Assembly: GCA_947623845.1 (NCBI GenBank)
Contig: CANQHM010000003.1
Coordinates: forward strand, 1-49,412
Direction of reading: 5' to 3'
Length of the DNA stretch: 49,412 bases
Source of the DNA: an uncultured Bacilli bacterium
GTDB lineage: Bacteria; Bacillota_I; Bacilli_A; RF39; UBA660
Part shown: positions 1 to 49,412 of the stretch, piece after piece
Layout: each line of letters starts with the position of its first letter
How positions within the stretch are numbered: position 1 is the first letter of the stretch
Translations under genes and position numbers: made by a program
Notes under the pieces: model-generated
Told to the model about the DNA's origin: nothing
The model's input: only the letters and a program-made list of their open reading frames with translations
The model's database searches: none

Positions 1-824
1 TTTACATAGATGTCAACATATTTAATTTTTTCATAGTTTATTATAATATCTTTTTTGATTTTTTCAACTAATTTATTTGCTTTAGCTACCGTTTGTTTAC
101 CATCTAAATAAATATTTACTTCACATTTATAATAAGAACCATATTTTAGTAAGCGAAAATTATCAAGATATAAAATTTCTTTATTCTCTAAAATCAAATT
201 TTGCACTTCATTTAAAATTTCTTCATCAATTTCTTTTGACCCTAAAATATTACTAACATTTTGGGTTAAGATTCTTACCCCTGTAATAAAGATTAAAACA
301 CTAATAATCGCACAAGCGACTTTATCCGCATAGGGGAAGATAAAAGATAGGGCAAAAGAAATTAAAACTACTAAACTACTTATAACATCACTCATACTTT
401 CATGACCAGAAGCGATTAGGATATCACTTTTCATTTTCTTTCCCTTATTTAAAATATAAGATGATAGTAAAAATTTTAAGAAGATGGTTACTAAAGTAAC
501 AATTGCAACTGCTATATGAGGAGCGGTATTCCCTACTTTAAAAGTATTCACTATTAAAGTAATACTTAAAGAAAGAATAATAATACTTATACCCATACAT
601 AGTAAGTATTCAATTTTACCATGACCATAAGGATGTTTTTCATCTTCTTTTTTACTGGCGAGTTTTACTCCCCCAATGCTTATTAAGTCAGTTAAAAAAT
701 CACTAAGGGAATGAATTCCATCAGCGATTAAGGCTCTAGATGATGCTAGAAAGCCAGCAATTATTTTAATTAAACTTAAAAAGGCATTTACGATTAAACT
801 TTTAGTTAAAACTAAAGTTACCAA
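1..824 (-). CDS. Cation diffusion facilitator (CDF) metal exporter, 3' end outside window
   Basis: I translated this from the minus strand; it starts at a TTG (824) with an AGGAGG site 7-8 nt upstream that overlaps the polA stop region. The protein shows the CDF signature ADGIHSLSDFLTD near residue 35 (the Asp and His-x-x-x-Asp residues bind Zn2+ or Mn2+ in this family), then HPYGHGK, four to six hydrophobic segments, a second metal-site motif (ASGHESMSD), and the start of the cytoplasmic C-terminal ferredoxin-like domain. CDF proteins export divalent metals against protons across the membrane; the metal cannot be read from this sequence. About 274 codons are present and the stop codon lies beyond the left edge. 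It is the last visible gene of an rpoZ-polA-CDF run, only 15 bp after polA. Confidence 0.88.
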   Translation of the reverse strand, partial: MVTLVLTKSLIVNAFLSLIKIIAGFLASSRALIADGIHSLSDFLTDLISIGGVKLASKKEDEKHPYGHGKIEYLLCMGISIIILSLSITLIVNTFKVGNTAPHIAVAIVTLVTIFLKFLLSSYILNKGKKMKSDILIASGHESMSDVISSLVVLISFALSFIFPYADKVACAIISVLIFITGVRILTQNVSNILGSKEIDEEILNEVQNLILENKEILYLDNFRLLKYGSYYKCEVNIYLDGKQTVAKANKLVEKIKKDIIINYEKIKYVDIYV

Positions 825-839
825 ATTAATTCCTCCTTT

Positions 840-3404
840 TTATTTTGCTTCGTACCAATTCTTACCCCAAGAAGCACTGGCGGTGATTGGCACAGATAAT
901 TTTACCACATTTTCCATTTTATCTTTAACAATATTTAATACAACATCTTTTTCTTCTTCATAAACATCAAAAACTAATTCATCGTGAACTTGTAATAACA
1001 TTTTACTTTTTAATTTTAAACGTTTAAATTCATTATAGATATCCACCATCGCTTTTTTTATGATATCGGCGGCGGTTCCTTGAATTGGCGTATTTAAAGC
1101 AATTCTTTCTCCTGCTTGTCTTATCATATAATTTTTATTAGAAAGTTCATCGATAATTCTCTTACGATTATATAAAGTTCTAACATAACCATACTGATAA
1201 GCTTCTTTAACAATATTATCCATATAGTTTTTAACCCCTGGGTATAATTCATAATATTTATTAATAAACATACTTGCTTCTTTAGGATTTATACCTAAAT
1301 CTTCGCCAAGGCCAAAACCACTTATGCCATAGACAATCCCAAATATTACACTTTTCGCTGTACTTCGTTCTTCACTGGTAACATCTTCAAACTTTTTCCC
1401 ATAAATATCTGCTGCTACTCTTCTATGAATATCTTCTTTATTAATAAATGCTTTAATTAAATCTTCGGATTTCGAAATATGGGCAAGAATGCGTAATTCA
1501 ATTTGGGAATAATCGCAAGATAAGAATTCACTATATTCTGGTAAGAAACTTTTTCTTATTTGTTTGGCTAGTTCATCATGCATAGGAATATTTTGAAGAT
1601 TTGGTTCGACAGAAGATAATCTTCCTGTTCGCGTTAACGTTTGTTTATAGATAGTATGCACTTTACCGTCTTCTTTAATTGTCGCAATTAAACCCTCTAA
1701 ATAAGTAGAATATATTTTAGATAAATTACGATAAGTTAAAATTTTATTAATTATTGGATGCGCATTCACAAGTTTTTGTAAGACTTTAGCATCAGTTTTA
1801 TAACTATCTCTACTATTCTTTTTATATGGTAAACCTAGTTTTTCAAAAAGAATAATACCTAATTTTTTAGGAGAGGCGATATTAAATTCTTCACCTGCTA
1901 AAGCATATATTTCTTTAGTTACATCATCAATTTGTTTTCTAATATCAACTTTCATTTCTTCTAAAACATTACGATCTACTCTAATACCAGTATATTCCAT
2001 ATCGGCTAAAACTTTCTCTAAAGGTAGTTCAATATCATAATATAGTTTTTCTAACCCTTCAGCAGCAATTTCTTTTAAATGTTTATCTTTATTATCATAG
2101 ATAAAACGGGCTTTCATAATCGTTTCATTATGATTTACTTCGGTTTTTAAAGTATCTTCTAAAAATCTGATATTAATTCCTTCGGCATTCATAAGGTAAG
2201 CGATGTCTTCATCTCTCGTAGTTTTATTAAGAAGATAAGATGTAATTAATAAATCTCCCGCACACTCTAAATTTTCATACCCCATTTTTTTAAGGAGGCA
2301 AATATTCTTTTTATAATCATAAGTATAACAAGGGTTACTTACTAGTTTTAATAACACCTCTTTTAAAATTTTTAAATCAATAAGATAGTTATTTTCTTGA
2401 TCACATATAGCGACACTGGTAATCTCTCCATTATGATAATTACTAGCACTACACTCAATATATAAAGCATAATCATTTTGGATGTTGATATCATTAGGGT
2501 TATCCACATAAATATATGCAATATCTTTTTTAGGAGCGGGTTTAGATTTTAAATTTTTAATAAAAGAATAAAATTCTAATTCTTGAAAAATTGCATATAA
2601 CTCTTCTTCTTTAGGTCCTTGATATATTAAGTCATCAAAAGTAACATCAGTAGGTACTTCGGTATAAATAGTAGCTAATCTTTTACTTAAATAAGCACTA
2701 TCTTTATCTTCTACTAATTTTTCTTTTAATTTTCCTTTAATATTATCAATATTATCATAAATATTTTCAATACAATTATATTCTTTTAAAAGATTAATCG
2801 CGGTTTTGTCCCCTATGCCTTTAACCCCTGGAATATTATCACTAGTATCACCCGCTAGAGCTTTATAATCAATCATATTAATAGGGGCGAAGCCATAATC
2901 TTCTCTAAATTTTGCTTCATCATACATAATATAATCTTTTTGTTTTAAAAGTTTAACATTTACTTCATCATTAATTAATTGGAGTAAGTCTTTATCCGAA
3001 GATATAATCGTCGCATCAAAGAAAGGATCATCTAAAGCTTTTTTAGCAAATGTTCCAATAATATCATCTGCTTCATAAGGTTCTTGTTCAATATATTTAA
3101 TGCCCATGGCATCTAGGATTTTCCGCGCATATGGCATTTGCATTTTTAATTCATTTGGTGTTTCTGCTCTCCCCGCTTTATAACTTGGTACTTCTTTCTT
3201 CCGAAAATTCGTCCCAATATCAAAAGCGACCATAATATATTCGGGATGTTCTTCATTAATAATTTTATTCATCATGGAAGTAAAACCATATAAGGCATTA
3301 GTAGGAAAATTCTTAGAGTTTTTCATAATATTCCCATTATAAGCCGTCGCATAATAACTCCTAAATAATAAATTATTTCCATCTACTAAAATTAATCTTT
3401 TCAT
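840..3404 (-). CDS. polA: DNA polymerase I
   Basis: Full-length family A polymerase of 854 residues. The N-terminal 5'-nuclease domain (about 1-290) has EADDIIGTFAKKA and the helix-hairpin-helix region GDTSDNIPGVKGIGDKTA. The middle domain (about 295-450) aligns with the 3'-5' exonuclease fold, but the metal-binding Asp-x-Glu motif is not intact (the site reads YIECSAS), so proofreading is probably lost, as in Bacillus-type Pol I. The polymerase domain (about 460-854) has motif A DYSQIELRI, motif B with K, F and YG in KSVIFGIVYG, and motif C LQVHDELVFD. It fills gaps and removes RNA primers in repair and lagging-strand synthesis. RBS AGGAGG lies 9 nt before the ATG. It follows rpoZ by 33 bp. 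Confidence 0.98.
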   Translation of the reverse strand: MKRLILVDGNNLLFRSYYATAYNGNIMKNSKNFPTNALYGFTSMMNKIINEEHPEYIMVAFDIGTNFRKKEVPSYKAGRAETPNELKMQMPYARKILDAMGIKYIEQEPYEADDIIGTFAKKALDDPFFDATIISSDKDLLQLINDEVNVKLLKQKDYIMYDEAKFREDYGFAPINMIDYKALAGDTSDNIPGVKGIGDKTAINLLKEYNCIENIYDNIDNIKGKLKEKLVEDKDSAYLSKRLATIYTEVPTDVTFDDLIYQGPKEEELYAIFQELEFYSFIKNLKSKPAPKKDIAYIYVDNPNDINIQNDYALYIECSASNYHNGEITSVAICDQENNYLIDLKILKEVLLKLVSNPCYTYDYKKNICLLKKMGYENLECAGDLLITSYLLNKTTRDEDIAYLMNAEGINIRFLEDTLKTEVNHNETIMKARFIYDNKDKHLKEIAAEGLEKLYYDIELPLEKVLADMEYTGIRVDRNVLEEMKVDIRKQIDDVTKEIYALAGEEFNIASPKKLGIILFEKLGLPYKKNSRDSYKTDAKVLQKLVNAHPIINKILTYRNLSKIYSTYLEGLIATIKEDGKVHTIYKQTLTRTGRLSSVEPNLQNIPMHDELAKQIRKSFLPEYSEFLSCDYSQIELRILAHISKSEDLIKAFINKEDIHRRVAADIYGKKFEDVTSEERSTAKSVIFGIVYGISGFGLGEDLGINPKEASMFINKYYELYPGVKNYMDNIVKEAYQYGYVRTLYNRKRIIDELSNKNYMIRQAGERIALNTPIQGTAADIIKKAMVDIYNEFKRLKLKSKMLLQVHDELVFDVYEEEKDVVLNIVKDKMENVVKLSVPITASASWGKNWYEAK

Positions 3405-3437
3405 AAAATACTTCCTCCTAAAAATACAAAAAAGAGT

Positions 3438-3632
3438 TTAATTAACTTTGATTAAACCCTTTTCAACCTCTTCTAAAGCTCGTCCTATTGTTTTCTTACT
3501 AAAATATTCTTTTTCTTTCATTTGATAATGTTTATATTCTAACATTTGTTTACTTCTTCTTGCTGCAATATGGACCAGTTTATATTTTGAATCTACTATA
3601 TTTAATAGTTTATCAATTGATGGGTATAACAT
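3438..3632 (-). CDS. rpoZ: RNA polymerase omega subunit
   Basis: A 64-residue protein beginning MLYPSIDKLL, matching the omega start of Bacillota (MLxPSID), followed by SKYKLVHIAARRSKQM, the conserved helix that clamps the beta' subunit, and ending in an acidic/basic tail. Omega aids assembly and stability of RNA polymerase. I chose ATG 3632 rather than the in-frame GTG at 3641, because the AAGGAC ribosome site sits 9 nt before the ATG and directly abuts the GTG. Unusually it is not next to gmk but directly upstream of polA. Confidence 0.93.
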   Translation of the reverse strand: MLYPSIDKLLNIVDSKYKLVHIAARRSKQMLEYKHYQMKEKEYFSKKTIGRALEEVEKGLIKVN

Positions 3633-3645
3633 TGTTATCACGTCC

Positions 3646-3675
3646 TTACAATAATATTTTACTAAATTATTGTAA
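3646..3675 (-). promoter_or_regulatory. Inverted repeat in the rpoZ leader
   Basis: TTACAATAA (3646-3654) and TTATTGTAA (3667-3675) are perfect inverted arms with a 12-nt loop. In the rpoZ transcript this hairpin would end right at the GGAC ribosome site, so it could affect rpoZ translation; a possible -10 (TACAAT, 16 nt after TTAACA) overlaps it. The same half-sites occur in the operator-like repeat at 21524-21543. Function is inferred only. Confidence 0.35.
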
Positions 3676-3718
3676 AATTATATATATATTTGTTAACTTA
3701 TTGACACTATCTAGACAA

Positions 3719-4087
3719 TTATTTTTCAAGCTCCGCATTAACGCTATCGCTTTTCTCATCATATATAATGGCGATTTTGATATTGTTTAAGGTTGCCCCT
3801 TTAGTTCTTACATCAATAAAGTTTCCTTCTTCATCACTACCTAAATAACTTTTATCAATTAGATCTTGAACGGTAACAATAATACTATGATTACTTTTTA
3901 ATTCTTCTAGGTTATCCATACCATAAAGTTTCGCACTGTCTAAAATAGAATGAACATCATCTTGATATAATTCTTCTTTATTATCTACTAAAGCATGGGA
4001 TACTCCTCTTATTGTGATAAATGATGCTACTCCTAATAAAATAACTATTACTAATAATTCAATTATGGTATAACCATTTTTCTTCAT
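3719..4087 (-). CDS. Type IV pilin-like / ComGC-like pseudopilin
   Basis: A 122-residue protein with a class III (prepilin) signal: MKKNGYTIIELLVIVILLGVA, in which cleavage after Gly5 would leave an N-methylated Tyr, with the key Glu at mature position 5 and a 20-residue hydrophobic helix. The C-terminal part is a small, charged, probably beta-rich domain. Such proteins assemble into type IV or competence pseudopili. No prepilin peptidase, ATPase or membrane platform gene is nearby, so partners must be encoded elsewhere. It lies upstream of rpoZ on the same strand with GGTGA as ribosome site. Confidence 0.75.
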   Translation of the reverse strand: MKKNGYTIIELLVIVILLGVASFITIRGVSHALVDNKEELYQDDVHSILDSAKLYGMDNLEELKSNHSIIVTVQDLIDKSYLGSDEEGNFIDVRTKGATLNNIKIAIIYDEKSDSVNAELEK

Positions 4088-4117
4088 ATATCTTCACCAA
4101 TTTAATTATAGCACAAA

Positions 4118-4149
4118 AGAAAAAAAGTTACGAGTATTATCGTAAACTT
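4118..4149 (-). terminator. Rho-independent terminator after the DUF2441-like gene
   Basis: On the minus strand a stem (AAGTTTACGA paired with TCGTAACTT, 6-nt loop) is followed by a run of seven T. It overlaps the stop of the DUF2441-like gene and separates it from the pilin-like gene. Confidence 0.7.
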
Positions 4150-4756
4150 AAAGTTTCTTTACTATTTCTAATCTTCCTTGGAATAGGTATTCGCTTTTTA
4201 TTTCTTCTTCGTCACTTAAAGATTCATGATGCCAATAACGATGAGCAGCTTCTCTTTGTTCTTCGGCAGTAGTACCTAATCTTGGTAATAAACTAGCACT
4301 AGATTTAAATAAATTCCCATTTAGTTTTACTTGATATAATTCTAATTTACTTTCCAAATGTAAGACTTTTTGCCAATAATCTTTACTTTGTTCATCACAT
4401 ACCCAAATAGCATGTTTCCGACTAGGTAAGTAACCATAATATTTTCTTCTTACTTCTTCTAAGATATATTCCCTTTGAATAGTATTAACATCTTTTAACA
4501 TAGTACTGGCAGCAATTAGTAATTCTTTAGCAGTAGCAATATCTAAGTCTTTATTCTTTAAACAATTTCTTATTAACGTATCTAATCTTAAAGTTTCCCC
4601 ATTAACACAGGTAACACTAGTACTAAACTTATCCATTACGGCGATATAATTAGCTAAAAAAGTATTATCAATAGTAAAGACATTACCTACATGCCATAAT
4701 TCATTAAAAACATTCGTATCATGATAGTGATACATTATCTTATTTTTGACGTCCAT
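4148..4756 (-). CDS. DUF2441-like protein of unknown function
   Basis: A 202-residue soluble protein without signal peptide. It opens with YHYHDTNVFNELWHVGN and contains REYILEEVRRKYYGYLPSR and a WQKVLHL segment, which I recognise as resembling the DUF2441 family. That family may belong to the ADP-ribosyltransferase-fold superfamily; this is recollection, and no catalytic triad is asserted here. ATG 4756 is preferred over the TTG at 4762 because a GGGGG-type ribosome site lies 9 nt upstream of the ATG. It has its own promoter (4786-4814) and terminator, so it is a single-gene unit. Confidence 0.5.
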   Translation of the reverse strand: MDVKNKIMYHYHDTNVFNELWHVGNVFTIDNTFLANYIAVMDKFSTSVTCVNGETLRLDTLIRNCLKNKDLDIATAKELLIAASTMLKDVNTIQREYILEEVRRKYYGYLPSRKHAIWVCDEQSKDYWQKVLHLESKLELYQVKLNGNLFKSSASLLPRLGTTAEEQREAAHRYWHHESLSDEEEIKSEYLFQGRLEIVKKL

Positions 4757-4785
4757 AAACAAAAACCCCCTTTTTGTTAGGAGGT

Positions 4786-4814
4786 ATTATACTACTTTTT
4801 TTCTTATTTGGCAA
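4786..4814 (-). promoter_or_regulatory. Sigma-A-type promoter of the DUF2441-like gene
   Basis: TTGCCA (4814-4809), a 17-nt spacer and a perfect TATAAT (4791-4786) read toward the gene at 4756. Confidence 0.75.
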
Positions 4815-4818
4815 ATGT

Positions 4819-4878
4819 CTAGTAGTAAACGACTACTACACCATCTTCGTTAGTAGCGTTATCAAGATCATAGATATT
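4819..4878 (-). pseudogene. Remnant of a duplicated lipoprotein C-terminus
   Basis: Read on the minus strand this segment encodes NIYDLDNATNEDGVVVVYY and a stop, nearly identical to the last 19 residues of the lipoprotein at 5058-5510 (NIYDPDNATNDDGVVVVYY). There is no start or upstream coding part. It is a stranded 3' fragment of a second copy. Confidence 0.8.
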
Positions 4879-4960
4879 AAATGGATTTAATTCTTCTTTC
4901 AAATTTATTAGTTAATTTAATTTTAAATTCATTTCTTGCATCTTCAATTACATCTAACAT
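4877..4960 (-). pseudogene. Possible 5' remnant of an AlbA_2/Schlafen-type regulator gene
   Basis: A 27-codon open frame starting ATG 4960 reads MLDVIEDARNEFKIKLTNKF and then ends shortly after. The pattern resembles the opening of AlbA_2 (divergent AAA-4/Schlafen) putative transcriptional regulators (E-x-x-x-E-F/Y-K-x-x-L-T-x-K-x-E). It stops at the junction with the lipoprotein-tail fragment. Identification from such a short stretch is weak. Confidence 0.35.
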
Positions 4961-4994
4961 TTTTTCCTACTAATTCTTACGTTATAGTTATATC

Positions 4995-5053
4995 ATGTCG
5001 CAAGAAATGTCGTAAGAAATGTCGTAAGAAATGTCGTAAGAAATGTCGTAAGA
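4995..5053. repeat. 12-bp tandem repeat, about five units, downstream of the lipoprotein gene
   Basis: Units of GTCGTAAGAAAT are repeated head to tail, with one C/T variant in the first unit. A shorter run of the same unit lies at 5544-5569 upstream of the lipoprotein gene, so the repeats bracket that gene. Confidence 0.9.
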
Positions 5054-5057
5054 ATTC

Positions 5058-5510
5058 TTAGTAGTAAACGACAACTACTCCATCATCGTTAGTAGCATTA
5101 TCAGGGTCATAGATATTATAAGATACCCCATACCAAGTAGTACCACAATCATCTACGATGGTATCACAATTTACAGTGAATACACGATCATCAACATTAT
5201 CAGTAATATCAAAGAAAGCAGTGCTTTGACTTTCTTTTTTACATTCTTCCATGGTTTCATAAGCGTACTTATAAGGTTTTTGAAACTTTTTAGGAGTACA
5301 TGTTTTTTGTGGTTCTTCTTGGGAAGTTTCTTGTTTATTTTCTTGTGGTTCTTCTTGCGATTCCTCTTGTTGATTTTCTTGTTGATTTTCTACTGGAGTT
5401 GTTTCTTCTTCTTTTACAGCTCCTGTAGTATTATTAGTTTTATCACTTGGTTTATCAGCTTTACAACCAGTTAATAAAAGTACACATAATAATAGCATTA
5501 TTTTTTTCAT
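5058..5510 (-). CDS. Small secreted lipoprotein, unknown function
   Basis: A 150-residue protein with a lipoprotein signal peptide: KK start, hydrophobic core, lipobox LLTGC, so Cys would be lipidated and anchored to the outer face of the membrane. Then follows a low-complexity Glu/Gln/Pro-rich linker (about residues 35-80) and a compact C-terminal domain with four Cys (CTPKKF, MEECKK, VNCDT, VDDCG) that could form disulfides. I chose ATG 5510, since GAGGA lies 8 nt upstream. The gene is bracketed by copies of a 12-bp repeat, and its 3' end is duplicated at 4819-4878. Confidence 0.8.
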   Translation of the reverse strand: MKKIMLLLCVLLLTGCKADKPSDKTNNTTGAVKEEETTPVENQQENQQEESQEEPQENKQETSQEEPQKTCTPKKFQKPYKYAYETMEECKKESQSTAFFDITDNVDDRVFTVNCDTIVDDCGTTWYGVSYNIYDPDNATNDDGVVVVYY

Positions 5511-5543
5511 AAATTTGTTCCTCTTTTCTTTCATTATTAAATT

Positions 5544-5569
5544 ATGTCGTAAGAAATGTCGTAAGAAAT
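5544..5569. repeat. 12-bp repeat, two units, upstream of the lipoprotein gene
   Basis: Two head-to-tail copies of the ATGTCGTAAGAA unit that also forms the array at 4995-5053. Confidence 0.85.
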
Positions 5570-5584
5570 TATAAATAATTATTT

Positions 5585-6289
5585 TTAATTACCACCAAAG
5601 CGTCTTTTACGTTTACTAAATTCTTCTAAAGCTTTATCAAATTCCTCATTATTAAAATCAGGAAAATAAGTTTTAGGGTAGTAATACTCGGCATAAGCCG
5701 CTTCATAAATCATAAAATTACTATTTCTAATCTCTCCACTAGTTCTTATAACTAAATCTAAAGGGGGTAGTTTTTGATATAGGTTATCTTCTACTACTTC
5801 TTTGGTAATATCATCAATCGTAAGTTCTTTATTTAAAACTTTAGTACTTACTTTTTTAACCATATCTACTATTTCATATTGACCACCATAGTTAAGACAG
5901 ATATTTAAAACTCCTTTAGTTCCATTTTTAGTTTCTTCTTCTAAAGTCTTCATAGAATTCCATACTTTTTTAGGAATATTTTCTTCTCTTCCGGAAAATA
6001 CAACTTTAACATCTAACTTTTTTAATGTTTTTAACTTTTTATGAAATAAAGTAAAGAATAAATTCATTAAAAACTCTACTTCTTCTTTAACTCTTTTAAA
6101 ATTTTCTGTTGAAAAAGCATAGATACTTAAATAAGGAATTCCTACATCATAGACATGATATAAAAGATTCATTAAGTTTTCAGCACCAGCTTTATGGCCC
6201 TCACTTCGTGATAAACCTTTCTCGGTCGCCCATCTGCCATTACCATCCATTATTATTCCTACATGATTTGGTAGTTTACTTTTATCCAT
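5585..6289 (-). CDS. uppS: Undecaprenyl diphosphate synthase (cis-prenyltransferase)
   Basis: A 234-residue protein with the cis-prenyltransferase signatures: HVGIIMDGNGRWA at 9-21 (catalytic Asp in MDGNGRWA), GHKAG, YLSIYAFSTENFKR, and the C-terminal DLVIRTSGEIRNSNFMIYEAAYAEYYY (normally R-x-S-G-E-x-R-x-S-N-F). It adds isoprenes from IPP to farnesyl diphosphate to make the C55 carrier lipid for peptidoglycan and other wall polymers. The ribosome site AGGAG is 6 nt before the ATG, in the 12 bp after nifJ. cdsA, its usual neighbour, is absent. Confidence 0.95.
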   Translation of the reverse strand: MDKSKLPNHVGIIMDGNGRWATEKGLSRSEGHKAGAENLMNLLYHVYDVGIPYLSIYAFSTENFKRVKEEVEFLMNLFFTLFHKKLKTLKKLDVKVVFSGREENIPKKVWNSMKTLEEETKNGTKGVLNICLNYGGQYEIVDMVKKVSTKVLNKELTIDDITKEVVEDNLYQKLPPLDLVIRTSGEIRNSNFMIYEAAYAEYYYPKTYFPDFNNEEFDKALEEFSKRKRRFGGN

Positions 6290-6301
6290 ATTTAACTCCT
6301 A

Positions 6302-9300
6302 TTAATTTTTTTCTTCATTTTCATCAAATCTTTTATAATAATTATATCTTTCTTTAGCATAATTTATTTCTTGTTCTAGTAATTCTTTAGCTAAATTTTC
6401 ATCTTTTATTTTTAAAGCATTATATCTTACTTCATTATTTAATAATTCTTCATATTTGGTAAAATCAGGTTCTTTACTATCTATTACTAAATTCTTGGTA
6501 TCAGGTATATAACGCATTAAGATATTATAACCACATTCAACACTTAGTTTTTCTTCATTAATAGCGTTGATCATTCCGCCCTTTATTCCTTGTTCAATAC
6601 AAGGTGAATAAGCAATGATGATAGCAGGACCTTGGTGTTCCATGGCTTCTTTGAATGCTTTAATGGCTTGCATAAAGTTAGAACCTAAGGCGATACTTGC
6701 AACATAACAATTAGGGTAACTCATCGCAATTTTAAATAAATCTTTTTTATAAGTTTTCTTACCTAGATTAGCAAATTCCGCGACTTGACCTAGATGACTA
6801 GATTTGGAAGCTTGACCACCAGTATTAGAATAAACCTCGGTATCTAATACTAACATTTTAATATTAGAGTTACTAGATAAGACATGATCAATACCACCAA
6901 AGCCGATATCATAAGCCCATCCATCTCCCCCAATCGCCCATACCGTTCTGGTATTTAAATATGGTAATAAGACTTTTAAATCATTAGGTATTTCTTTATC
7001 TTTTAATTTATCTTTTACTTCCGTAGTAATATCATAATCATTACTATTTTCTAACCATTTTTGATATAACTCTTTAACATCAGCTGTAACACTATCAATA
7101 CTATGTTCCATTACATTTTTAATTTGTTCTTTTTTATTAGCATAAGAAACTAACATACCATAAGCAAATTCCGCGTTATCTTCAAATAATGAGTTCGCCC
7201 AAGGAATAGTGTATGGCATGGAAGGAATACTTCCCCCATAGATAGATGAACATCCCGTGGCATTAGCAATAACGATTTCTTTTCCAAATAATTGAGTTAG
7301 TAACTTAATATAAGGCGTTTCTCCACAACCCGCACATGCTCCGGAAAAGCAGAAACGACATTTTTCCATTTGACTTCCTGGAACGGTAAATTTATTCATT
7401 ACTTTAGGGTTTTCATATTCATATAACTCGGTAGCATAGCGCGCTTTTTCTTCATCAAATGGCCCGAAAGATAAAGCTTTCTTCCCGTTCTTACCTGGAC
7501 AAGTATTAATACATAGACCACATCCGGTACAATCACTTTCACTAACTACTATTTCATAACCATATTCTTTATTACTAAATAATGGTATCGCATTATCATT
7601 ATTTTTAGACACAATTGGTCTTATAACCGCATGAGGGCAGACGATACTACAAAAACCACATTCAATACAATTTTCTTTATGCCATTTTGGCACTAAATTA
7701 GAAATACCTCTTTTATCTCTTTTACTAGTACCATTAGGAAACATACCTGTTTCGTAACCAGCAAGATTTCCAACCGTTAAGTTATTACCTTCTCTACTGT
7801 TTATCATTTCATAAACATCTTTAGGTTTAACTAATTCAAAACTACCTGTTAAATCACCCGTAATTTCTAAAACACTATCTAGAGCTTCTTTAATCGCTTT
7901 TTGATTTGCTAAAACGATATCTTCGCCCTTAGTTCTAAATTTTTCAACGGTCTTTAAAGTTAATTCTACCGAATCCGTAAATCCTAATAAACGTAAGATG
8001 ATGGTTTCCATAATCTTACTAATCTTACCTCTAATCCCCGCTTTATTAGCAAGAGCGGAAGCATTAACAATTAATACTTTAATATTATTATCTTTAATAT
8101 ATTTAGCATCACTTTTACTTAATAATTTATTAATATCTTTTTCTTCCGTATTAATAAGTAAAACACCATTAGGTTTTATCTTTTTAATTATTTGATATTT
8201 CTTAAAATAATTATCTTTAGTTACGACAACAATAGAGGATTTATCGATATAATATGGGGCATGAATTTCCTCATCACTTATTCTTAAGTGACTTATAGTA
8301 ACACCTCCACTTTTTTTAGAATCATATTCAAAATAACCTTGGGCATATTTATCGGTATTATTAGCAATGGTAGTAATAATACTTTTACTACTACTAACCA
8401 TACCATCACTACCATATCCATATATTTTTACTTCTTTAAAATTACTAGGTAATTCATAATCATATTTCTTTAAAGAAGAATAATTTTCATCATCAATAAT
8501 TGATATCGTAAATCTTTCTTGAGGTTTATCTTCTAACATTTTATAAACACTATAAATATCTTTTGGCGTAGTATCTTTACTAGATAAACCATAAACACCA
8601 CCAACAATGGTAATATCAGTTTCTTTTAAAGCATTAACGACATCTAAGTATAAAGGTTCGCCACTACTTCCTAATTCTTTAGTACGATCTAAGACGGCGA
8701 TTCTTCTTACGGATTTAGGTATAATATTTTTTAATAATTCATTACTAAATGGACGATATAGATGAACTACTACTACCCCATATTTTTTACCTTTACTATT
8801 TAAATCTTTGACTACTTCTTTAATCGTATCCGTTACACTACCCATAGCAATAATGATATCAGTAGCATTAGGATCTCCATAATAATTAAAGGGTTTATAA
8901 TCGGTATGACATATTTTATTTAAGTCTTCCATATATTTACTAACAACATTTATCGCATTTTTATAGTATTTTTCTCTACCTACGACACATTGAAAATAAA
9001 TATCATCATTATATGCTAACCCTCTTTGATACTTAGTATCTAAATTTAAAGATTTATTTTTAAATTCTTCTATTTTTTGATAATCAATTAATTTAAGTAA
9101 ATCTTCTTCTTGTATTTCTGGTATTTTATTAAGTTCATGACTAGTTCTAAAACCATCAAAGAAATGTAGAAATGGTAAAGAAGAAGATATCGCACTTAAG
9201 TGGGCGATTGCGGCCATAAACTCCGCTTCATAAACATTAGCAGAAGATAACATACAAAATCCTGTTTGTCTTACAGCATAGATATCACTATGATCACCAA

Positions 9301-9667
9301 ATATGGATAAACCATGGGTAGCAATAGTTCTACTAGCAACATGAATAACCCCTGGTAACATTTCCCCAGCTATTTTATACATATTAGGTATCATTAGTAA
9401 TAATCCTTGGGATGCGGTGAAAGTTGATGCTAAACTACCACTAATTAAAGCCCCATGTAATGTTCCTGAAGCGCCCGCTTCACTTTGCATTTCTACTACT
9501 TTTACCGTACTATTAAATAAGTTTTTAGTTCCTTTAGAACTTAATTCATCTATTTTAGATGCCATAGGACTAGAAGGAGTTATTGGATAAATACTAGCTA
9601 CTTCACTAAATAAATAAGCAACTTTTCCTACTATACCATTAGCATCTGTTACTATCATCTTAGACAT
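6302..9667 (-). CDS. nifJ: Pyruvate:ferredoxin (flavodoxin) oxidoreductase, single-chain NifJ type
   Basis: About 1121 residues, the normal length of the fused homodimeric enzyme. In order: pyrimidine-binding domain with YPITPSSPMA, domain II/III, the EKR-type linker, a 2x[4Fe-4S] domain (CIECGFCSIVCPHA and CTGCGLCINTCPG near 690-760), a further Cys cluster (CRFCFSGACAGCGETP), and the thiamine-diphosphate domain with GGDGWAYDIGFGGIDHVL and NTGGQASKSS. It converts pyruvate and CoA to acetyl-CoA, CO2 and reduced ferredoxin, typical of anaerobes. ATG 9667 gives the usual start MSKMIVTDANG; a TTG at 9685 is an alternative. Neither has a clear Shine-Dalgarno site, which is unusual here. Upstream is the palindrome at 9740-9771. 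Confidence 0.97.
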   Translation of the reverse strand: MSKMIVTDANGIVGKVAYLFSEVASIYPITPSSPMASKIDELSSKGTKNLFNSTVKVVEMQSEAGASGTLHGALISGSLASTFTASQGLLLMIPNMYKIAGEMLPGVIHVASRTIATHGLSIFGDHSDIYAVRQTGFCMLSSANVYEAEFMAAIAHLSAISSSLPFLHFFDGFRTSHELNKIPEIQEEDLLKLIDYQKIEEFKNKSLNLDTKYQRGLAYNDDIYFQCVVGREKYYKNAINVVSKYMEDLNKICHTDYKPFNYYGDPNATDIIIAMGSVTDTIKEVVKDLNSKGKKYGVVVVHLYRPFSNELLKNIIPKSVRRIAVLDRTKELGSSGEPLYLDVVNALKETDITIVGGVYGLSSKDTTPKDIYSVYKMLEDKPQERFTISIIDDENYSSLKKYDYELPSNFKEVKIYGYGSDGMVSSSKSIITTIANNTDKYAQGYFEYDSKKSGGVTISHLRISDEEIHAPYYIDKSSIVVVTKDNYFKKYQIIKKIKPNGVLLINTEEKDINKLLSKSDAKYIKDNNIKVLIVNASALANKAGIRGKISKIMETIILRLLGFTDSVELTLKTVEKFRTKGEDIVLANQKAIKEALDSVLEITGDLTGSFELVKPKDVYEMINSREGNNLTVGNLAGYETGMFPNGTSKRDKRGISNLVPKWHKENCIECGFCSIVCPHAVIRPIVSKNNDNAIPLFSNKEYGYEIVVSESDCTGCGLCINTCPGKNGKKALSFGPFDEEKARYATELYEYENPKVMNKFTVPGSQMEKCRFCFSGACAGCGETPYIKLLTQLFGKEIVIANATGCSSIYGGSIPSMPYTIPWANSLFEDNAEFAYGMLVSYANKKEQIKNVMEHSIDSVTADVKELYQKWLENSNDYDITTEVKDKLKDKEIPNDLKVLLPYLNTRTVWAIGGDGWAYDIGFGGIDHVLSSNSNIKMLVLDTEVYSNTGGQASKSSHLGQVAEFANLGKKTYKKDLFKIAMSYPNCYVASIALGSNFMQAIKAFKEAMEHQGPAIIIAYSPCIEQGIKGGMINAINEEKLSVECGYNILMRYIPDTKNLVIDSKEPDFTKYEELLNNEVRYNALKIKDENLAKELLEQEINYAKERYNYYKRFDENEEKN

Positions 9668-9739
9668 ATTATCACGTATAATCAAACTTATAGAAATATT
9701 AATTAATTTCTTATTGATTGATCCCTTTCTATTAATATT

Positions 9740-9771
9740 TTTTTATTATACAACTAGTTGTATAATAAAAA
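9740..9771. promoter_or_regulatory. 32-bp perfect palindrome upstream of nifJ
   Basis: Sixteen-base arms (TTTTTATTATACAACT and its exact complement) meet without a spacer at CTAG. The inner ACAACTAGTTGT and flanking TATAAT on each strand look like an operator laid over a -10 box, such as those of MarR- or GntR-type repressors. It could equally act as a two-way terminator. It lies just outside the putative left end of the IS110 element. Confidence 0.6.
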
Positions 9772-9773
9772 TC

Positions 9774-9958
9774 GCACTGTGGATTTGTTCCTATATCATT
9801 ACAGCCAATTTGATGGACTGGTTCAAGGTGACTCAAACCACAGATTTTTAATTTAATTGTTAATTAGTTAGTTAACACGTTAGTTTTTTTTACTAATCGA
9901 TGTTTTATTAATTTACGTGATTACATGATTAGAAACCCTGTGGCAAACTTATCAGTGC
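9774..9958 (+). ncRNA. Candidate IS110 bridge RNA (seekRNA) in the left end
   Basis: This non-coding stretch folds on paper: CTGTGG-a-TTTG (9777-9787) pairs with CAAACCACAG (9834-9843), enclosing a small hairpin CAG-c-CCA-ATTTGA-TGG-a-CTG style stem. GCACTG (9774-9779) is also complementary to CAGTGC (9953-9958). IS110 transposases are known to use a structured RNA from a non-coding end with target- and donor-binding loops. Position and structure fit; the loops have not been matched to flanks. Confidence 0.35.
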
Positions 9959-9986
9959 AAAAAACCAATTAAGGAGGTGCTTATAA

Positions 9987-11149
9987 TTGATATACTATGT
10001 TGGTATTGATATATCAAAGTACAAACACGATTTCTGCATTATCTCAAATGCAGGCGATATAATTGTTGAAAATTCATCTTTTGATAATAACAAAAAAGGA
10101 TTTCAATCTTTCTTGGAGCAGTTGAAACCCTATAATAAATCCGAGGTCCGAATTGCTTTTGAAGCAACTGGACACTATTCTTTGAATTTGGAACTGTTTT
10201 TGATTGATCAAGGTTATTCATTTATGAAAATAAATCCTCTTGTCATTCATCAGTTTTTAAAAGCTCGCAGCTTACGTAGGACTAAAACAGATAAAGCAGA
10301 CAGTCTTACTGTGGTTAGTTATCTCTTGTCCGTTCCTTACAAACCAAATTCGCATTTATTATACAACATTTATACATTAAAGTCACTATGTAGAAGTAGA
10401 GAACAATTAATTAAAGAAAGAAGTAAATTTCAAGTCCTTTTAACCAATGATTGGACAAGTCTTTCCCTGAATTAAAACCTTTCTTTAACAATATGATTTC
10501 TAACACTCTTTTATTCATTTTAGAAAAATATAAGAACTCTTCTCATATTGCTTTAATGAAAGATTATGATTCTTTAAGAAAAATTTCTCATGGTAAACTT
10601 TCTTATGCTAAATTTGCTAAATTAAAAGAACTTGCTAAAAATACAGTTGGTTACCATGATAAAAATTCTGATTTACTCATTTCTACTTATGTTTCTCTTA
10701 TTAACAACTTTAATGATAAAATTGATCCAATAGATAAACAAATTTCAACAATTATCAAAGAACTAAATCCTAGAATGTTATCCATTCCTGGATTAGGTGA
10801 AATATCTGCTGCTTCTATTTTATCTGAATATGGTGATATTTCCAATTTCTCTAATCCAAATAAAATGTTAGCTTTCGCTGGGTTAGAACCTAGTATCATA
10901 GAATCTGGTACATTACAATCTAACGGTAAAATGGTTAAACATGGTTCTGGTCATCTTAGATATTCTATTATGAATACTGCAATGTCCATTTTAAGATATT
11001 CACCAACTTTTTATGACTATTACCTTAAGAAGTGCTCTGAAGGTAAATGTCATCGTGTTGCTTTATCTCATGTGTGTAAAAAACTTATTAGAGTTATTTA
11101 TTCTCTTGAGAAATACAACCATGATTTTGATCCGTCTTTATTGAAATAA
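9987..11149 (+). pseudogene. IS110-family transposase, frameshifted
   Basis: The first frame (9987-10475) carries the RuvC-like DEDD domain: GID8ISK, E59 in AFEATGHY, D102 and D105 in RTKTDKADS. It begins at a TTG with AAGGAGGTG 7 nt upstream. The second frame (from about 10451) continues without loss of homology into the Transposase_20 domain, with IPGLGEISAASILSEYGD, FAGLEPSI and SG followed by GHLRYSI; the Ser of the SG motif is the expected nucleophile. The frames join at 10440-10455 by a -1 change (reading ACC AAT GAT instead of ACC AAT Gxx TTG GAC). Intact it would be about 388 residues. No slippery heptamer is seen, so I read it as decay or a sequencing error rather than programmed frameshifting. 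Confidence 0.85.
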
Positions 11150-11171
11150 TTGATTACTCAATCTTTTCAAA

Positions 11172-11195
11172 ATTTCACTTTTGTGAAATCTTTTT
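11172..11195 (+). terminator. Terminator-like hairpin after the IS110 transposase
   Basis: ATTTCAC and GTGAAAT form a 7-bp stem with a TTTT loop, followed by CTTTTT, 22 bp past the transposase stop. Confidence 0.55.
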
Positions 11196-11282
11196 GGCAT
11201 GGGATTCTTTTCCATTTATAACTTTCTATTAAAAATATCTTGACTTTTAATAGTTAGTCACCTAATATAATTATACCTTAAC

Positions 11283-11324
11283 AAATGAAAAAGATAAATA
11301 CTTTTATCTTTAGTATTTATCTTT
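11283..11324 (-). terminator. Rho-independent terminator of the first lectin-like surface gene operon
   Basis: On the minus strand AAAGATAAATAC and GTATTTATCTTT form a perfect 12-bp stem with an 11-nt loop and a following T run, 8 bp after the stop at 11332. Confidence 0.75.
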
Positions 11325-11331
11325 ATTGGTA

Positions 11332-13254
11332 TTATTCACCATCTTGAGCGGTTAAAGTAATTCGAAATGAATGAGCACCATGTAATGACCCATCCCAGTC
11401 AGTAAATGCAAATATTCCTGAATTTGTTTTATTGCCTGCACTACCTCCTCGAGCCATCCAAGTTTTATTATTATGTAAAAAACTAGTATGGCCATCATCC
11501 CATCCTCCAAGAGCCGTTCCATAAGCACTTAAGACTTCTTTTGTTGCGTCGCCTAAGTGACCGCGCACTTGAGTTAAATTACTAATTTCATCGTATGAAT
11601 ATATATCATAGTATCTAGAATCAGGGTAATTTTCAATTGTAAAACCAGCGTAGCTTGGATTAAAATTTCCATTTGAATCTACCATATTTCCCATAACACG
11701 TTCCCACATTCCCCCATTCATATCATATATTCCATACATATTTCCAGTGGTACTTGCTTTTGTTCCTTCTTCATTCCATGTTCTTCCAGTAATACAACTT
11801 TTTGCATCAGATTGTGCACCATCATAGGCTTCAACACTAACATAACTACAACCAGTAATTGTACCATCCCATGCTCCACCATAAGTACCATGATTTGTAT
11901 TATTAATCCAGATTCTGCAATTATTATTTTCTTCACCCTCAATAAAGCAAACTTTTTCTTCATCATATGCGATTTTATTAAAAATACCATACATAGATTG
12001 TGATAAATATGCTACTGCTCCCCATTCGCTATTCTTCGTCATATGTGTATCAACTTTAGTAGAATCTAAACTATATTTTGTATTTGATTCTATAGCTCTA
12101 GATGCCAAAAACATTGTACTAACATTTCTTGTAGTAATAGATGCTTTATTTGGTAAAATAGTTATATCATTTAACGGTTCTTTTGAATTATTTACATTAC
12201 TTTCTAGTGACTTATTTTCTTCACTTGGTTCAAATTTTCCTACCCATATTCCTGGTAATTCGGTTTCTCCAAATGTAAATGCGGGATGTGTGTACCATTC
12301 TCCATTTTGAGCCGGTTCTCCAGTTTTCTTATTTGTACACGTTTCTTTTACTTGACCTAAAGTTTCAGAATTTGTTGGATTACTATATTTACACTCTATA
12401 TCACCAGTATTATCTGTTCCATTTTCAAAATGTATATTTATCATTTGAGGTTCGCTGCTTTGCCCATCTATAGCATTAAATAGTTGATATTTATATCTTG
12501 GTATATATACATACATTTGAAGTATATCTTCCATAGGAATTATTTTATTTGGGGTACTACTATACTTTTCATAATTTGCACTATTTACTAATACCGCATT
12601 CGCCCATTCACTTACTGTATAGTCATACCATTTATCGTTGGTATCTGCAACTATAACATTTCCATTTCCATCAAAATCTACTGGAATTAAGCCTTGATAT
12701 AATTTTACTTCTGGATTTGTTGCTAATGTTATATTTTCTTCTTTATCTATTTGAATCTTTCCAGTATATGTTTTACCTTGATTATCATTTTGGTTAGTAT
12801 GAGTATCAACAAATTCTATTTTTAATTCATATTCGTCAGTAACATCAGCATCAATAGAAATATCGGTTAAGATATAGGCATTTCCTGATGGTACTACTCC
12901 ACTTTTTTCTTCTGTTCCATTCTTCTTTAAAGTATATCTTAAATCTGTTTTATCTTGTAATGTATTTGTTACTTCATCTAATTTAATATTATACTTAGCA
13001 GGAAAGTTACCAGTATTTTGTACTTTAAATTTTTTAGTTGTTGATTCTCCTGGTTGCATTTTATCTAATGATATACTACTACCATCTATATAAGTAATCT
13101 CCATCTTACCGGCTTTAACAATATTTTCTTTAGCATCTTCATTACCTTTTACATTGGCAGTAAAATATGCAAAAGAAAAACCTATTCCTATACTTAATGC
13201 AATAACTACTGCTGAGATGACTAATATATTTCTTGTTATCTTTTTATCTTCCAT
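11332..13254 (-). CDS. Membrane-anchored surface protein with C-terminal C-type-lectin/FGE-like domain (paralog A)
   Basis: About 640 residues. The N-terminus has a membrane segment (residues 8-30, ending FSFAYF) and a TasA/camelysin-like region of about 150 residues (GKMEITYIDG, MQPGESTTKKFKVQNTGNFPAKYNI). The rest resembles formylglycine-generating-enzyme/C-type-lectin folds used as DGR variable proteins: ILQMYVYIPRYKYQLFN, GIWVGKFEPS, NSEWGAVAYLSQSMYG, STTGNMYGIYDMNGGMWE, RGHLGDAT, and the terminal WMARGGSA...HSFRITLTAQDG. ATG 13254 is used, with AGGTG 7 nt upstream; an in-frame GTG lies at 13263. It is 16 bp after paralog B, so they form one operon. Its 3' end has ordinary A-rich codons, unlike B. 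Confidence 0.75.
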   Translation of the reverse strand: MEDKKITRNILVISAVVIALSIGIGFSFAYFTANVKGNEDAKENIVKAGKMEITYIDGSSISLDKMQPGESTTKKFKVQNTGNFPAKYNIKLDEVTNTLQDKTDLRYTLKKNGTEEKSGVVPSGNAYILTDISIDADVTDEYELKIEFVDTHTNQNDNQGKTYTGKIQIDKEENITLATNPEVKLYQGLIPVDFDGNGNVIVADTNDKWYDYTVSEWANAVLVNSANYEKYSSTPNKIIPMEDILQMYVYIPRYKYQLFNAIDGQSSEPQMINIHFENGTDNTGDIECKYSNPTNSETLGQVKETCTNKKTGEPAQNGEWYTHPAFTFGETELPGIWVGKFEPSEENKSLESNVNNSKEPLNDITILPNKASITTRNVSTMFLASRAIESNTKYSLDSTKVDTHMTKNSEWGAVAYLSQSMYGIFNKIAYDEEKVCFIEGEENNNCRIWINNTNHGTYGGAWDGTITGCSYVSVEAYDGAQSDAKSCITGRTWNEEGTKASTTGNMYGIYDMNGGMWERVMGNMVDSNGNFNPSYAGFTIENYPDSRYYDIYSYDEISNLTQVRGHLGDATKEVLSAYGTALGGWDDGHTSFLHNNKTWMARGGSAGNKTNSGIFAFTDWDGSLHGAHSFRITLTAQDGE

Positions 13255-13270
13255 TATTTGCACCTACAAT

Positions 13271-15244
13271 CTAGTTAGCTCCATCTTGGGCAGACAACAC
13301 CGAGCGGAACGAAAAAGCGCTGCCCGTCCCACCGCCAGCACGACCGATGGCGACGACGCCGACCCAAGCGCCGTCATGGTAAACACCACCGCGCATGAAC
13401 CACGGCCACGAACCAGCTGAAGTAACGTAAGGGAAGTCTGTTAAATCACCATTCCATCCGCCTGGATTCTTTCCAAAATTTGCTAACGTTTCTCTTGTTG
13501 CATCTCCTAAATGACCACGTTCATGAGTTAGGTTACTATCACTAAATGTATACATATCATAATATTTAGCTTCTGGTAAAGCTGCAGCCTGTAATCCACT
13601 ACTTGCAATATATAAACCACCACCTGTTTGATTTACGGTCGCACCCATTACATATTCCCAAGTTCCACCTGCTGTATCATATAGTCCATACATATTTCCT
13701 GTTGTACTTGCTTTTACTCCATTTGCAGTATTCCATCTTTTATCTGCATCACATTTTGCTACTGTATTTTCTTCCGTATTCCATTTTACTCCGGCACTTA
13801 CACTTTCTCCTACACATCCAGTGTAAGTTCCTCCATAAGCCCAAGTTCCACTTGTCCCTGTACCTTGTGCTGTGTTGTTTATCCATACTTCACAATTATC
13901 TTTGGTCATTCCTGCTATGTTACAAGTATTTTCATCTTTATATATTCCGTATGCACTTTGTGTTAGATATGCAATTGCACCCCATTCAGTATTTCTAGCC
14001 ATGTGGGTATCTATCTCTGTAGAGTTTAAGTTATACTTAGTATTTGTTTCAATTGTTCTTTCTGCCGTAAAGGCTGTTGTTATATTTTTTAAGACCATAC
14101 TTGTCTTATTTGGTAATATTGTTATTTCACTTATAACATTAGTTTTTCTACCATTTGGATCAGTTGGATCACTTGGTTCAAACTTTCCTACCCATATACC
14201 ACCAAGTTCGGTATCACCAAAAGTAAAAGCAGGATGGGTATACCATTCGCCATTCGAAGCATTTTTACAATCTTCTTGTACTGTTCCATCTTTCATATCA
14301 GTATAAGTACAAGATACTGTTCCAGTATTATCTTCCCCAGTTTCAAAAGCAATATTTATTATTTGTTTAGGTGTTCCTTCTAGTCCAACATTAAATAATT
14401 GATATTTATATCTTGGTATCCATACATACATTTGAAGTATATCATCTTCATTTACTATATCTCCATCTTTTAATGTCCCATCTTCATTATAAAATTTATT
14501 TACGATATCTTTATTAGTATGATCTATAAGGACGGCATTCGCCCATTCATGTTCATCGTAGTTATACCATTCTTGAGTAACATCTGCTATTACTATTTGA
14601 TTTGATTCATTATAATAAATTGGTATTAATCCTTGATATAATTCAGGAATATTTGCTCCACTATTATCTTTATATAGAGGTACATAAACATATTTTTCTG
14701 CTTCTTCATTAGAATCTACTACAATTTTAAAGTCTAACTTTCTATTCTTGTTATCATTTTGATTTTTATCTACTAAATCTTCTTTAAATTTAACTTCTAA
14801 TTCATAATTATCTACACCACCAGTAGTAATGGTTTGATTAACTAAGATATAACCATCAGTATATGGTAATGTTTCATTTTCTACTACTGGTTCGCCATTT
14901 CTTTTTAAGGTATATTCTAAATCTCCTTTATCTCTAAAGTTATTTTCTATTACATCAATTTTAAGATTATAATTAGCATCAAGATTCCCCTCATTAGTTA
15001 TTCTAAACTTATTAGTTAGATAATCACCTGGCATAGCATTATCTAGTGTAACTAAGTCACTATCTTCATACTTAATCTTCATATTACCCATAACTACTGT
15101 AATAGGTTGTGAGGCATCATTGCCCTTTATTTGGGTAGTAAAATAAGCGTATGATACTGTTATAATACATATAACATTTATCATAACGACACTAATTAAT
15201 AATAACAATGACGTCCTATCAAATAATCTTTCTTTTTTCTTCAT
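13271..15244 (-). CDS. Membrane-anchored surface protein with DGR-type variable C-terminus (paralog B)
   Basis: About 657 residues, same layout as paralog A: membrane helix (LLLISVVMINVICIITVSYA) followed by YFTTQIKGND, a TasA/camelysin-like domain (MKIKYEDSDLV, DYLTNKFRITNEGNLDANYNL), then the lectin/FGE-like domain with MYVWIPRYKYQLFN, GIWVGKFEPSD, NTEWGAIAYLTQSAYGIY, STTGNMYGLYDTAGGTWEYVMG and RGHLGDATRET. The last 50 residues, from WPWFMRGG to AFSFRSVLSAQDG, are encoded by strikingly GC-rich, A-poor DNA (see 13283-13437). I start at ATG 15244, with GAGGTG 6 nt upstream. The promoter is at 15286-15314, and an XRE regulator is divergent. Confidence 0.78.
   Translation of the reverse strand: MKKKERLFDRTSLLLLISVVMINVICIITVSYAYFTTQIKGNDASQPITVVMGNMKIKYEDSDLVTLDNAMPGDYLTNKFRITNEGNLDANYNLKIDVIENNFRDKGDLEYTLKRNGEPVVENETLPYTDGYILVNQTITTGGVDNYELEVKFKEDLVDKNQNDNKNRKLDFKIVVDSNEEAEKYVYVPLYKDNSGANIPELYQGLIPIYYNESNQIVIADVTQEWYNYDEHEWANAVLIDHTNKDIVNKFYNEDGTLKDGDIVNEDDILQMYVWIPRYKYQLFNVGLEGTPKQIINIAFETGEDNTGTVSCTYTDMKDGTVQEDCKNASNGEWYTHPAFTFGDTELGGIWVGKFEPSDPTDPNGRKTNVISEITILPNKTSMVLKNITTAFTAERTIETNTKYNLNSTEIDTHMARNTEWGAIAYLTQSAYGIYKDENTCNIAGMTKDNCEVWINNTAQGTGTSGTWAYGGTYTGCVGESVSAGVKWNTEENTVAKCDADKRWNTANGVKASTTGNMYGLYDTAGGTWEYVMGATVNQTGGGLYIASSGLQAAALPEAKYYDMYTFSDSNLTHERGHLGDATRETLANFGKNPGGWNGDLTDFPYVTSAGSWPWFMRGGVYHDGAWVGVVAIGRAGGGTGSAFSFRSVLSAQDGAN
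13283..13437 (-). other. Candidate diversity-generating-retroelement variable region (VR)
   Basis: In 13321-13380, 43 of 60 bases are G or C, in a window that is otherwise strongly AT-rich, and only 6 are A on the coding strand. From the codon after MRGG to the TTT before SFR, 21 of 24 codons end in C or T, three end in G and none in A. That is the pattern left when a template of AAY codons is copied with random substitution at adenines. It sits exactly at the 3' end of a lectin-fold gene, where DGR variable regions lie. No template repeat or reverse transcriptase occurs in the window. Confidence 0.7.
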
Positions 15245-15285
15245 ATGAACACCTCTACTATATATTCTTCTCAATTATTAATATA

Positions 15286-15314
15286 ATTATATCTCAATTT
15301 ACGCCATTGTACAA
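15286..15314 (-). promoter_or_regulatory. Promoter of the paralog B-A operon
   Basis: TTGTAC (15314-15309), a 17-nt spacer and TATAAT (15291-15286) read toward the ATG at 15244. The -35 overlaps the palindrome TTGTACAA shared with the opposite promoter. Confidence 0.75.
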
Positions 15315-15335
15315 TATTTTTATTTCTTTTATGAT
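15307..15335 (+). promoter_or_regulatory. Divergent promoter of the double-XRE regulator gene
   Basis: TTGTAC (15307-15312), a 17-nt spacer and TATGAT (15330-15335) read toward the gene at 15354. Both divergent -35 boxes lie in the palindrome TTGTACAA (15307-15314). Confidence 0.65.
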
Positions 15336-15353
15336 ATTTTTTATAAAAAAGAG

Positions 15354-15824
15354 ATGATGCTAATGGCTCCAAAATTAAGATTAAGAGATCTTAGAGAAGA
15401 TAAATTTTGGAGTCAAAAGGAAGTTGCAGATTTGCTTAGAATAAAGAGAAGAACTTATGTAGAGTATGAACTAGAAAATAATATGATTCCTATAGAGTTA
15501 TTATCTAAGCTTGCAGTTATATATCATGTTAGTGTTGATTATATTTGTAGACTTACTAACATTCCTACCGCTTATGGAACATATAAGTTATATAAACAAG
15601 ATATTTTCTTAAGAAATATAAGATTATTAAGAGAGAAAGGTAATTTAAGTCAAAAGGATTTTGGTGCTATTTTCTCTTATAGTCAAAATACTATTAGTGA
15701 ATATGAAAAGGGTTTAAGAAGTATTCCTGTTGATTTCTTAATTAACTTAAGTAAGCATTATAAAATACCTACTGATTATATTCTTGGTACAATTTATAGT
15801 AGAACACCTGTTGCTAATAAGTAA
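15354..15824 (+). CDS. Regulator with two XRE-type helix-turn-helix domains
   Basis: A 156-residue protein with two tandem Cro/CI-type HTH domains: residues about 8-65 (LRDLREDKFWSQKEVADLLRI and VSVDYICRLT) and about 80-145 (IRLLREKGNLSQKDFGAIF, NTISEYEKGLRSIP and IPTDYILGT). Such proteins usually repress. It is transcribed away from the paralog B-A operon with overlapping -35 elements, so it is likely its regulator and its own. ATGs at 15354, 15357 and 15363 are possible; the last has a weak GAG site upstream. A hairpin with T5 at 15840-15858, which is also the first copy of the 27-nt palindrome family, may terminate it. Confidence 0.82.
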   Translation: MMLMAPKLRLRDLREDKFWSQKEVADLLRIKRRTYVEYELENNMIPIELLSKLAVIYHVSVDYICRLTNIPTAYGTYKLYKQDIFLRNIRLLREKGNLSQKDFGAIFSYSQNTISEYEKGLRSIPVDFLINLSKHYKIPTDYILGTIYSRTPVANK

Positions 15825-15835
15825 TGAACATTTAA

Positions 15836-16119
15836 AATTGGGCAGACATAGTTTGCCCTTTTTGAATTCTATGTAATCGGTTTATGTAAATTCGGTCAAC
15901 AATGTTGACTGAATTGATTATCTACTACATAATCGTAAATTTCGTCAACAATGCTGTCGAAATTCAAAGAAAGATCTTTATCTTAATTCTGCAAGCATTG
16001 CCTGCAGAATTTAAAATTAAAAGAACTACTTTAGTTGGATTTGCTAAACAGTGTCTGGCAAATTCAAAATTAAAAACTTTTCATCTCAGTTAAATTGCCC
16101 AGGCACTGCCTGGGAAATT
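15836..16119. repeat. Array of six 27-nt variable-arm palindromes (copies 1-6)
   Basis: Copies at 15836-15862, 15889-15915, 15938-15964, 15985-16011, 16038-16064 and 16093-16119. Each follows AATT-N7-CA-N-TG-N7-AATT, where the right N7 is the complement of the left. Arm sequences differ from copy to copy (left arms such as CGGTCAA, CTGCAAG, GCCCAGG) while 9-12 of 13 positions still pair. Start-to-start distances are 53, 49, 47, 53 and 55 bp, so the array is nearly regular. The segments between copies are AT-rich and unrelated. No gene is seen in this 300-bp interval. Confidence 0.88.
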
Positions 16120-16124
16120 CACAA

Positions 16125-17117
16125 TTAATATTTTTCAACCTCTTTAATTAATTCTTCTGTAGTTGGTAAATGAAGTAAATACTTAGAAGCATATATTTCA
16201 CTATTTTTAGGTAAAGCATATTTTACTACTGTTTTATTATGGTTAGTAGATAAAAGGATTCCTACTGTTGGATTATCACTTTCTTTTTTGATATTTTCAT
16301 CATAATAATTCACATACATATTTATTTGACCTATATCTTTATGGGTTACTTCTCCAATTTTTAATTCTAGTACAACATAACAATTTAAAATATTATTATA
16401 AAATACTAAATCGGGGTAATAATTTTTATTGTCAATTTTTAATTTTACTTCACTACCAACAAAAGCGAATCCTTTACCTAATTCTAATAAGAATTCTTTT
16501 AGGTGATTTAGTATTTCATTTTCTAAATCTTTTTCTTTGTAGTTAGAACCTAAATTTAGGAACTCTAAAACATAAGGATCTTTTACCAAATCTTTACTGG
16601 TATTTATAACATTACCTTGCATTGCTAACTTATTATCTTCATCACTAGATGTTAATAATCTTTCATATAAATGAGACTGAATCATTCTTCTTAGAGTTCT
16701 TACATCCCATCTACTATTTATACATTCTTGCATATAAAAATTTCTAATATTTTCATCTTTTACTTTTAAAAGTTCTAGATAGTGACTCCAACTCAATTGC
16801 GACAACAATGTTGTCGCAATTGGATAACAAACATAAAACTTTCTCATTCTTTCTAGATTTCTTTTAGAAAAACTTTTCCCATATTGTGCTGTTAGTCTCA
16901 TAGATAAATTTCTTAGGATATGTTCTCCATATTTAGCTTTTTCTTTCCCTTTTTGCAAATTATTAACAATATTCTCCCCAATATGCCAATATAAATCTAG
17001 TAAGATAGTATTAACTGTTATATAAGCTTTTCTTTTACTACTTTCAATTAAGTCTTTAATTTCTAAGTACATTTTATTTTCTAATTCTTGTTCTTCTTTA
17101 GTTTGTAATTCATTCAT
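16125..17117 (-). CDS. DUF1016/YhcG-type PD-(D/E)XK nuclease, copy 1
   Basis: A 330-residue protein with an N-terminal DUF1016 helical (winged-helix-like) region (LYWHIGENIVNNLQKG, YGEHILRNLSMRLT, SWSHYLELLKV) and a C-terminal PD-(D/E)XK nuclease core: YYPDLVFYNNILNCYVVLELK, giving the catalytic Asp and E-x-K, then HKDIGQINMYVNYYD. Cellular role is unknown for the family; defence or genome upkeep is suspected. Residues 100-107 (IATTLLSQ) are encoded by a perfect 27-nt palindrome. RBS AGGAGG, 9 nt before ATG. The C-terminal half is almost identical in DNA to copy 3, which indicates recent duplication or gene conversion. Confidence 0.88.
   Translation of the reverse strand: MNELQTKEEQELENKMYLEIKDLIESSKRKAYITVNTILLDLYWHIGENIVNNLQKGKEKAKYGEHILRNLSMRLTAQYGKSFSKRNLERMRKFYVCYPIATTLLSQLSWSHYLELLKVKDENIRNFYMQECINSRWDVRTLRRMIQSHLYERLLTSSDEDNKLAMQGNVINTSKDLVKDPYVLEFLNLGSNYKEKDLENEILNHLKEFLLELGKGFAFVGSEVKLKIDNKNYYPDLVFYNNILNCYVVLELKIGEVTHKDIGQINMYVNYYDENIKKESDNPTVGILLSTNHNKTVVKYALPKNSEIYASKYLLHLPTTEELIKEVEKY
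16795..16821. repeat. In-frame palindrome inside nuclease copy 1 (13/13 pairs)
   Basis: A perfect member of the 27-nt family: left arm AATTGCGACAACA, centre A, right arm its exact complement. It spans the third base of codon 99 to the second base of codon 108, just before LSWSHY. Confidence 0.9.
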
Positions 17118-17154
17118 TTTATAATCCTCCTATTTTTAATAATTATTTTAGTTC

Positions 17155-17345
17155 AATTGCGAATTCAATGTGTTCGAAATTCAATAATATTGATTTTAAT
17201 TTAATTTGTAAGACAAAGTATCCCAATTTAAAAATTAAAAAATATCAATTCGGCAACCAATGCTTGCCGAATTAGGACATATTATATAAAACTCTTCTTT
17301 TTTAATTATTCATATTTCAAATTGGGCAGGCATGCGTGCCAAATT
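17155..17345. repeat. Palindrome array between nuclease copies 1 and 2
   Basis: Clear members lie at 17155-17181, 17247-17273 (left arm CGGCAAC, 12 of 13 paired) and 17320-17345 (26 nt, no central base). A decayed one lies at 17203-17229 with the right ends but little pairing. Spacing is 48, 44 and 73 bp. Nothing else is seen in this intergenic stretch apart from the ribosome site of copy 1's upstream region. Confidence 0.8.
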
Positions 17346-17351
17346 TAAAAA

Positions 17352-18299
17352 TTAATATTTTTCCACTTCCTTAATTAATTCTTCTTTAGTTGGTAAATGA
17401 AGTAAATATTTAGATAAGTATATTTCACTATTATTTGGTAGAGCATATTCAACGATGGTTTTATTCTTTTCTTTCGCAAGTAAAATACCAACTGTTTTAT
17501 TTTCATCTTCTTCTTTCATGTGTTTATCATAATAATTGATATATGATGTTAACTGTCCTATATCTTTATGAGTCATTTCTCTTCTTTTTAATTCAATTAT
17601 GACAAAGCATTTTAAGATACGATTATAAAAAACTAAATCTACATAATATATTTCTCTATTAATTCTTATTGGGACTTCACTACCTACATACATAAATCCT
17701 TTTCCTAATTCTAATAAAAATTCTTTCAAATGATTTAGAATTTCTCTTTCTAAATCTTTTTCTTTATAATTAGTATCTAAATTAAGAAATTCAAGTACAT
17801 AAGGATCTTTTACCAAATCTTTACTGGTATTTATAACATTACCTTGAACTGCTAACTTATTATCTTCATCATTAGAACCTAATAACCTTTCGTATAGATG
17901 AGACTTAATCATTCTTTCTAATTCTCGGTAACTCCAACTAGAATTGATGCATTCTTGCATATAAAAGTTTCTTTTTCTTTCATCTTTAACTCTAATTAAT
18001 ATTTTATAATATGTCCAACTTAATTGGGCATTCACTGCGTGCCCAATTGGAAAACACCTATAAAATTGACGTGCATACTTTAAATTGCGTAAAGAATAAC
18101 CTTTGCCATATTGCTCTGTTAATCTTAGAGATAAATTTTTCAATATATATTCTCCATATTTAGCTCTTTTATCACCTTTTTGTAGATTATTAACGATATT
18201 CTCACCAATGTGCCAATATAAATCTAGCAAAATAGTATTAACTACTCTATGCGCTTTTCTCTTACTATTTTCAATTAAATCTTTAATTTCTAAATACAT
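17352..18299 (-). CDS. DUF1016/YhcG-type PD-(D/E)XK nuclease, copy 2, 5' end disrupted
   Basis: A 315-residue frame with the same two domains as copy 1: LYWHIGENIVNNLQKGDKRAK, SWTYYKILIRVKDE, then YYVDLVFYNRILKCFVIIELK with the catalytic Asp and E-x-K, and HKDIGQLTSYINYYD. It is the most divergent of the three (for example YVDLV in place of YPDLV). The normal start (ATG 18385, with AGGAGG) is out of frame, because a 41-bp tandem duplication at 18300-18381 shifts the reading: translation from it stops after about 25 codons. The internal ATG 18299 lacks a good ribosome site, so the gene is probably off or weakly expressed in this state. An in-frame palindrome lies at 18022-18048. Confidence 0.8.
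   Translation of the reverse strand: MYLEIKDLIENSKRKAHRVVNTILLDLYWHIGENIVNNLQKGDKRAKYGEYILKNLSLRLTEQYGKGYSLRNLKYARQFYRCFPIGHAVNAQLSWTYYKILIRVKDERKRNFYMQECINSSWSYRELERMIKSHLYERLLGSNDEDNKLAVQGNVINTSKDLVKDPYVLEFLNLDTNYKEKDLEREILNHLKEFLLELGKGFMYVGSEVPIRINREIYYVDLVFYNRILKCFVIIELKRREMTHKDIGQLTSYINYYDKHMKEEDENKTVGILLAKEKNKTIVEYALPNNSEIYLSKYLLHLPTKEELIKEVEKY
18022..18048. repeat. In-frame palindrome inside nuclease copy 2
   Basis: A 27-nt family member with left arm GGGCATT and right arm CGTGCCC (11 of 13 pairs). It is in the same codon phase and place as in copies 1 and 3, encoding IGHAVNAQ before LSW. Confidence 0.88.
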
Positions 18300-18381
18300 T
18301 TTGTTTTCTAATTCTTGTTCTTCTTTAGTTTGTAATCCATTTTGTTTTCTAATTCTTGTTCTTCTTTAGTTTGTAATCCAT
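18300..18381. repeat. 41-bp perfect tandem duplication at the start of nuclease copy 2
   Basis: Two identical 41-bp units (18300-18340 and 18341-18381) cover the first codons (NGLQTKEEQELENK). The unit length is not a multiple of three. Loss of one unit would restore the frame seen in copies 1 and 3. Confidence 0.97.
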
Positions 18382-18421
18382 TCATTTTATAATCCTCCTA
18401 TTTTAACAATGACTTTTCATC

Positions 18422-18447
18422 AATTGGGCAGGCATGCGTGCCAAATT
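18422..18447. repeat. Palindrome copy between nuclease copies 2 and 3
   Basis: A 26-nt member, identical to the copy at 17320-17345 including the flanking AAATTTAAAAATTAATATT. The whole 3' flank of the nuclease gene has thus been duplicated together with the palindrome. Confidence 0.88.
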
Positions 18448-18453
18448 TAAAAA

Positions 18454-19446
18454 TTAATATTTTTCAACCTCTTTAATTAGTTCTTCCCTAGTTGGTAAAT
18501 GGAGTAAATACTTAGAAGCATATATCTCACTATTTTTAGGCAAAGCATACTTTACTACTGTTTTATTATGGTTAGTAGATAAAAGGATTCCTACTGTTGG
18601 ATTATCACTTTCTTTTTTGATATTTTCATCATAATAATTCACATACATATTTATTTGACCTATATCTTTATGGGTTACTTCTCCAATTTTTAATTCTAGT
18701 ACAACATAACAATTTAAAATATTATTATAAAATACTAAATCGGGGTAATAATTTTTATTGTCAATTTTTAATTTTACTTCACTACCAACAAAAGCGAATC
18801 CTTTACCTAATTCTAATAAGAATTCTTTTAGGTGATTTAGTATTTCATTTTCTAAATCTTTTTCTTTGTAGTTATCACCTAAATTAAGAAACTCTAATAC
18901 ATAAGGATCTCTTACTAAGTCCTTGCTTGTATTTATAACATTCCCTTGTATTGCTAACTTGTTATCTTCATCACTAGATGTTAATAACCTTTCGTATAGA
19001 CAAGACATAATCATTCTTCCTAATTCTCGATAATTCCATCGGGAATTAATGCATTCTTGCATATAAAATTTTCTTTTATATTCTTCTTCAACTTTTAAAA
19101 GTTCTACATAATGACTCCAGCTCAATTGGTCAGGCATTGCCTGACCTTTTTGATAATATAAATAAAACTTTCGCATATTTTTCATATTTGTTAGAGAATA
19201 ACCTTTCCCATATTCCAAAGTAAATCTTATCGAAAGATTCTTTAAAATACTTTCGCCATATTTAGCTCTTTTCTCTCCTTTTTGCAAGTTATTAACAATA
19301 TTTTCTCCAATGTGCCAGTATAAATCCAGTAAGATAGTATTAACTGCAACATACGCTTTTCTTTTACTACTTTCAATTAAATCCTTGATTTCCAAATACA
19401 TTTTGTTTTCTAATTCTTGTTCTTCTTTAGTTTGTAATCCATTCAT
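18454..19446 (-). CDS. DUF1016/YhcG-type PD-(D/E)XK nuclease, copy 3
   Basis: A 330-residue protein with intact start (ATG 19446, AGGAGG upstream). The N-terminal half differs from copy 1 (for example YSLTNMKNMRKFYLYY and QAMPDQLSWSHYVELL), while the nuclease half (about residues 195-330) is nearly the same in protein and DNA, including YYPDLVFYNNILNCYVVLELK. This pattern suggests shared catalytic halves with diversified recognition halves. The in-frame palindrome is at 19124-19150. Confidence 0.88.
   Translation of the reverse strand: MNGLQTKEEQELENKMYLEIKDLIESSKRKAYVAVNTILLDLYWHIGENIVNNLQKGEKRAKYGESILKNLSIRFTLEYGKGYSLTNMKNMRKFYLYYQKGQAMPDQLSWSHYVELLKVEEEYKRKFYMQECINSRWNYRELGRMIMSCLYERLLTSSDEDNKLAIQGNVINTSKDLVRDPYVLEFLNLGDNYKEKDLENEILNHLKEFLLELGKGFAFVGSEVKLKIDNKNYYPDLVFYNNILNCYVVLELKIGEVTHKDIGQINMYVNYYDENIKKESDNPTVGILLSTNHNKTVVKYALPKNSEIYASKYLLHLPTREELIKEVEKY
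19124..19150. repeat. In-frame palindrome inside nuclease copy 3
   Basis: A 27-nt member with left arm GGTCAGG and right arm CCTGACC (11 of 13 pairs counting the outer bases). It encodes KGQAMPDQ at the same codons as in copies 1 and 2. Confidence 0.88.
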
Positions 19447-19482
19447 TCTCTAATCCTCCTATTTTAATAATAACTTTTCATC

Positions 19483-19670
19483 AATTGAGCAGGCATGCCT
19501 GCCCAATTAAATATTACATAACCCCTTTATTCTTTTTAATTTGAAGTGTATAACCAATTTGGAACGCAGTAAGTTTGCAATTTAGATAATGTTGATACAC
19601 TTCAATTGCGCAGACAATGTCTGCGTAATTGGAATAATTAATTAATTGGCTCAGCAATGCTGAGCTTTTT
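19483..19670. repeat. Palindrome array upstream of nuclease copy 3
   Basis: Clear members are at 19483-19508 (26 nt), 19604-19630 (left arm GCGCAGA, 12 of 13 paired) and 19644-19670 (left arm GCTCAGC). A decayed one lies at 19556-19582. The last is followed by a run of T on the plus strand and so looks like a terminator, but no plus-strand gene precedes it. Confidence 0.82.
19541..19605. repeat. 11-bp inverted repeat enclosing a decayed palindrome
   Basis: TTGAAGTGTAT (19541-19551) and ATACACTTCAA (19595-19605) are perfect inverted arms 43 nt apart. The enclosed stretch contains the decayed 27-mer, and the right arm runs into the next palindrome. It could be a cruciform or a structured RNA. 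Confidence 0.6.
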
Positions 19671-19803
19671 TTTAATATTTACGACACGCGAGGAAGTGTT
19701 GTAGATATTTAAGGCAAAAATTAAGATTTGCATCTATTTTACCTTTCATAATATATATTAACAATTTTTTGATGATTTCCTTTTTTTTACGAAAATTTTT
19801 TCT
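19671..19803. other. Non-coding stretch with one small hairpin
   Basis: AT-rich spacer between the palindrome array and the paralog C terminator. I see only one short stem (TACGACAC at 19680-19687 with GTGTTGTA at 19696-19703) and no open frame or promoter I would defend. Confidence 0.5.
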
Positions 19804-19833
19804 AAAAAAATAAAAATTCTCAAATATTGAGAA
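19804..19833 (-). terminator. Rho-independent terminator of paralog C
   Basis: On the minus strand TTCTCAA-TAT-TTGAGAA is followed by TTTTTATTTTTTT, 13 bp after the stop at 19847. Confidence 0.75.
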
Positions 19834-19846
19834 CTTTATTACAATT

Positions 19847-21508
19847 TTATTTTACTCCATCCTGAGTAGTAAAAACAATTCGGAACGAACCATAGCCGAG
19901 TGCACGGCCACTCTCACCATACGTACTCCACACACCTGTACGTGAACGATCATTAACATGACCACCACGTATAATCCAAAAAGCTTTAGAATTTAGGAAA
20001 ACTGTATAATCACTATACCATCCACGAGTTTCTCTGGTGGCATCTCCTAAATGTCCTCTGATTATATCACTAGATGCTCCATATGCGTACATATCATAAT
20101 ATTTAGCATCAGGTATTATACTGGAAGATTCATTAAAGCCGGCATCGCTCGAATAAAATGCTCCATCAGTATTTACCATATTTGCCATCACATATTCCCA
20201 AGCACCGCCAGACATATCATATATACCAGTTATATTATTCGTCGTACTTGCGTGAACTCCACCTTGGGTCCAACTAAAGGCATCAGCACAAGTAGTAGTT
20301 GGATCTACTGATACAGAAGAACCAGCACATCCAGTTGTATAACTACTATTCATCCATACTTCTGCTCCAGATTCTATTTCATTACTGTTACTATTAAATC
20401 TTCCATACTTACTTTGAGTTAAGTATGCCGCTGCTCCCCATTCTATGTTTTTCATTATATGGTTGTCGATTTCAAGAGGATTTATATTATAAGTTGTAGA
20501 ATATTTTTCTTCTATATCTCTTACTCCTTGAAACATATATGCTACTTGTAAGCTTCTTAATGATGAAACATTGGGTATTATTTTAAGATTTGTTACTGAT
20601 TTTTCGCTTGAATTATATGCTCCACTACTTTCAAATTTTCCTACCCAAATACCAGTAAGTTCAGTTCCACTTTCTTCTAAAGTTCCTTTAAAAGTGAAAG
20701 CTGGATGGGTATACCAATCTCCATTATTAGCTTTTTTCTCACCATTTTTACAATCTTCCATTATTATTCCATTCTCCCCTTTAGTATATTTACAAGTTAC
20801 ATTACCAGTCGTTTCTATACCATTTTCAAAAACAATATTTATCATTTGTTCCGGTACAGTTTCATTATTAACATTAAATAATTGATATTTGTATCTAGGA
20901 ATCCACACATACATTTGAAGTATATCAGTATCTAAGCTAAGAAGTGTACCAGCTTTATCTTTTCTTAATTGATTATCTTGAGTTAATTCATTATATTTTT
21001 CTGTTGTTACTAATACCGCATTCGCCCATCTATGATCTCCATAGTTATACCATTCACTATCAGTATCAGCTACTTTTATTGTTCCATCATCATCTATAGT
21101 AACAGGAATTAAACCTTGAAATAATTCTGGTTCATTTGGTTTTTTACCAAATACAACAGTACATTTATTAGGTTTATTAGTTCTTAATACTAATTCCCAA
21201 GTATCTTTATCAAAAGTGGCACTTGTCCCTTCTTTATCACAATCTAATCTTTCAAAAACATAACCATCTTCTTTACCAGGGAATTCAGTTTTAGTTTCTC
21301 CATCTACTAATACTGATAAATATATATCACGTTTTTTAAACTCACCTACTGTATTAAATACTAATTTTTGAGTGTGTCTTACTTGGTATAGCGCAAATGA
21401 GTAACTTACTACTACAATTAATAATAAGGTACATAAACCTAATATTATTTTATTTTTATTACCATTTCTTATTTTACTTAATTCTTTATCGGGATTAAAT
21501 CTTTTCAT
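19847..21508 (-). CDS. Membrane-anchored surface protein with C-terminal C-type-lectin/FGE-like domain (paralog C)
   Basis: A 553-residue protein. A cytoplasmic basic start (KRFNPDKELSKIRNGNKNK) precedes a membrane helix (IILGLCTLLLIVVVSYSFAL). The ectodomain opens with a region different from the TasA-like one of A and B, then shares the lectin/FGE-like part: ELFQGLIPV, MYVWIPRYKYQLFN, GIWVGKFESS, NIEWGAAAYLTQSKYG, STTNNITGIYDMSGGAWEYVM, RGHLGDATRETRGW and the end IIRGGHV...GSFRIVFTTQDG. The last 30 codons are somewhat GC-richer than the gene but not A-free, so this may be an older or less edited variable region. RBS AAGGAG. The promoter and operator-like repeats lie between it and a divergent XRE gene. 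Confidence 0.75.
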   Translation of the reverse strand: MKRFNPDKELSKIRNGNKNKIILGLCTLLLIVVVSYSFALYQVRHTQKLVFNTVGEFKKRDIYLSVLVDGETKTEFPGKEDGYVFERLDCDKEGTSATFDKDTWELVLRTNKPNKCTVVFGKKPNEPELFQGLIPVTIDDDGTIKVADTDSEWYNYGDHRWANAVLVTTEKYNELTQDNQLRKDKAGTLLSLDTDILQMYVWIPRYKYQLFNVNNETVPEQMINIVFENGIETTGNVTCKYTKGENGIIMEDCKNGEKKANNGDWYTHPAFTFKGTLEESGTELTGIWVGKFESSGAYNSSEKSVTNLKIIPNVSSLRSLQVAYMFQGVRDIEEKYSTTYNINPLEIDNHIMKNIEWGAAAYLTQSKYGRFNSNSNEIESGAEVWMNSSYTTGCAGSSVSVDPTTTCADAFSWTQGGVHASTTNNITGIYDMSGGAWEYVMANMVNTDGAFYSSDAGFNESSSIIPDAKYYDMYAYGASSDIIRGHLGDATRETRGWYSDYTVFLNSKAFWIIRGGHVNDRSRTGVWSTYGESGRALGYGSFRIVFTTQDGVK

Positions 21509-21523
21509 ATATATATCTCCTTC

Positions 21524-21543
21524 TTACAATACATCTATTGTAA
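21524..21543. promoter_or_regulatory. Operator-like inverted repeat at the paralog C transcription start
   Basis: TTACAATA-CATC-TATTGTAA is a perfect inverted repeat just downstream of the paralog C -10 box, a repressor-site position. It suits the dimeric XRE protein encoded divergently at 21624. Confidence 0.6.
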
Positions 21544-21547
21544 TTAC

Positions 21548-21576
21548 ATTTTACAACATATGTGTTCATATTTCAA
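21548..21576 (-). promoter_or_regulatory. Promoter of paralog C
   Basis: TTGAAA (21576-21571), a 17-nt spacer and TAAAAT (21553-21548) read toward ATG 21508. Confidence 0.6.
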
Positions 21577-21590
21577 TACATTTGTTGTAA
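21551..21590. promoter_or_regulatory. Second, spaced operator-like inverted repeat
   Basis: TTACAACA (21551-21558) and TGTTGTAA (21583-21590) are inverted and 24 nt apart. They flank the paralog C -35 and resemble the half-sites at 21524-21543. Confidence 0.5.
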
Positions 21591-21623
21591 GAAATTGTAT
21601 ATATAAAATGAGGTGTTTTAAAA

Positions 21624-21842
21624 ATGTATTATACAGAGAAATTACAATGGATTAGAAATTGTAAGAATATCACACAAAAAGAAATAGCAGATTATTTAGG
21701 AATCAAACAACAACAATATGCTAGATATGAAAAAGGCATCAATGTTATGCCTGTTACCTACTTAGCTAAAATATGCAAATACTTTAATATATCTGCTGAT
21801 TATATTTTAGGACTTACTGAAGAAATGAAACCTCTTAAGTAA
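21624..21842 (+). CDS. Small XRE-family repressor
   Basis: A 72-residue single HTH protein: LQWIRNCKNITQKEIADYLGI, QQQYARYEKGINVMPVTYLAKICKYF and ISADYILGLTEE, a complete Cro/CI fold of minimal length. RBS GAGGTG lies 8 nt before the ATG. It is divergent from paralog C with TTACAA/TTGTAA inverted repeats between, so control of both genes is the simplest reading. Confidence 0.88.
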   Translation: MYYTEKLQWIRNCKNITQKEIADYLGIKQQQYARYEKGINVMPVTYLAKICKYFNISADYILGLTEEMKPLK

Positions 21843-21851
21843 GTTTTTTTA

Positions 21852-21878
21852 TTAAAAAAAAGAGTTCTATAAGAACTC
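21852..21878 (-). terminator. Rho-independent terminator of the 22156-21867 operon
   Basis: On the minus strand GAGTTC-TTATA-GAACTC is followed by eight T. The TAG stop of the 95-residue protein lies in the loop. Confidence 0.8.
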
Positions 21879-22154
21879 AATTATTTCAACATTACTATTA
21901 ATCTTTTCAACAAGATCAGCAGCTTCATATTTATTAAATATACTTTCAAACTTAGAACTATCTAGTAAGAATAGTGATGGATAATTACTAAATACAACAT
22001 CTACATTATCTAAGCCCATTTCTTTTAAATAGTTAATATTCTTACTAACAAGTTTATTATGTTTATTTAGTTCATCTAATTCTTCTCTAGAAAGTAAGAC
22101 ATTTAATCTTTCTATTGTACTATCACTAATACCAAAATTCTTTAATTCATTCAT
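21867..22154 (-). CDS. Small helical protein, unknown function
   Basis: A 95-residue protein, mostly helical and charged, with no signal or membrane segment. It contains ELKNFGISDSTIERLNVLLS and MGLDNVDVVFSNYPSLFLLD, a pattern reminiscent of mTERF-like or helix-repeat proteins where leucines recur. I do not recognise a named family. ATG 22154 has AGGTG 7 nt upstream and follows the previous stop by 1 bp, so it is translationally coupled to the 481-residue protein; the two also share similar 30-residue helical motifs. Confidence 0.7.
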   Translation of the reverse strand: MNELKNFGISDSTIERLNVLLSREELDELNKHNKLVSKNINYLKEMGLDNVDVVFSNYPSLFLLDSSKFESIFNKYEAADLVEKINSNVEIIEFL

Positions 22155-22155
22155 C

Positions 22156-23601
22156 TTATTCACCTAATCCTTTATAAGATATAATATTTACATCGGGATA
22201 AGTATTTTTAAATTCATTAGTATCAAATACAAACATATAGTAATTACCATCTTCATCTTGATATTCTAAATCATTAACTTTACAAGTATGAATAACATCT
22301 GCTATCGCATCACAATTACTTACTTGGAATTGTGGATATTGTAAGAAGAACTTAGGATCTACTTTATTTAATCCTTTACTATTAGCTTCTACAATATTTT
22401 CATTTATATCAAATACTCCTAAGAATAAATTACCTTGTGGATAACGATATACAACATTATATTCTCTAACATATTTTTCTAATTTAGCATTTGATAACAT
22501 CGTTAATTTAGCACTATACTTAACTAAATCATCACTACTAACTTCGCCACTTTCTCTTAAGGTTTTAACATTAGCTAAGAAGTTATCTACATTAGTTAAA
22601 GTTACTAAAGATATAGCTTTAACATCGATATTATTATCTTTTAATTTATTTATTTTATCTAAGACATTTCCTTCTAATACTTCACTATATTCTTCAATAT
22701 CTTCATCGGTAGCATTTAATTCATTTTTTAATAATTCTTTATTTTGAGAATTATCTACTTTAAAGACATCGATAACTTCGTCAGTAGGAAATTCCATAGG
22801 ACTTGTTTCTACAGGTGTAGTTTCTACTGGAATAGTAACTTCATCTTCTTCTGGTTCTTCAATTACGGGGGTTACTACAACTTCTTCTTTTTGAGTTGGT
22901 TCGATAACTACTTCTTTAGCTTCTTCCTTCTCTTCTTTTTCTCTTAATACTCTCGCTTTTTCATTTTCTTCTACAGTATTATAATAATTTACAAAGTCGG
23001 GATTAGAGAAGATCAAGTTAGATGCTAACATTTTAGCTTCTTCATCATTAAAGTTTAAGAATTTTAAAGTATCAATAATTGGTCTTGGAGAGAAATTAAG
23101 TAAATCTCCAGCGACACTCTTCTTTAATAATTCTACCATTTCTTTTTGTTTTTCTAGAATCGTAGACATTTGTAAAGATTTTTCTTCTACTTCACTCTTT
23201 AATTTAGCAACTTCTTCATTTTTAGTTTTTACTTCATTATCATAAGTCGCAATCTTTTCGGTTAATTCTTGTTTTTTATTAGGGTATTTTTCGTCTAATT
23301 CTTTTCTTAATGCTGTAGGATCAAAAGAAATTTGTAATTCCCGATTTATTTCTTCATAATCATTAGTTTTCTTACCTTTGATTAATTCTTTTAAATTTTC
23401 ATATTGTTTCGTAATAGCTTTTAGTGTAGATTGTAAATTAGCACTTTCTCTAGTTGCGGCATCTACTTCTTCTAAAATCTTTTCTACTTCACTTTCTAAT
23501 CTACTAACTTCTTTTTGACGTTCTAAAACTACTCTACTATTAGAGCCGTTCTTCATATCGAATAGACGTTTAAATACTTCTTGTGTTCTTGTGTATATCA
23601 T
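22156..23601 (-). CDS. Coiled-coil protein with acidic linker, unknown function
   Basis: A 481-residue cytosolic protein. Residues about 20-165 are a coiled coil rich in E, K and L. About 165-205 is a small helical patch (RPIIDTLKFLNFNDEEAKMLASNL). About 215-280 is an acidic Pro/Glu/Val linker with repeated PVETTPVETSP-like units. The C-terminal 200 residues are helical (NELNATDEDIEEYSEVLEGNV, VTLTNVDNFLANVKTLRESG) and end in KGLGE. The overall plan (coiled coil plus acidic linker) recurs in the 692-residue protein at 47202-49280. No known family is recognised. Confidence 0.75.
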   Translation of the reverse strand: MIYTRTQEVFKRLFDMKNGSNSRVVLERQKEVSRLESEVEKILEEVDAATRESANLQSTLKAITKQYENLKELIKGKKTNDYEEINRELQISFDPTALRKELDEKYPNKKQELTEKIATYDNEVKTKNEEVAKLKSEVEEKSLQMSTILEKQKEMVELLKKSVAGDLLNFSPRPIIDTLKFLNFNDEEAKMLASNLIFSNPDFVNYYNTVEENEKARVLREKEEKEEAKEVVIEPTQKEEVVVTPVIEEPEEDEVTIPVETTPVETSPMEFPTDEVIDVFKVDNSQNKELLKNELNATDEDIEEYSEVLEGNVLDKINKLKDNNIDVKAISLVTLTNVDNFLANVKTLRESGEVSSDDLVKYSAKLTMLSNAKLEKYVREYNVVYRYPQGNLFLGVFDINENIVEANSKGLNKVDPKFFLQYPQFQVSNCDAIADVIHTCKVNDLEYQDEDGNYYMFVFDTNEFKNTYPDVNIISYKGLGE

Positions 23602-23802
23602 ACTAATATCACATCCCCTTATTCTATTTATAAGTATAACAAAGTTTATTTCTAAAGTAAAGAAAAATCGTTCATAATTAATATAAATTTAATTTGTTAT
23701 TAAATATAATTTATATCAATATATAAATATAGTTATAAGTAATTAAAACATTTTCCCACATTTTTTAAACTTTCATATACTACCTATAGAGGAGGAATTA
23801 TT

Positions 23803-24786
23803 TTGAAAAAATTATTAATTAGTATAGGAGGTTTATTAGTTATTGCGGTGGTTATCTTGATTTTATTTTTATTACCTAAAAAAGATAAAGATAATTTAGA
23901 TAGTATCAAACTTGCCGAAGTTACTCATAGTGCTTTCTATGCTCCTTTATATGTTGCAATTGAAAATGGTTATTTTAAAGAAGAAAATATTGATTTAGAT
24001 TTAATTTTAACATCAGGTGCTGATAAGGTGGCAGCAGCTGTCTTATCTAATGATGTTAATGTTGGTTTTGCTGGTCCAGAAAGTGCTATTTATGTTTATG
24101 CTGGAAGAGAAGAAGATTACTTAGTAACTTTTGCGGGTCTTACGAAAAGAGATGGTCAATTCATAATTGGTAAAGATAAAGATTTTGATTGGAAAGACTT
24201 AGAAGGTAAAGAGGTTTTAGTAGGACGTCTTGGCGGAATGCCAGCTTTAAACTTCTTAAATGCTTTAAAGAATGCTAATGTTGATGTAAGCAAAGTTAAA
24301 TTAAATTATTCGGTGGAATTTGCGGCTTTAGCTGGTTCTTATATTGCAGGTATTGGGGATTATGTGAATCTATTTGAACCTAATGCAACGAAATTAGAAA
24401 GTGAAGGATTTGGTACCGTAGTAGCTAGTATAGGAAGTCTTTCTGGGGAAATGCCTTATACTGCCTTTTATGCCCGAAAAAGTTACTTAGAAAAAAATAA
24501 AGATTTACTAGAAAGATTTAATAAGGCTTTAAATAAAGGGTTAGAATATACTAAAACCCATAGTGCTAGAGAAATAGCAAAAGTAATATTACCACAATTT
24601 CCTGATACTTCCTTAGATAATCTAGAAACTATTGTTAAAAGATATGCTGAAAGTGATTCTTGGCTTACTACCACATTTATAAAAGAAGAATATTTTAATA
24701 ACTTACAAAACTTAATCTTAGAAAATAACTTAATTGCAGAAAAAGTGCCATATAATAAGTTAATTCATAATTTATCTCATGAATAA
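23803..24786 (+). CDS. ABC transporter substrate-binding protein, NMT1/SsuA/ThiY type
   Basis: A 327-residue protein starting at TTG with a GAGGAGGAA site. An N-terminal helix (LLISIGGLLVIAVVILILFLL) has no lipobox Cys, so it is probably an uncleaved membrane anchor. The periplasmic-binding-type II fold follows: LAEVTHSAFYAPLYVAIENGYFKEENIDLDL, GADKVAAAVLSNDVNVGFAGPESAI and GRLGGMPALNFLN. This family binds sulfonates, nitrate, or thiamine-precursor pyrimidines; the ligand cannot be chosen here, and no thiamine riboswitch was found upstream. First gene of a three-gene uptake operon whose frames overlap by 8 nt. Confidence 0.88.
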   Translation: MKKLLISIGGLLVIAVVILILFLLPKKDKDNLDSIKLAEVTHSAFYAPLYVAIENGYFKEENIDLDLILTSGADKVAAAVLSNDVNVGFAGPESAIYVYAGREEDYLVTFAGLTKRDGQFIIGKDKDFDWKDLEGKEVLVGRLGGMPALNFLNALKNANVDVSKVKLNYSVEFAALAGSYIAGIGDYVNLFEPNATKLESEGFGTVVASIGSLSGEMPYTAFYARKSYLEKNKDLLERFNKALNKGLEYTKTHSAREIAKVILPQFPDTSLDNLETIVKRYAESDSWLTTTFIKEEYFNNLQNLILENNLIAEKVPYNKLIHNLSHE

Positions 24787-25531
24787 ATTATTAGAAATTA
24801 CGCATCTTACTAAAAATTATATAACTAATACTTTAGAAGTTAATGCGATTAAGGATTTAACATTTGATGTTTATGAAGGGGAGATTATTTCGATTGTTGG
24901 AACTTCAGGTTGTGGTAAATCTTCTCTTTTAAGTATCTTAGCGGGGATAGACTTTCAAAGTAGTGGAACATTTAAATTCTTAAAAGATAAGGATATCTCA
25001 ATTGGGTATATGTTACAAAGTGATTCTTTATTTCCATGGTTAACTATTTACGAAAATGCGATTTTAGGTTTAAAGATTAAGAAAGAAGATACCAAAGAAA
25101 ATAAAGAATATGTAAGCCATCTTTTAGATACTTATAATCTAGGGGAGTTTAAGGATAAATACCCTAATGAGTTATCGGGCGGAATGCGCCAGCGGGTTGC
25201 ACTTATTCGCACGTTAGCACTTCGTCCCGATATCTTGCTATTAGATGAAGCATTCTCAGCTCTAGATTACCAATCAAGATTAGCGGTAAGTGATGATGTC
25301 TATAAGATTATTAAAAAGGAAGGTATTACCACAATTATGGTAACTCATGATATTGCGGAAGCCGTATCAATTAGTGATCGCGTTGTTATATTATCTAAAC
25401 GACCTTGTGAAGTTAAAAAGATTTTAAATATTAATCTAACTAATAAAACTACTCCTATTGCTAATCGTAATTGCAAAGAATTTTCTTCTTATTACGATGA
25501 AATATGGAAGGAGTTAGATATTAATGTCTAA
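24779..25531 (+). CDS. ABC transporter ATP-binding protein, SsuB/TauB/ThiZ type
   Basis: A 250-residue ATPase with Walker A GTSGCGKSS, Q-loop MLQSDSLFPW, signature LSGGMRQRVALIRTLAL, Walker B ILLLDEAFSAL and the H-loop TIMVTHDIAEA. It powers the transporter encoded with it. The start ATG lies within the last codons of the binding-protein gene (8-nt overlap). Confidence 0.95.
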   Translation: MNKLLEITHLTKNYITNTLEVNAIKDLTFDVYEGEIISIVGTSGCGKSSLLSILAGIDFQSSGTFKFLKDKDISIGYMLQSDSLFPWLTIYENAILGLKIKKEDTKENKEYVSHLLDTYNLGEFKDKYPNELSGGMRQRVALIRTLALRPDILLLDEAFSALDYQSRLAVSDDVYKIIKKEGITTIMVTHDIAEAVSISDRVVILSKRPCEVKKILNINLTNKTTPIANRNCKEFSSYYDEIWKELDINV

Positions 25532-26306
25532 TGAAGCTTTAAAAATTATTAAGAAAAGAAAAAGACAAAAGATATTTATCTTTCTCTCACAAATAGTTAT
25601 AGTACTTAGTATCTTACTATTATGGGAAGTATTATCTCAAAAAAAGATTATTAATCCCTTTATCTTTTCTAGTCCTTCCCTAATTATTAAAACAATTCTT
25701 AATTTAGCTAAAAGTGGGGACTTACTAACGCATATCCTAACTACTTTAAATGAAACTATCATTGCTTTTATAATTGGGATTAGTTTAGGATTTGTTATTG
25801 CCATAATTTTATATGAATTTCCTACACTTGCCAAAATCACAGAACCATTCTTAACGATGTTAAACAGTCTTCCTAAAGTAGCACTAGGTCCCATAATCAT
25901 TATTTGGACTGGGGCGAATACAAAATCAATAATAGTTATGGCTTTACTCATTAATTTAATAGTTAGTATCTTAAATATATATAATGGTTTTCTAGGTACT
26001 GATGAAAATAAAATTAAACTATTAAAATCTTTTAAAGCTAGTAAAATACAAATTCTTAAATATTTAATTATTCCCGAATCTAAAAGAACAATTATTTCTT
26101 CTTTAAAGATTAATATATCTATGACATTAATTGGAGTTATCATGGGTGAGTTCTTAGTAAGTAAAAAAGGTATTGGTTATTTAATTATCTATGGTACACA
26201 AGTATTTAATCTTAACTTAGTTATGGCGGGGATTATCATTCTTATTATTTTATCATTCTTAATTTATGAATGTATCTCTTTAATTGAAAAGAAGTTATCT
26301 AAGTGA
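25524..26306 (+). CDS. ABC transporter permease, SsuC/TauC/ThiX type
   Basis: A 260-residue integral membrane protein with about six hydrophobic helices and the EAA loop, seen as TEPFLTMLNSLPKVALGPIIIIWTG, characteristic of nitrate/sulfonate/thiamine-precursor permeases. It overlaps the ATPase gene by 8 nt. Its TGA stop lies inside the terminator hairpin. The last 55 bp plus terminator are duplicated at 26929-26999. Confidence 0.93.
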   Translation: MSNEALKIIKKRKRQKIFIFLSQIVIVLSILLLWEVLSQKKIINPFIFSSPSLIIKTILNLAKSGDLLTHILTTLNETIIAFIIGISLGFVIAIILYEFPTLAKITEPFLTMLNSLPKVALGPIIIIWTGANTKSIIVMALLINLIVSILNIYNGFLGTDENKIKLLKSFKASKIQILKYLIIPESKRTIISSLKINISMTLIGVIMGEFLVSKKGIGYLIIYGTQVFNLNLVMAGIIILIILSFLIYECISLIEKKLSK

Positions 26307-26321
26307 TAGCTTCTTTATATT
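26251..26321. repeat. 71-bp direct repeat, left copy (permease 3' end and terminator)
   Basis: This original copy encodes the permease C-terminus (LIYECISLIEKKLSK) and the terminator. The right copy is at 26929-26999, with about 90 percent identity by eye. Confidence 0.85.
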
Positions 26322-26322
26322 T
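26289..26322 (+). terminator. Rho-independent terminator of the ABC operon
   Basis: AAGAAGTTATC-TAAGT-GATAGCTTCTT (one G-U pair) is followed by TATATTTG. The same stem recurs at 38047-38073 and, damaged, at 26967-26993. Confidence 0.7.
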
Positions 26323-26339
26323 GTACTAAATAAATAATA

Positions 26340-26804
26340 TTATTTATTATTAAAAGTTATAACAGCTCTATTAAATTTTCCAATGTGATCTACTTCGAAT
26401 TTATTATTTGTATATTCTTTCACCGTATTAATCCAAAATAATTCAGCTTGTTCTGATAATGGTAAAGACTTAATTTCCCAATTGCCTTTGTGACTATCAA
26501 ACAATTCTTTCACTGCTTTAGAGCCTATTCCCTTTCTTTTAAAATTGTTTAAGATAAACATTTCTTGAATAATATTTTTTTCTTCTGTGAAATCCGCTAA
26601 AATAAATCCAGCAATGTTATTATCACTCTTTATAATATAAGCTGATTTACCTTCTCTAGTATTTAGATAACTATCTAAATCATCATAAATATATAAACCA
26701 GTCTTTTGGTCCATATCCATAGGAAAATATAAACTAATATTATGCAAATACAATTGCATTAATCTTTCAATAACTAAATTTGTTTTATCAATTTTTTCTA
26801 GCAT
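26340..26804 (-). CDS. GNAT-family N-acetyltransferase
   Basis: A 154-residue protein with the acetyl-CoA site of the GNAT fold: IQEMFILNNFKRKGIGSKAVKELFD (R-x-x-G-x-G loop after the beta-4 strand) and a preceding NIAGFILADF strand. Substrate unknown. RBS GGGAG precedes the ATG. It is convergent with the ABC operon and sits between two copies of a 71-bp direct repeat, so it probably arrived by insertion with a duplication. Confidence 0.85.
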   Translation of the reverse strand: MLEKIDKTNLVIERLMQLYLHNISLYFPMDMDQKTGLYIYDDLDSYLNTREGKSAYIIKSDNNIAGFILADFTEEKNIIQEMFILNNFKRKGIGSKAVKELFDSHKGNWEIKSLPLSEQAELFWINTVKEYTNNKFEVDHIGKFNRAVITFNNK

Positions 26805-26928
26805 TCATTACTCCCTACTTTCTCTTGTTTAATAATTTTACCACTATTATATTAATCTGTCAGCATTTTCACTATACTCCAATAAATTGATGCGATATTT
26901 CCTTTATCAATCAACTTACGACTGTGAT

Positions 26929-26999
26929 TATCGTTCTTAAATTATGAATGTATCTCTTTAATTGAAAAGAAGTTACCAAAATGATAGCTTCTTTATATT
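26929..26999. repeat. 71-bp direct repeat, right copy
   Basis: A diverged copy of 26251-26321; the coding frame is broken (it begins with LKL then a stop in the matching frame) and the terminator stem is imperfect. It overlaps the end of the GyrI-like gene. Confidence 0.82.
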
Positions 27000-27451
27000 T
27001 TTATAGGTATCATAATTTTAATAACATATTCTTTTTCATTTTCTTTATTCCAACTACCATCAATATATTGTTCGGTGGGAATGCCTACAATTTTATAGTT
27101 TTTTGATTTTATTTCATCTAATATTTTTTTATATGTTTTATTTATATTTTCATATTTTCCACAATGATCGATACATAAATAAGTTTTTCCTTTTATAACG
27201 CTATTGCTTAATTCATCACAAGCTTCATTTAAATACTTTTTTGTTTCTTCTTTATCTAAGTATTTAGTATCTCCTATATAATAAGCGCCATCTTTTTCTT
27301 CTAATGCTGTTACATTATCACATAAATATCGGACATGTGATACTTTTAAAACTTCACCAAAACATTGGGAAAAATCTAACATTACTTTCTTAGCATCATC
27401 AAGATAAAATTGAAAATTAGTTTTCCTATCATTTTCTTTTATTAATTCCAT
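26993..27451 (-). CDS. GyrI-like/AraC effector-binding domain protein
   Basis: A 152-residue protein whose C-terminal half fits the GyrI-like small-molecule-binding domain: GKTYLCIDHCGKYENINKTYKKILDEI, then NYKIVGIPTEQYIDGSWNKE and the closing strand EYVIKIMIPIK, with the Glu of PTEQY typical of ligand contact. There is no DNA-binding domain, so it is a stand-alone effector-binding or hydrolase-like protein. ATG 27451 is preferred over GTG 27460, since GAGG lies upstream of it. Confidence 0.72.
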   Translation of the reverse strand: MELIKENDRKTNFQFYLDDAKKVMLDFSQCFGEVLKVSHVRYLCDNVTALEEKDGAYYIGDTKYLDKEETKKYLNEACDELSNSVIKGKTYLCIDHCGKYENINKTYKKILDEIKSKNYKIVGIPTEQYIDGSWNKENEKEYVIKIMIPIKI

Positions 27452-27521
27452 TTCTTCCACCTCGTCTAAATCTTAGCAAATTTTCTATTTTAATAAAAGA
27501 TTACTGGTCATAAAAGGTATT

Positions 27522-27851
27522 TTATATATTGGTTAATTTATTTCCATGTAGGATTTCCACCATTTTTGCTTTTATCCATTCATATGTATAACCTCTACTA
27601 CGATAGTAACTAATAGCTCTTTTTATAATAATTTCAGGATCAAATACTTCACTGATTCTTTCACTACCTAAATTAGCAAGCCATAATTTAAAAGGTTCTG
27701 CTTTAGGACTTGGCACTGACTCAATTAATCTTAAGATTTCTTTAGTATCAAGCATATCAACATTTTGCATTTTTTCATATTTTGCTTTCAAAATACTTCT
27801 TATTTCTTTATCTTCAAAAAGATTTGAAATCATCTCTAATTTATTTTGCAT
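27522..27851 (-). pseudogene. Truncated BRO/DinD-like protein gene
   Basis: The 109-residue frame contains ESVPSPKAEPFKLWLANLGSERISEV, DPEIIIKRAISYYRSRGYTYEWIKAKM and then KLTNI at a stop. This block is typical of the middle of BRO-family/DinD-like proteins (phage antirepressor-like or damage-inducible), which run on for 100-150 residues after R-x-K-L-T and have an N-terminal Bro-N domain. Both flanking parts are missing here, although a good ribosome site (AAGGAG) precedes the ATG. It is most likely a remnant. Confidence 0.7.
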
Positions 27852-27912
27852 ATTATAAATTCTCCTTAAAATAATTATAAATCAAAAACGTTTGTTTGGC
27901 AACATATTTTTT

Positions 27913-27942
27913 TAAAAAAGGAATGATATTATTTTTCACTCC
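27913..27942 (-). terminator. Rho-independent terminator of the small cohesin-like gene
   Basis: On the minus strand GGAGTGA-N9-TCATTCC is followed by TTTTTT; it overlaps the 3' end of the gene stopping at 27929. Confidence 0.65.
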
Positions 27943-28723
27943 TTATTTTTTTCTTATTCTTCCTTTTTATAAAAATAATTGCTCCTAACCCTATAACTAA
28001 CATAGCCACAGGAATTACTATATATAAATAATTAAATTCTTTTTTTACCGAAAATTGTTTTTCAAAAACTGTTTTTCCTGCAACTTGCCCTATTACTGTA
28101 GCATCACCTGCTTTTTTAAAAACAATTTTACCATCAATTATTTCTACAACATCTTCATTAGTACTTTTCCATTCAATATCTTCATATTTTACATCTTCAT
28201 CTAAATAACTACTTACTTCTTCTTTTAAACTCTTACTCTCTTTTAATGTTACATCTTCTTTTATATCATTCTTAATTTCCAAATTTTTTATAGTATACTC
28301 AATGGGATTATTTTCATCTTTTCCTATACTAATATTTTCTAAACTAATTGTAGTATTTAAAAATTCTTCTTTTTTCTTAAATGTTGCATTTAAAATAATA
28401 TCATTATCATCAATTAATTTATCTATATCTACTTGTAAAGCATATACCGAAATATTTCCCTCGTTATTAAGGCTTGCTCCTTTTAATATGGCATTAGGCA
28501 TTCCCACTACACTAGATGATATATACTCCAATTTGTCTTGATCAAAAACAATTTCGACTCCTAAATACCCAAATCCTGGATTATTTTTTAATTCCAAACT
28601 AATTTCTATTTCTTCTTCACTAGTACTTTGTTCCTTATTTAATACAAATTCCATCTTCCCATCAGCCATAACTAATATCGGAAAAATCATAAATACTAAT
28701 AAACTTGCTATAATCTTTTTCAT
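27929..28723 (-). CDS. Membrane-anchored cohesin-like protein
   Basis: A 264-residue protein with signal peptide (KKIIASLLVFMIFPILVMA), a cohesin-like beta domain (about 20-150: IEISLELKNNPGFGYLGVEIVFDQDKLEY, where the Y-x-x-x-x-F-D-x-x-x-L-E pattern is typical), a BIg2-like domain (about 155-220: YEDIEWKSTNEDVVEIIDGKIVFKKAGDATVIGQV) and a C-terminal membrane helix followed by KRKNKKK. No LPxTG sorting motif is present, so it is anchored by the helix. It could bind the dockerins encoded at 32148 and 34639. Cohesin assignment is by pattern only. Confidence 0.65.
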   Translation of the reverse strand: MKKIIASLLVFMIFPILVMADGKMEFVLNKEQSTSEEEIEISLELKNNPGFGYLGVEIVFDQDKLEYISSSVVGMPNAILKGASLNNEGNISVYALQVDIDKLIDDNDIILNATFKKKEEFLNTTISLENISIGKDENNPIEYTIKNLEIKNDIKEDVTLKESKSLKEEVSSYLDEDVKYEDIEWKSTNEDVVEIIDGKIVFKKAGDATVIGQVAGKTVFEKQFSVKKEFNYLYIVIPVAMLVIGLGAIIFIKRKNKKKIRSEK

Positions 28724-28736
28724 CACAATTCTCCAT

Positions 28737-28765
28737 AAAAAAAAGGCTAATTAACTAGCCTTTTT
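28737..28765 (-). terminator. Terminator between the two cohesin-like genes
   Basis: On the minus strand AAGGCTA-GTTAAT-TAGCCTT is followed by nine T; the stem contains the stop codon of the gene ending at 28751. The ribosome site of the next gene follows at once, so read-through may set their ratio. Confidence 0.75.
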
Positions 28766-31700
28766 AATTTTTCTATATTTTTTGAAATATACAACACCTA
28801 AAGTAGTACAACCTACAAAGCTTAAACTAAATAAAGCTAAATCATTAGAAATTCTATCATAAGTTGGTGGTATTTCAACCGCATTAACTTTTAAGACAAA
28901 TGTTTTTTCCATACCATTAGAAGCTGTAACTGTAATAGTTACAGTACCACTCTTATATGCTTTTACTAAACCATCTTGCGTAACTGTAGCTATTTCTTCA
29001 TCACTTGATTTATATGTAAATGTTAAGTCATCTGTTGTATCTTGAGGATTTAACACAAATTGTAGTTGCATAGCTTCACCAACCATTAACTCATCAGATG
29101 GACTAACAATTTCGATCCCCTCTAAATGTATTTCTGTAACATTTACTTCAAAAGTTACTTCCAAATCTTCATAAGTAGCTGTTATAGTAACTTTACCTTC
29201 TTTTTTAGCAGTAACTAAACCATTTTCATCTACAGTAGCAATATCATCATCACTACTTGTCCATTTAATTAAATCTTTTTCAGTAGTTTCTTCTGGTTCA
29301 ATTATAAGTTCTAATTGACCTTTTGCGCCTTTTAATAAATCCAATTTTTCTTCTTTAGCTTTCATATCTTCAATTGGAATTATAATAACAGTAACTTGAA
29401 CATTAACTTCTAGACCATTTTTTAATTTACCTTTAATGTTAGCAACTCCTTCACCAACTCCGGTCACAACACCACCTTCTGAAACAATTGCTACGTCTTC
29501 ATCATCACTAGTCCAAGTTATAGTACGATCTTCTGTAGCATCTTCTGGACCAATTTGGGTAACTATAAGAGCTTTATTACCACGAAGAATTTCTATTTCA
29601 TCATCACTTTCTAATGTGAAACTATTTATTTTTACAAATACATTAACTGTAATAGTATCAGATACATTTCCCGCTTTAGCAGTTATTTTTGCCGTACCAG
29701 CTTTCTTTGCTAATATTGTACCATCTTGTTCAACAGAAACAATATCATCATTACTACTTGACCAAACTAAAGTATCAGTTATTTCATCTAAACCTGGTTC
29801 CACAGTAGCTGTTAAAGTACTACCATTACCTTTTTCAATATCTAAACTTTCGCCTTCATTAATTGTAACTTTTTGAGCTGGTATTAAAACATCAACTTCA
29901 CATTGAGCCGTTAAATTATTTGAAGTTTTTACCGTAATAATTGCATGTCCTTTAGCTACAGCTTTAATCATTCCATTTTCTACTGTAACTATCCCATCAG
30001 CACTACTTTCCCAAGTAAGTGCCGTACTATCACTAGTTGGATTAGGACTAATAATTGCTTCTAGTTGTTCAGTTGCATCTTTTCCTACTAAAGTAACTTT
30101 ATTTTTATTTAATGTTACACCCGTTATTGGAGCAATAACATGAACTTCTACAGTTACTGTACTACCATCTTCTAATGTTCCCGTAATTTTTGTATCTCCC
30201 ATTGCTACTGCTGTAATAGTTGCTCTACCATTTGCTAATCCTACTACAGAAGCAATATTAGCATTTTCACTTTTCCATGTAACAGTCTTATCAACATCAG
30301 TATTATCTGGTAAAATAGTTGTACTTACTTCTATACTTTGTTTATTATTAGCATTTAAAGTAATATTAGGTTGATCAACTACAAAACTACTAACTGGAGT
30401 TAAAACTTTTATATTTCGTGTAACCCTAATACCATCAGCTTCTGCAACTAAGGTAGCTGTTCCAGGATTTTTAGCTGTAACTAATCCGTTAGCATCAACT
30501 TCTGCTACATCACTAGTACTACTATTTTCAATACTCCAAGTTATTGTCTTAGTAGTTGCATCACTTGGTGTAATCACACCATTAACTGGTCTTTTTTGCG
30601 TAGGATATAAACTTATTGTTTCATCTGCTCGAACATCTAAAGTAATATCTTCAACCACAGCATTAACAGTAACATGAACGGTATCACTTTGTTCACCAAC
30701 ATGAACAGTAATAGTAGCTTGTCCTACTCCAATTGCTGTAACAAGTCCTGATTCATTAACTGATACAACTCCATTATTATCTACTTCCCAAGTTGTTTTA
30801 TCACTTGTTGGATTTGGTTCTATTGTTAAATTTAATTGTTTAGTTTTATTATCTTCTTTATTTCTTGTTAAGGTAAAATCATCATCAGTTATATCAACGC
30901 TTGTAGCAGGAGCTATAACTTTAATAGTAGCACTTGCTGTCTTATTATTAGAAGTTTTGGCAGTTATTATTGTTGTTCCTATAGCATGCGCTGTAACTAA
31001 ACCATTATCTACAGTAGCAACACTTCTTTCTGAGCTATCCCACTCAATAGTTTTACTATCTGGATAAACATCTTCTGGATCTAATGTTGCAACAAGTCTA
31101 TAAGTCTTATCACTGTCATTTAAATTAATTGTATGACTATCCGTATTTAAAGAAACACCTTGAATATGGGCAACTACTTTAACATGAGCTGTTAAACTAG
31201 TTCCATAAGCATTAATATTGATATCTGTTTCTCCCACTTTTTTAGCAGTTATTAAACCACTTGTTGAAACATCAACAATATCGCCATTAGCTGGTGAATA
31301 AGTTACTCCTCTTTCATCATTATTAGGAGTTGGATTGACATTTAATTCTATTTGTGAAGTTTTTACTCCACTATTCATATCAATTTCAATATCACTTGTT
31401 GCTAAAGTAACACTTTCAACTGGAACTTTAACAAAAATTGTTTCGGGATCTTTTTTAGTTTCGATTAATTCCCGACTATAATCAGTTCCAGCTTGAACAA
31501 TTTTTTCAACAGCAGTATTTTCTTCATTGAAACTAAGAGAAATATTTCCTAAAACATTATCTGTTTCTTTTATTTTAAATCTAAAAGTTGCTAAATCTTT
31601 ACTTCCAGAATTATATGATGTCGCTTTTTGTAATCCACATGATATACCTTTAGTCTCCGTTGAAGCTTCACCACAAAGAGCAACTGTCCATCCACTATTA

Positions 31701-31999
31701 TCAGGAGCTGAATCAAAATCCGTTAATAATTCTAGGGCATCATGATCATACTCAAGCATAAAATTAATACTATTATATTCAACATCCGTTTCCACATCTA
31801 ATTTGACTTTAACTTCAACTTCATCTCCACGACTATAAGATTCTTGTTTATTAGTAACTTCAATTAAAAGTTGACTTTCTTTAGAGGCAAAGGTATAAAT
31901 TCCAAATGCCGTAAATCCTAATACAGCCATAGTTAACATCGTTAAAGCTACAAGTTTTGTCTTAATTTTCTTTTTTAATCTTAATCTAACTGTCTTCAC
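28751..31999 (-). CDS. Large surface scaffold: cohesin-like domain, ten BIg2 domains, C-terminal membrane helix
   Basis: A 1082-residue protein starting at GTG with GAGGAAAG upstream. It has a basic N-terminus and signal helix (LVALTMLTMAVLGFTAFGIYTFA), a cohesin-like domain (about 40-185: SYSRGDEVEVKVKLDV and YNSINFMLEYDHDALELL), then ten bacterial Ig-like group 2 repeats of about 80 residues (about 190-1040, each with W-x-S-x-x-x-x-I/V-A-x-V and A-x-x-x-G-x-A-x-I). A membrane helix (LALFSLSFVGCTTLGVVYF) and KKYRKIKKAS tail close it. The layout is that of a rod holding a binding domain away from the cell. Its promoter has a G10 spacer, which suggests phase variation. Confidence 0.8.
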   Translation of the reverse strand: MKTVRLRLKKKIKTKLVALTMLTMAVLGFTAFGIYTFASKESQLLIEVTNKQESYSRGDEVEVKVKLDVETDVEYNSINFMLEYDHDALELLTDFDSAPDNSGWTVALCGEASTETKGISCGLQKATSYNSGSKDLATFRFKIKETDNVLGNISLSFNEENTAVEKIVQAGTDYSRELIETKKDPETIFVKVPVESVTLATSDIEIDMNSGVKTSQIELNVNPTPNNDERGVTYSPANGDIVDVSTSGLITAKKVGETDININAYGTSLTAHVKVVAHIQGVSLNTDSHTINLNDSDKTYRLVATLDPEDVYPDSKTIEWDSSERSVATVDNGLVTAHAIGTTIITAKTSNNKTASATIKVIAPATSVDITDDDFTLTRNKEDNKTKQLNLTIEPNPTSDKTTWEVDNNGVVSVNESGLVTAIGVGQATITVHVGEQSDTVHVTVNAVVEDITLDVRADETISLYPTQKRPVNGVITPSDATTKTITWSIENSSTSDVAEVDANGLVTAKNPGTATLVAEADGIRVTRNIKVLTPVSSFVVDQPNITLNANNKQSIEVSTTILPDNTDVDKTVTWKSENANIASVVGLANGRATITAVAMGDTKITGTLEDGSTVTVEVHVIAPITGVTLNKNKVTLVGKDATEQLEAIISPNPTSDSTALTWESSADGIVTVENGMIKAVAKGHAIITVKTSNNLTAQCEVDVLIPAQKVTINEGESLDIEKGNGSTLTATVEPGLDEITDTLVWSSSNDDIVSVEQDGTILAKKAGTAKITAKAGNVSDTITVNVFVKINSFTLESDDEIEILRGNKALIVTQIGPEDATEDRTITWTSDDEDVAIVSEGGVVTGVGEGVANIKGKLKNGLEVNVQVTVIIIPIEDMKAKEEKLDLLKGAKGQLELIIEPEETTEKDLIKWTSSDDDIATVDENGLVTAKKEGKVTITATYEDLEVTFEVNVTEIHLEGIEIVSPSDELMVGEAMQLQFVLNPQDTTDDLTFTYKSSDEEIATVTQDGLVKAYKSGTVTITVTASNGMEKTFVLKVNAVEIPPTYDRISNDLALFSLSFVGCTTLGVVYFKKYRKIKKAS

Positions 32000-32026
32000 T
32001 TTTTTTCTTTCCTCTTTTCTCCTTTA

Positions 32027-32056
32027 ATTATACCCCCCCCCCACTCAAAAAGTCAA
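32027..32056 (-). promoter_or_regulatory. Promoter with poly-G spacer (likely phase-variable) of the BIg2 scaffold gene
   Basis: TTGACT (32056-32051), an 18-nt spacer that ends in ten consecutive G (32042-32033), and TATAAT (32032-32027). Loss or gain of one G would change the spacer to 17 or 19 nt, as in known homopolymer-switched promoters. Both promoter boxes are near consensus. Confidence 0.8.
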
Positions 32057-32102
32057 GAGAAATACATCACTTGTTACGGGTATTTTTAGTAAAAAAATTA
32101 TC

Positions 32103-32133
32103 AAAAAAAATCGATATTTTTCATACCGATTTT
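32103..32133 (-). terminator. Rho-independent terminator of the dockerin gene operon
   Basis: On the minus strand AAAATCGGTAT-N5-ATATCGATTTT (one G-U pair) is followed by a T run, 15 bp after the stop at 32148. Confidence 0.72.
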
Positions 32134-32147
32134 CTCTAAGTTTTTAT

Positions 32148-34619
32148 TTAACTAATTTTTAATGCTGTTCTTAAAATAATATAAGTATCTAACATATCAA
32201 TTTTATTAGTATTATCCATATCACCAATGGTAAGTTGTAAATTTGTTGGATCATTTAACATTAGTGCAATTCTTAAAGCCATATAAGCATCTAACATATC
32301 AACTTTTTTATCAATATTTAAATCCCCTTTAATGTAATCACTAACAATAACTTTGCATTCCCATGTATGTCCTTTATTAGAAGTAATGGTTATTGTTGCT
32401 TCTCCATTACTATTAGCAGTAACTAAACCACTACCATCGACACTAGCTACTGGCGTATTATTAGATTTATAACTATAAGTTATATCAGAAGCCGTCTCTC
32501 CATCTGGTAATATTTTTATCTTAATTTGTTCTGAAGTTCCAACACTTAAATTAATAACACTTTTTTCTAATGTAGCATCTAATACTGTTACTTCTGCAGT
32601 TTCAATTAACCCATTTTCACTTTTAACCACAATAGTTGTTTTACCAGGTGTTAAAGCTGTTATAAAACCATCTTGACGAACACTAGCAACTTCACTAACA
32701 CTAGATGAGAAATCAAGTAATTTATTTTTAGCTTCGCTTGGATTTACAATTGCATTTAAAGTTGTTGTTTCTCCTTTAAATAAAGTAATCTTTTTCTTAT
32801 CTAATGTAATTCCTGTTGCAGTATTACCCTCACTATTTTGATAAAAACTATAGAATACACTTCGATAAGAATAATCTTCTGTTTTTCCATCTTTTTTAAT
32901 ATTTTTTAAAGTAATTTCAAAAACATCTCCGGATTGATAAGCTATATTTTCATCTAAAAACGAAACTTCTGTTTTACCATAGGTTATTAATCTTTGATCA
33001 GCTGATAAACTACCTTTCTTTATTTCATAAGTAGCATCAGTACTTAAATTTTTAACTACTACACTAGTAAGAGAAGAAACATCATAATTACTTTTATAAA
33101 ATTTAGCCGTCCAATAACCAATACCATTATAAGCTAAATCCATTGGAAAAATTCCATTACTAGGCCATGCTACTAATTCTGTATCATTCCTTTGATATCC
33201 TTCAAATTTATGAGCTCCTTGAATTTGGAAAGATAACCCCTCTCCTGCTTGACCAAGTCCAATATTTGTAAAATATGGATCTAATAAATTATAACGATGT
33301 CCACAAGAAGGATCTCCACTATAACCATCATTTAGGGCAAAAATAATACTATTTTGAACATTACCAGTAAATAAATTTTCTCCACTCATATGACTTTGCG
33401 CAATATCATAGAAACTTTGATCAATTTCGGGAATTTTTTCGGGATCATGTCCTCCATCATAACCATGAGTTTGAAGATAATAAGATAGCACTGCTTTATG
33501 TTGCGCAGCATTAGACATTGTAAAATCTATTATATAAGGATTTAATCCTAAACCAACCCGCGCAACATTTAAATAATCTGTAACAAAAGTTAATACTTGC
33601 GAATTAATCTTTCCTGCTTTTAGAGGGAGATTATCCCAAACTGCTGTCTCATCCCAAAAATTAGCTCCTGATGCCGTATATTGTTCCCCATGTGTCGTAT
33701 ATAAATTATATTGTTCTTTCGCTAAAGCTAATTTATTTAATTCATCTTCGGTATAACTTACTCCTTTTCGTTCAATCAAAAACGAAGGATTAACAAACAT
33801 TTTCGTTGTATCATATCTAACTGTACTATAATAATTTCCATAATCTTTTATATTTATATCATATAGAAAGTATTTAAATTCACTTGGCATAGAAAATCTT
33901 CTTGTATCTCCTGCTAGTAATAAAGGATTAGGTAAACATTCATAAAATTCACTACTATATGAAGCATGTACTAAAGATAATTCAGAAGTTTTTTGATTAT
34001 CTCTCGCATAATTATATAAATCGGAATTATTCTTTTTTAAATTTACATTTTTATAATAAATTTCTTCCGATATTACTTCTTGTGGAAAGTCTTTATTAAA
34101 CATTTTAGCAATAACTTTACTAACTAAAATACTCGTTTTTTGTAAATCATAAGTATAAAGTTCTTCCATTTTTTCATAATTATGCCAATAGTTTTGTACA
34201 GCAGAATAACTAGTTTGCATGTAATCATATTCTCCATAAACTAAATCATCACTATCTTCTAAAGCTATCCCCTTAAGAAAAGAATAACGATTACTTTTAG
34301 GATCATGATAAGAATAGTTCTTACCTGCAAAATTTTCTCCTAACCCACCATAAGCTTGGATCTTACCATTACTATCTGTTTCAACTTGAAAATACCAAGA
34401 ATAATCCGTTGGATAGTAACTATATGTATTACCTCCAAAAGCACTCATCGTAACTAATTTAGGACTTCCTAATAAACTACTTAATCCATCTAAAGTTGTA
34501 GTACTATAAATAGTTTTGCCATTTATTTTAAATATTTCATTTTTACTACTATCAACAGCAGCATGTACATTTATCGTAAAAGTAAATAGTAGTACTAAAA
34601 CTAAACTAAATTTTTTCAT
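32148..34619 (-). CDS. Secreted CAP-domain protein with BIg2 repeats and dockerin
   Basis: An 823-residue secreted protein with signal peptide (KKFSLVLVLLFTFTINVHA). An unassigned N-terminal region (about 25-330) precedes a CAP/SCP-PR1 domain (about 335-500: RVGLGLNPYIIDFTMSNAAQHKAVLSYYL, SHMSGENLF, CGHRYNLLDPYFTNIGLG). Then come two BIg2 domains (about 600-765) and a C-terminal dockerin with two calcium loops, GDLNIDKKVDMLDAYMALRIAL and GDMDNTNKIDMLDTYIILRTAL (D at positions 1, 9 and 12 of each loop). CAP proteins have roles from adhesion to proteolysis; activity is not predicted. ATG 34619 is chosen for its GAGATGG site. It follows the other dockerin gene by 19 bp. Confidence 0.85.
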   Translation of the reverse strand: MKKFSLVLVLLFTFTINVHAAVDSSKNEIFKINGKTIYSTTTLDGLSSLLGSPKLVTMSAFGGNTYSYYPTDYSWYFQVETDSNGKIQAYGGLGENFAGKNYSYHDPKSNRYSFLKGIALEDSDDLVYGEYDYMQTSYSAVQNYWHNYEKMEELYTYDLQKTSILVSKVIAKMFNKDFPQEVISEEIYYKNVNLKKNNSDLYNYARDNQKTSELSLVHASYSSEFYECLPNPLLLAGDTRRFSMPSEFKYFLYDINIKDYGNYYSTVRYDTTKMFVNPSFLIERKGVSYTEDELNKLALAKEQYNLYTTHGEQYTASGANFWDETAVWDNLPLKAGKINSQVLTFVTDYLNVARVGLGLNPYIIDFTMSNAAQHKAVLSYYLQTHGYDGGHDPEKIPEIDQSFYDIAQSHMSGENLFTGNVQNSIIFALNDGYSGDPSCGHRYNLLDPYFTNIGLGQAGEGLSFQIQGAHKFEGYQRNDTELVAWPSNGIFPMDLAYNGIGYWTAKFYKSNYDVSSLTSVVVKNLSTDATYEIKKGSLSADQRLITYGKTEVSFLDENIAYQSGDVFEITLKNIKKDGKTEDYSYRSVFYSFYQNSEGNTATGITLDKKKITLFKGETTTLNAIVNPSEAKNKLLDFSSSVSEVASVRQDGFITALTPGKTTIVVKSENGLIETAEVTVLDATLEKSVINLSVGTSEQIKIKILPDGETASDITYSYKSNNTPVASVDGSGLVTANSNGEATITITSNKGHTWECKVIVSDYIKGDLNIDKKVDMLDAYMALRIALMLNDPTNLQLTIGDMDNTNKIDMLDTYIILRTALKIS

Positions 34620-34638
34620 AAATTCCATCTCTTTTCTA

Positions 34639-37335
34639 TTAATTTATTTTTAAAGCCATCTTTAAAATAACATAAGTATCTAACATATCAATTTTATTAG
34701 TATTATCCATATCTCCAATAGTAAGTTGAGAATCTGTTGGATAACTTAACATCAAAGCAAATTTTAAAGCCATATAAGCATCTAGCATATCAACCCTATT
34801 ATCTATATTTAAATCTCCTGGTAAATAAGGCCCAACCGTAACTGTACAAGTAGCCATTAATCCGTTAGATGTCGTAACTTTAATTGTGGTAATTCCATTT
34901 CCTATAGCTTTTACTAACCCTTTATTAACTGTTGCTACTAAAGGATTTGTACTTTCCCATGTTGGATTATCATCGTATGGATAGGTTGTAAGATTTAAGG
35001 AATAAGAATCGCCAATATTATTTAGATGAATACTCGTTTTATCAAGCGTAGTTTCCACTACATAAAATGTTATATAAGTAGAGACATTAGATTCCAAAGC
35101 AGTTACCTTATATCTTGCAAATCCCGTTTTATTACCTGCTGTAACTACTCCATCACTACTTATTGAAACTAAACTACTACTAGTTCCATAATCATAGGTA
35201 TATTTTATTTCTTCTTTTACCGTATTTGGATAAAAGATTGGCTCTAAAGTTATTTTCTTTCCTTTCTCAATATTATAATTTTTTTTAGGGAAAGTAAGAC
35301 TTTGCAATCTTTCCTTAACTACTACTCTAAATCTCCATCCCATATCAATACTATTTATTCTTCCATCTAAGTAATAGTTTCCTTTTTTTAAACCTCTTAA
35401 AGTAATACTTTTACTATTATCATTAACAATATTAAATCCTGTATCATTTTCGGACTCCCAATTAACCGTCTTATCATAAGCCTTATCAGGAGCAACCACA
35501 AAATTAAATGTTTTTTCTTCGCCTACATATAATTCTAAAATTTCTTCATCAAAAGTAATACTTGAAGCTTTATATTTAATATCTAAATTATAAGTTAAAG
35601 ATAAATTATATTGTTCATTAGTAACAGTAATTGTTACTTTCCCACTATTTTTAATCGTAACATTCCCAGTATTATCTACAGTTGCTACATCTTCTTTATT
35701 ACTACTCCATTTCAAATCCAAGTTTCTATTTGTTTTAACTGATAATTTATAAGTAGTTACATTATTATCGGTTATAGATATATTTTCATCTTGTACTCTT
35801 TCAAATATTAATTCTTCTTCATCTTTAGTAGTATCTAACTTATTAAGAATAAAACCATTCTTATCTTTAGTTGACCAATAAATACTATTATCTTTAGTTA
35901 CATAGTTATATAAAACCGTTAAATTGGTTCCCTCTATCGTAGTTTTTTCTTTAACAATATTTCCATCATCATCAATTATCATGTAGTAGTATTGAGCATC
36001 ACCAACAGCATTATATCCTCCAGTCGTTTTAGCTTTTAAGGTTTTCTCTACCCAAAGAATAGCAATATTACCATTATCTAATTTTACCGCTCTTAATCCT
36101 ATAGCTGTTGTAACATCATCTAAATCCGTAAGCCATTTAACCCCATAATCAATATGTTCATTATTAGAAAGTTCAAATTCTCCTAAATTTTCCACACTTG
36201 TTCTCTTAGTTTCACTTTTTCTTAATGGAGCACTAAATAGTTGTAGCGTCTCTGCTGTTTTATTTTTAAAGTCTTTACTCATTTTTTGAATAAAAATATC
36301 GCGACTTTCATTAGCTACATTAGTTGTTGCATAATTTAAAGATAAAGTTCTTTCAGAATCGGCTATTAAAAGATACCCATCATCTACTTCAATAATATTT
36401 CCTAAATTAGTATAAATTTGATTATAACTACCAGCAAGATCACTACCTTCTCTAAAAGTAAATGTATTATACTTATAAACATTCATAGCAGTTGGTTTAT
36501 TTAAATCATGAGTTTTAGCAACTACGTAAGTACGGGGATTCCCATCTCCCGAATCAACTAATAAAAATTCATTATCACTTGTCGCTATAACTCTCTGCTC
36601 TAAAGAGTGACTTATCCATCTATTAGAATTAATATTAACAGATTGTGTTAATAAACTTGGTCGATTTATGTATTCAAGATTATCGGCTTTTACAAACATT
36701 GCATATCCCATTTGATGTCCATTATACATTTCCCGAGCAAAAGTACAAGCTATTATACCATTTCCTGCTGCTAAATTAACATTAGCTTTAAATGCTTTGG
36801 CTGTTCCATAAGCTTTATAAGTTGCCGAATTATATTTCGCCGTATAACGACTACTAGTTTCAAACCCTGGTAAAGCTAAAGTATTTAAAACATTACCATT
36901 CTTATCATATTTTACTAGTTCTACTGTTACAGTTGTTGCAAAATCCGCACTACTTTCAAAAAGTGTAGTTTTATCATCACGTCCATATAAAACATATAAA
37001 TTTTTTTGATAATAAACGGCATTACCAAAATCTTCTAAATAAGTAGGAATAGTTTTTTCTTTAATAATATTTCCCTCTAAATCCATCGTAAGCCATCCTA
37101 ATTTAGAAGTATCATCATCTATTTCATAAACAATATTATAGTATCCTTCTTCATCAATAAATTCATAATATGAGGAATTTAAACTATCAGAATTTATGCC
37201 AAATACTTCTAGAGAATATATTGAATGGGGAACATTTTTAGGCGCAACATTATACTGTTCTATATAAGCATTTTTAGCAAAAGTCATACTAGGTATCAAT
37301 AATAAAAGAATTAATAAATATAATTTTTTTCTCAT
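34639..37335 (-). CDS. Secreted BIg2 protein with C-terminal dockerin
   Basis: About 898 residues with signal peptide (KKLYLLILLLLIPSMTFA). The first 500 residues are beta-rich repeats with patterns like GWLTMDLEGNIIKEKTI, perhaps a propeller; I do not recognise a family. Three to four BIg2-like domains follow (LKWSSNKEDVATVDNTGNVTIKNSG, TWESTNPLVATVNKGLVKAIGNG), then a dockerin: GDLNIDNRVDMLDAYMALKFAL and GDMDNTNKIDMLDTYVILKMAL. The dockerin is nearly identical to that of the CAP protein, so both should bind the same cohesin. ATG 37335 has GGTGGTG upstream. First gene of the dockerin operon. Confidence 0.82.
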   Translation of the reverse strand: MRKKLYLLILLLLIPSMTFAKNAYIEQYNVAPKNVPHSIYSLEVFGINSDSLNSSYYEFIDEEGYYNIVYEIDDDTSKLGWLTMDLEGNIIKEKTIPTYLEDFGNAVYYQKNLYVLYGRDDKTTLFESSADFATTVTVELVKYDKNGNVLNTLALPGFETSSRYTAKYNSATYKAYGTAKAFKANVNLAAGNGIIACTFAREMYNGHQMGYAMFVKADNLEYINRPSLLTQSVNINSNRWISHSLEQRVIATSDNEFLLVDSGDGNPRTYVVAKTHDLNKPTAMNVYKYNTFTFREGSDLAGSYNQIYTNLGNIIEVDDGYLLIADSERTLSLNYATTNVANESRDIFIQKMSKDFKNKTAETLQLFSAPLRKSETKRTSVENLGEFELSNNEHIDYGVKWLTDLDDVTTAIGLRAVKLDNGNIAILWVEKTLKAKTTGGYNAVGDAQYYYMIIDDDGNIVKEKTTIEGTNLTVLYNYVTKDNSIYWSTKDKNGFILNKLDTTKDEEELIFERVQDENISITDNNVTTYKLSVKTNRNLDLKWSSNKEDVATVDNTGNVTIKNSGKVTITVTNEQYNLSLTYNLDIKYKASSITFDEEILELYVGEEKTFNFVVAPDKAYDKTVNWESENDTGFNIVNDNSKSITLRGLKKGNYYLDGRINSIDMGWRFRVVVKERLQSLTFPKKNYNIEKGKKITLEPIFYPNTVKEEIKYTYDYGTSSSLVSISSDGVVTAGNKTGFARYKVTALESNVSTYITFYVVETTLDKTSIHLNNIGDSYSLNLTTYPYDDNPTWESTNPLVATVNKGLVKAIGNGITTIKVTTSNGLMATCTVTVGPYLPGDLNIDNRVDMLDAYMALKFALMLSYPTDSQLTIGDMDNTNKIDMLDTYVILKMALKIN

Positions 37336-37450
37336 TATTGTAACACCACCTACCACTTAAATTATATACTAATATATTAAAAAAGCAACAAAAAATTTAT
37401 TCCTAAAATTTATTTTTCAAAATAAAAAAGTTACTAATTATATAACTTCC

Positions 37451-38011
37451 CTACTTTTCTTCTCTTAATTCAATACTCTTAGTTTCGAGTAATAATTCAT
37501 CAAAATCAGATATATATTTTTGATCTTGTACTATCCTATATTTTTCATATTCATCAAGTGCTAATTTATCGGCGATTTCTCTAGTAATTTTACCATTATC
37601 TTTTAAAATGTTATATTCATTTAATTTGAGAAATACTCTAATTTTTCTTTCCATTCTTTCATAGAAATAATATGTCCTAATTTTACTTGTCGTTCAACAA
37701 AATCCAAATACATTGATACTAGATTATTTAATTCTTTTATTTCTTCTTCATTTAAATAATTCTTCGCTACTACAACATCAGTTTCCAATATTTTTCCATC
37801 AGGAGCATTTTTCCAAGTTTGCAATCCCATATATTCTTTTTTGGAATTAACACGATATCCTACAGCTATAATAGCATCTAAACTATAAAAATCATACTCT
37901 CTTTCAACATTTCGATTCACTTTTTTGAACTTGTCGAATTTTTCGATTAGTTAAACTGTTTTCAAGTTCTTTAGACTCATAAATGATAACTAATTGTATT
38001 AGGTATAACAT
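37451..38011 (-). pseudogene. Decayed RhuM-family gene
   Basis: Three frames add up to a broken RhuM protein. 38011-37904 reads LVIIYESKELENSLTNRKIRQVQKSE; 37920-37621 reads NRNVEREYDFYSLDAIIAVGYRVNSK, then LNNLVSMYLDFVERQ and WKEKLEYF; 37654-37451 reads FLKLNEYNILKDNGKI, ALDEYEKYRIVQDQKYISDFDELL. Frameshifts lie near 37910 and 37630, and the HTH-like part and the QFRIWA block are deleted. An intact RhuM is about 330 residues. RhuM genes are accessory, often near restriction or virulence islands. Confidence 0.8.
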
Positions 38012-38046
38012 TTTTCCCTTAATATTTAAATATAAGTTAATTTAAA

Positions 38047-38073
38047 AAGAAGTTATCAGTTAGATAGCTTCTT
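38047..38073 (-). terminator. Terminator with the recurring AAGAAGTTATC stem
   Basis: AAGAAGTTATC-N5-GATAGCTTCTT; on the minus strand it is followed by TTTTTAAA and overlaps the stop of the gene ending at 38056. The stem matches that of the ABC operon terminator (26289-26315), though the loop differs. Confidence 0.65.
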
Positions 38074-38451
38074 TACTTTTTCAAGATGAGTTTTATCAAT
38101 TACCAAAATATCAAAATTATCAAGATGAGTTTTCATAAGTTCGTCATAAGGGTACCTTCCTATACCATACTCTTTTATCAACCTTTCATTATCAGGAAAT
38201 ACTCCTAAATGGGTATACTCTAAGAAATCATATTTGTTATTAAAGATATAGTATTTTAAGATTAACCCAGTTTCTTTTTCAAACTCTTTAATACTTTCTA
38301 CATCATATTTTTTGGGAACCATCTTTGCTAATCTTTTTAATTTTTTTTGAGCAAGTATACTATTCATATAAATAGTTCTAACATCTTTTAAAAGATCAAC
38401 ATAATCCGTAACTTTGTCAACATTATTCATGATGACTCTGTACTTTTTCAA
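38056..38451 (-). CDS. Hypothetical protein
   Basis: A 131-residue basic, soluble protein starting at TTG with GGAGG 9 nt upstream. It includes KKLKRLAKMVPKKYDVESIKEFEKETGL and a C-terminal THLDNFDILVIDKTHLEKVKKL. No signal, membrane segment or known motif is seen. It sits in an island of accessory genes between the RhuM remnant and the SepF-like fusion gene. Confidence 0.6.
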   Translation of the reverse strand: MKKYRVIMNNVDKVTDYVDLLKDVRTIYMNSILAQKKLKRLAKMVPKKYDVESIKEFEKETGLILKYYIFNNKYDFLEYTHLGVFPDNERLIKEYGIGRYPYDELMKTHLDNFDILVIDKTHLEKVKKLSN

Positions 38452-38508
38452 AACTTACTGCCTCCTTTTCTTTTAGAATTTTATTCTAAAAAGAAAAGAT
38501 ATGCAATC

Positions 38509-39633
38509 TTACTGGTCACATAATGTATATTTATCTCTAATTAATCTTATTATAATTTGTTTAGACCTTTCATTAATTAATATATTAACATTATTAAGCA
38601 TTCTTTCTATCGTTTCTAAGTCTTCCTTATATATAGAATTTTTCTTATTATCATTTTCCTTAATAGGTTTTAACTCATTTTTAGCAAAATCACTTTTGAC
38701 AATATCATATGGTACATAATTTTCATCAACAAAAGAATTAAAATAAAAAGTATCGACAAATTTTTGAAATGGTTTAGATGGATCTAGTTCTTTAAAGAAA
38801 TCAAGCCAAGAAGTTTCTTCCTCATGTTTAGGTAATATCTCGTTTTCCTTACTCTTACCTTCAAGATAATGTTTTATTTCTAAAAGGGTTAAATCAACTC
38901 GATCTTCAATATAAGTTCCTCCATTAATACTTCCTCCTCTAGAAATGTTATAATCTCTCTTAGGATACTCTGTTTTCGGCCATATAAATGCTCCCCCAAT
39001 TGTTCGTGATTCCATTACCCATTTAATTACTTTCTCTATCGCTTCATCTTTATCTTTGCCAAGTTTTTGGGTTAGTTCCAAATATTTATCATAAATGTGA
39101 TTTAAATTAGTACATGGAGCCGAAAAACCAAATTGATCAGGATGAAACTCTTTTCCACCACAATTAATAAATTCATTTTTATACTCGTATTTATTACCAG
39201 TTACACAACTTAAAAACTTACATAAATCTTTATAAAATAGTTGATTATTTCGAATTTTATCTACAGAATTATCTGCATAACTATCCGGATCACTATATGG
39301 TCCCCTACCAGGTTTAGCCTTATACTCTATTTTATTATTTTTAATATTATCCCATAAAGTATTTAAAAACTTGTGATATTCTTCTTTAAATTCTTTTAAT
39401 TCACATTCATTATTTAAATCCATTCTCGTATTTTGTTTAGCATAACTATATAATTGTAAATGCGTTATAACTAAATATTTTTGACAAGCTATTTTAATTA
39501 AAGCCCCTTTTTTACAAGTTAAGCCATTTAAGAAATCAATAGCACGCTTTTGTAAATTAGGGTTTAACTCGCTTAAATCGACCTCCATATTATTTTCAAC
39601 TTTTGCTAAATCATCATAACTTTTAATTTTCAT
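38509..39633 (-). CDS. SepF-like N-terminus fused to a DUF6994-like domain
   Basis: A 374-residue soluble protein. The first 50 residues, KSYDDLAKVENNMEVDLSELN and KRAIDFLNGLTCKKGALIKI, resemble the core of cell-division protein SepF (K-S-Y-x-D ... V-N-L ... R-x-x-D-F-L-x-G). The remainder, with PDSYADNSVDKIRNNQLFYKDL, ESRTIGGAFIWPK, GGSINGGTYIEDRVDLTLLEIKHYL and the closing NINILINERSKQI-type helix, resembles the DUF6994 group of unknown role. ATG 39633 has AAGGAAGTGG upstream; the in-frame ATG at 39684 does not. The gene ends with a TGGTCACATAATG motif that recurs nearby. Confidence 0.55.
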   Translation of the reverse strand: MKIKSYDDLAKVENNMEVDLSELNPNLQKRAIDFLNGLTCKKGALIKIACQKYLVITHLQLYSYAKQNTRMDLNNECELKEFKEEYHKFLNTLWDNIKNNKIEYKAKPGRGPYSDPDSYADNSVDKIRNNQLFYKDLCKFLSCVTGNKYEYKNEFINCGGKEFHPDQFGFSAPCTNLNHIYDKYLELTQKLGKDKDEAIEKVIKWVMESRTIGGAFIWPKTEYPKRDYNISRGGSINGGTYIEDRVDLTLLEIKHYLEGKSKENEILPKHEEETSWLDFFKELDPSKPFQKFVDTFYFNSFVDENYVPYDIVKSDFAKNELKPIKENDNKKNSIYKEDLETIERMLNNVNILINERSKQIIIRLIRDKYTLCDQ

Positions 39634-39703
39634 AATATCCACTTCCTTTAAAAAGAGTTTAACATACTTAAAGATGTTAAACAATCTAATTGGTCATATA
39701 ATG

Positions 39704-40699
39704 CTAATTATCTTTTAAATAATCTTTTAAGATTTTTACTATCTCATCTTTTAATTTTTGCGGTTTAATAATTTTGATATGTTCTATATTTCTTAAAACA
39801 TAGTATTTAAATCCTGCAATATCTTTATTCATATTTAATTTAAAATGGTCTTTATCATATTTAGATATTTTAATATCTTTTCCAAAAACTTCTATAACAT
39901 TATCTAATAAAGAGTCATCACATAAAACTTCAATATCTTCTCCTACTCCACCATACATGGAAATAGAAGCATCAATAATTTTTTTGATATCATCTTTTTT
40001 AATACTCTTAGAGACAGCAACATCTAGTAACTTAATATTTTTCATCCGATCAAGACGAAATCTTTTAAGATTTTTTTCTCCTCTTTTTAGTGCAATTAAA
40101 TATAATTCTTGAATGGAATAAATAATATTATAAGGAGATACTATATAACTACTCTCTTTAACATTTTCTAAAGTAGGATTAAGTTCATACTTATAGTAAT
40201 CAAAAGAAATCATTTTCTTTTCATAAATAGCATTATTAATATCTTCGATATTTTTTATAATCTCCATATTATTAGTTTTAATATTATTAGAATATATTTG
40301 ATAATCTTTTATCTTCTCATTCTCATAAATATTTTGCATGTTTTGGCATTTTTTAATTATTTCTTTAGAGATACTTTCGGGTATAAAAGTAGCATAACTA
40401 AATGTATCAATAATAGTTCTTACTTCTCCTGGTTCAAAATCCGTATCAGGGTTATTTAATAAGTAATAATAATTTTTATTACCTACTTTAGAAACAATAA
40501 TATCATAATCTAATTTATCTTTTAAAAGTTTGATATTTCTTTCAATAGTTCTGCGATCATTATTAACCCCATATATTTCTTCAATATATTTAATAATTTC
40601 GTTAACTGATACTTTGTGTTCTTCTGAAGCATATTTCTTTAAAATATTTATAATATATAAAGCATTTCCATTCTTCTCATGATAATTTTTATCCATCAT
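39704..40699 (-). CDS. WYL-domain transcriptional regulator
   Basis: A 331-residue protein: N-terminal winged helix (ALYIINILKKYASEEHKVSVNEIIKYI, NDRRTIERNIKLLKDKL), a WYL-type ligand-binding domain (MISFDYYKY, SSYIVSPYNIIYSIQELYLIALKRGEKNLKRFRLDRMKNIKLL, in which the usual WYL triplet reads ELY) and a WCX C-terminal extension. WYL regulators bind nucleic acids or nucleotides and often control defence or DNA-damage genes. It overlaps the WG-repeat gene by 11 bp and is probably cotranscribed with it. Confidence 0.85.
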   Translation of the reverse strand: MMDKNYHEKNGNALYIINILKKYASEEHKVSVNEIIKYIEEIYGVNNDRRTIERNIKLLKDKLDYDIIVSKVGNKNYYYLLNNPDTDFEPGEVRTIIDTFSYATFIPESISKEIIKKCQNMQNIYENEKIKDYQIYSNNIKTNNMEIIKNIEDINNAIYEKKMISFDYYKYELNPTLENVKESSYIVSPYNIIYSIQELYLIALKRGEKNLKRFRLDRMKNIKLLDVAVSKSIKKDDIKKIIDASISMYGGVGEDIEVLCDDSLLDNVIEVFGKDIKISKYDKDHFKLNMNKDIAGFKYYVLRNIEHIKIIKPQKLKDEIVKILKDYLKDN

Positions 40700-41426
40700 A
40701 TATCACCTTCTCCATTATAACATGTTCTTTTTCATTTATTAAGGTATTACACTCTTCATAAGACTCTCCAACTAAAAATTTATTATAACCTACAATTTTT
40801 AAATACTTATATTTTGGTTTAATTATTTCTTTATGTAATTTTAAATCATATACCCCATATAATTCATCATTGCAAATTTTTGCTTGATAAATATGATCAG
40901 GGTAGATAGAACAATACTTAGTTTTAATTTGTAAGGCTAAATCAGGAGACCCCACGATATACTGGTAATTAAAAGGAACAACAATATTATTATCTTTATC
41001 TAACACCCCGCTTTTTTCTATCTTAGGATCAAAAACTCTAAAATAAGTCCCGGTATTATCCATAACTTCCATAAATAAATATTTGATGGGTATGATAATT
41101 TTACCCTTTTTATCTATTAAACCATGCTTTAAAGTTATGATTATTTCTTTATCTTCTTCTTTATAATATGCATATGGTAACATTACTTGGTAATTATCTC
41201 CTCGCTCGAGGAAAGGATAAATATATTGCGGTTTTATAATAACCTTACCATCTTTATCAACTAAACCCCAATTACCTTCTAAACCGTATACTTCATCAAT
41301 ATCGGTATGAGCATTCCAGTAATCTACTTCACATACTTCATCCTTACTTTTATCACTCACCGCATAATTACCATCACCTAAATTACAAACTTGTTTATAT
41401 TTCTTTTCTAATTCTTTAATACTCAT
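40689..41426 (-). CDS. WG-repeat protein
   Basis: A 245-residue soluble protein with four WG/KWG-type beta repeats: GLVDKDGKVIIKPQY, GLIDKKGKIIIPIKY, GVLDKDNNIVVPFNY and GVYDLKLHKEIIKPKY. These repeats form beta structures; function is unknown and probably concerns binding. RBS GAGGG precedes the ATG. Its end overlaps the WYL regulator start. Confidence 0.82.
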   Translation of the reverse strand: MSIKELEKKYKQVCNLGDGNYAVSDKSKDEVCEVDYWNAHTDIDEVYGLEGNWGLVDKDGKVIIKPQYIYPFLERGDNYQVMLPYAYYKEEDKEIIITLKHGLIDKKGKIIIPIKYLFMEVMDNTGTYFRVFDPKIEKSGVLDKDNNIVVPFNYQYIVGSPDLALQIKTKYCSIYPDHIYQAKICNDELYGVYDLKLHKEIIKPKYKYLKIVGYNKFLVGESYEECNTLINEKEHVIMEKVIYDG

Positions 41427-41463
41427 AAATCATCCCTCATTTTTAATTTAGCATAGGAATTTA

Positions 41464-41500
41464 AAATAAAAAAGTTAATTGGTCATAAAATGTTAACTTT
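41464..41500 (-). terminator. Solo terminator-like hairpin with TGGTCATAAAATG loop
   Basis: AAAGTTAA (41471-41478) and TTAACTTT (41493-41500) enclose TTGGTCATAAAATG; on the minus strand it ends in TTTTTTATTTT. It lies upstream of the WG-repeat gene with no minus-strand gene before it, so it may be left from a lost gene. The loop motif recurs at 27512, 38515 and 39689. Confidence 0.5.
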
Positions 41501-41554
41501 AACATGGTCTTTACTTACCATTCATCTCTTTTAGTGGTAATAAATATTATAAAA

Positions 41555-41563
41555 TGGTATAAT
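41555..41563 (+). promoter_or_regulatory. Extended -10 promoter of the glycosyltransferase gene
   Basis: TG-G-TATAAT with only a poor -35 match upstream (TGGTAA, 17 nt away), 32 bp before the ATG at 41596. Confidence 0.6.
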
Positions 41564-41595
41564 TGATATAGAGTGATTAGAATTTGAGGTAGTTT

Positions 41596-42777
41596 ATGAA
41601 AATTGCAATTTTTACAGATGCTTATGAACCCCACTTATCTGGTGTTACGACAAGTATTAAAATGTTAAAAGAAGCTTTAACTAATATGGGTCATGAAGTT
41701 TATATAGTTACAGCGAATTTAGAAAAATATCGATTTAAATATGATAAAAAAAATAAAATAATATATATTCCGGGGGTTAAAACGGGGATTTATAAAACTA
41801 GACTTACTAGTGTTTATTCCCGTAAGGCGTTAAAGATTATTAAAACTTGGGATTTAGATATCATTCATTCCCAAACTGAATTTGCGATTGGAACGTTTTC
41901 GAGAATTGTGGCAAAAAAATTAAATATTCCAATCGTCCATACTTATCATACGATGTTAGAAGATTATGTTCATTATGTTACCCATGGTCATTTTGATAAT
42001 TTTGGTAAAAAGATTGTTATTAAATTAACTAAGTATTTTTGTGAGAAGAAATGTGATGAATTAATTGTTCCTACGGATAAGATTAAGGAATTATTTGTTG
42101 ATAAATATGAAATTGCGAAACATATTAATGTCATTCCTACGGGGATTGATACTACGAAATTTGCCATGACTGATAAAATGCGGAATGAAGTTAAGAAATT
42201 AAAAAAGAAATATAATTTAAATAATGATGATTTTATTATTGGATGTGTAGGAAGAATTGCGAAAGAAAAAAGCTTAGATAAGCTTCTTAAATCTTTTAAA
42301 AAATTATTAGAATTAAATAATCATGTTAAATTAGTAATTGTTGGTGATGGACCAGAACTTCCGGAACTTAAAAATCTTGCTAATACTTTAAATATTGCTA
42401 ATAAAGTAACATTTACTGGTCTTGTTCAATATGATGATATTCCTACTTATTATAATTTATTTAATGTTATGACTTCATTTTCTACAACCGAAACCCAAGG
42501 TCTTACCATAATTGAAGCTTTAGCATCTTCAATGCCCGTAATTTGTATTGATGATGAAAGCTTTAGAGAAATGGTACAACATAATTATAATGGTTTCTTG
42601 TTTAAAACTCCCCAAGAATTTTTAGATGTTACTTTAAAATTAATTAATAATGAAGAGTTATATAAAACGATGTGTATTAATGCTAAAAATAGTATTTATA
42701 GATATTCTAAAGAAGTATTTGCTTCTGAAATCTTAAAAGTTTATTATAAAGCTTTAGATGATAAAAATAGTAATTAA
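41596..42777 (+). CDS. GT4 glycosyltransferase, probable diacylglycerol glucosyltransferase
   Basis: A 393-residue GT-B enzyme. The acceptor half has FTDAYEPHLSGVTTSIKML and IVHTYHTMLEDYVHYV; the donor half has NVIPTGIDTTKF, IGCVGRIAKEKSLDKLLKSF, VIVGDGPELPELK, VTFTGLVQYDDIPTYYNLF and the E-x7-E motif in TTETQGLTIIEALASSMPVI. This combination is typical of 1,2-diacylglycerol 3-glucosyltransferases, which make monoglucosyl lipids for the membrane or lipoteichoic-acid anchors. Acceptor identity is inferred. The gene has its own promoter and terminator. Confidence 0.87.
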   Translation: MKIAIFTDAYEPHLSGVTTSIKMLKEALTNMGHEVYIVTANLEKYRFKYDKKNKIIYIPGVKTGIYKTRLTSVYSRKALKIIKTWDLDIIHSQTEFAIGTFSRIVAKKLNIPIVHTYHTMLEDYVHYVTHGHFDNFGKKIVIKLTKYFCEKKCDELIVPTDKIKELFVDKYEIAKHINVIPTGIDTTKFAMTDKMRNEVKKLKKKYNLNNDDFIIGCVGRIAKEKSLDKLLKSFKKLLELNNHVKLVIVGDGPELPELKNLANTLNIANKVTFTGLVQYDDIPTYYNLFNVMTSFSTTETQGLTIIEALASSMPVICIDDESFREMVQHNYNGFLFKTPQEFLDVTLKLINNEELYKTMCINAKNSIYRYSKEVFASEILKVYYKALDDKNSN

Positions 42778-42780
42778 AAA

Positions 42781-42807
42781 AATCCCTAATTTTTAGGGAT
42801 TAATTTT
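42781..42807 (+). terminator. Rho-independent terminator of the glycosyltransferase gene
   Basis: AATCCCTAA-TTT-TTAGGGATT followed by AATTTTTT, immediately after the stop at 42777. Confidence 0.88.
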
Positions 42808-42812
42808 TTAAA

Positions 42813-42888
42813 TGGTGCCAACAGAGCGAATCGAACGCCCAACCTACTGATTACGATTCAGTTGCACTACCAATTGTGCTATGTCGGC
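42813..42888 (-). tRNA. tRNA-Thr, anticodon CGU
   Basis: A 76-nt cloverleaf read on the minus strand: acceptor GCCGACA/TGTTGGC (one G-U), D arm AGCAC...GTGC with GG, anticodon stem ACTGA/TCAGT with loop ATCGTAA (anticodon CGT, codon ACG), T arm GGGCG-TTCGATT-CGCTC, discriminator A and an encoded CCA. Confidence 0.93.
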
Positions 42889-42908
42889 AAAACTAAGGCA
42901 CATTTTTA

Positions 42909-43463
42909 TTATGCCTTATTAACTTGAAATAATTCTACTTCTACTGGAGTTTCTTGACCAAATAAATCGATTAAAACATTTAAACGATTATTTTCAGTAT
43001 CAATACTATCAATAGTACCAGTCATACCTTTAAATGGTCCATCAACAATATTAACTTTATTTCCTACTGCTAAGTCATTATCAACATCAATTCTACTCAT
43101 ACCCATACTAGAAAGTATTTTATCTATTTCTTGAGGAAGTAATGGTGTAGGTTTAGCTCCTTTTCCAGAAGAACCGATAAATCCGGTAACTCCTGGAGTA
43201 TTACGAACAATATACCAAGCTTCATCACTCATAATCATTTCTACTAAGATATAACCTGGAAACATCTTACGAACTTTTTCTTTTTTAACACCATCTTTAT
43301 TAGTTTCTACTTCTTTAGTTTCAGGTATAACTATTCTAAAGATGTTATCTTGGAAGCCCATAGATTCCGTTTTAGCTTCTAGTTTTTCTTTAACTTTACT
43401 TTCATGTCCGGAATAGGTATTAACAACATACCATAGTTTTTCTTTATTTTCTTCACTTTTCAT
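42909..43463 (-). CDS. nusG: Transcription termination/antitermination factor NusG
   Basis: A 184-residue protein: NGN domain (LWYVVNTYSGHESKVKEKLE, KMFPGYILVEM, WYIVRNTPGVTGFIG) and KOW domain (VDGPFKGMTGTIDSID). It binds RNA polymerase and controls pausing and termination. RBS AAGGGGG. It follows secE by 1 bp. Confidence 0.97.
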   Translation of the reverse strand: MKSEENKEKLWYVVNTYSGHESKVKEKLEAKTESMGFQDNIFRIVIPETKEVETNKDGVKKEKVRKMFPGYILVEMIMSDEAWYIVRNTPGVTGFIGSSGKGAKPTPLLPQEIDKILSSMGMSRIDVDNDLAVGNKVNIVDGPFKGMTGTIDSIDTENNRLNVLIDLFGQETPVEVELFQVNKA

Positions 43464-43464
43464 A

Positions 43465-43662
43465 CTATAACCCCCTTATATAAGATACAATACTAGATAA
43501 TATAACATTTAATAACATAAAGAATAATGCTAAAATGACACAAAATACTAAGGTTGCAAAAGTATATTTAACTACTTCTTTAACTGTTGGCCATTTTACT
43601 TTCTTCATTTCTTGTTTAACGCCTTTAACTAGACTGTCTTTTTTTTGTTTTTTCTTCGCCAT
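43465..43662 (-). CDS. secE: Preprotein translocase subunit SecE
   Basis: A 65-residue protein with the amphipathic motif QEMKKVKWPTVKEVVKYT and a single C-terminal membrane helix (FATLVFCVILALFFMLLNVIL). It clamps SecY in the translocon. RBS GAGGTGG. secE-nusG is a two-gene unit with its own promoter. Confidence 0.95.
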   Translation of the reverse strand: MAKKKQKKDSLVKGVKQEMKKVKWPTVKEVVKYTFATLVFCVILALFFMLLNVILSSIVSYIRGL

Positions 43663-43714
43663 TTCTCCACCTCAAAATAAATTCAAAATAAAAACACTTA
43701 TCAGTGCTATCTAC

Positions 43715-43743
43715 ATATTAGCACAAAACTCCTTATTTGACAA
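43715..43743 (-). promoter_or_regulatory. Promoter of secE-nusG
   Basis: TTGTCA (43743-43738), a 17-nt spacer and TAATAT (43720-43715). A weak hairpin with a T run (CACT-GATA-AGTG then TTTTT) lies in the leader at about 43694-43705. Confidence 0.72.
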
Positions 43744-43749
43744 GTAAAA

Positions 43750-44352
43750 TCACATTATTTTGCGAATTTTCTCTTTAATTCTTTGGATTGTATTATCTAT
43801 TTGTTTATAACTTTTATCTAATTTATTACTTATTTCTTTAATATCAAAACCTTTTACTAGTAATTTATATACTTCTTGTTCTCTACTTGATAGCAAGTCT
43901 AAAATCTTGGTATCTAATTCATTTACTTCTTCTAAATCCGTAATGGACTCTAAAGGATCAACATCTTTGCGGTCTTCTAATTCTTTAGTAGTATCTTCTT
44001 TTAAAGCATCTAAAGACACCGTATCATTAACAATCTTACTTTTTAAATTATTATTTTTTCTTATGATTACTCTTATTCTTCTTTCCACACATAAAGAAAT
44101 AAAAGTTGGTAGGGAGGCATCTTTATCTTCATCATATCTATTTATCGCATCAGTAAATCCTAAAAGGGCTTCTTGGTATAAGTCTTTCCCCTCAATACCT
44201 AATAAAGCCGCAGTCTTTTGATACTTCTTTAATATTAACCCAATAATATAGTGATACTTATTTAGAAGAATTTCTTTCGCATCTTCGTTGCTTTCATTAA
44301 TCATCATTATAAGTTCACTATCATTATACGTACTGTAATCGTTATCATTCAT
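43750..44352 (-). CDS. sigH: SigH-like sigma-70 family factor
   Basis: A 200-residue sigma factor: region 2 (EILLNKYHYIIGLILKKYQ, KDLYQEALLGFTDAINRYDEDKDASLPTFISLCVERRIRVIIRK) and region 4 (LSSREQEVYKLLVKGFDIKEISNKLDKSYKQIDNTIQRIKEKIRK). Its place between rlmB and secE is that of sigH in Bacillus, where it serves stationary-phase and competence genes; that role is inferred here from synteny. It overlaps rlmB by 8 nt. RBS GAGGT. Confidence 0.85.
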   Translation of the reverse strand: MNDNDYSTYNDSELIMMINESNEDAKEILLNKYHYIIGLILKKYQKTAALLGIEGKDLYQEALLGFTDAINRYDEDKDASLPTFISLCVERRIRVIIRKNNNLKSKIVNDTVSLDALKEDTTKELEDRKDVDPLESITDLEEVNELDTKILDLLSSREQEVYKLLVKGFDIKEISNKLDKSYKQIDNTIQRIKEKIRKIM

Positions 44353-45031
44353 CTTTAGTTACCTCATATATTAAAATTGCTGCTGCCACCGATGCATTTA
44401 AAGAATTTACTTTACCCCGCATTGGTAATGATACTATTTCATCAACATTTTTTCTTACTAAACTAGCAACACCCCTACCTTCACTACCAATAACTAAACA
44501 ACTTTTGGGTGCATAATCAACATGTTTATAATCTTTACCATCCATATCGGCGGCATAAACAAAGTACCCATTATCTTTTAATTTATTAATTGTATCCACT
44601 AAGTTTTTTACCATAGCAACCTTAACATAGTTTAAAGCTCCTGCGGAGGTTTTCATAACCGTGGCATTTACTAAAACACTCCGATCTTTAGGAATAATAA
44701 TACCCTTTACCCCCGCCGCTTCACATGTTCTAATAATTGCTCCTAAATTATGCGGATCTTCTAAATGGTCAAGAATTACTAAAGTTTTATAATTCATTAC
44801 TTCTTCTAAACTTGCATACTCATAATCATTAATATCAATGACAATTCCTTGATGATGGCCATCTACCATTTTATCTAGGACACTACTTTCCATAAACTGA
44901 TATGGTAATTTATTATCTTTGATATAGTTTATAATATCATTATCTTTAAAATTTTTACTTAGATATATTTTATGAATATCTTTAGTTCTCGTCTTTACTT
45001 CATTAAATACATTTTTACCATATACTTTCAT
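44345..45031 (-). CDS. rlmB: 23S rRNA 2'-O-methyltransferase, TrmH/SpoU family
   Basis: A 228-residue SPOUT methyltransferase. The N-terminal substrate-binding part (VYGKNVFNEVKTR, HQGIVIDINDYEY) precedes the knot motifs: motif 1 LVILDHLEDPHNLGAIIRTCEAAGVKGIIIP with Asn and Arg, motif 2 CLVIGSEGRGVASLVRKNVDE and motif 3 LPMRGKVNSLNASVAAAILIYE. It methylates a loop guanosine of 23S rRNA in known homologs. RBS AGGAGG. The gene follows mrnC by 9 bp, the Bacillus arrangement. Confidence 0.93.
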   Translation of the reverse strand: MKVYGKNVFNEVKTRTKDIHKIYLSKNFKDNDIINYIKDNKLPYQFMESSVLDKMVDGHHQGIVIDINDYEYASLEEVMNYKTLVILDHLEDPHNLGAIIRTCEAAGVKGIIIPKDRSVLVNATVMKTSAGALNYVKVAMVKNLVDTINKLKDNGYFVYAADMDGKDYKHVDYAPKSCLVIGSEGRGVASLVRKNVDEIVSLPMRGKVNSLNASVAAAILIYEVTKDE

Positions 45032-45040
45032 ATATACCTC

Positions 45041-45400
45041 CTATTTTAAAATACTACGCATAATCTCTTTTAATCTATCTTTATTATTTAAATATAAATA
45101 CCCTATTAAACATTCAAAGCCCGTTGAAGTACGATAAGTTACAATATCTGTAGTTTTGCTTACTCTTCCTTTAGCATTTCTTCCCCATTTGATTATTTCT
45201 AATTCACTTTCTAAAAGAAAGTTTGCATCTTCTAAATGTTCTAAAATCATTCTTTGACTTTTCGCACTTACATATTCTAAACTTTTATTTTGTAAGTCAT
45301 TTACTTTAGTAATACCTAACTTAATTAAGTATTCTCGAACATAAAGTTCATAAACACTATCACCAAGGTAAGCAAGAACTAGTGGGGAATAATTTTGCAT
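45041..45400 (-). CDS. mrnC: Mini-ribonuclease III
   Basis: A 119-residue RNase III-like catalytic domain without a dsRNA-binding domain: LAYLGDSVYELYVREYLI (catalytic Asp in GDSVYE), NDLQNKSLEYVSAKSQ and TGFECLIGYLYL. It matures 23S rRNA ends in Bacillus. I start at ATG 45400, which has GGTGA 5 nt upstream; GTG 45412 is an alternative. cysS, its usual upstream neighbour, is absent. Confidence 0.9.
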   Translation of the reverse strand: MQNYSPLVLAYLGDSVYELYVREYLIKLGITKVNDLQNKSLEYVSAKSQRMILEHLEDANFLLESELEIIKWGRNAKGRVSKTTDIVTYRTSTGFECLIGYLYLNNKDRLKEIMRSILK

Positions 45401-45433
45401 AAATCTCACCACTTAAAATATTAACATAAAACC

Positions 45434-45459
45434 AGAAAAAAAGCGAGAATTTCTTCTCG
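45434..45459 (-). terminator. Terminator of the tail-anchored protein gene
   Basis: On the minus strand CGAGAA-GAAA-TTCTCG is followed by CTTTTTTT, just after the stop at 45462. Confidence 0.85.
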
Positions 45460-45461
45460 TA

Positions 45462-46223
45462 TTAAAATACTTTAATTAACTTTAATGCTAAAACTATAGC
45501 TAATATTATAAATATTACAGCCATTATTACAATACTTATAATAAATCTTTTATTAACAGATTTTGTTACTCTTATTCTTTGGATATTTAATTCATCATAT
45601 ATTTTAACAATTTCTTCTTTAGGAAAATTATCTTTAACCCAATTTTCATTATAATATTTATCATTTTTATCTATGGTATATTCTACGAGTAGTTCTTCAC
45701 TTATCGCATCATGAGAATTTTTATATACTAAATATCGATAAGTAACACTAAATAATGCTAAGATATTTTTTAAATCTTTATATTCATCTAATAAAAATAC
45801 ATAGTAAGCATTGGTAACATTTAAAGGGACAAGTATGGTTCCTATTTCTTTAGCTCCATCATATATAGATATATTGCTAACTTTTCCTAAAGATTTATCA
45901 TAACAAATATAAGAGTGATCTTGATAACTTATAGCGTATTTATTATCCATTAAACCATTTTTAATTTCATAGATTTTCGCCCCGACTTCGTTATCACCAG
46001 TTAAGACTTCTATTACTTCATTATGTTGTTTTTTAGAATATACTAAATCTTTGGGCATTAAGGCATTAGTAACTTTATAACTATACCCATATTTAACAAG
46101 ATATAAATTTTTGCCATCTTCCGTTAGAATAGCACTACTATTATTCGTAATCTTAAAAGGAACGACATTATCTTTTTTAGTTTGTTCTTTTAAACATTTA
46201 CTATCTACTACTTTAATTATCAT
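45462..46223 (-). CDS. Tail-anchored membrane protein, unknown function
   Basis: A 253-residue protein with a soluble beta-rich part (ILTEDGKNLYLVKYGYSYKVTNALMPKDLVY, IYEIKNGLMDNKYAISYQDHSYICY) and one C-terminal membrane helix (FIISIVIMAVIFIILAIVLAL) with a short tail. No known family is recognised. ATG 46223 is preferred, since AAAGGG lies upstream; earlier ATG and GTG codons give poor ribosome sites. Confidence 0.65.
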   Translation of the reverse strand: MIIKVVDSKCLKEQTKKDNVVPFKITNNSSAILTEDGKNLYLVKYGYSYKVTNALMPKDLVYSKKQHNEVIEVLTGDNEVGAKIYEIKNGLMDNKYAISYQDHSYICYDKSLGKVSNISIYDGAKEIGTILVPLNVTNAYYVFLLDEYKDLKNILALFSVTYRYLVYKNSHDAISEELLVEYTIDKNDKYYNENWVKDNFPKEEIVKIYDELNIQRIRVTKSVNKRFIISIVIMAVIFIILAIVLALKLIKVF

Positions 46224-46291
46224 ATTCATCACCCTTTTATTATAACATCTATACTTATTTAAAACTATTATTTCTAATAATGCTTTACACA

Positions 46292-46318
46292 TTTAAAAAG
46301 CAAGAATTTCTTCTCGCT
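46292..46318 (-). terminator. Terminator of the rubrerythrin gene
   Basis: On the minus strand AGCGAGAA-GAAA-TTCTTGCT (one G-U pair) is followed by TTTTAAA. The loop and inner stem repeat those at 45434-45459. Confidence 0.78.
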
Positions 46319-46330
46319 CTAGCTTCTTCA

Positions 46331-46870
46331 TTAGTAATTTTCAGCTTTTAATTCCATAAATGATTCAGGATGTTTACAAACAGGACATACTTTTAAAGCA
46401 TCTTTTCCAACATAAACATGTCCACAGTTACGGCAAATCCAAACTTTTTCTTCACCTTTATGGAATACTAAATTATTTTCGATATTACCAATTAAAGTCA
46501 TATATCTTTCTTCATGGTGTTTTTCGATAGCACCAACACTTTCGAATAGATAAGCAATTTCTTCAAATCCTTCTTCTCTTGCTGTTTCTGCAAATTCCTT
46601 ATACATTTCTTCGTGTTCATATTTTTCACCAGAAGCAGCATCTTGTAAGTTTTCTAAAGTATTAGGTACTTTACCTCCGTGTAATTCTTTGAACCATAAT
46701 TTAGCATGTTCCTTTTCATTATTAGCAGTTTCTTCAAATATTGCTGCAATTTGTTCATAACCATCTTTTCTAGCTTGAGAAGCATAATAAGTATATTTAT
46801 TTCTTGCTTGTGATTCACCAGCAAAAGCGGCCATTAAATTTGCTTCAGTTTTTGAACCCTTAAGTTCCAT
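46331..46870 (-). CDS. rbr: Rubrerythrin
   Basis: A 179-residue protein: ferritin-like diiron domain with E-x-x-R-N-x-Y and E-x-x-H pairs (AFAGESQARNKYTYYA, FEETANNEKEHAKLW, YKEFAETAREEGFEEIAYLFESVGAIEKHHEERY) and a C-terminal rubredoxin-like Fe(Cys)4 site (WICRNCGHVYVG and VCPVCKHP). It reduces hydrogen peroxide in anaerobes and fits the oxygen-sensitive NifJ in the window. ATG 46870 has GGAGGT 8 nt upstream; longer in-frame starts have none. Confidence 0.96.
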   Translation of the reverse strand: MELKGSKTEANLMAAFAGESQARNKYTYYASQARKDGYEQIAAIFEETANNEKEHAKLWFKELHGGKVPNTLENLQDAASGEKYEHEEMYKEFAETAREEGFEEIAYLFESVGAIEKHHEERYMTLIGNIENNLVFHKGEEKVWICRNCGHVYVGKDALKVCPVCKHPESFMELKAENY

Positions 46871-46943
46871 TTTCATTACCTCCATTTCATAAATTATTAT
46901 ACAAAAAAATTCTTTAGAAAACAATATCTAAAGAACTTATTTT

Positions 46944-47189
46944 TTATAATTGGGCTTTTAATATTCTTGTTAAAATGATAATTAATTCAGGATCTTTTAC
47001 TGCTTTAACATATACCTCATTATCTTTAATTATTTCTTCAATAATTTTTACTTTACTAGGTATAATATCTTTATTAGCATCAAGTCCCATAACTAAGAAA
47101 TATTTAATTCCTCCATATAATGTTTCATTTAAGAGGATATATTTTTCTTGATTTTCAAGAGTTATAATTGTGTTTAATTTCAACCCCAT
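46944..47189 (-). CDS. DUF1292-like small protein
   Basis: An 81-residue protein: NTIITLENQEKYILLNETLYGGIKYFLVMG and KIIEEIIKDNEVYVKAVKDPELI. The pattern of a short beta domain (E-x-x-Y-x-V/L ... Y-x-L/F) matches the YrzB/DUF1292 family of Bacillota; function unknown. RBS AGGAGG. It is 12 bp downstream of the long coiled-coil gene, so likely in its operon. Confidence 0.6.
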   Translation of the reverse strand: MGLKLNTIITLENQEKYILLNETLYGGIKYFLVMGLDANKDIIPSKVKIIEEIIKDNEVYVKAVKDPELIIILTRILKAQL

Positions 47190-47201
47190 TTTATATTCCT
47201 C

Positions 47202-49280
47202 CTATCTTTTCATTGAAAGACTTTCGTCATTACCATTTAAAACTCGGTCAAGTTCGGCAAAATCTGGTGTTTCAGTTGCTACTACTTCTTTAGGAATGAC
47301 ATCTTCAAAACTAGCTTGATGATCTTTTTCACTAGTTTTGGTATCAACTGGTTCCATGCTTATAACTTTGATTGGTCCCTCTTCGATATTTGATGCTGTT
47401 ACTTCTTCGACATTAGATGCAGTAACTTCTTCACTTACTACTGGTTGTGGTCTAGTAGCATCTAAAGGATTAAATGATGGAACTTCGATTGGTTCTTCAC
47501 TTGGTACATCAATTACTGGTGCTGCAAAGGCTGGTTCAGTAACATCGAATCCATAGTCATCTTTCTTATTTTTATTATTATCTTCTTTCACAACATCAAT
47601 AGCTTCTTTTTTATTATCATCATTATCTTTTTTAACAGCATCGATAATTTCTCTAAGTTCTTCATCCGTAGGATTTAAATCGATAACTGGTATTTCATCT
47701 AACTCTACTGGTTCTTCCGCTTCAACTTGTGGTTCTTCTTGTGGAGCAAAGAAATTTTCCATATCTTGTTCCCTAGTATTTTCTAATTTTTCTAATAATT
47801 TTTCAATTTTCTCTTGAACTTCTCGAGGAGAAGCATCAAATAATTTACGATGTTTAATACCCATCACTTCATTCATTAAAGCTTCAACTTTTTCATCAAT
47901 AGCTGACTTTTTAACTAGTGATGGAATACTAACATTTTCGCATTCTTCAAGGTTCGCATTTAATCTTTCTCTAAAGTTATCATTATCTAATAATTTTAGG
48001 TTAGACATAACCCCAACAACATCACTTAAAGTTTTAATCTCGGCTTTTAGAAGTTCTAATTTATCTAAATAACTAGCTTCAATTTCCGTAGCTATATTAT
48101 ATTGTTCTTGTAAGTTTTTACATTCTAATTCATTTTTAATTTTATCTTGTTCGGTTTCAGGTTTATATTCCGTTTCGCGATATAATATTTCTTCTTCAAT
48201 ACGATGTAATTCACTATCAACACCATTTATAGTTTCTGCTAAGTCTTTTTGTTCTTTTTCTAAACTAGCTAAAGCTTCTTGTAAAGTTGTTTCTAATTCT
48301 GTTTGATCGAAAGATAAATTATCTAATCTTTCTTTAATTATCTTAGTTATAACATTTGTACTTTTCTTTTCTCTATAACTTTTATTACGTTCTGAAGTTA
48401 ACTCTTTTTCTAACTCATCTAAAGTTTCTTTTTTAGCTTCTGGAGTATCCATATGTGGAACTTTATTTGCTGCATCAACAAGTTGTCTTATAACATTTCT
48501 TAAAGCACTTGGTTCATAACTTTTTAAAGAAATTCTTGATACAGAGGCTAAATATACAGGATGGCTTAAAATATTACCTATTTCAACATCAGTATTAGTT
48601 AATTCTTCTTGGCATTGTTTTAATTTTTCATTAACGTTATATTGTTTATCTTCATCAATATAATTAGCATTAGATGTTAATTTTTCTTGAAGGTCTTGTT
48701 CTTGTCTTCTTAAATCACTTTCTTTTTCATGAAGTTTATTCTTCATCTCATCATATTTAGCAATATCTTTATTAACTTCCTCTAACTTTTTTTTCTTTTC
48801 ATTATATTGGGCAGATACATTAGCTTCAGTAGTTTGTAATCCTTCTTCTTTTAAACTTCTTACTCTATTTAAGTGAGCTTCTAGGTTATTTAATTCAGTA
48901 GTTAGTAATTGTTGTTTAGAAAATAATGGTTCTTGTTCACTAGAATATTTATCAATTAAAGCTTTAACATCATCTAATTCTTCTTCGATACTTACTAATT
49001 TTTGTTGATCACTTAATTTAGCTTTTCGATCTACCAACCCATCTATATCATTTAATTCCGCAGTTAAAGCTGCTACTCTATTTTCTAATTCTTTTTTACG
49101 AGGATATAGTTGTTGTAATTTTCTTTCTAATTCTAATATTGTAGGGACTTTACCTGCTCTTCTATCAACTAATGCCATTTCTTTTAAAGTATCAATTAGA
49201 TTAGCAATCTTTTTACTATCTTCTCCTAAAGTCTTATCAAATTTCTCGGTATCTACTAAATATCTTAGTGCCGCATCCAT
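47202..49280 (-). CDS. Long coiled-coil protein with acidic C-terminal linker
   Basis: A 692-residue protein without signal or membrane helix. Residues about 15-510 are heptad-rich coiled coil (for example KLQQLYPRKKELENRVAALTAEL and KKLEEVNKDIAKYDEMKNKL). The last 180 residues are an acidic, disordered, Pro/Glu/Val-rich stretch with near-repeats such as VTASNVEEVTASNIEE and VPSEEPIEVPS. The design resembles the protein at 22156-23601. A structural or cytoskeletal role is possible but unproven. ATG 49280 has AAGGGAG upstream; GTG 49289 is an alternative. Confidence 0.75.
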   Translation of the reverse strand: MDAALRYLVDTEKFDKTLGEDSKKIANLIDTLKEMALVDRRAGKVPTILELERKLQQLYPRKKELENRVAALTAELNDIDGLVDRKAKLSDQQKLVSIEEELDDVKALIDKYSSEQEPLFSKQQLLTTELNNLEAHLNRVRSLKEEGLQTTEANVSAQYNEKKKKLEEVNKDIAKYDEMKNKLHEKESDLRRQEQDLQEKLTSNANYIDEDKQYNVNEKLKQCQEELTNTDVEIGNILSHPVYLASVSRISLKSYEPSALRNVIRQLVDAANKVPHMDTPEAKKETLDELEKELTSERNKSYREKKSTNVITKIIKERLDNLSFDQTELETTLQEALASLEKEQKDLAETINGVDSELHRIEEEILYRETEYKPETEQDKIKNELECKNLQEQYNIATEIEASYLDKLELLKAEIKTLSDVVGVMSNLKLLDNDNFRERLNANLEECENVSIPSLVKKSAIDEKVEALMNEVMGIKHRKLFDASPREVQEKIEKLLEKLENTREQDMENFFAPQEEPQVEAEEPVELDEIPVIDLNPTDEELREIIDAVKKDNDDNKKEAIDVVKEDNNKNKKDDYGFDVTEPAFAAPVIDVPSEEPIEVPSFNPLDATRPQPVVSEEVTASNVEEVTASNIEEGPIKVISMEPVDTKTSEKDHQASFEDVIPKEVVATETPDFAELDRVLNGNDESLSMKR

Positions 49281-49342
49281 ATAAGTCACTCCCTTATTTT
49301 AATACTACTCTAATGATACCATAAAAAAATACATTCTGCAAC

Positions 49343-49368
49343 AAAAAAAGAGTTATTTCACTAACTCT
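49343..49368 (-). terminator. Terminator of the gene entering from the right edge
   Basis: On the minus strand AGAGTTA-N6-TAACTCT is followed by seven T; the stem contains the stop codon at 49353-49355. Confidence 0.8.
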
Positions 49369-49412
49369 AATTTTACTTCTAAAGCATCGTCGCCGACTCT
49401 TTCTTTTAATTT
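49353..49412 (-). CDS. C-terminal fragment of a gene continuing past the right edge
   Basis: The last 19 codons read KLKERVGDDALEVKLELVK and then TAA. They are followed by a good terminator, so this is a real gene end. Too little is present to name it. Confidence 0.6.
   Translation of the reverse strand, partial: KLKERVGDDALEVKLELVK

Follow-up and report, generated by a model that had tools for sequence, protein, structure and literature searches.

What are the palindromes that crowd a short stretch of an uncultured Bacilli genome around three DUF1016/YhcG nuclease genes, and what do they have to do with these enzymes? We analysed the whole stretch of DNA of 49,412 nucleotides that contains them (hereafter the window), in which an earlier note had listed 16 such elements and proposed an association with DUF1016. 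The DUF1016/YhcG nuclease domain, which bears an E-D-E(I/L/V)K motif, has been predicted to be similar to Holliday-junction resolvases (PMC1189080), and the parts of the published family descriptions that were examined give no established function. Likewise, no description of palindromes in DUF1016/yhcG was found in the portion of the literature consulted, which was mostly without subscription papers and without bioRxiv and does not establish absence from print.

All three proteins of the locus exceed the Pfam cut-offs for DUF1016_N followed by the YhcG_C PDDEXK nuclease and thus belong to the DUF1016/YhcG family (Table 1), a widespread family that comprises at least about 8000 protein candidates (all at E <= 1e-5); NCBIfam has no model for gene A. 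For two predicted structures of moderate confidence (pLDDT 64 and 72, pTM 0.47), Foldseek returned no match at E <= 0.001, Hje and NucS being among the weak matches, and a sequence search of solved structures gave a best E of 0.27. Of 5426 complete E. coli genomes, 4420 contain DNA matching yhcG (80% or more of the gene in 3499), and no relatives of the window proteins were found in viral contigs. A site-specific integrase was also seen upstream of DUF1016 in four plasmid loci (L052, L204, L210, L211).

The window was scanned with a covariance model of the element (27 positions, 11 pairs; E up to 10, default filters). The 16 listed palindromes were all returned, between 15836 and 19670, and no site was found in the rest of the 49,412 bases (E <= 10). 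As the model was trained on the listed and related elements, the recovery of the 16 is by construction and the absence elsewhere is the real test. Two further copies, described as decayed (17203 and 19556), were missed by the model. The strict pattern AATT-N7-CA-N-TG-N7-AATT, which all copies had been said to fit, occurs nine times in the window (0.01 expected from shuffles) and describes nine of the 16 exactly. The other seven deviate: three are 26-nt palindromes with a CATG centre (17320, 18422, 19483) and four depart at one end (15836, 16038, 19124, 19644), 15836 also having CATAG as its centre. The general form is AATT or AAAA, a 7-bp variable arm, CA-N-TG, the complementary arm and AATT. 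The elements had further been described as wrapped around the genes; this is correct for the extragenic copies, but those at 16795, 18022 and 19124 lie inside genes A, B and C, at equal codons. The original observation is confirmed, and the phenomenon is larger than first described.

Table 1. Genes and palindromes of the DUF1016 locus (positions in the window)
Feature	Position	Strand	Description	Evidence
DUF1016 gene A	16125..17117	-	330 aa; DUF1016_N + YhcG_C PDDEXK nuclease	Pfam PF17761 2.6e-47, PF06250 3e-56; PADLOC PDC-S02
DUF1016 gene B	17352..18299	-	315 aa as ORF; ~50-nt tandem duplication upstream interrupts longer frame	
DUF1016 gene C	18454..19446	-	330 aa; C-terminal part nearly identical to gene A, mid N domain different	
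Gene A internal palindrome	16795..16821	.	codons preceding QLSW	perfect 13/13
Gene B internal palindrome	18022..18048	.	codons as in gene A, arms different	
Gene C internal palindrome	19124..19150	.	codons as in gene A, arms different	
Array palindrome 1	15836..15862	.		arms 14/14 identical to internal palindrome of relative gene L012 (23/27 overall)
Array palindrome 2	15889..15915	.		strict pattern + covariance model
Array palindrome 3	15938..15964	.		strict pattern + covariance model
Array palindrome 4	15985..16011	.		26/27 identical to internal palindrome of relative gene L003
Array palindrome 5	16038..16064	.		covariance model
Array palindrome 6	16093..16119	.	directly beyond gene A stop	arms 12/14 identical to L004 internal palindrome
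Palindrome upstream of gene A	17155..17181	.	~37 nt upstream of start	outer arm bases similar to gene A internal (GCGA)
Palindrome between genes B and A	17247..17273	.		27/27 identical to reverse complement of palindrome inside relative gene L002
26-nt palindrome	17320..17345	.	directly beyond gene B stop	covariance model
26-nt palindrome	18422..18447	.	between gene C stop and gene B	sequence identical to 17320
26-nt palindrome	19483..19508	.	~36 nt upstream of gene C start	inner arm bases similar to gene C internal (CAGG)
Palindrome upstream of gene C	19604..19630	.	flanks weakly gene-like, - strand	
Palindrome upstream of gene C	19644..19670	.		27/27 identical to reverse complement of palindrome inside L001 DUF1016 reading frame (position 9020 on)

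In most DUF1016/YhcG genes, the codons that immediately precede the conserved LSW helix in the DUF1016_N domain contain a palindrome. Among 144 best-scoring genes (151 unique ORFs minus 7 without the W column or enough context), 121 have a palindrome scoring 10/13 or more ahead of the W codon of the LSW motif, compared with 69 of 2880 shuffled segments; 23 score below 10/13. The centre lies exactly at -18 from the W codon in 106 of them, encoding aligned residues, and where the codons have shifted the palindrome is still present, at -24 to -36. A second draw of 21 lower-scoring genes from the same family of genomes gave 19 at 8/9 or better (28 of 1050 shuffled, 2.7%) and 14 at 9/9 (1 of 1050 shuffled). 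Bearers occur in Bacilli, Bacteroidota, Cyanobacteriota, Actinomycetota and Pseudomonadota, and one codon position is kept across several phyla despite a gene GC content of 0.34 to 0.66. Of 13 named loci examined separately, nine have a palindrome of at least 8/11 at -18. In L204 and L205 there are two per locus, at -48 to -99; L206 lacks one at the W-codon place, and L207 is without annotation and of uncertain frame. Chance palindromes of 8-10/11 were also noticed elsewhere in the genes of these 13 loci. The yhcG gene of E. coli K-12 encloses three palindromes, as tandem copies.

The palindrome is maintained as DNA, beyond the needs of the protein. With a fixed centre, 799 of 1071 pairs from 119 distinct genes are complementary against 456 expected by synonymous recoding (z 28.7), which rules out a by-product of the protein sequence. 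In a scan of 1023 gene positions, the palindrome position scores 7.67/9 and the runner-up 4.55. All seven arm positions covary (93 distinct 27-mers with their best centre at -18) and, on a C-domain tree, 119 two-sided changes in the arms stand against 44 others (99 of 130 genes). The arms are allele-specific: they are constant within a clade, yet one genome with eight DUF1016_N matches has different arms from match to match. Among protein regions outside the palindrome-coded residues (107 genes), none is clearly more informative on the arms than the C domain (mean MI/H 0.157-0.164 versus 0.149), and consequently no protein-DNA code was found.

The link with DUF1016 was then considered in 19 genomes, picked for holding the family (initial scoring of at most 150 candidates per genome). 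Going by the matches listed, 47 of the 63 model sites fall in a DUF1016_N match or no more than 4 kb from one, a zone that makes up at most 1.6% of the sequence (genome sizes being rounded and one DUF1016 place, G063 C33, entered by hand in the distance count); the other 16 are more distant. Two outcomes named beforehand as speaking against the association were looked for, namely a genome-wide scatter regardless of DUF1016 and an arm complementarity no better than in shuffled sequence; neither was found, complementarity being far higher than under synonymous recoding, at other gene positions or in shuffles, and the association is strongly supported.

In the resolvable cases, comparisons between alleles show a hypervariable segment that is exchanged by recombination and that contains the palindrome or has it at its 3' edge. 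The genes of genomes G313 and G527 are alike except mainly for a segment of ~160 nt that ends at the palindrome, and over the last 120 nt of this segment G527 is 98-100% identical to G303. In E. coli, the yhcG genes of K-12 and ECE204 differ sharply only at nt 240-420, palindromes included. The match to K-12 yhcG stops at the end of palindrome 3 in C43(DE3) and begins within palindrome 3 in an O6:H16 strain; in H122 and H123 it begins, among the matches listed, at nt 235, apart from the palindromes. Palindromes are fragile in general, so deletions and breakpoints at this place require no DUF1016 activity.

Palindromes matching those of other alleles also stand in arrays beside some DUF1016 genes. 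In one genus, the arrays are made of ~53-nt fragments of the DUF1016 gene around differing palindromes, near the gene, regularly spaced (~50-55 nt) and with similar gene flanks as spacers. Expressed genes in three of its genomes match three different array units (84-93% over 60-71 nt), and all five expressed palindromes, of four types, match some unit at 25-27 of 27, whereas 85 palindromes from other genomes reach at most 23/27. The best unit in the own array gives 25, 24, 23, 24 and 25 of 27, the best match often being in another genome. In the window, 12 of the 13 extragenic copies were compared (18422 was omitted as identical to 17320): four share their arm sequence fully with palindromes located in genes of relatives, and for six the gene of some unrelated genome matches equally or better than the sister genes. 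Their flanks are weakly gene-like (combined z 2.1), and the array palindromes are preserved although these flanks are barely recognisable. Three facts are thus new with respect to the first reading: the family-wide coding location, the allele exchange, and the origin of one genus' arrays from DUF1016 fragments.

This anatomy was observed; for the action of the nuclease, we infer with the earlier note that the palindromes are its substrates, recognition sites or hairpins, RNA hairpins being the least supported of these options. We tentatively favour, at a little short of an even chance, a reading in which the palindrome serves the nuclease as its own DNA site and marks where the DNA breaks when the variable segment is exchanged, and the arrays are a bank of allele tags. 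The gene would thereby carry its own site for the DUF1016 nuclease, more likely recognised as an extruded cruciform or hairpin since the nuclease domain is predicted to be resolvase-like. A break at or beside the palindrome would allow another allele or paralogue to replace the variable segment and the palindrome that belongs to it. Copying of the fragment around the palindrome would build the arrays, whose copies may provide donor sequence or additional sites that act as targets or decoys. Specificity segment and DNA site would then travel jointly, as one exchangeable cassette. The tags and arrays point to an undescribed self-recognition or specificity-switching system. A more speculative extension, which we hold to be doubtful, is a nuclease whose reading frame contains its own address. 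A single DNA stretch would encode a variable protein loop and be the target, a cassette swap would change both, and the arrays would hand down a record of alleles encountered or used in the past. Their units would act as donors, decoys or targets, directed against rival DUF1016 alleles that arrive on incoming DNA.

Silent-cassette switching (Neisseria pilin, Borrelia vlsE) offers a parallel, with one expressed gene, a variable segment and partial variant copies nearby. As in such systems, the expressed segments of the genus match different silent units (5/5 genes). In contrast, the units are self-complementary, the product is a nuclease and the donor role is putative; moreover, at ~53 nt versus ~160 nt they do not contain the whole swapped segment and are therefore not complete donors.

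A rather unlikely alternative is that a DUF1016 homodimer binds its own palindrome sequence-specifically as duplex DNA, upstream of and inside the gene, for self-regulation or self-marking; since the two subunits would read the same half-site, the arms would have to be complementary. This would agree with the symmetry of the centre and ends themselves (CANTG, AATT), with the palindromes placed ~35-37 nt upstream of start codons in the window, with the clade-stable arms that differ among paralogous matches of one genome, and with arm sharing within a locus (0.675 versus 0.390 expected, p 0.0005; 1.00 in the Pseudomonas locus L204). However, many copies within a locus differ and are nevertheless self-complementary (outer triplet in 140 of 159 pairs), for which one dimer specificity is insufficient, and extragenic copies were seen at only 10 of 154 loci; the sharing and triplet counts exclude the G293 array and concern elements picked partly by complementarity.

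It is improbable that the palindromes act as an mRNA hairpin and as small array hairpin RNAs, bound or cut by the nuclease or guiding it. The strong covariation is as in structured RNA, the arrays are regularly spaced, and an ncRNA is reported to overlap the yhcG 5' UTR by 128 bp (PMC7967276). Against this, the coding-strand arm mismatches (A.C 18, G.T 5, other 15; 99 of 130 genes) are the reverse of G-U tolerance, although they may in part reflect codon bias, the symmetry of the central CA/TG continues into the would-be loop, and no Rfam family reaches its gathering score within 15200-20000.

Slightly more improbable is an absence of present function, quasi-palindrome (template-switch) correction keeping the palindrome and the arrays being debris of duplicated or decayed DUF1016 genes. 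The gene-flank spacers of the one genus would fit such debris, as would the extragenic copies at L043, L136 and L146, which lie, as read by eye, within apparent DUF1016 gene fragments. The single position over several phyla and a wide GC range, the persistence where codons moved, the lack of any other gene position behaving likewise and the window palindromes outlasting their flanks all speak against it.

A palindrome that moves in the manner of REP/RAYT or MITE elements, with DUF1016 as the mobilising enzyme, is very improbable. Extra copies occur near and sometimes far from the gene and in tandem within yhcG, but about three in four sites remain where DUF1016 is, the arms vary instead of repeating one conserved sequence, and the principal copy aligns as coding sequence and is not an insertion.

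Other known systems differ in comparable ways. In the RAYT model, REP palindromes are tied to one enzyme family. REP elements are palindromes of 20-40 bp in high copy across genomes (PMC7967276; PMC3733652). They repeat one conserved palindrome genome-wide, whereas the arms here depend on the allele and most sites keep to DUF1016 loci; the earlier rejection of REP/RAYT is upheld. So is that of CRISPR, which shares nuclease genes next to a regularly spaced array but has near-identical repeats and unique spacers, while the palindromes differ from unit to unit, are self-complementary and, in the genus, are separated by similar gene flanks. Integron attC sites resemble the palindromes in their variable stems, conserved ends and cassette arrays, and are recognised by their folded-back shape; here the site lies instead inside the nuclease coding sequence. 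Neither an integron integrase nor a transposase was found among the window proteins scanned (10 with Pfam, 7 with NCBIfam). Rickettsia palindromic elements are likewise read through in protein-coding genes but are in-frame insertions into unrelated genes, whereas the DUF1016 palindrome aligns between members of one family across phyla and is not an insertion relative to homologues, extra copies occurring in E. coli K-12 and at L204 and L205.

A conserved and covarying palindrome in the coding sequence provides a concrete handle on what DUF1016/YhcG acts on, and E. coli K-12 offers a testing ground for its role. If confirmed, this would be a coding segment shaped by the DNA structure that it forms, its amino acids obeying a base-pairing constraint, and a new way of diversifying a nuclease.

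All 16 palindromes claimed by the earlier note are present at its positions between 15836 and 19670, and no other site was found by the covariance model up to E = 10, in line with its statement that the element occurs nowhere else in the 49 kb (the model was trained on window and related elements, so that it recovers listed copies by construction; absence elsewhere is a test). The strict pattern (AATT-N7-CA-N-TG-N7-AATT) gave 9 matches in the window vs 0.01 expected, and a relaxed scan gave 15, of which 13 lie at the 15836-19670 locus, vs 0-3 in ten Markov sequences. The window is bacterial DNA (28% GC) encoding PolA and pyruvate:ferredoxin oxidoreductase, and its three DUF1016 genes all lie on the minus strand. 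The copies had been described as wrapped around these genes, which holds for most of them, but three sit within the genes, at equivalent codons in all three and directly before the conserved QLSW motif (Table). As side observations, about 50 nt are duplicated in tandem where gene B begins (its 5' end), which disrupts the frame from the upstream start, the annotated ORF beginning further in, and several array spacers show, by eye, short inverted repeats of their own.

Table. Coordinates of the features discussed (L numbers denote loci outside the window)
Feature	Sequence	Position
DUF1016 gene A; its palindrome	window	16125..17117; 16795
DUF1016 gene B; its palindrome	window	17352..18299; 18022
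DUF1016 gene C; its palindrome	window	18454..19446; 19124
Extragenic palindromes identical to sister-genome intragenic ones	window	17247; 19644
Tandem duplication, gene B	window	18299-18386
Array spacers with inverted repeats	window	15863-16092
Camelysin-like (Peptidase_M73) proteins	window	11332-15274
Similar-looking proteins	L001	5126-7723
Protein with two helix-turn-helix stretches	window	15354-15824
553-aa gene	window	19847-21508
Large secreted/surface protein genes	L002; L003	5605-7359; 6388-7710
Palindromes	L176	1394; 2830
Palindromes	L177	3417-3688
Palindromes	L178	3363-3427
Palindromes	L180	3087; 5796

The intragenic palindrome is a feature of the gene family. In the first relatives (Bacilli MAGs) it occupies the equivalent place before QLSW with arms individual to each, and the 6 strict-pattern sites in two of these genomes (2.2 Mb) all fall inside DUF1016_N matches (reversed-pattern control: 3 sites). 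Among 151 unique DUF1016 ORFs, 144 had the W column of the LSW motif and sufficient context; a palindrome with at least 10 of 13 complementary pairs within a 66-nt region surrounding the motif was found in 121 and not in 23, compared with 69 of 2880 shuffled segments. Its centre lies exactly 18 nt before the W codon (-18) in 106 of the 121, and some subfamilies have it at -24 to -36 or with an even centre. A later draw of 21 lower-scoring genes gave at least 7/9 pairs in 21, at least 8/9 in 19 and 9/9 in 14, with 18 at -18 (shuffled control: 244, 28 and 1 of 1050). The named records cover Nostoc, Segatella, Rhodococcus, Curtobacterium, Pseudomonas, Burkholderia, Hydrogenophaga, Abditibacteriota and a Wolbachia phage, with gene GC of 34-66%; of 13 named loci, 9 have the palindrome at -18, 2 have pairs at -48 to -99, 1 is ambiguous and 1 is without it. 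Pseudomonas and Burkholderia genes (L204, L205) contain two palindromes each, with identical or nearly identical arms, and the coding sequence of E. coli K-12 yhcG holds three, with a fourth directly after the stop codon. In genome G234 (L076/L195) the palindrome is retained in a DUF1016 gene with in-frame TGA codons; this organism may read TGA as Trp.

The palindrome is maintained at the level of DNA, and its arms are allele-specific. The centre was set at -18 for all 119 distinct genes, including those without a palindrome; of 1071 base pairs, 799 were complementary, where synonymous recoding that kept the codon usage of each gene predicts 456. The arm complementarity, which the earlier note had proposed to compare with shuffled sequence, is far above this recoding null (z = 28.7), and 71 of the 119 genes reach p <= 0.01 individually. 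When 1023 gene positions were scanned, the column six codons before W scored 7.67 of 9 and the runner-up 4.55 (mean 2.61, sd 0.56). The seven arm positions each take 3-4 Watson-Crick pair types among 93 distinct 27-mers that were picked for having their best centre at -18, and mutual information between paired positions is 0.91-1.50 bits vs 0.05-0.08 when shuffled. Parsimony on a tree of C-terminal parts only (130 genes, 99 used) counted 119 replacements of one pair by another, 38 losses of pairing and 6 regains. The palindrome spans about nine codons, corresponding to residues 99-108 of gene A, where the protein is variable. In two AlphaFold models (mean pLDDT 64 and 72) this stretch lies between helices 85-97 and 110-116 of the helical N domain, and the second model places a short helix at 100-104. 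Foldseek returned zero matches at E <= 0.001 for either model; its weak matches included, for both models, the Holliday-junction enzyme Hje (1ob8/1ob9) and, for the first model, NucS/EndoMS (2vld). According to a passage of a 2005 study, the YhcG nuclease domain was predicted to be nearest to YraN-like and archaeal Holliday-junction resolvases (PMC1189080).

Alleles exchange the segment adjoining the palindrome, which forms an edge of that segment or lies inside it. Between the genes of genomes G313 and G527, most 40-nt windows are 90-100% identical (one other 78%), and identity drops to 75, 78, 65 and 55% across the 160 nt ending at the palindrome. In that segment the gene of G527 is 85% identical to that of genome G303 over the first 40 nt and 98-100% over the remaining 120, vs 48-92% in many other windows. 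Between E. coli ECE204 and K-12 yhcG, successive 60-nt windows over the palindrome region contain 24, 20 and 32 differences, the next two 8 and 6, and the other 15 only 0-3. In C43(DE3) and nine other listed strains the K-12 match runs up to nt 406, where palindrome 3 ends; it begins at nt 385, within palindrome 3, in two, and at nt 235, away from the palindromes, in two others. Palindromes 2 and 3 are missing from an O157:H7 strain by an in-frame deletion and from an O111:H8 strain by a frameshifting one. Over much of the C-terminal part, window genes A and C share 98-100% identity, compared with 70-73% over nt 180-420.

Arrays contain palindromes like those of other alleles. In the related genomes G303, G293 and G313, a distance of 1.3-2.2 kb separates the DUF1016 gene from an array with a spacing of about 53 nt. 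The array spacers look like gene flanks, and therefore each unit is a DUF1016 allele fragment around its palindrome. Array matches were found in 7 of 19 genomes of the genus, and the expressed gene matches a different unit in G313 (93% over 71 nt), G293 (86%, 65 nt) and G523 (84%, 60 nt). The expressed palindromes of five genomes (four types) agree with the best unit in any array of the genus at 25, 25, 27, 26 and 25 of 27 positions, and with their own arrays at 25, 24, 23, 24 and 25; against the same arrays, no palindrome from 85 genes of other genomes scores above 23. Of 12 window extragenic palindromes tested, 4 have arms identical (14/14) to those of intragenic palindromes in two sister genomes, and for two the identity extends over all 27 nt. 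The best arm matches of the 12 average 11.2 of 14, whereas equal-sized sets from other genomes average 9.0 (p 0.0005) and random palindromes 7.0; for 6 of the 12, at least one gene among 77 from other genomes gives an equal or better match. Since their flanks are only weakly gene-like (combined z 2.1), these extragenic palindromes are mostly bare. Three lie about 35-37 nt upstream of DUF1016 start codons, one of them in the broken frame of gene B.

Further copies are concentrated around DUF1016 and not scattered regardless of it, the alternative raised by the earlier note: among 63 covariance-model sites in 19 genomes chosen for holding DUF1016, 29 lie inside a DUF1016_N match, 18 within 4 kb and 16 farther, so that 47 fall in at most 1.6% of the sequence; one genome had no site. 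An earlier set of 154 loci gave 130 elements inside DUF1016 frames and 17 outside (10 loci), vs 0 in one Markov replicate; some extragenic ones lie within apparent remnants of broken DUF1016 genes (L043, L136, L146). Loci L176, L177, L178 and L180 contain palindromes, several sharing arms, and no DUF1016 gene was found in the stretch examined.

In the window, camelysin-like proteins adjoin DUF1016, as does a 553-aa gene lacking a Pfam match; L001 has proteins that look similar to the camelysin-like ones, and a helix-turn-helix protein lies between the window's surface proteins and the array. Large genes for secreted or surface proteins of similar appearance adjoin DUF1016 in L002 and L003, the likeness being judged by eye. 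On four proteobacterial plasmids (L052, L204, L210, L211) the start of DUF1016 lies within a 4-nt overlap with a site-specific integrase gene, which suggests one operon. In Segatella hominis (L051), DUF1016 is placed inside a type I restriction system, between its methyltransferase gene and its specificity genes, where a single hypothetical gene also intervenes.

A duplex dimer site and a folded one are not distinguished by covariation among genes on its own. Arms common to palindromes of one locus (likeness 0.675 within vs 0.390 between loci, p 0.0005) favour a sequence-specific site; within-locus palindromes that differ yet stay complementary (140 of 159 pairs in the outer triplets, the elements being selected partly by complementarity) favour a folded one. 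The mismatch types (A.C 18, G.T 5, other 15) speak against a sense-strand RNA reading, though third-codon-position bias may contribute to them. Each known palindrome or cassette system that was considered departs from this one in at least one tested feature, and such palindromes are not reported in titles or abstract openings of the DUF1016/yhcG literature among the matches listed; the literature consulted comprised passages of PMC1189080, PMC4316617, PMC7967276 and PMC11341870. We suggest that the DUF1016 nuclease acts on the palindrome inside its own gene, most likely in an extruded or folded form, and that this action would drive or direct the exchange of the adjoining segment.
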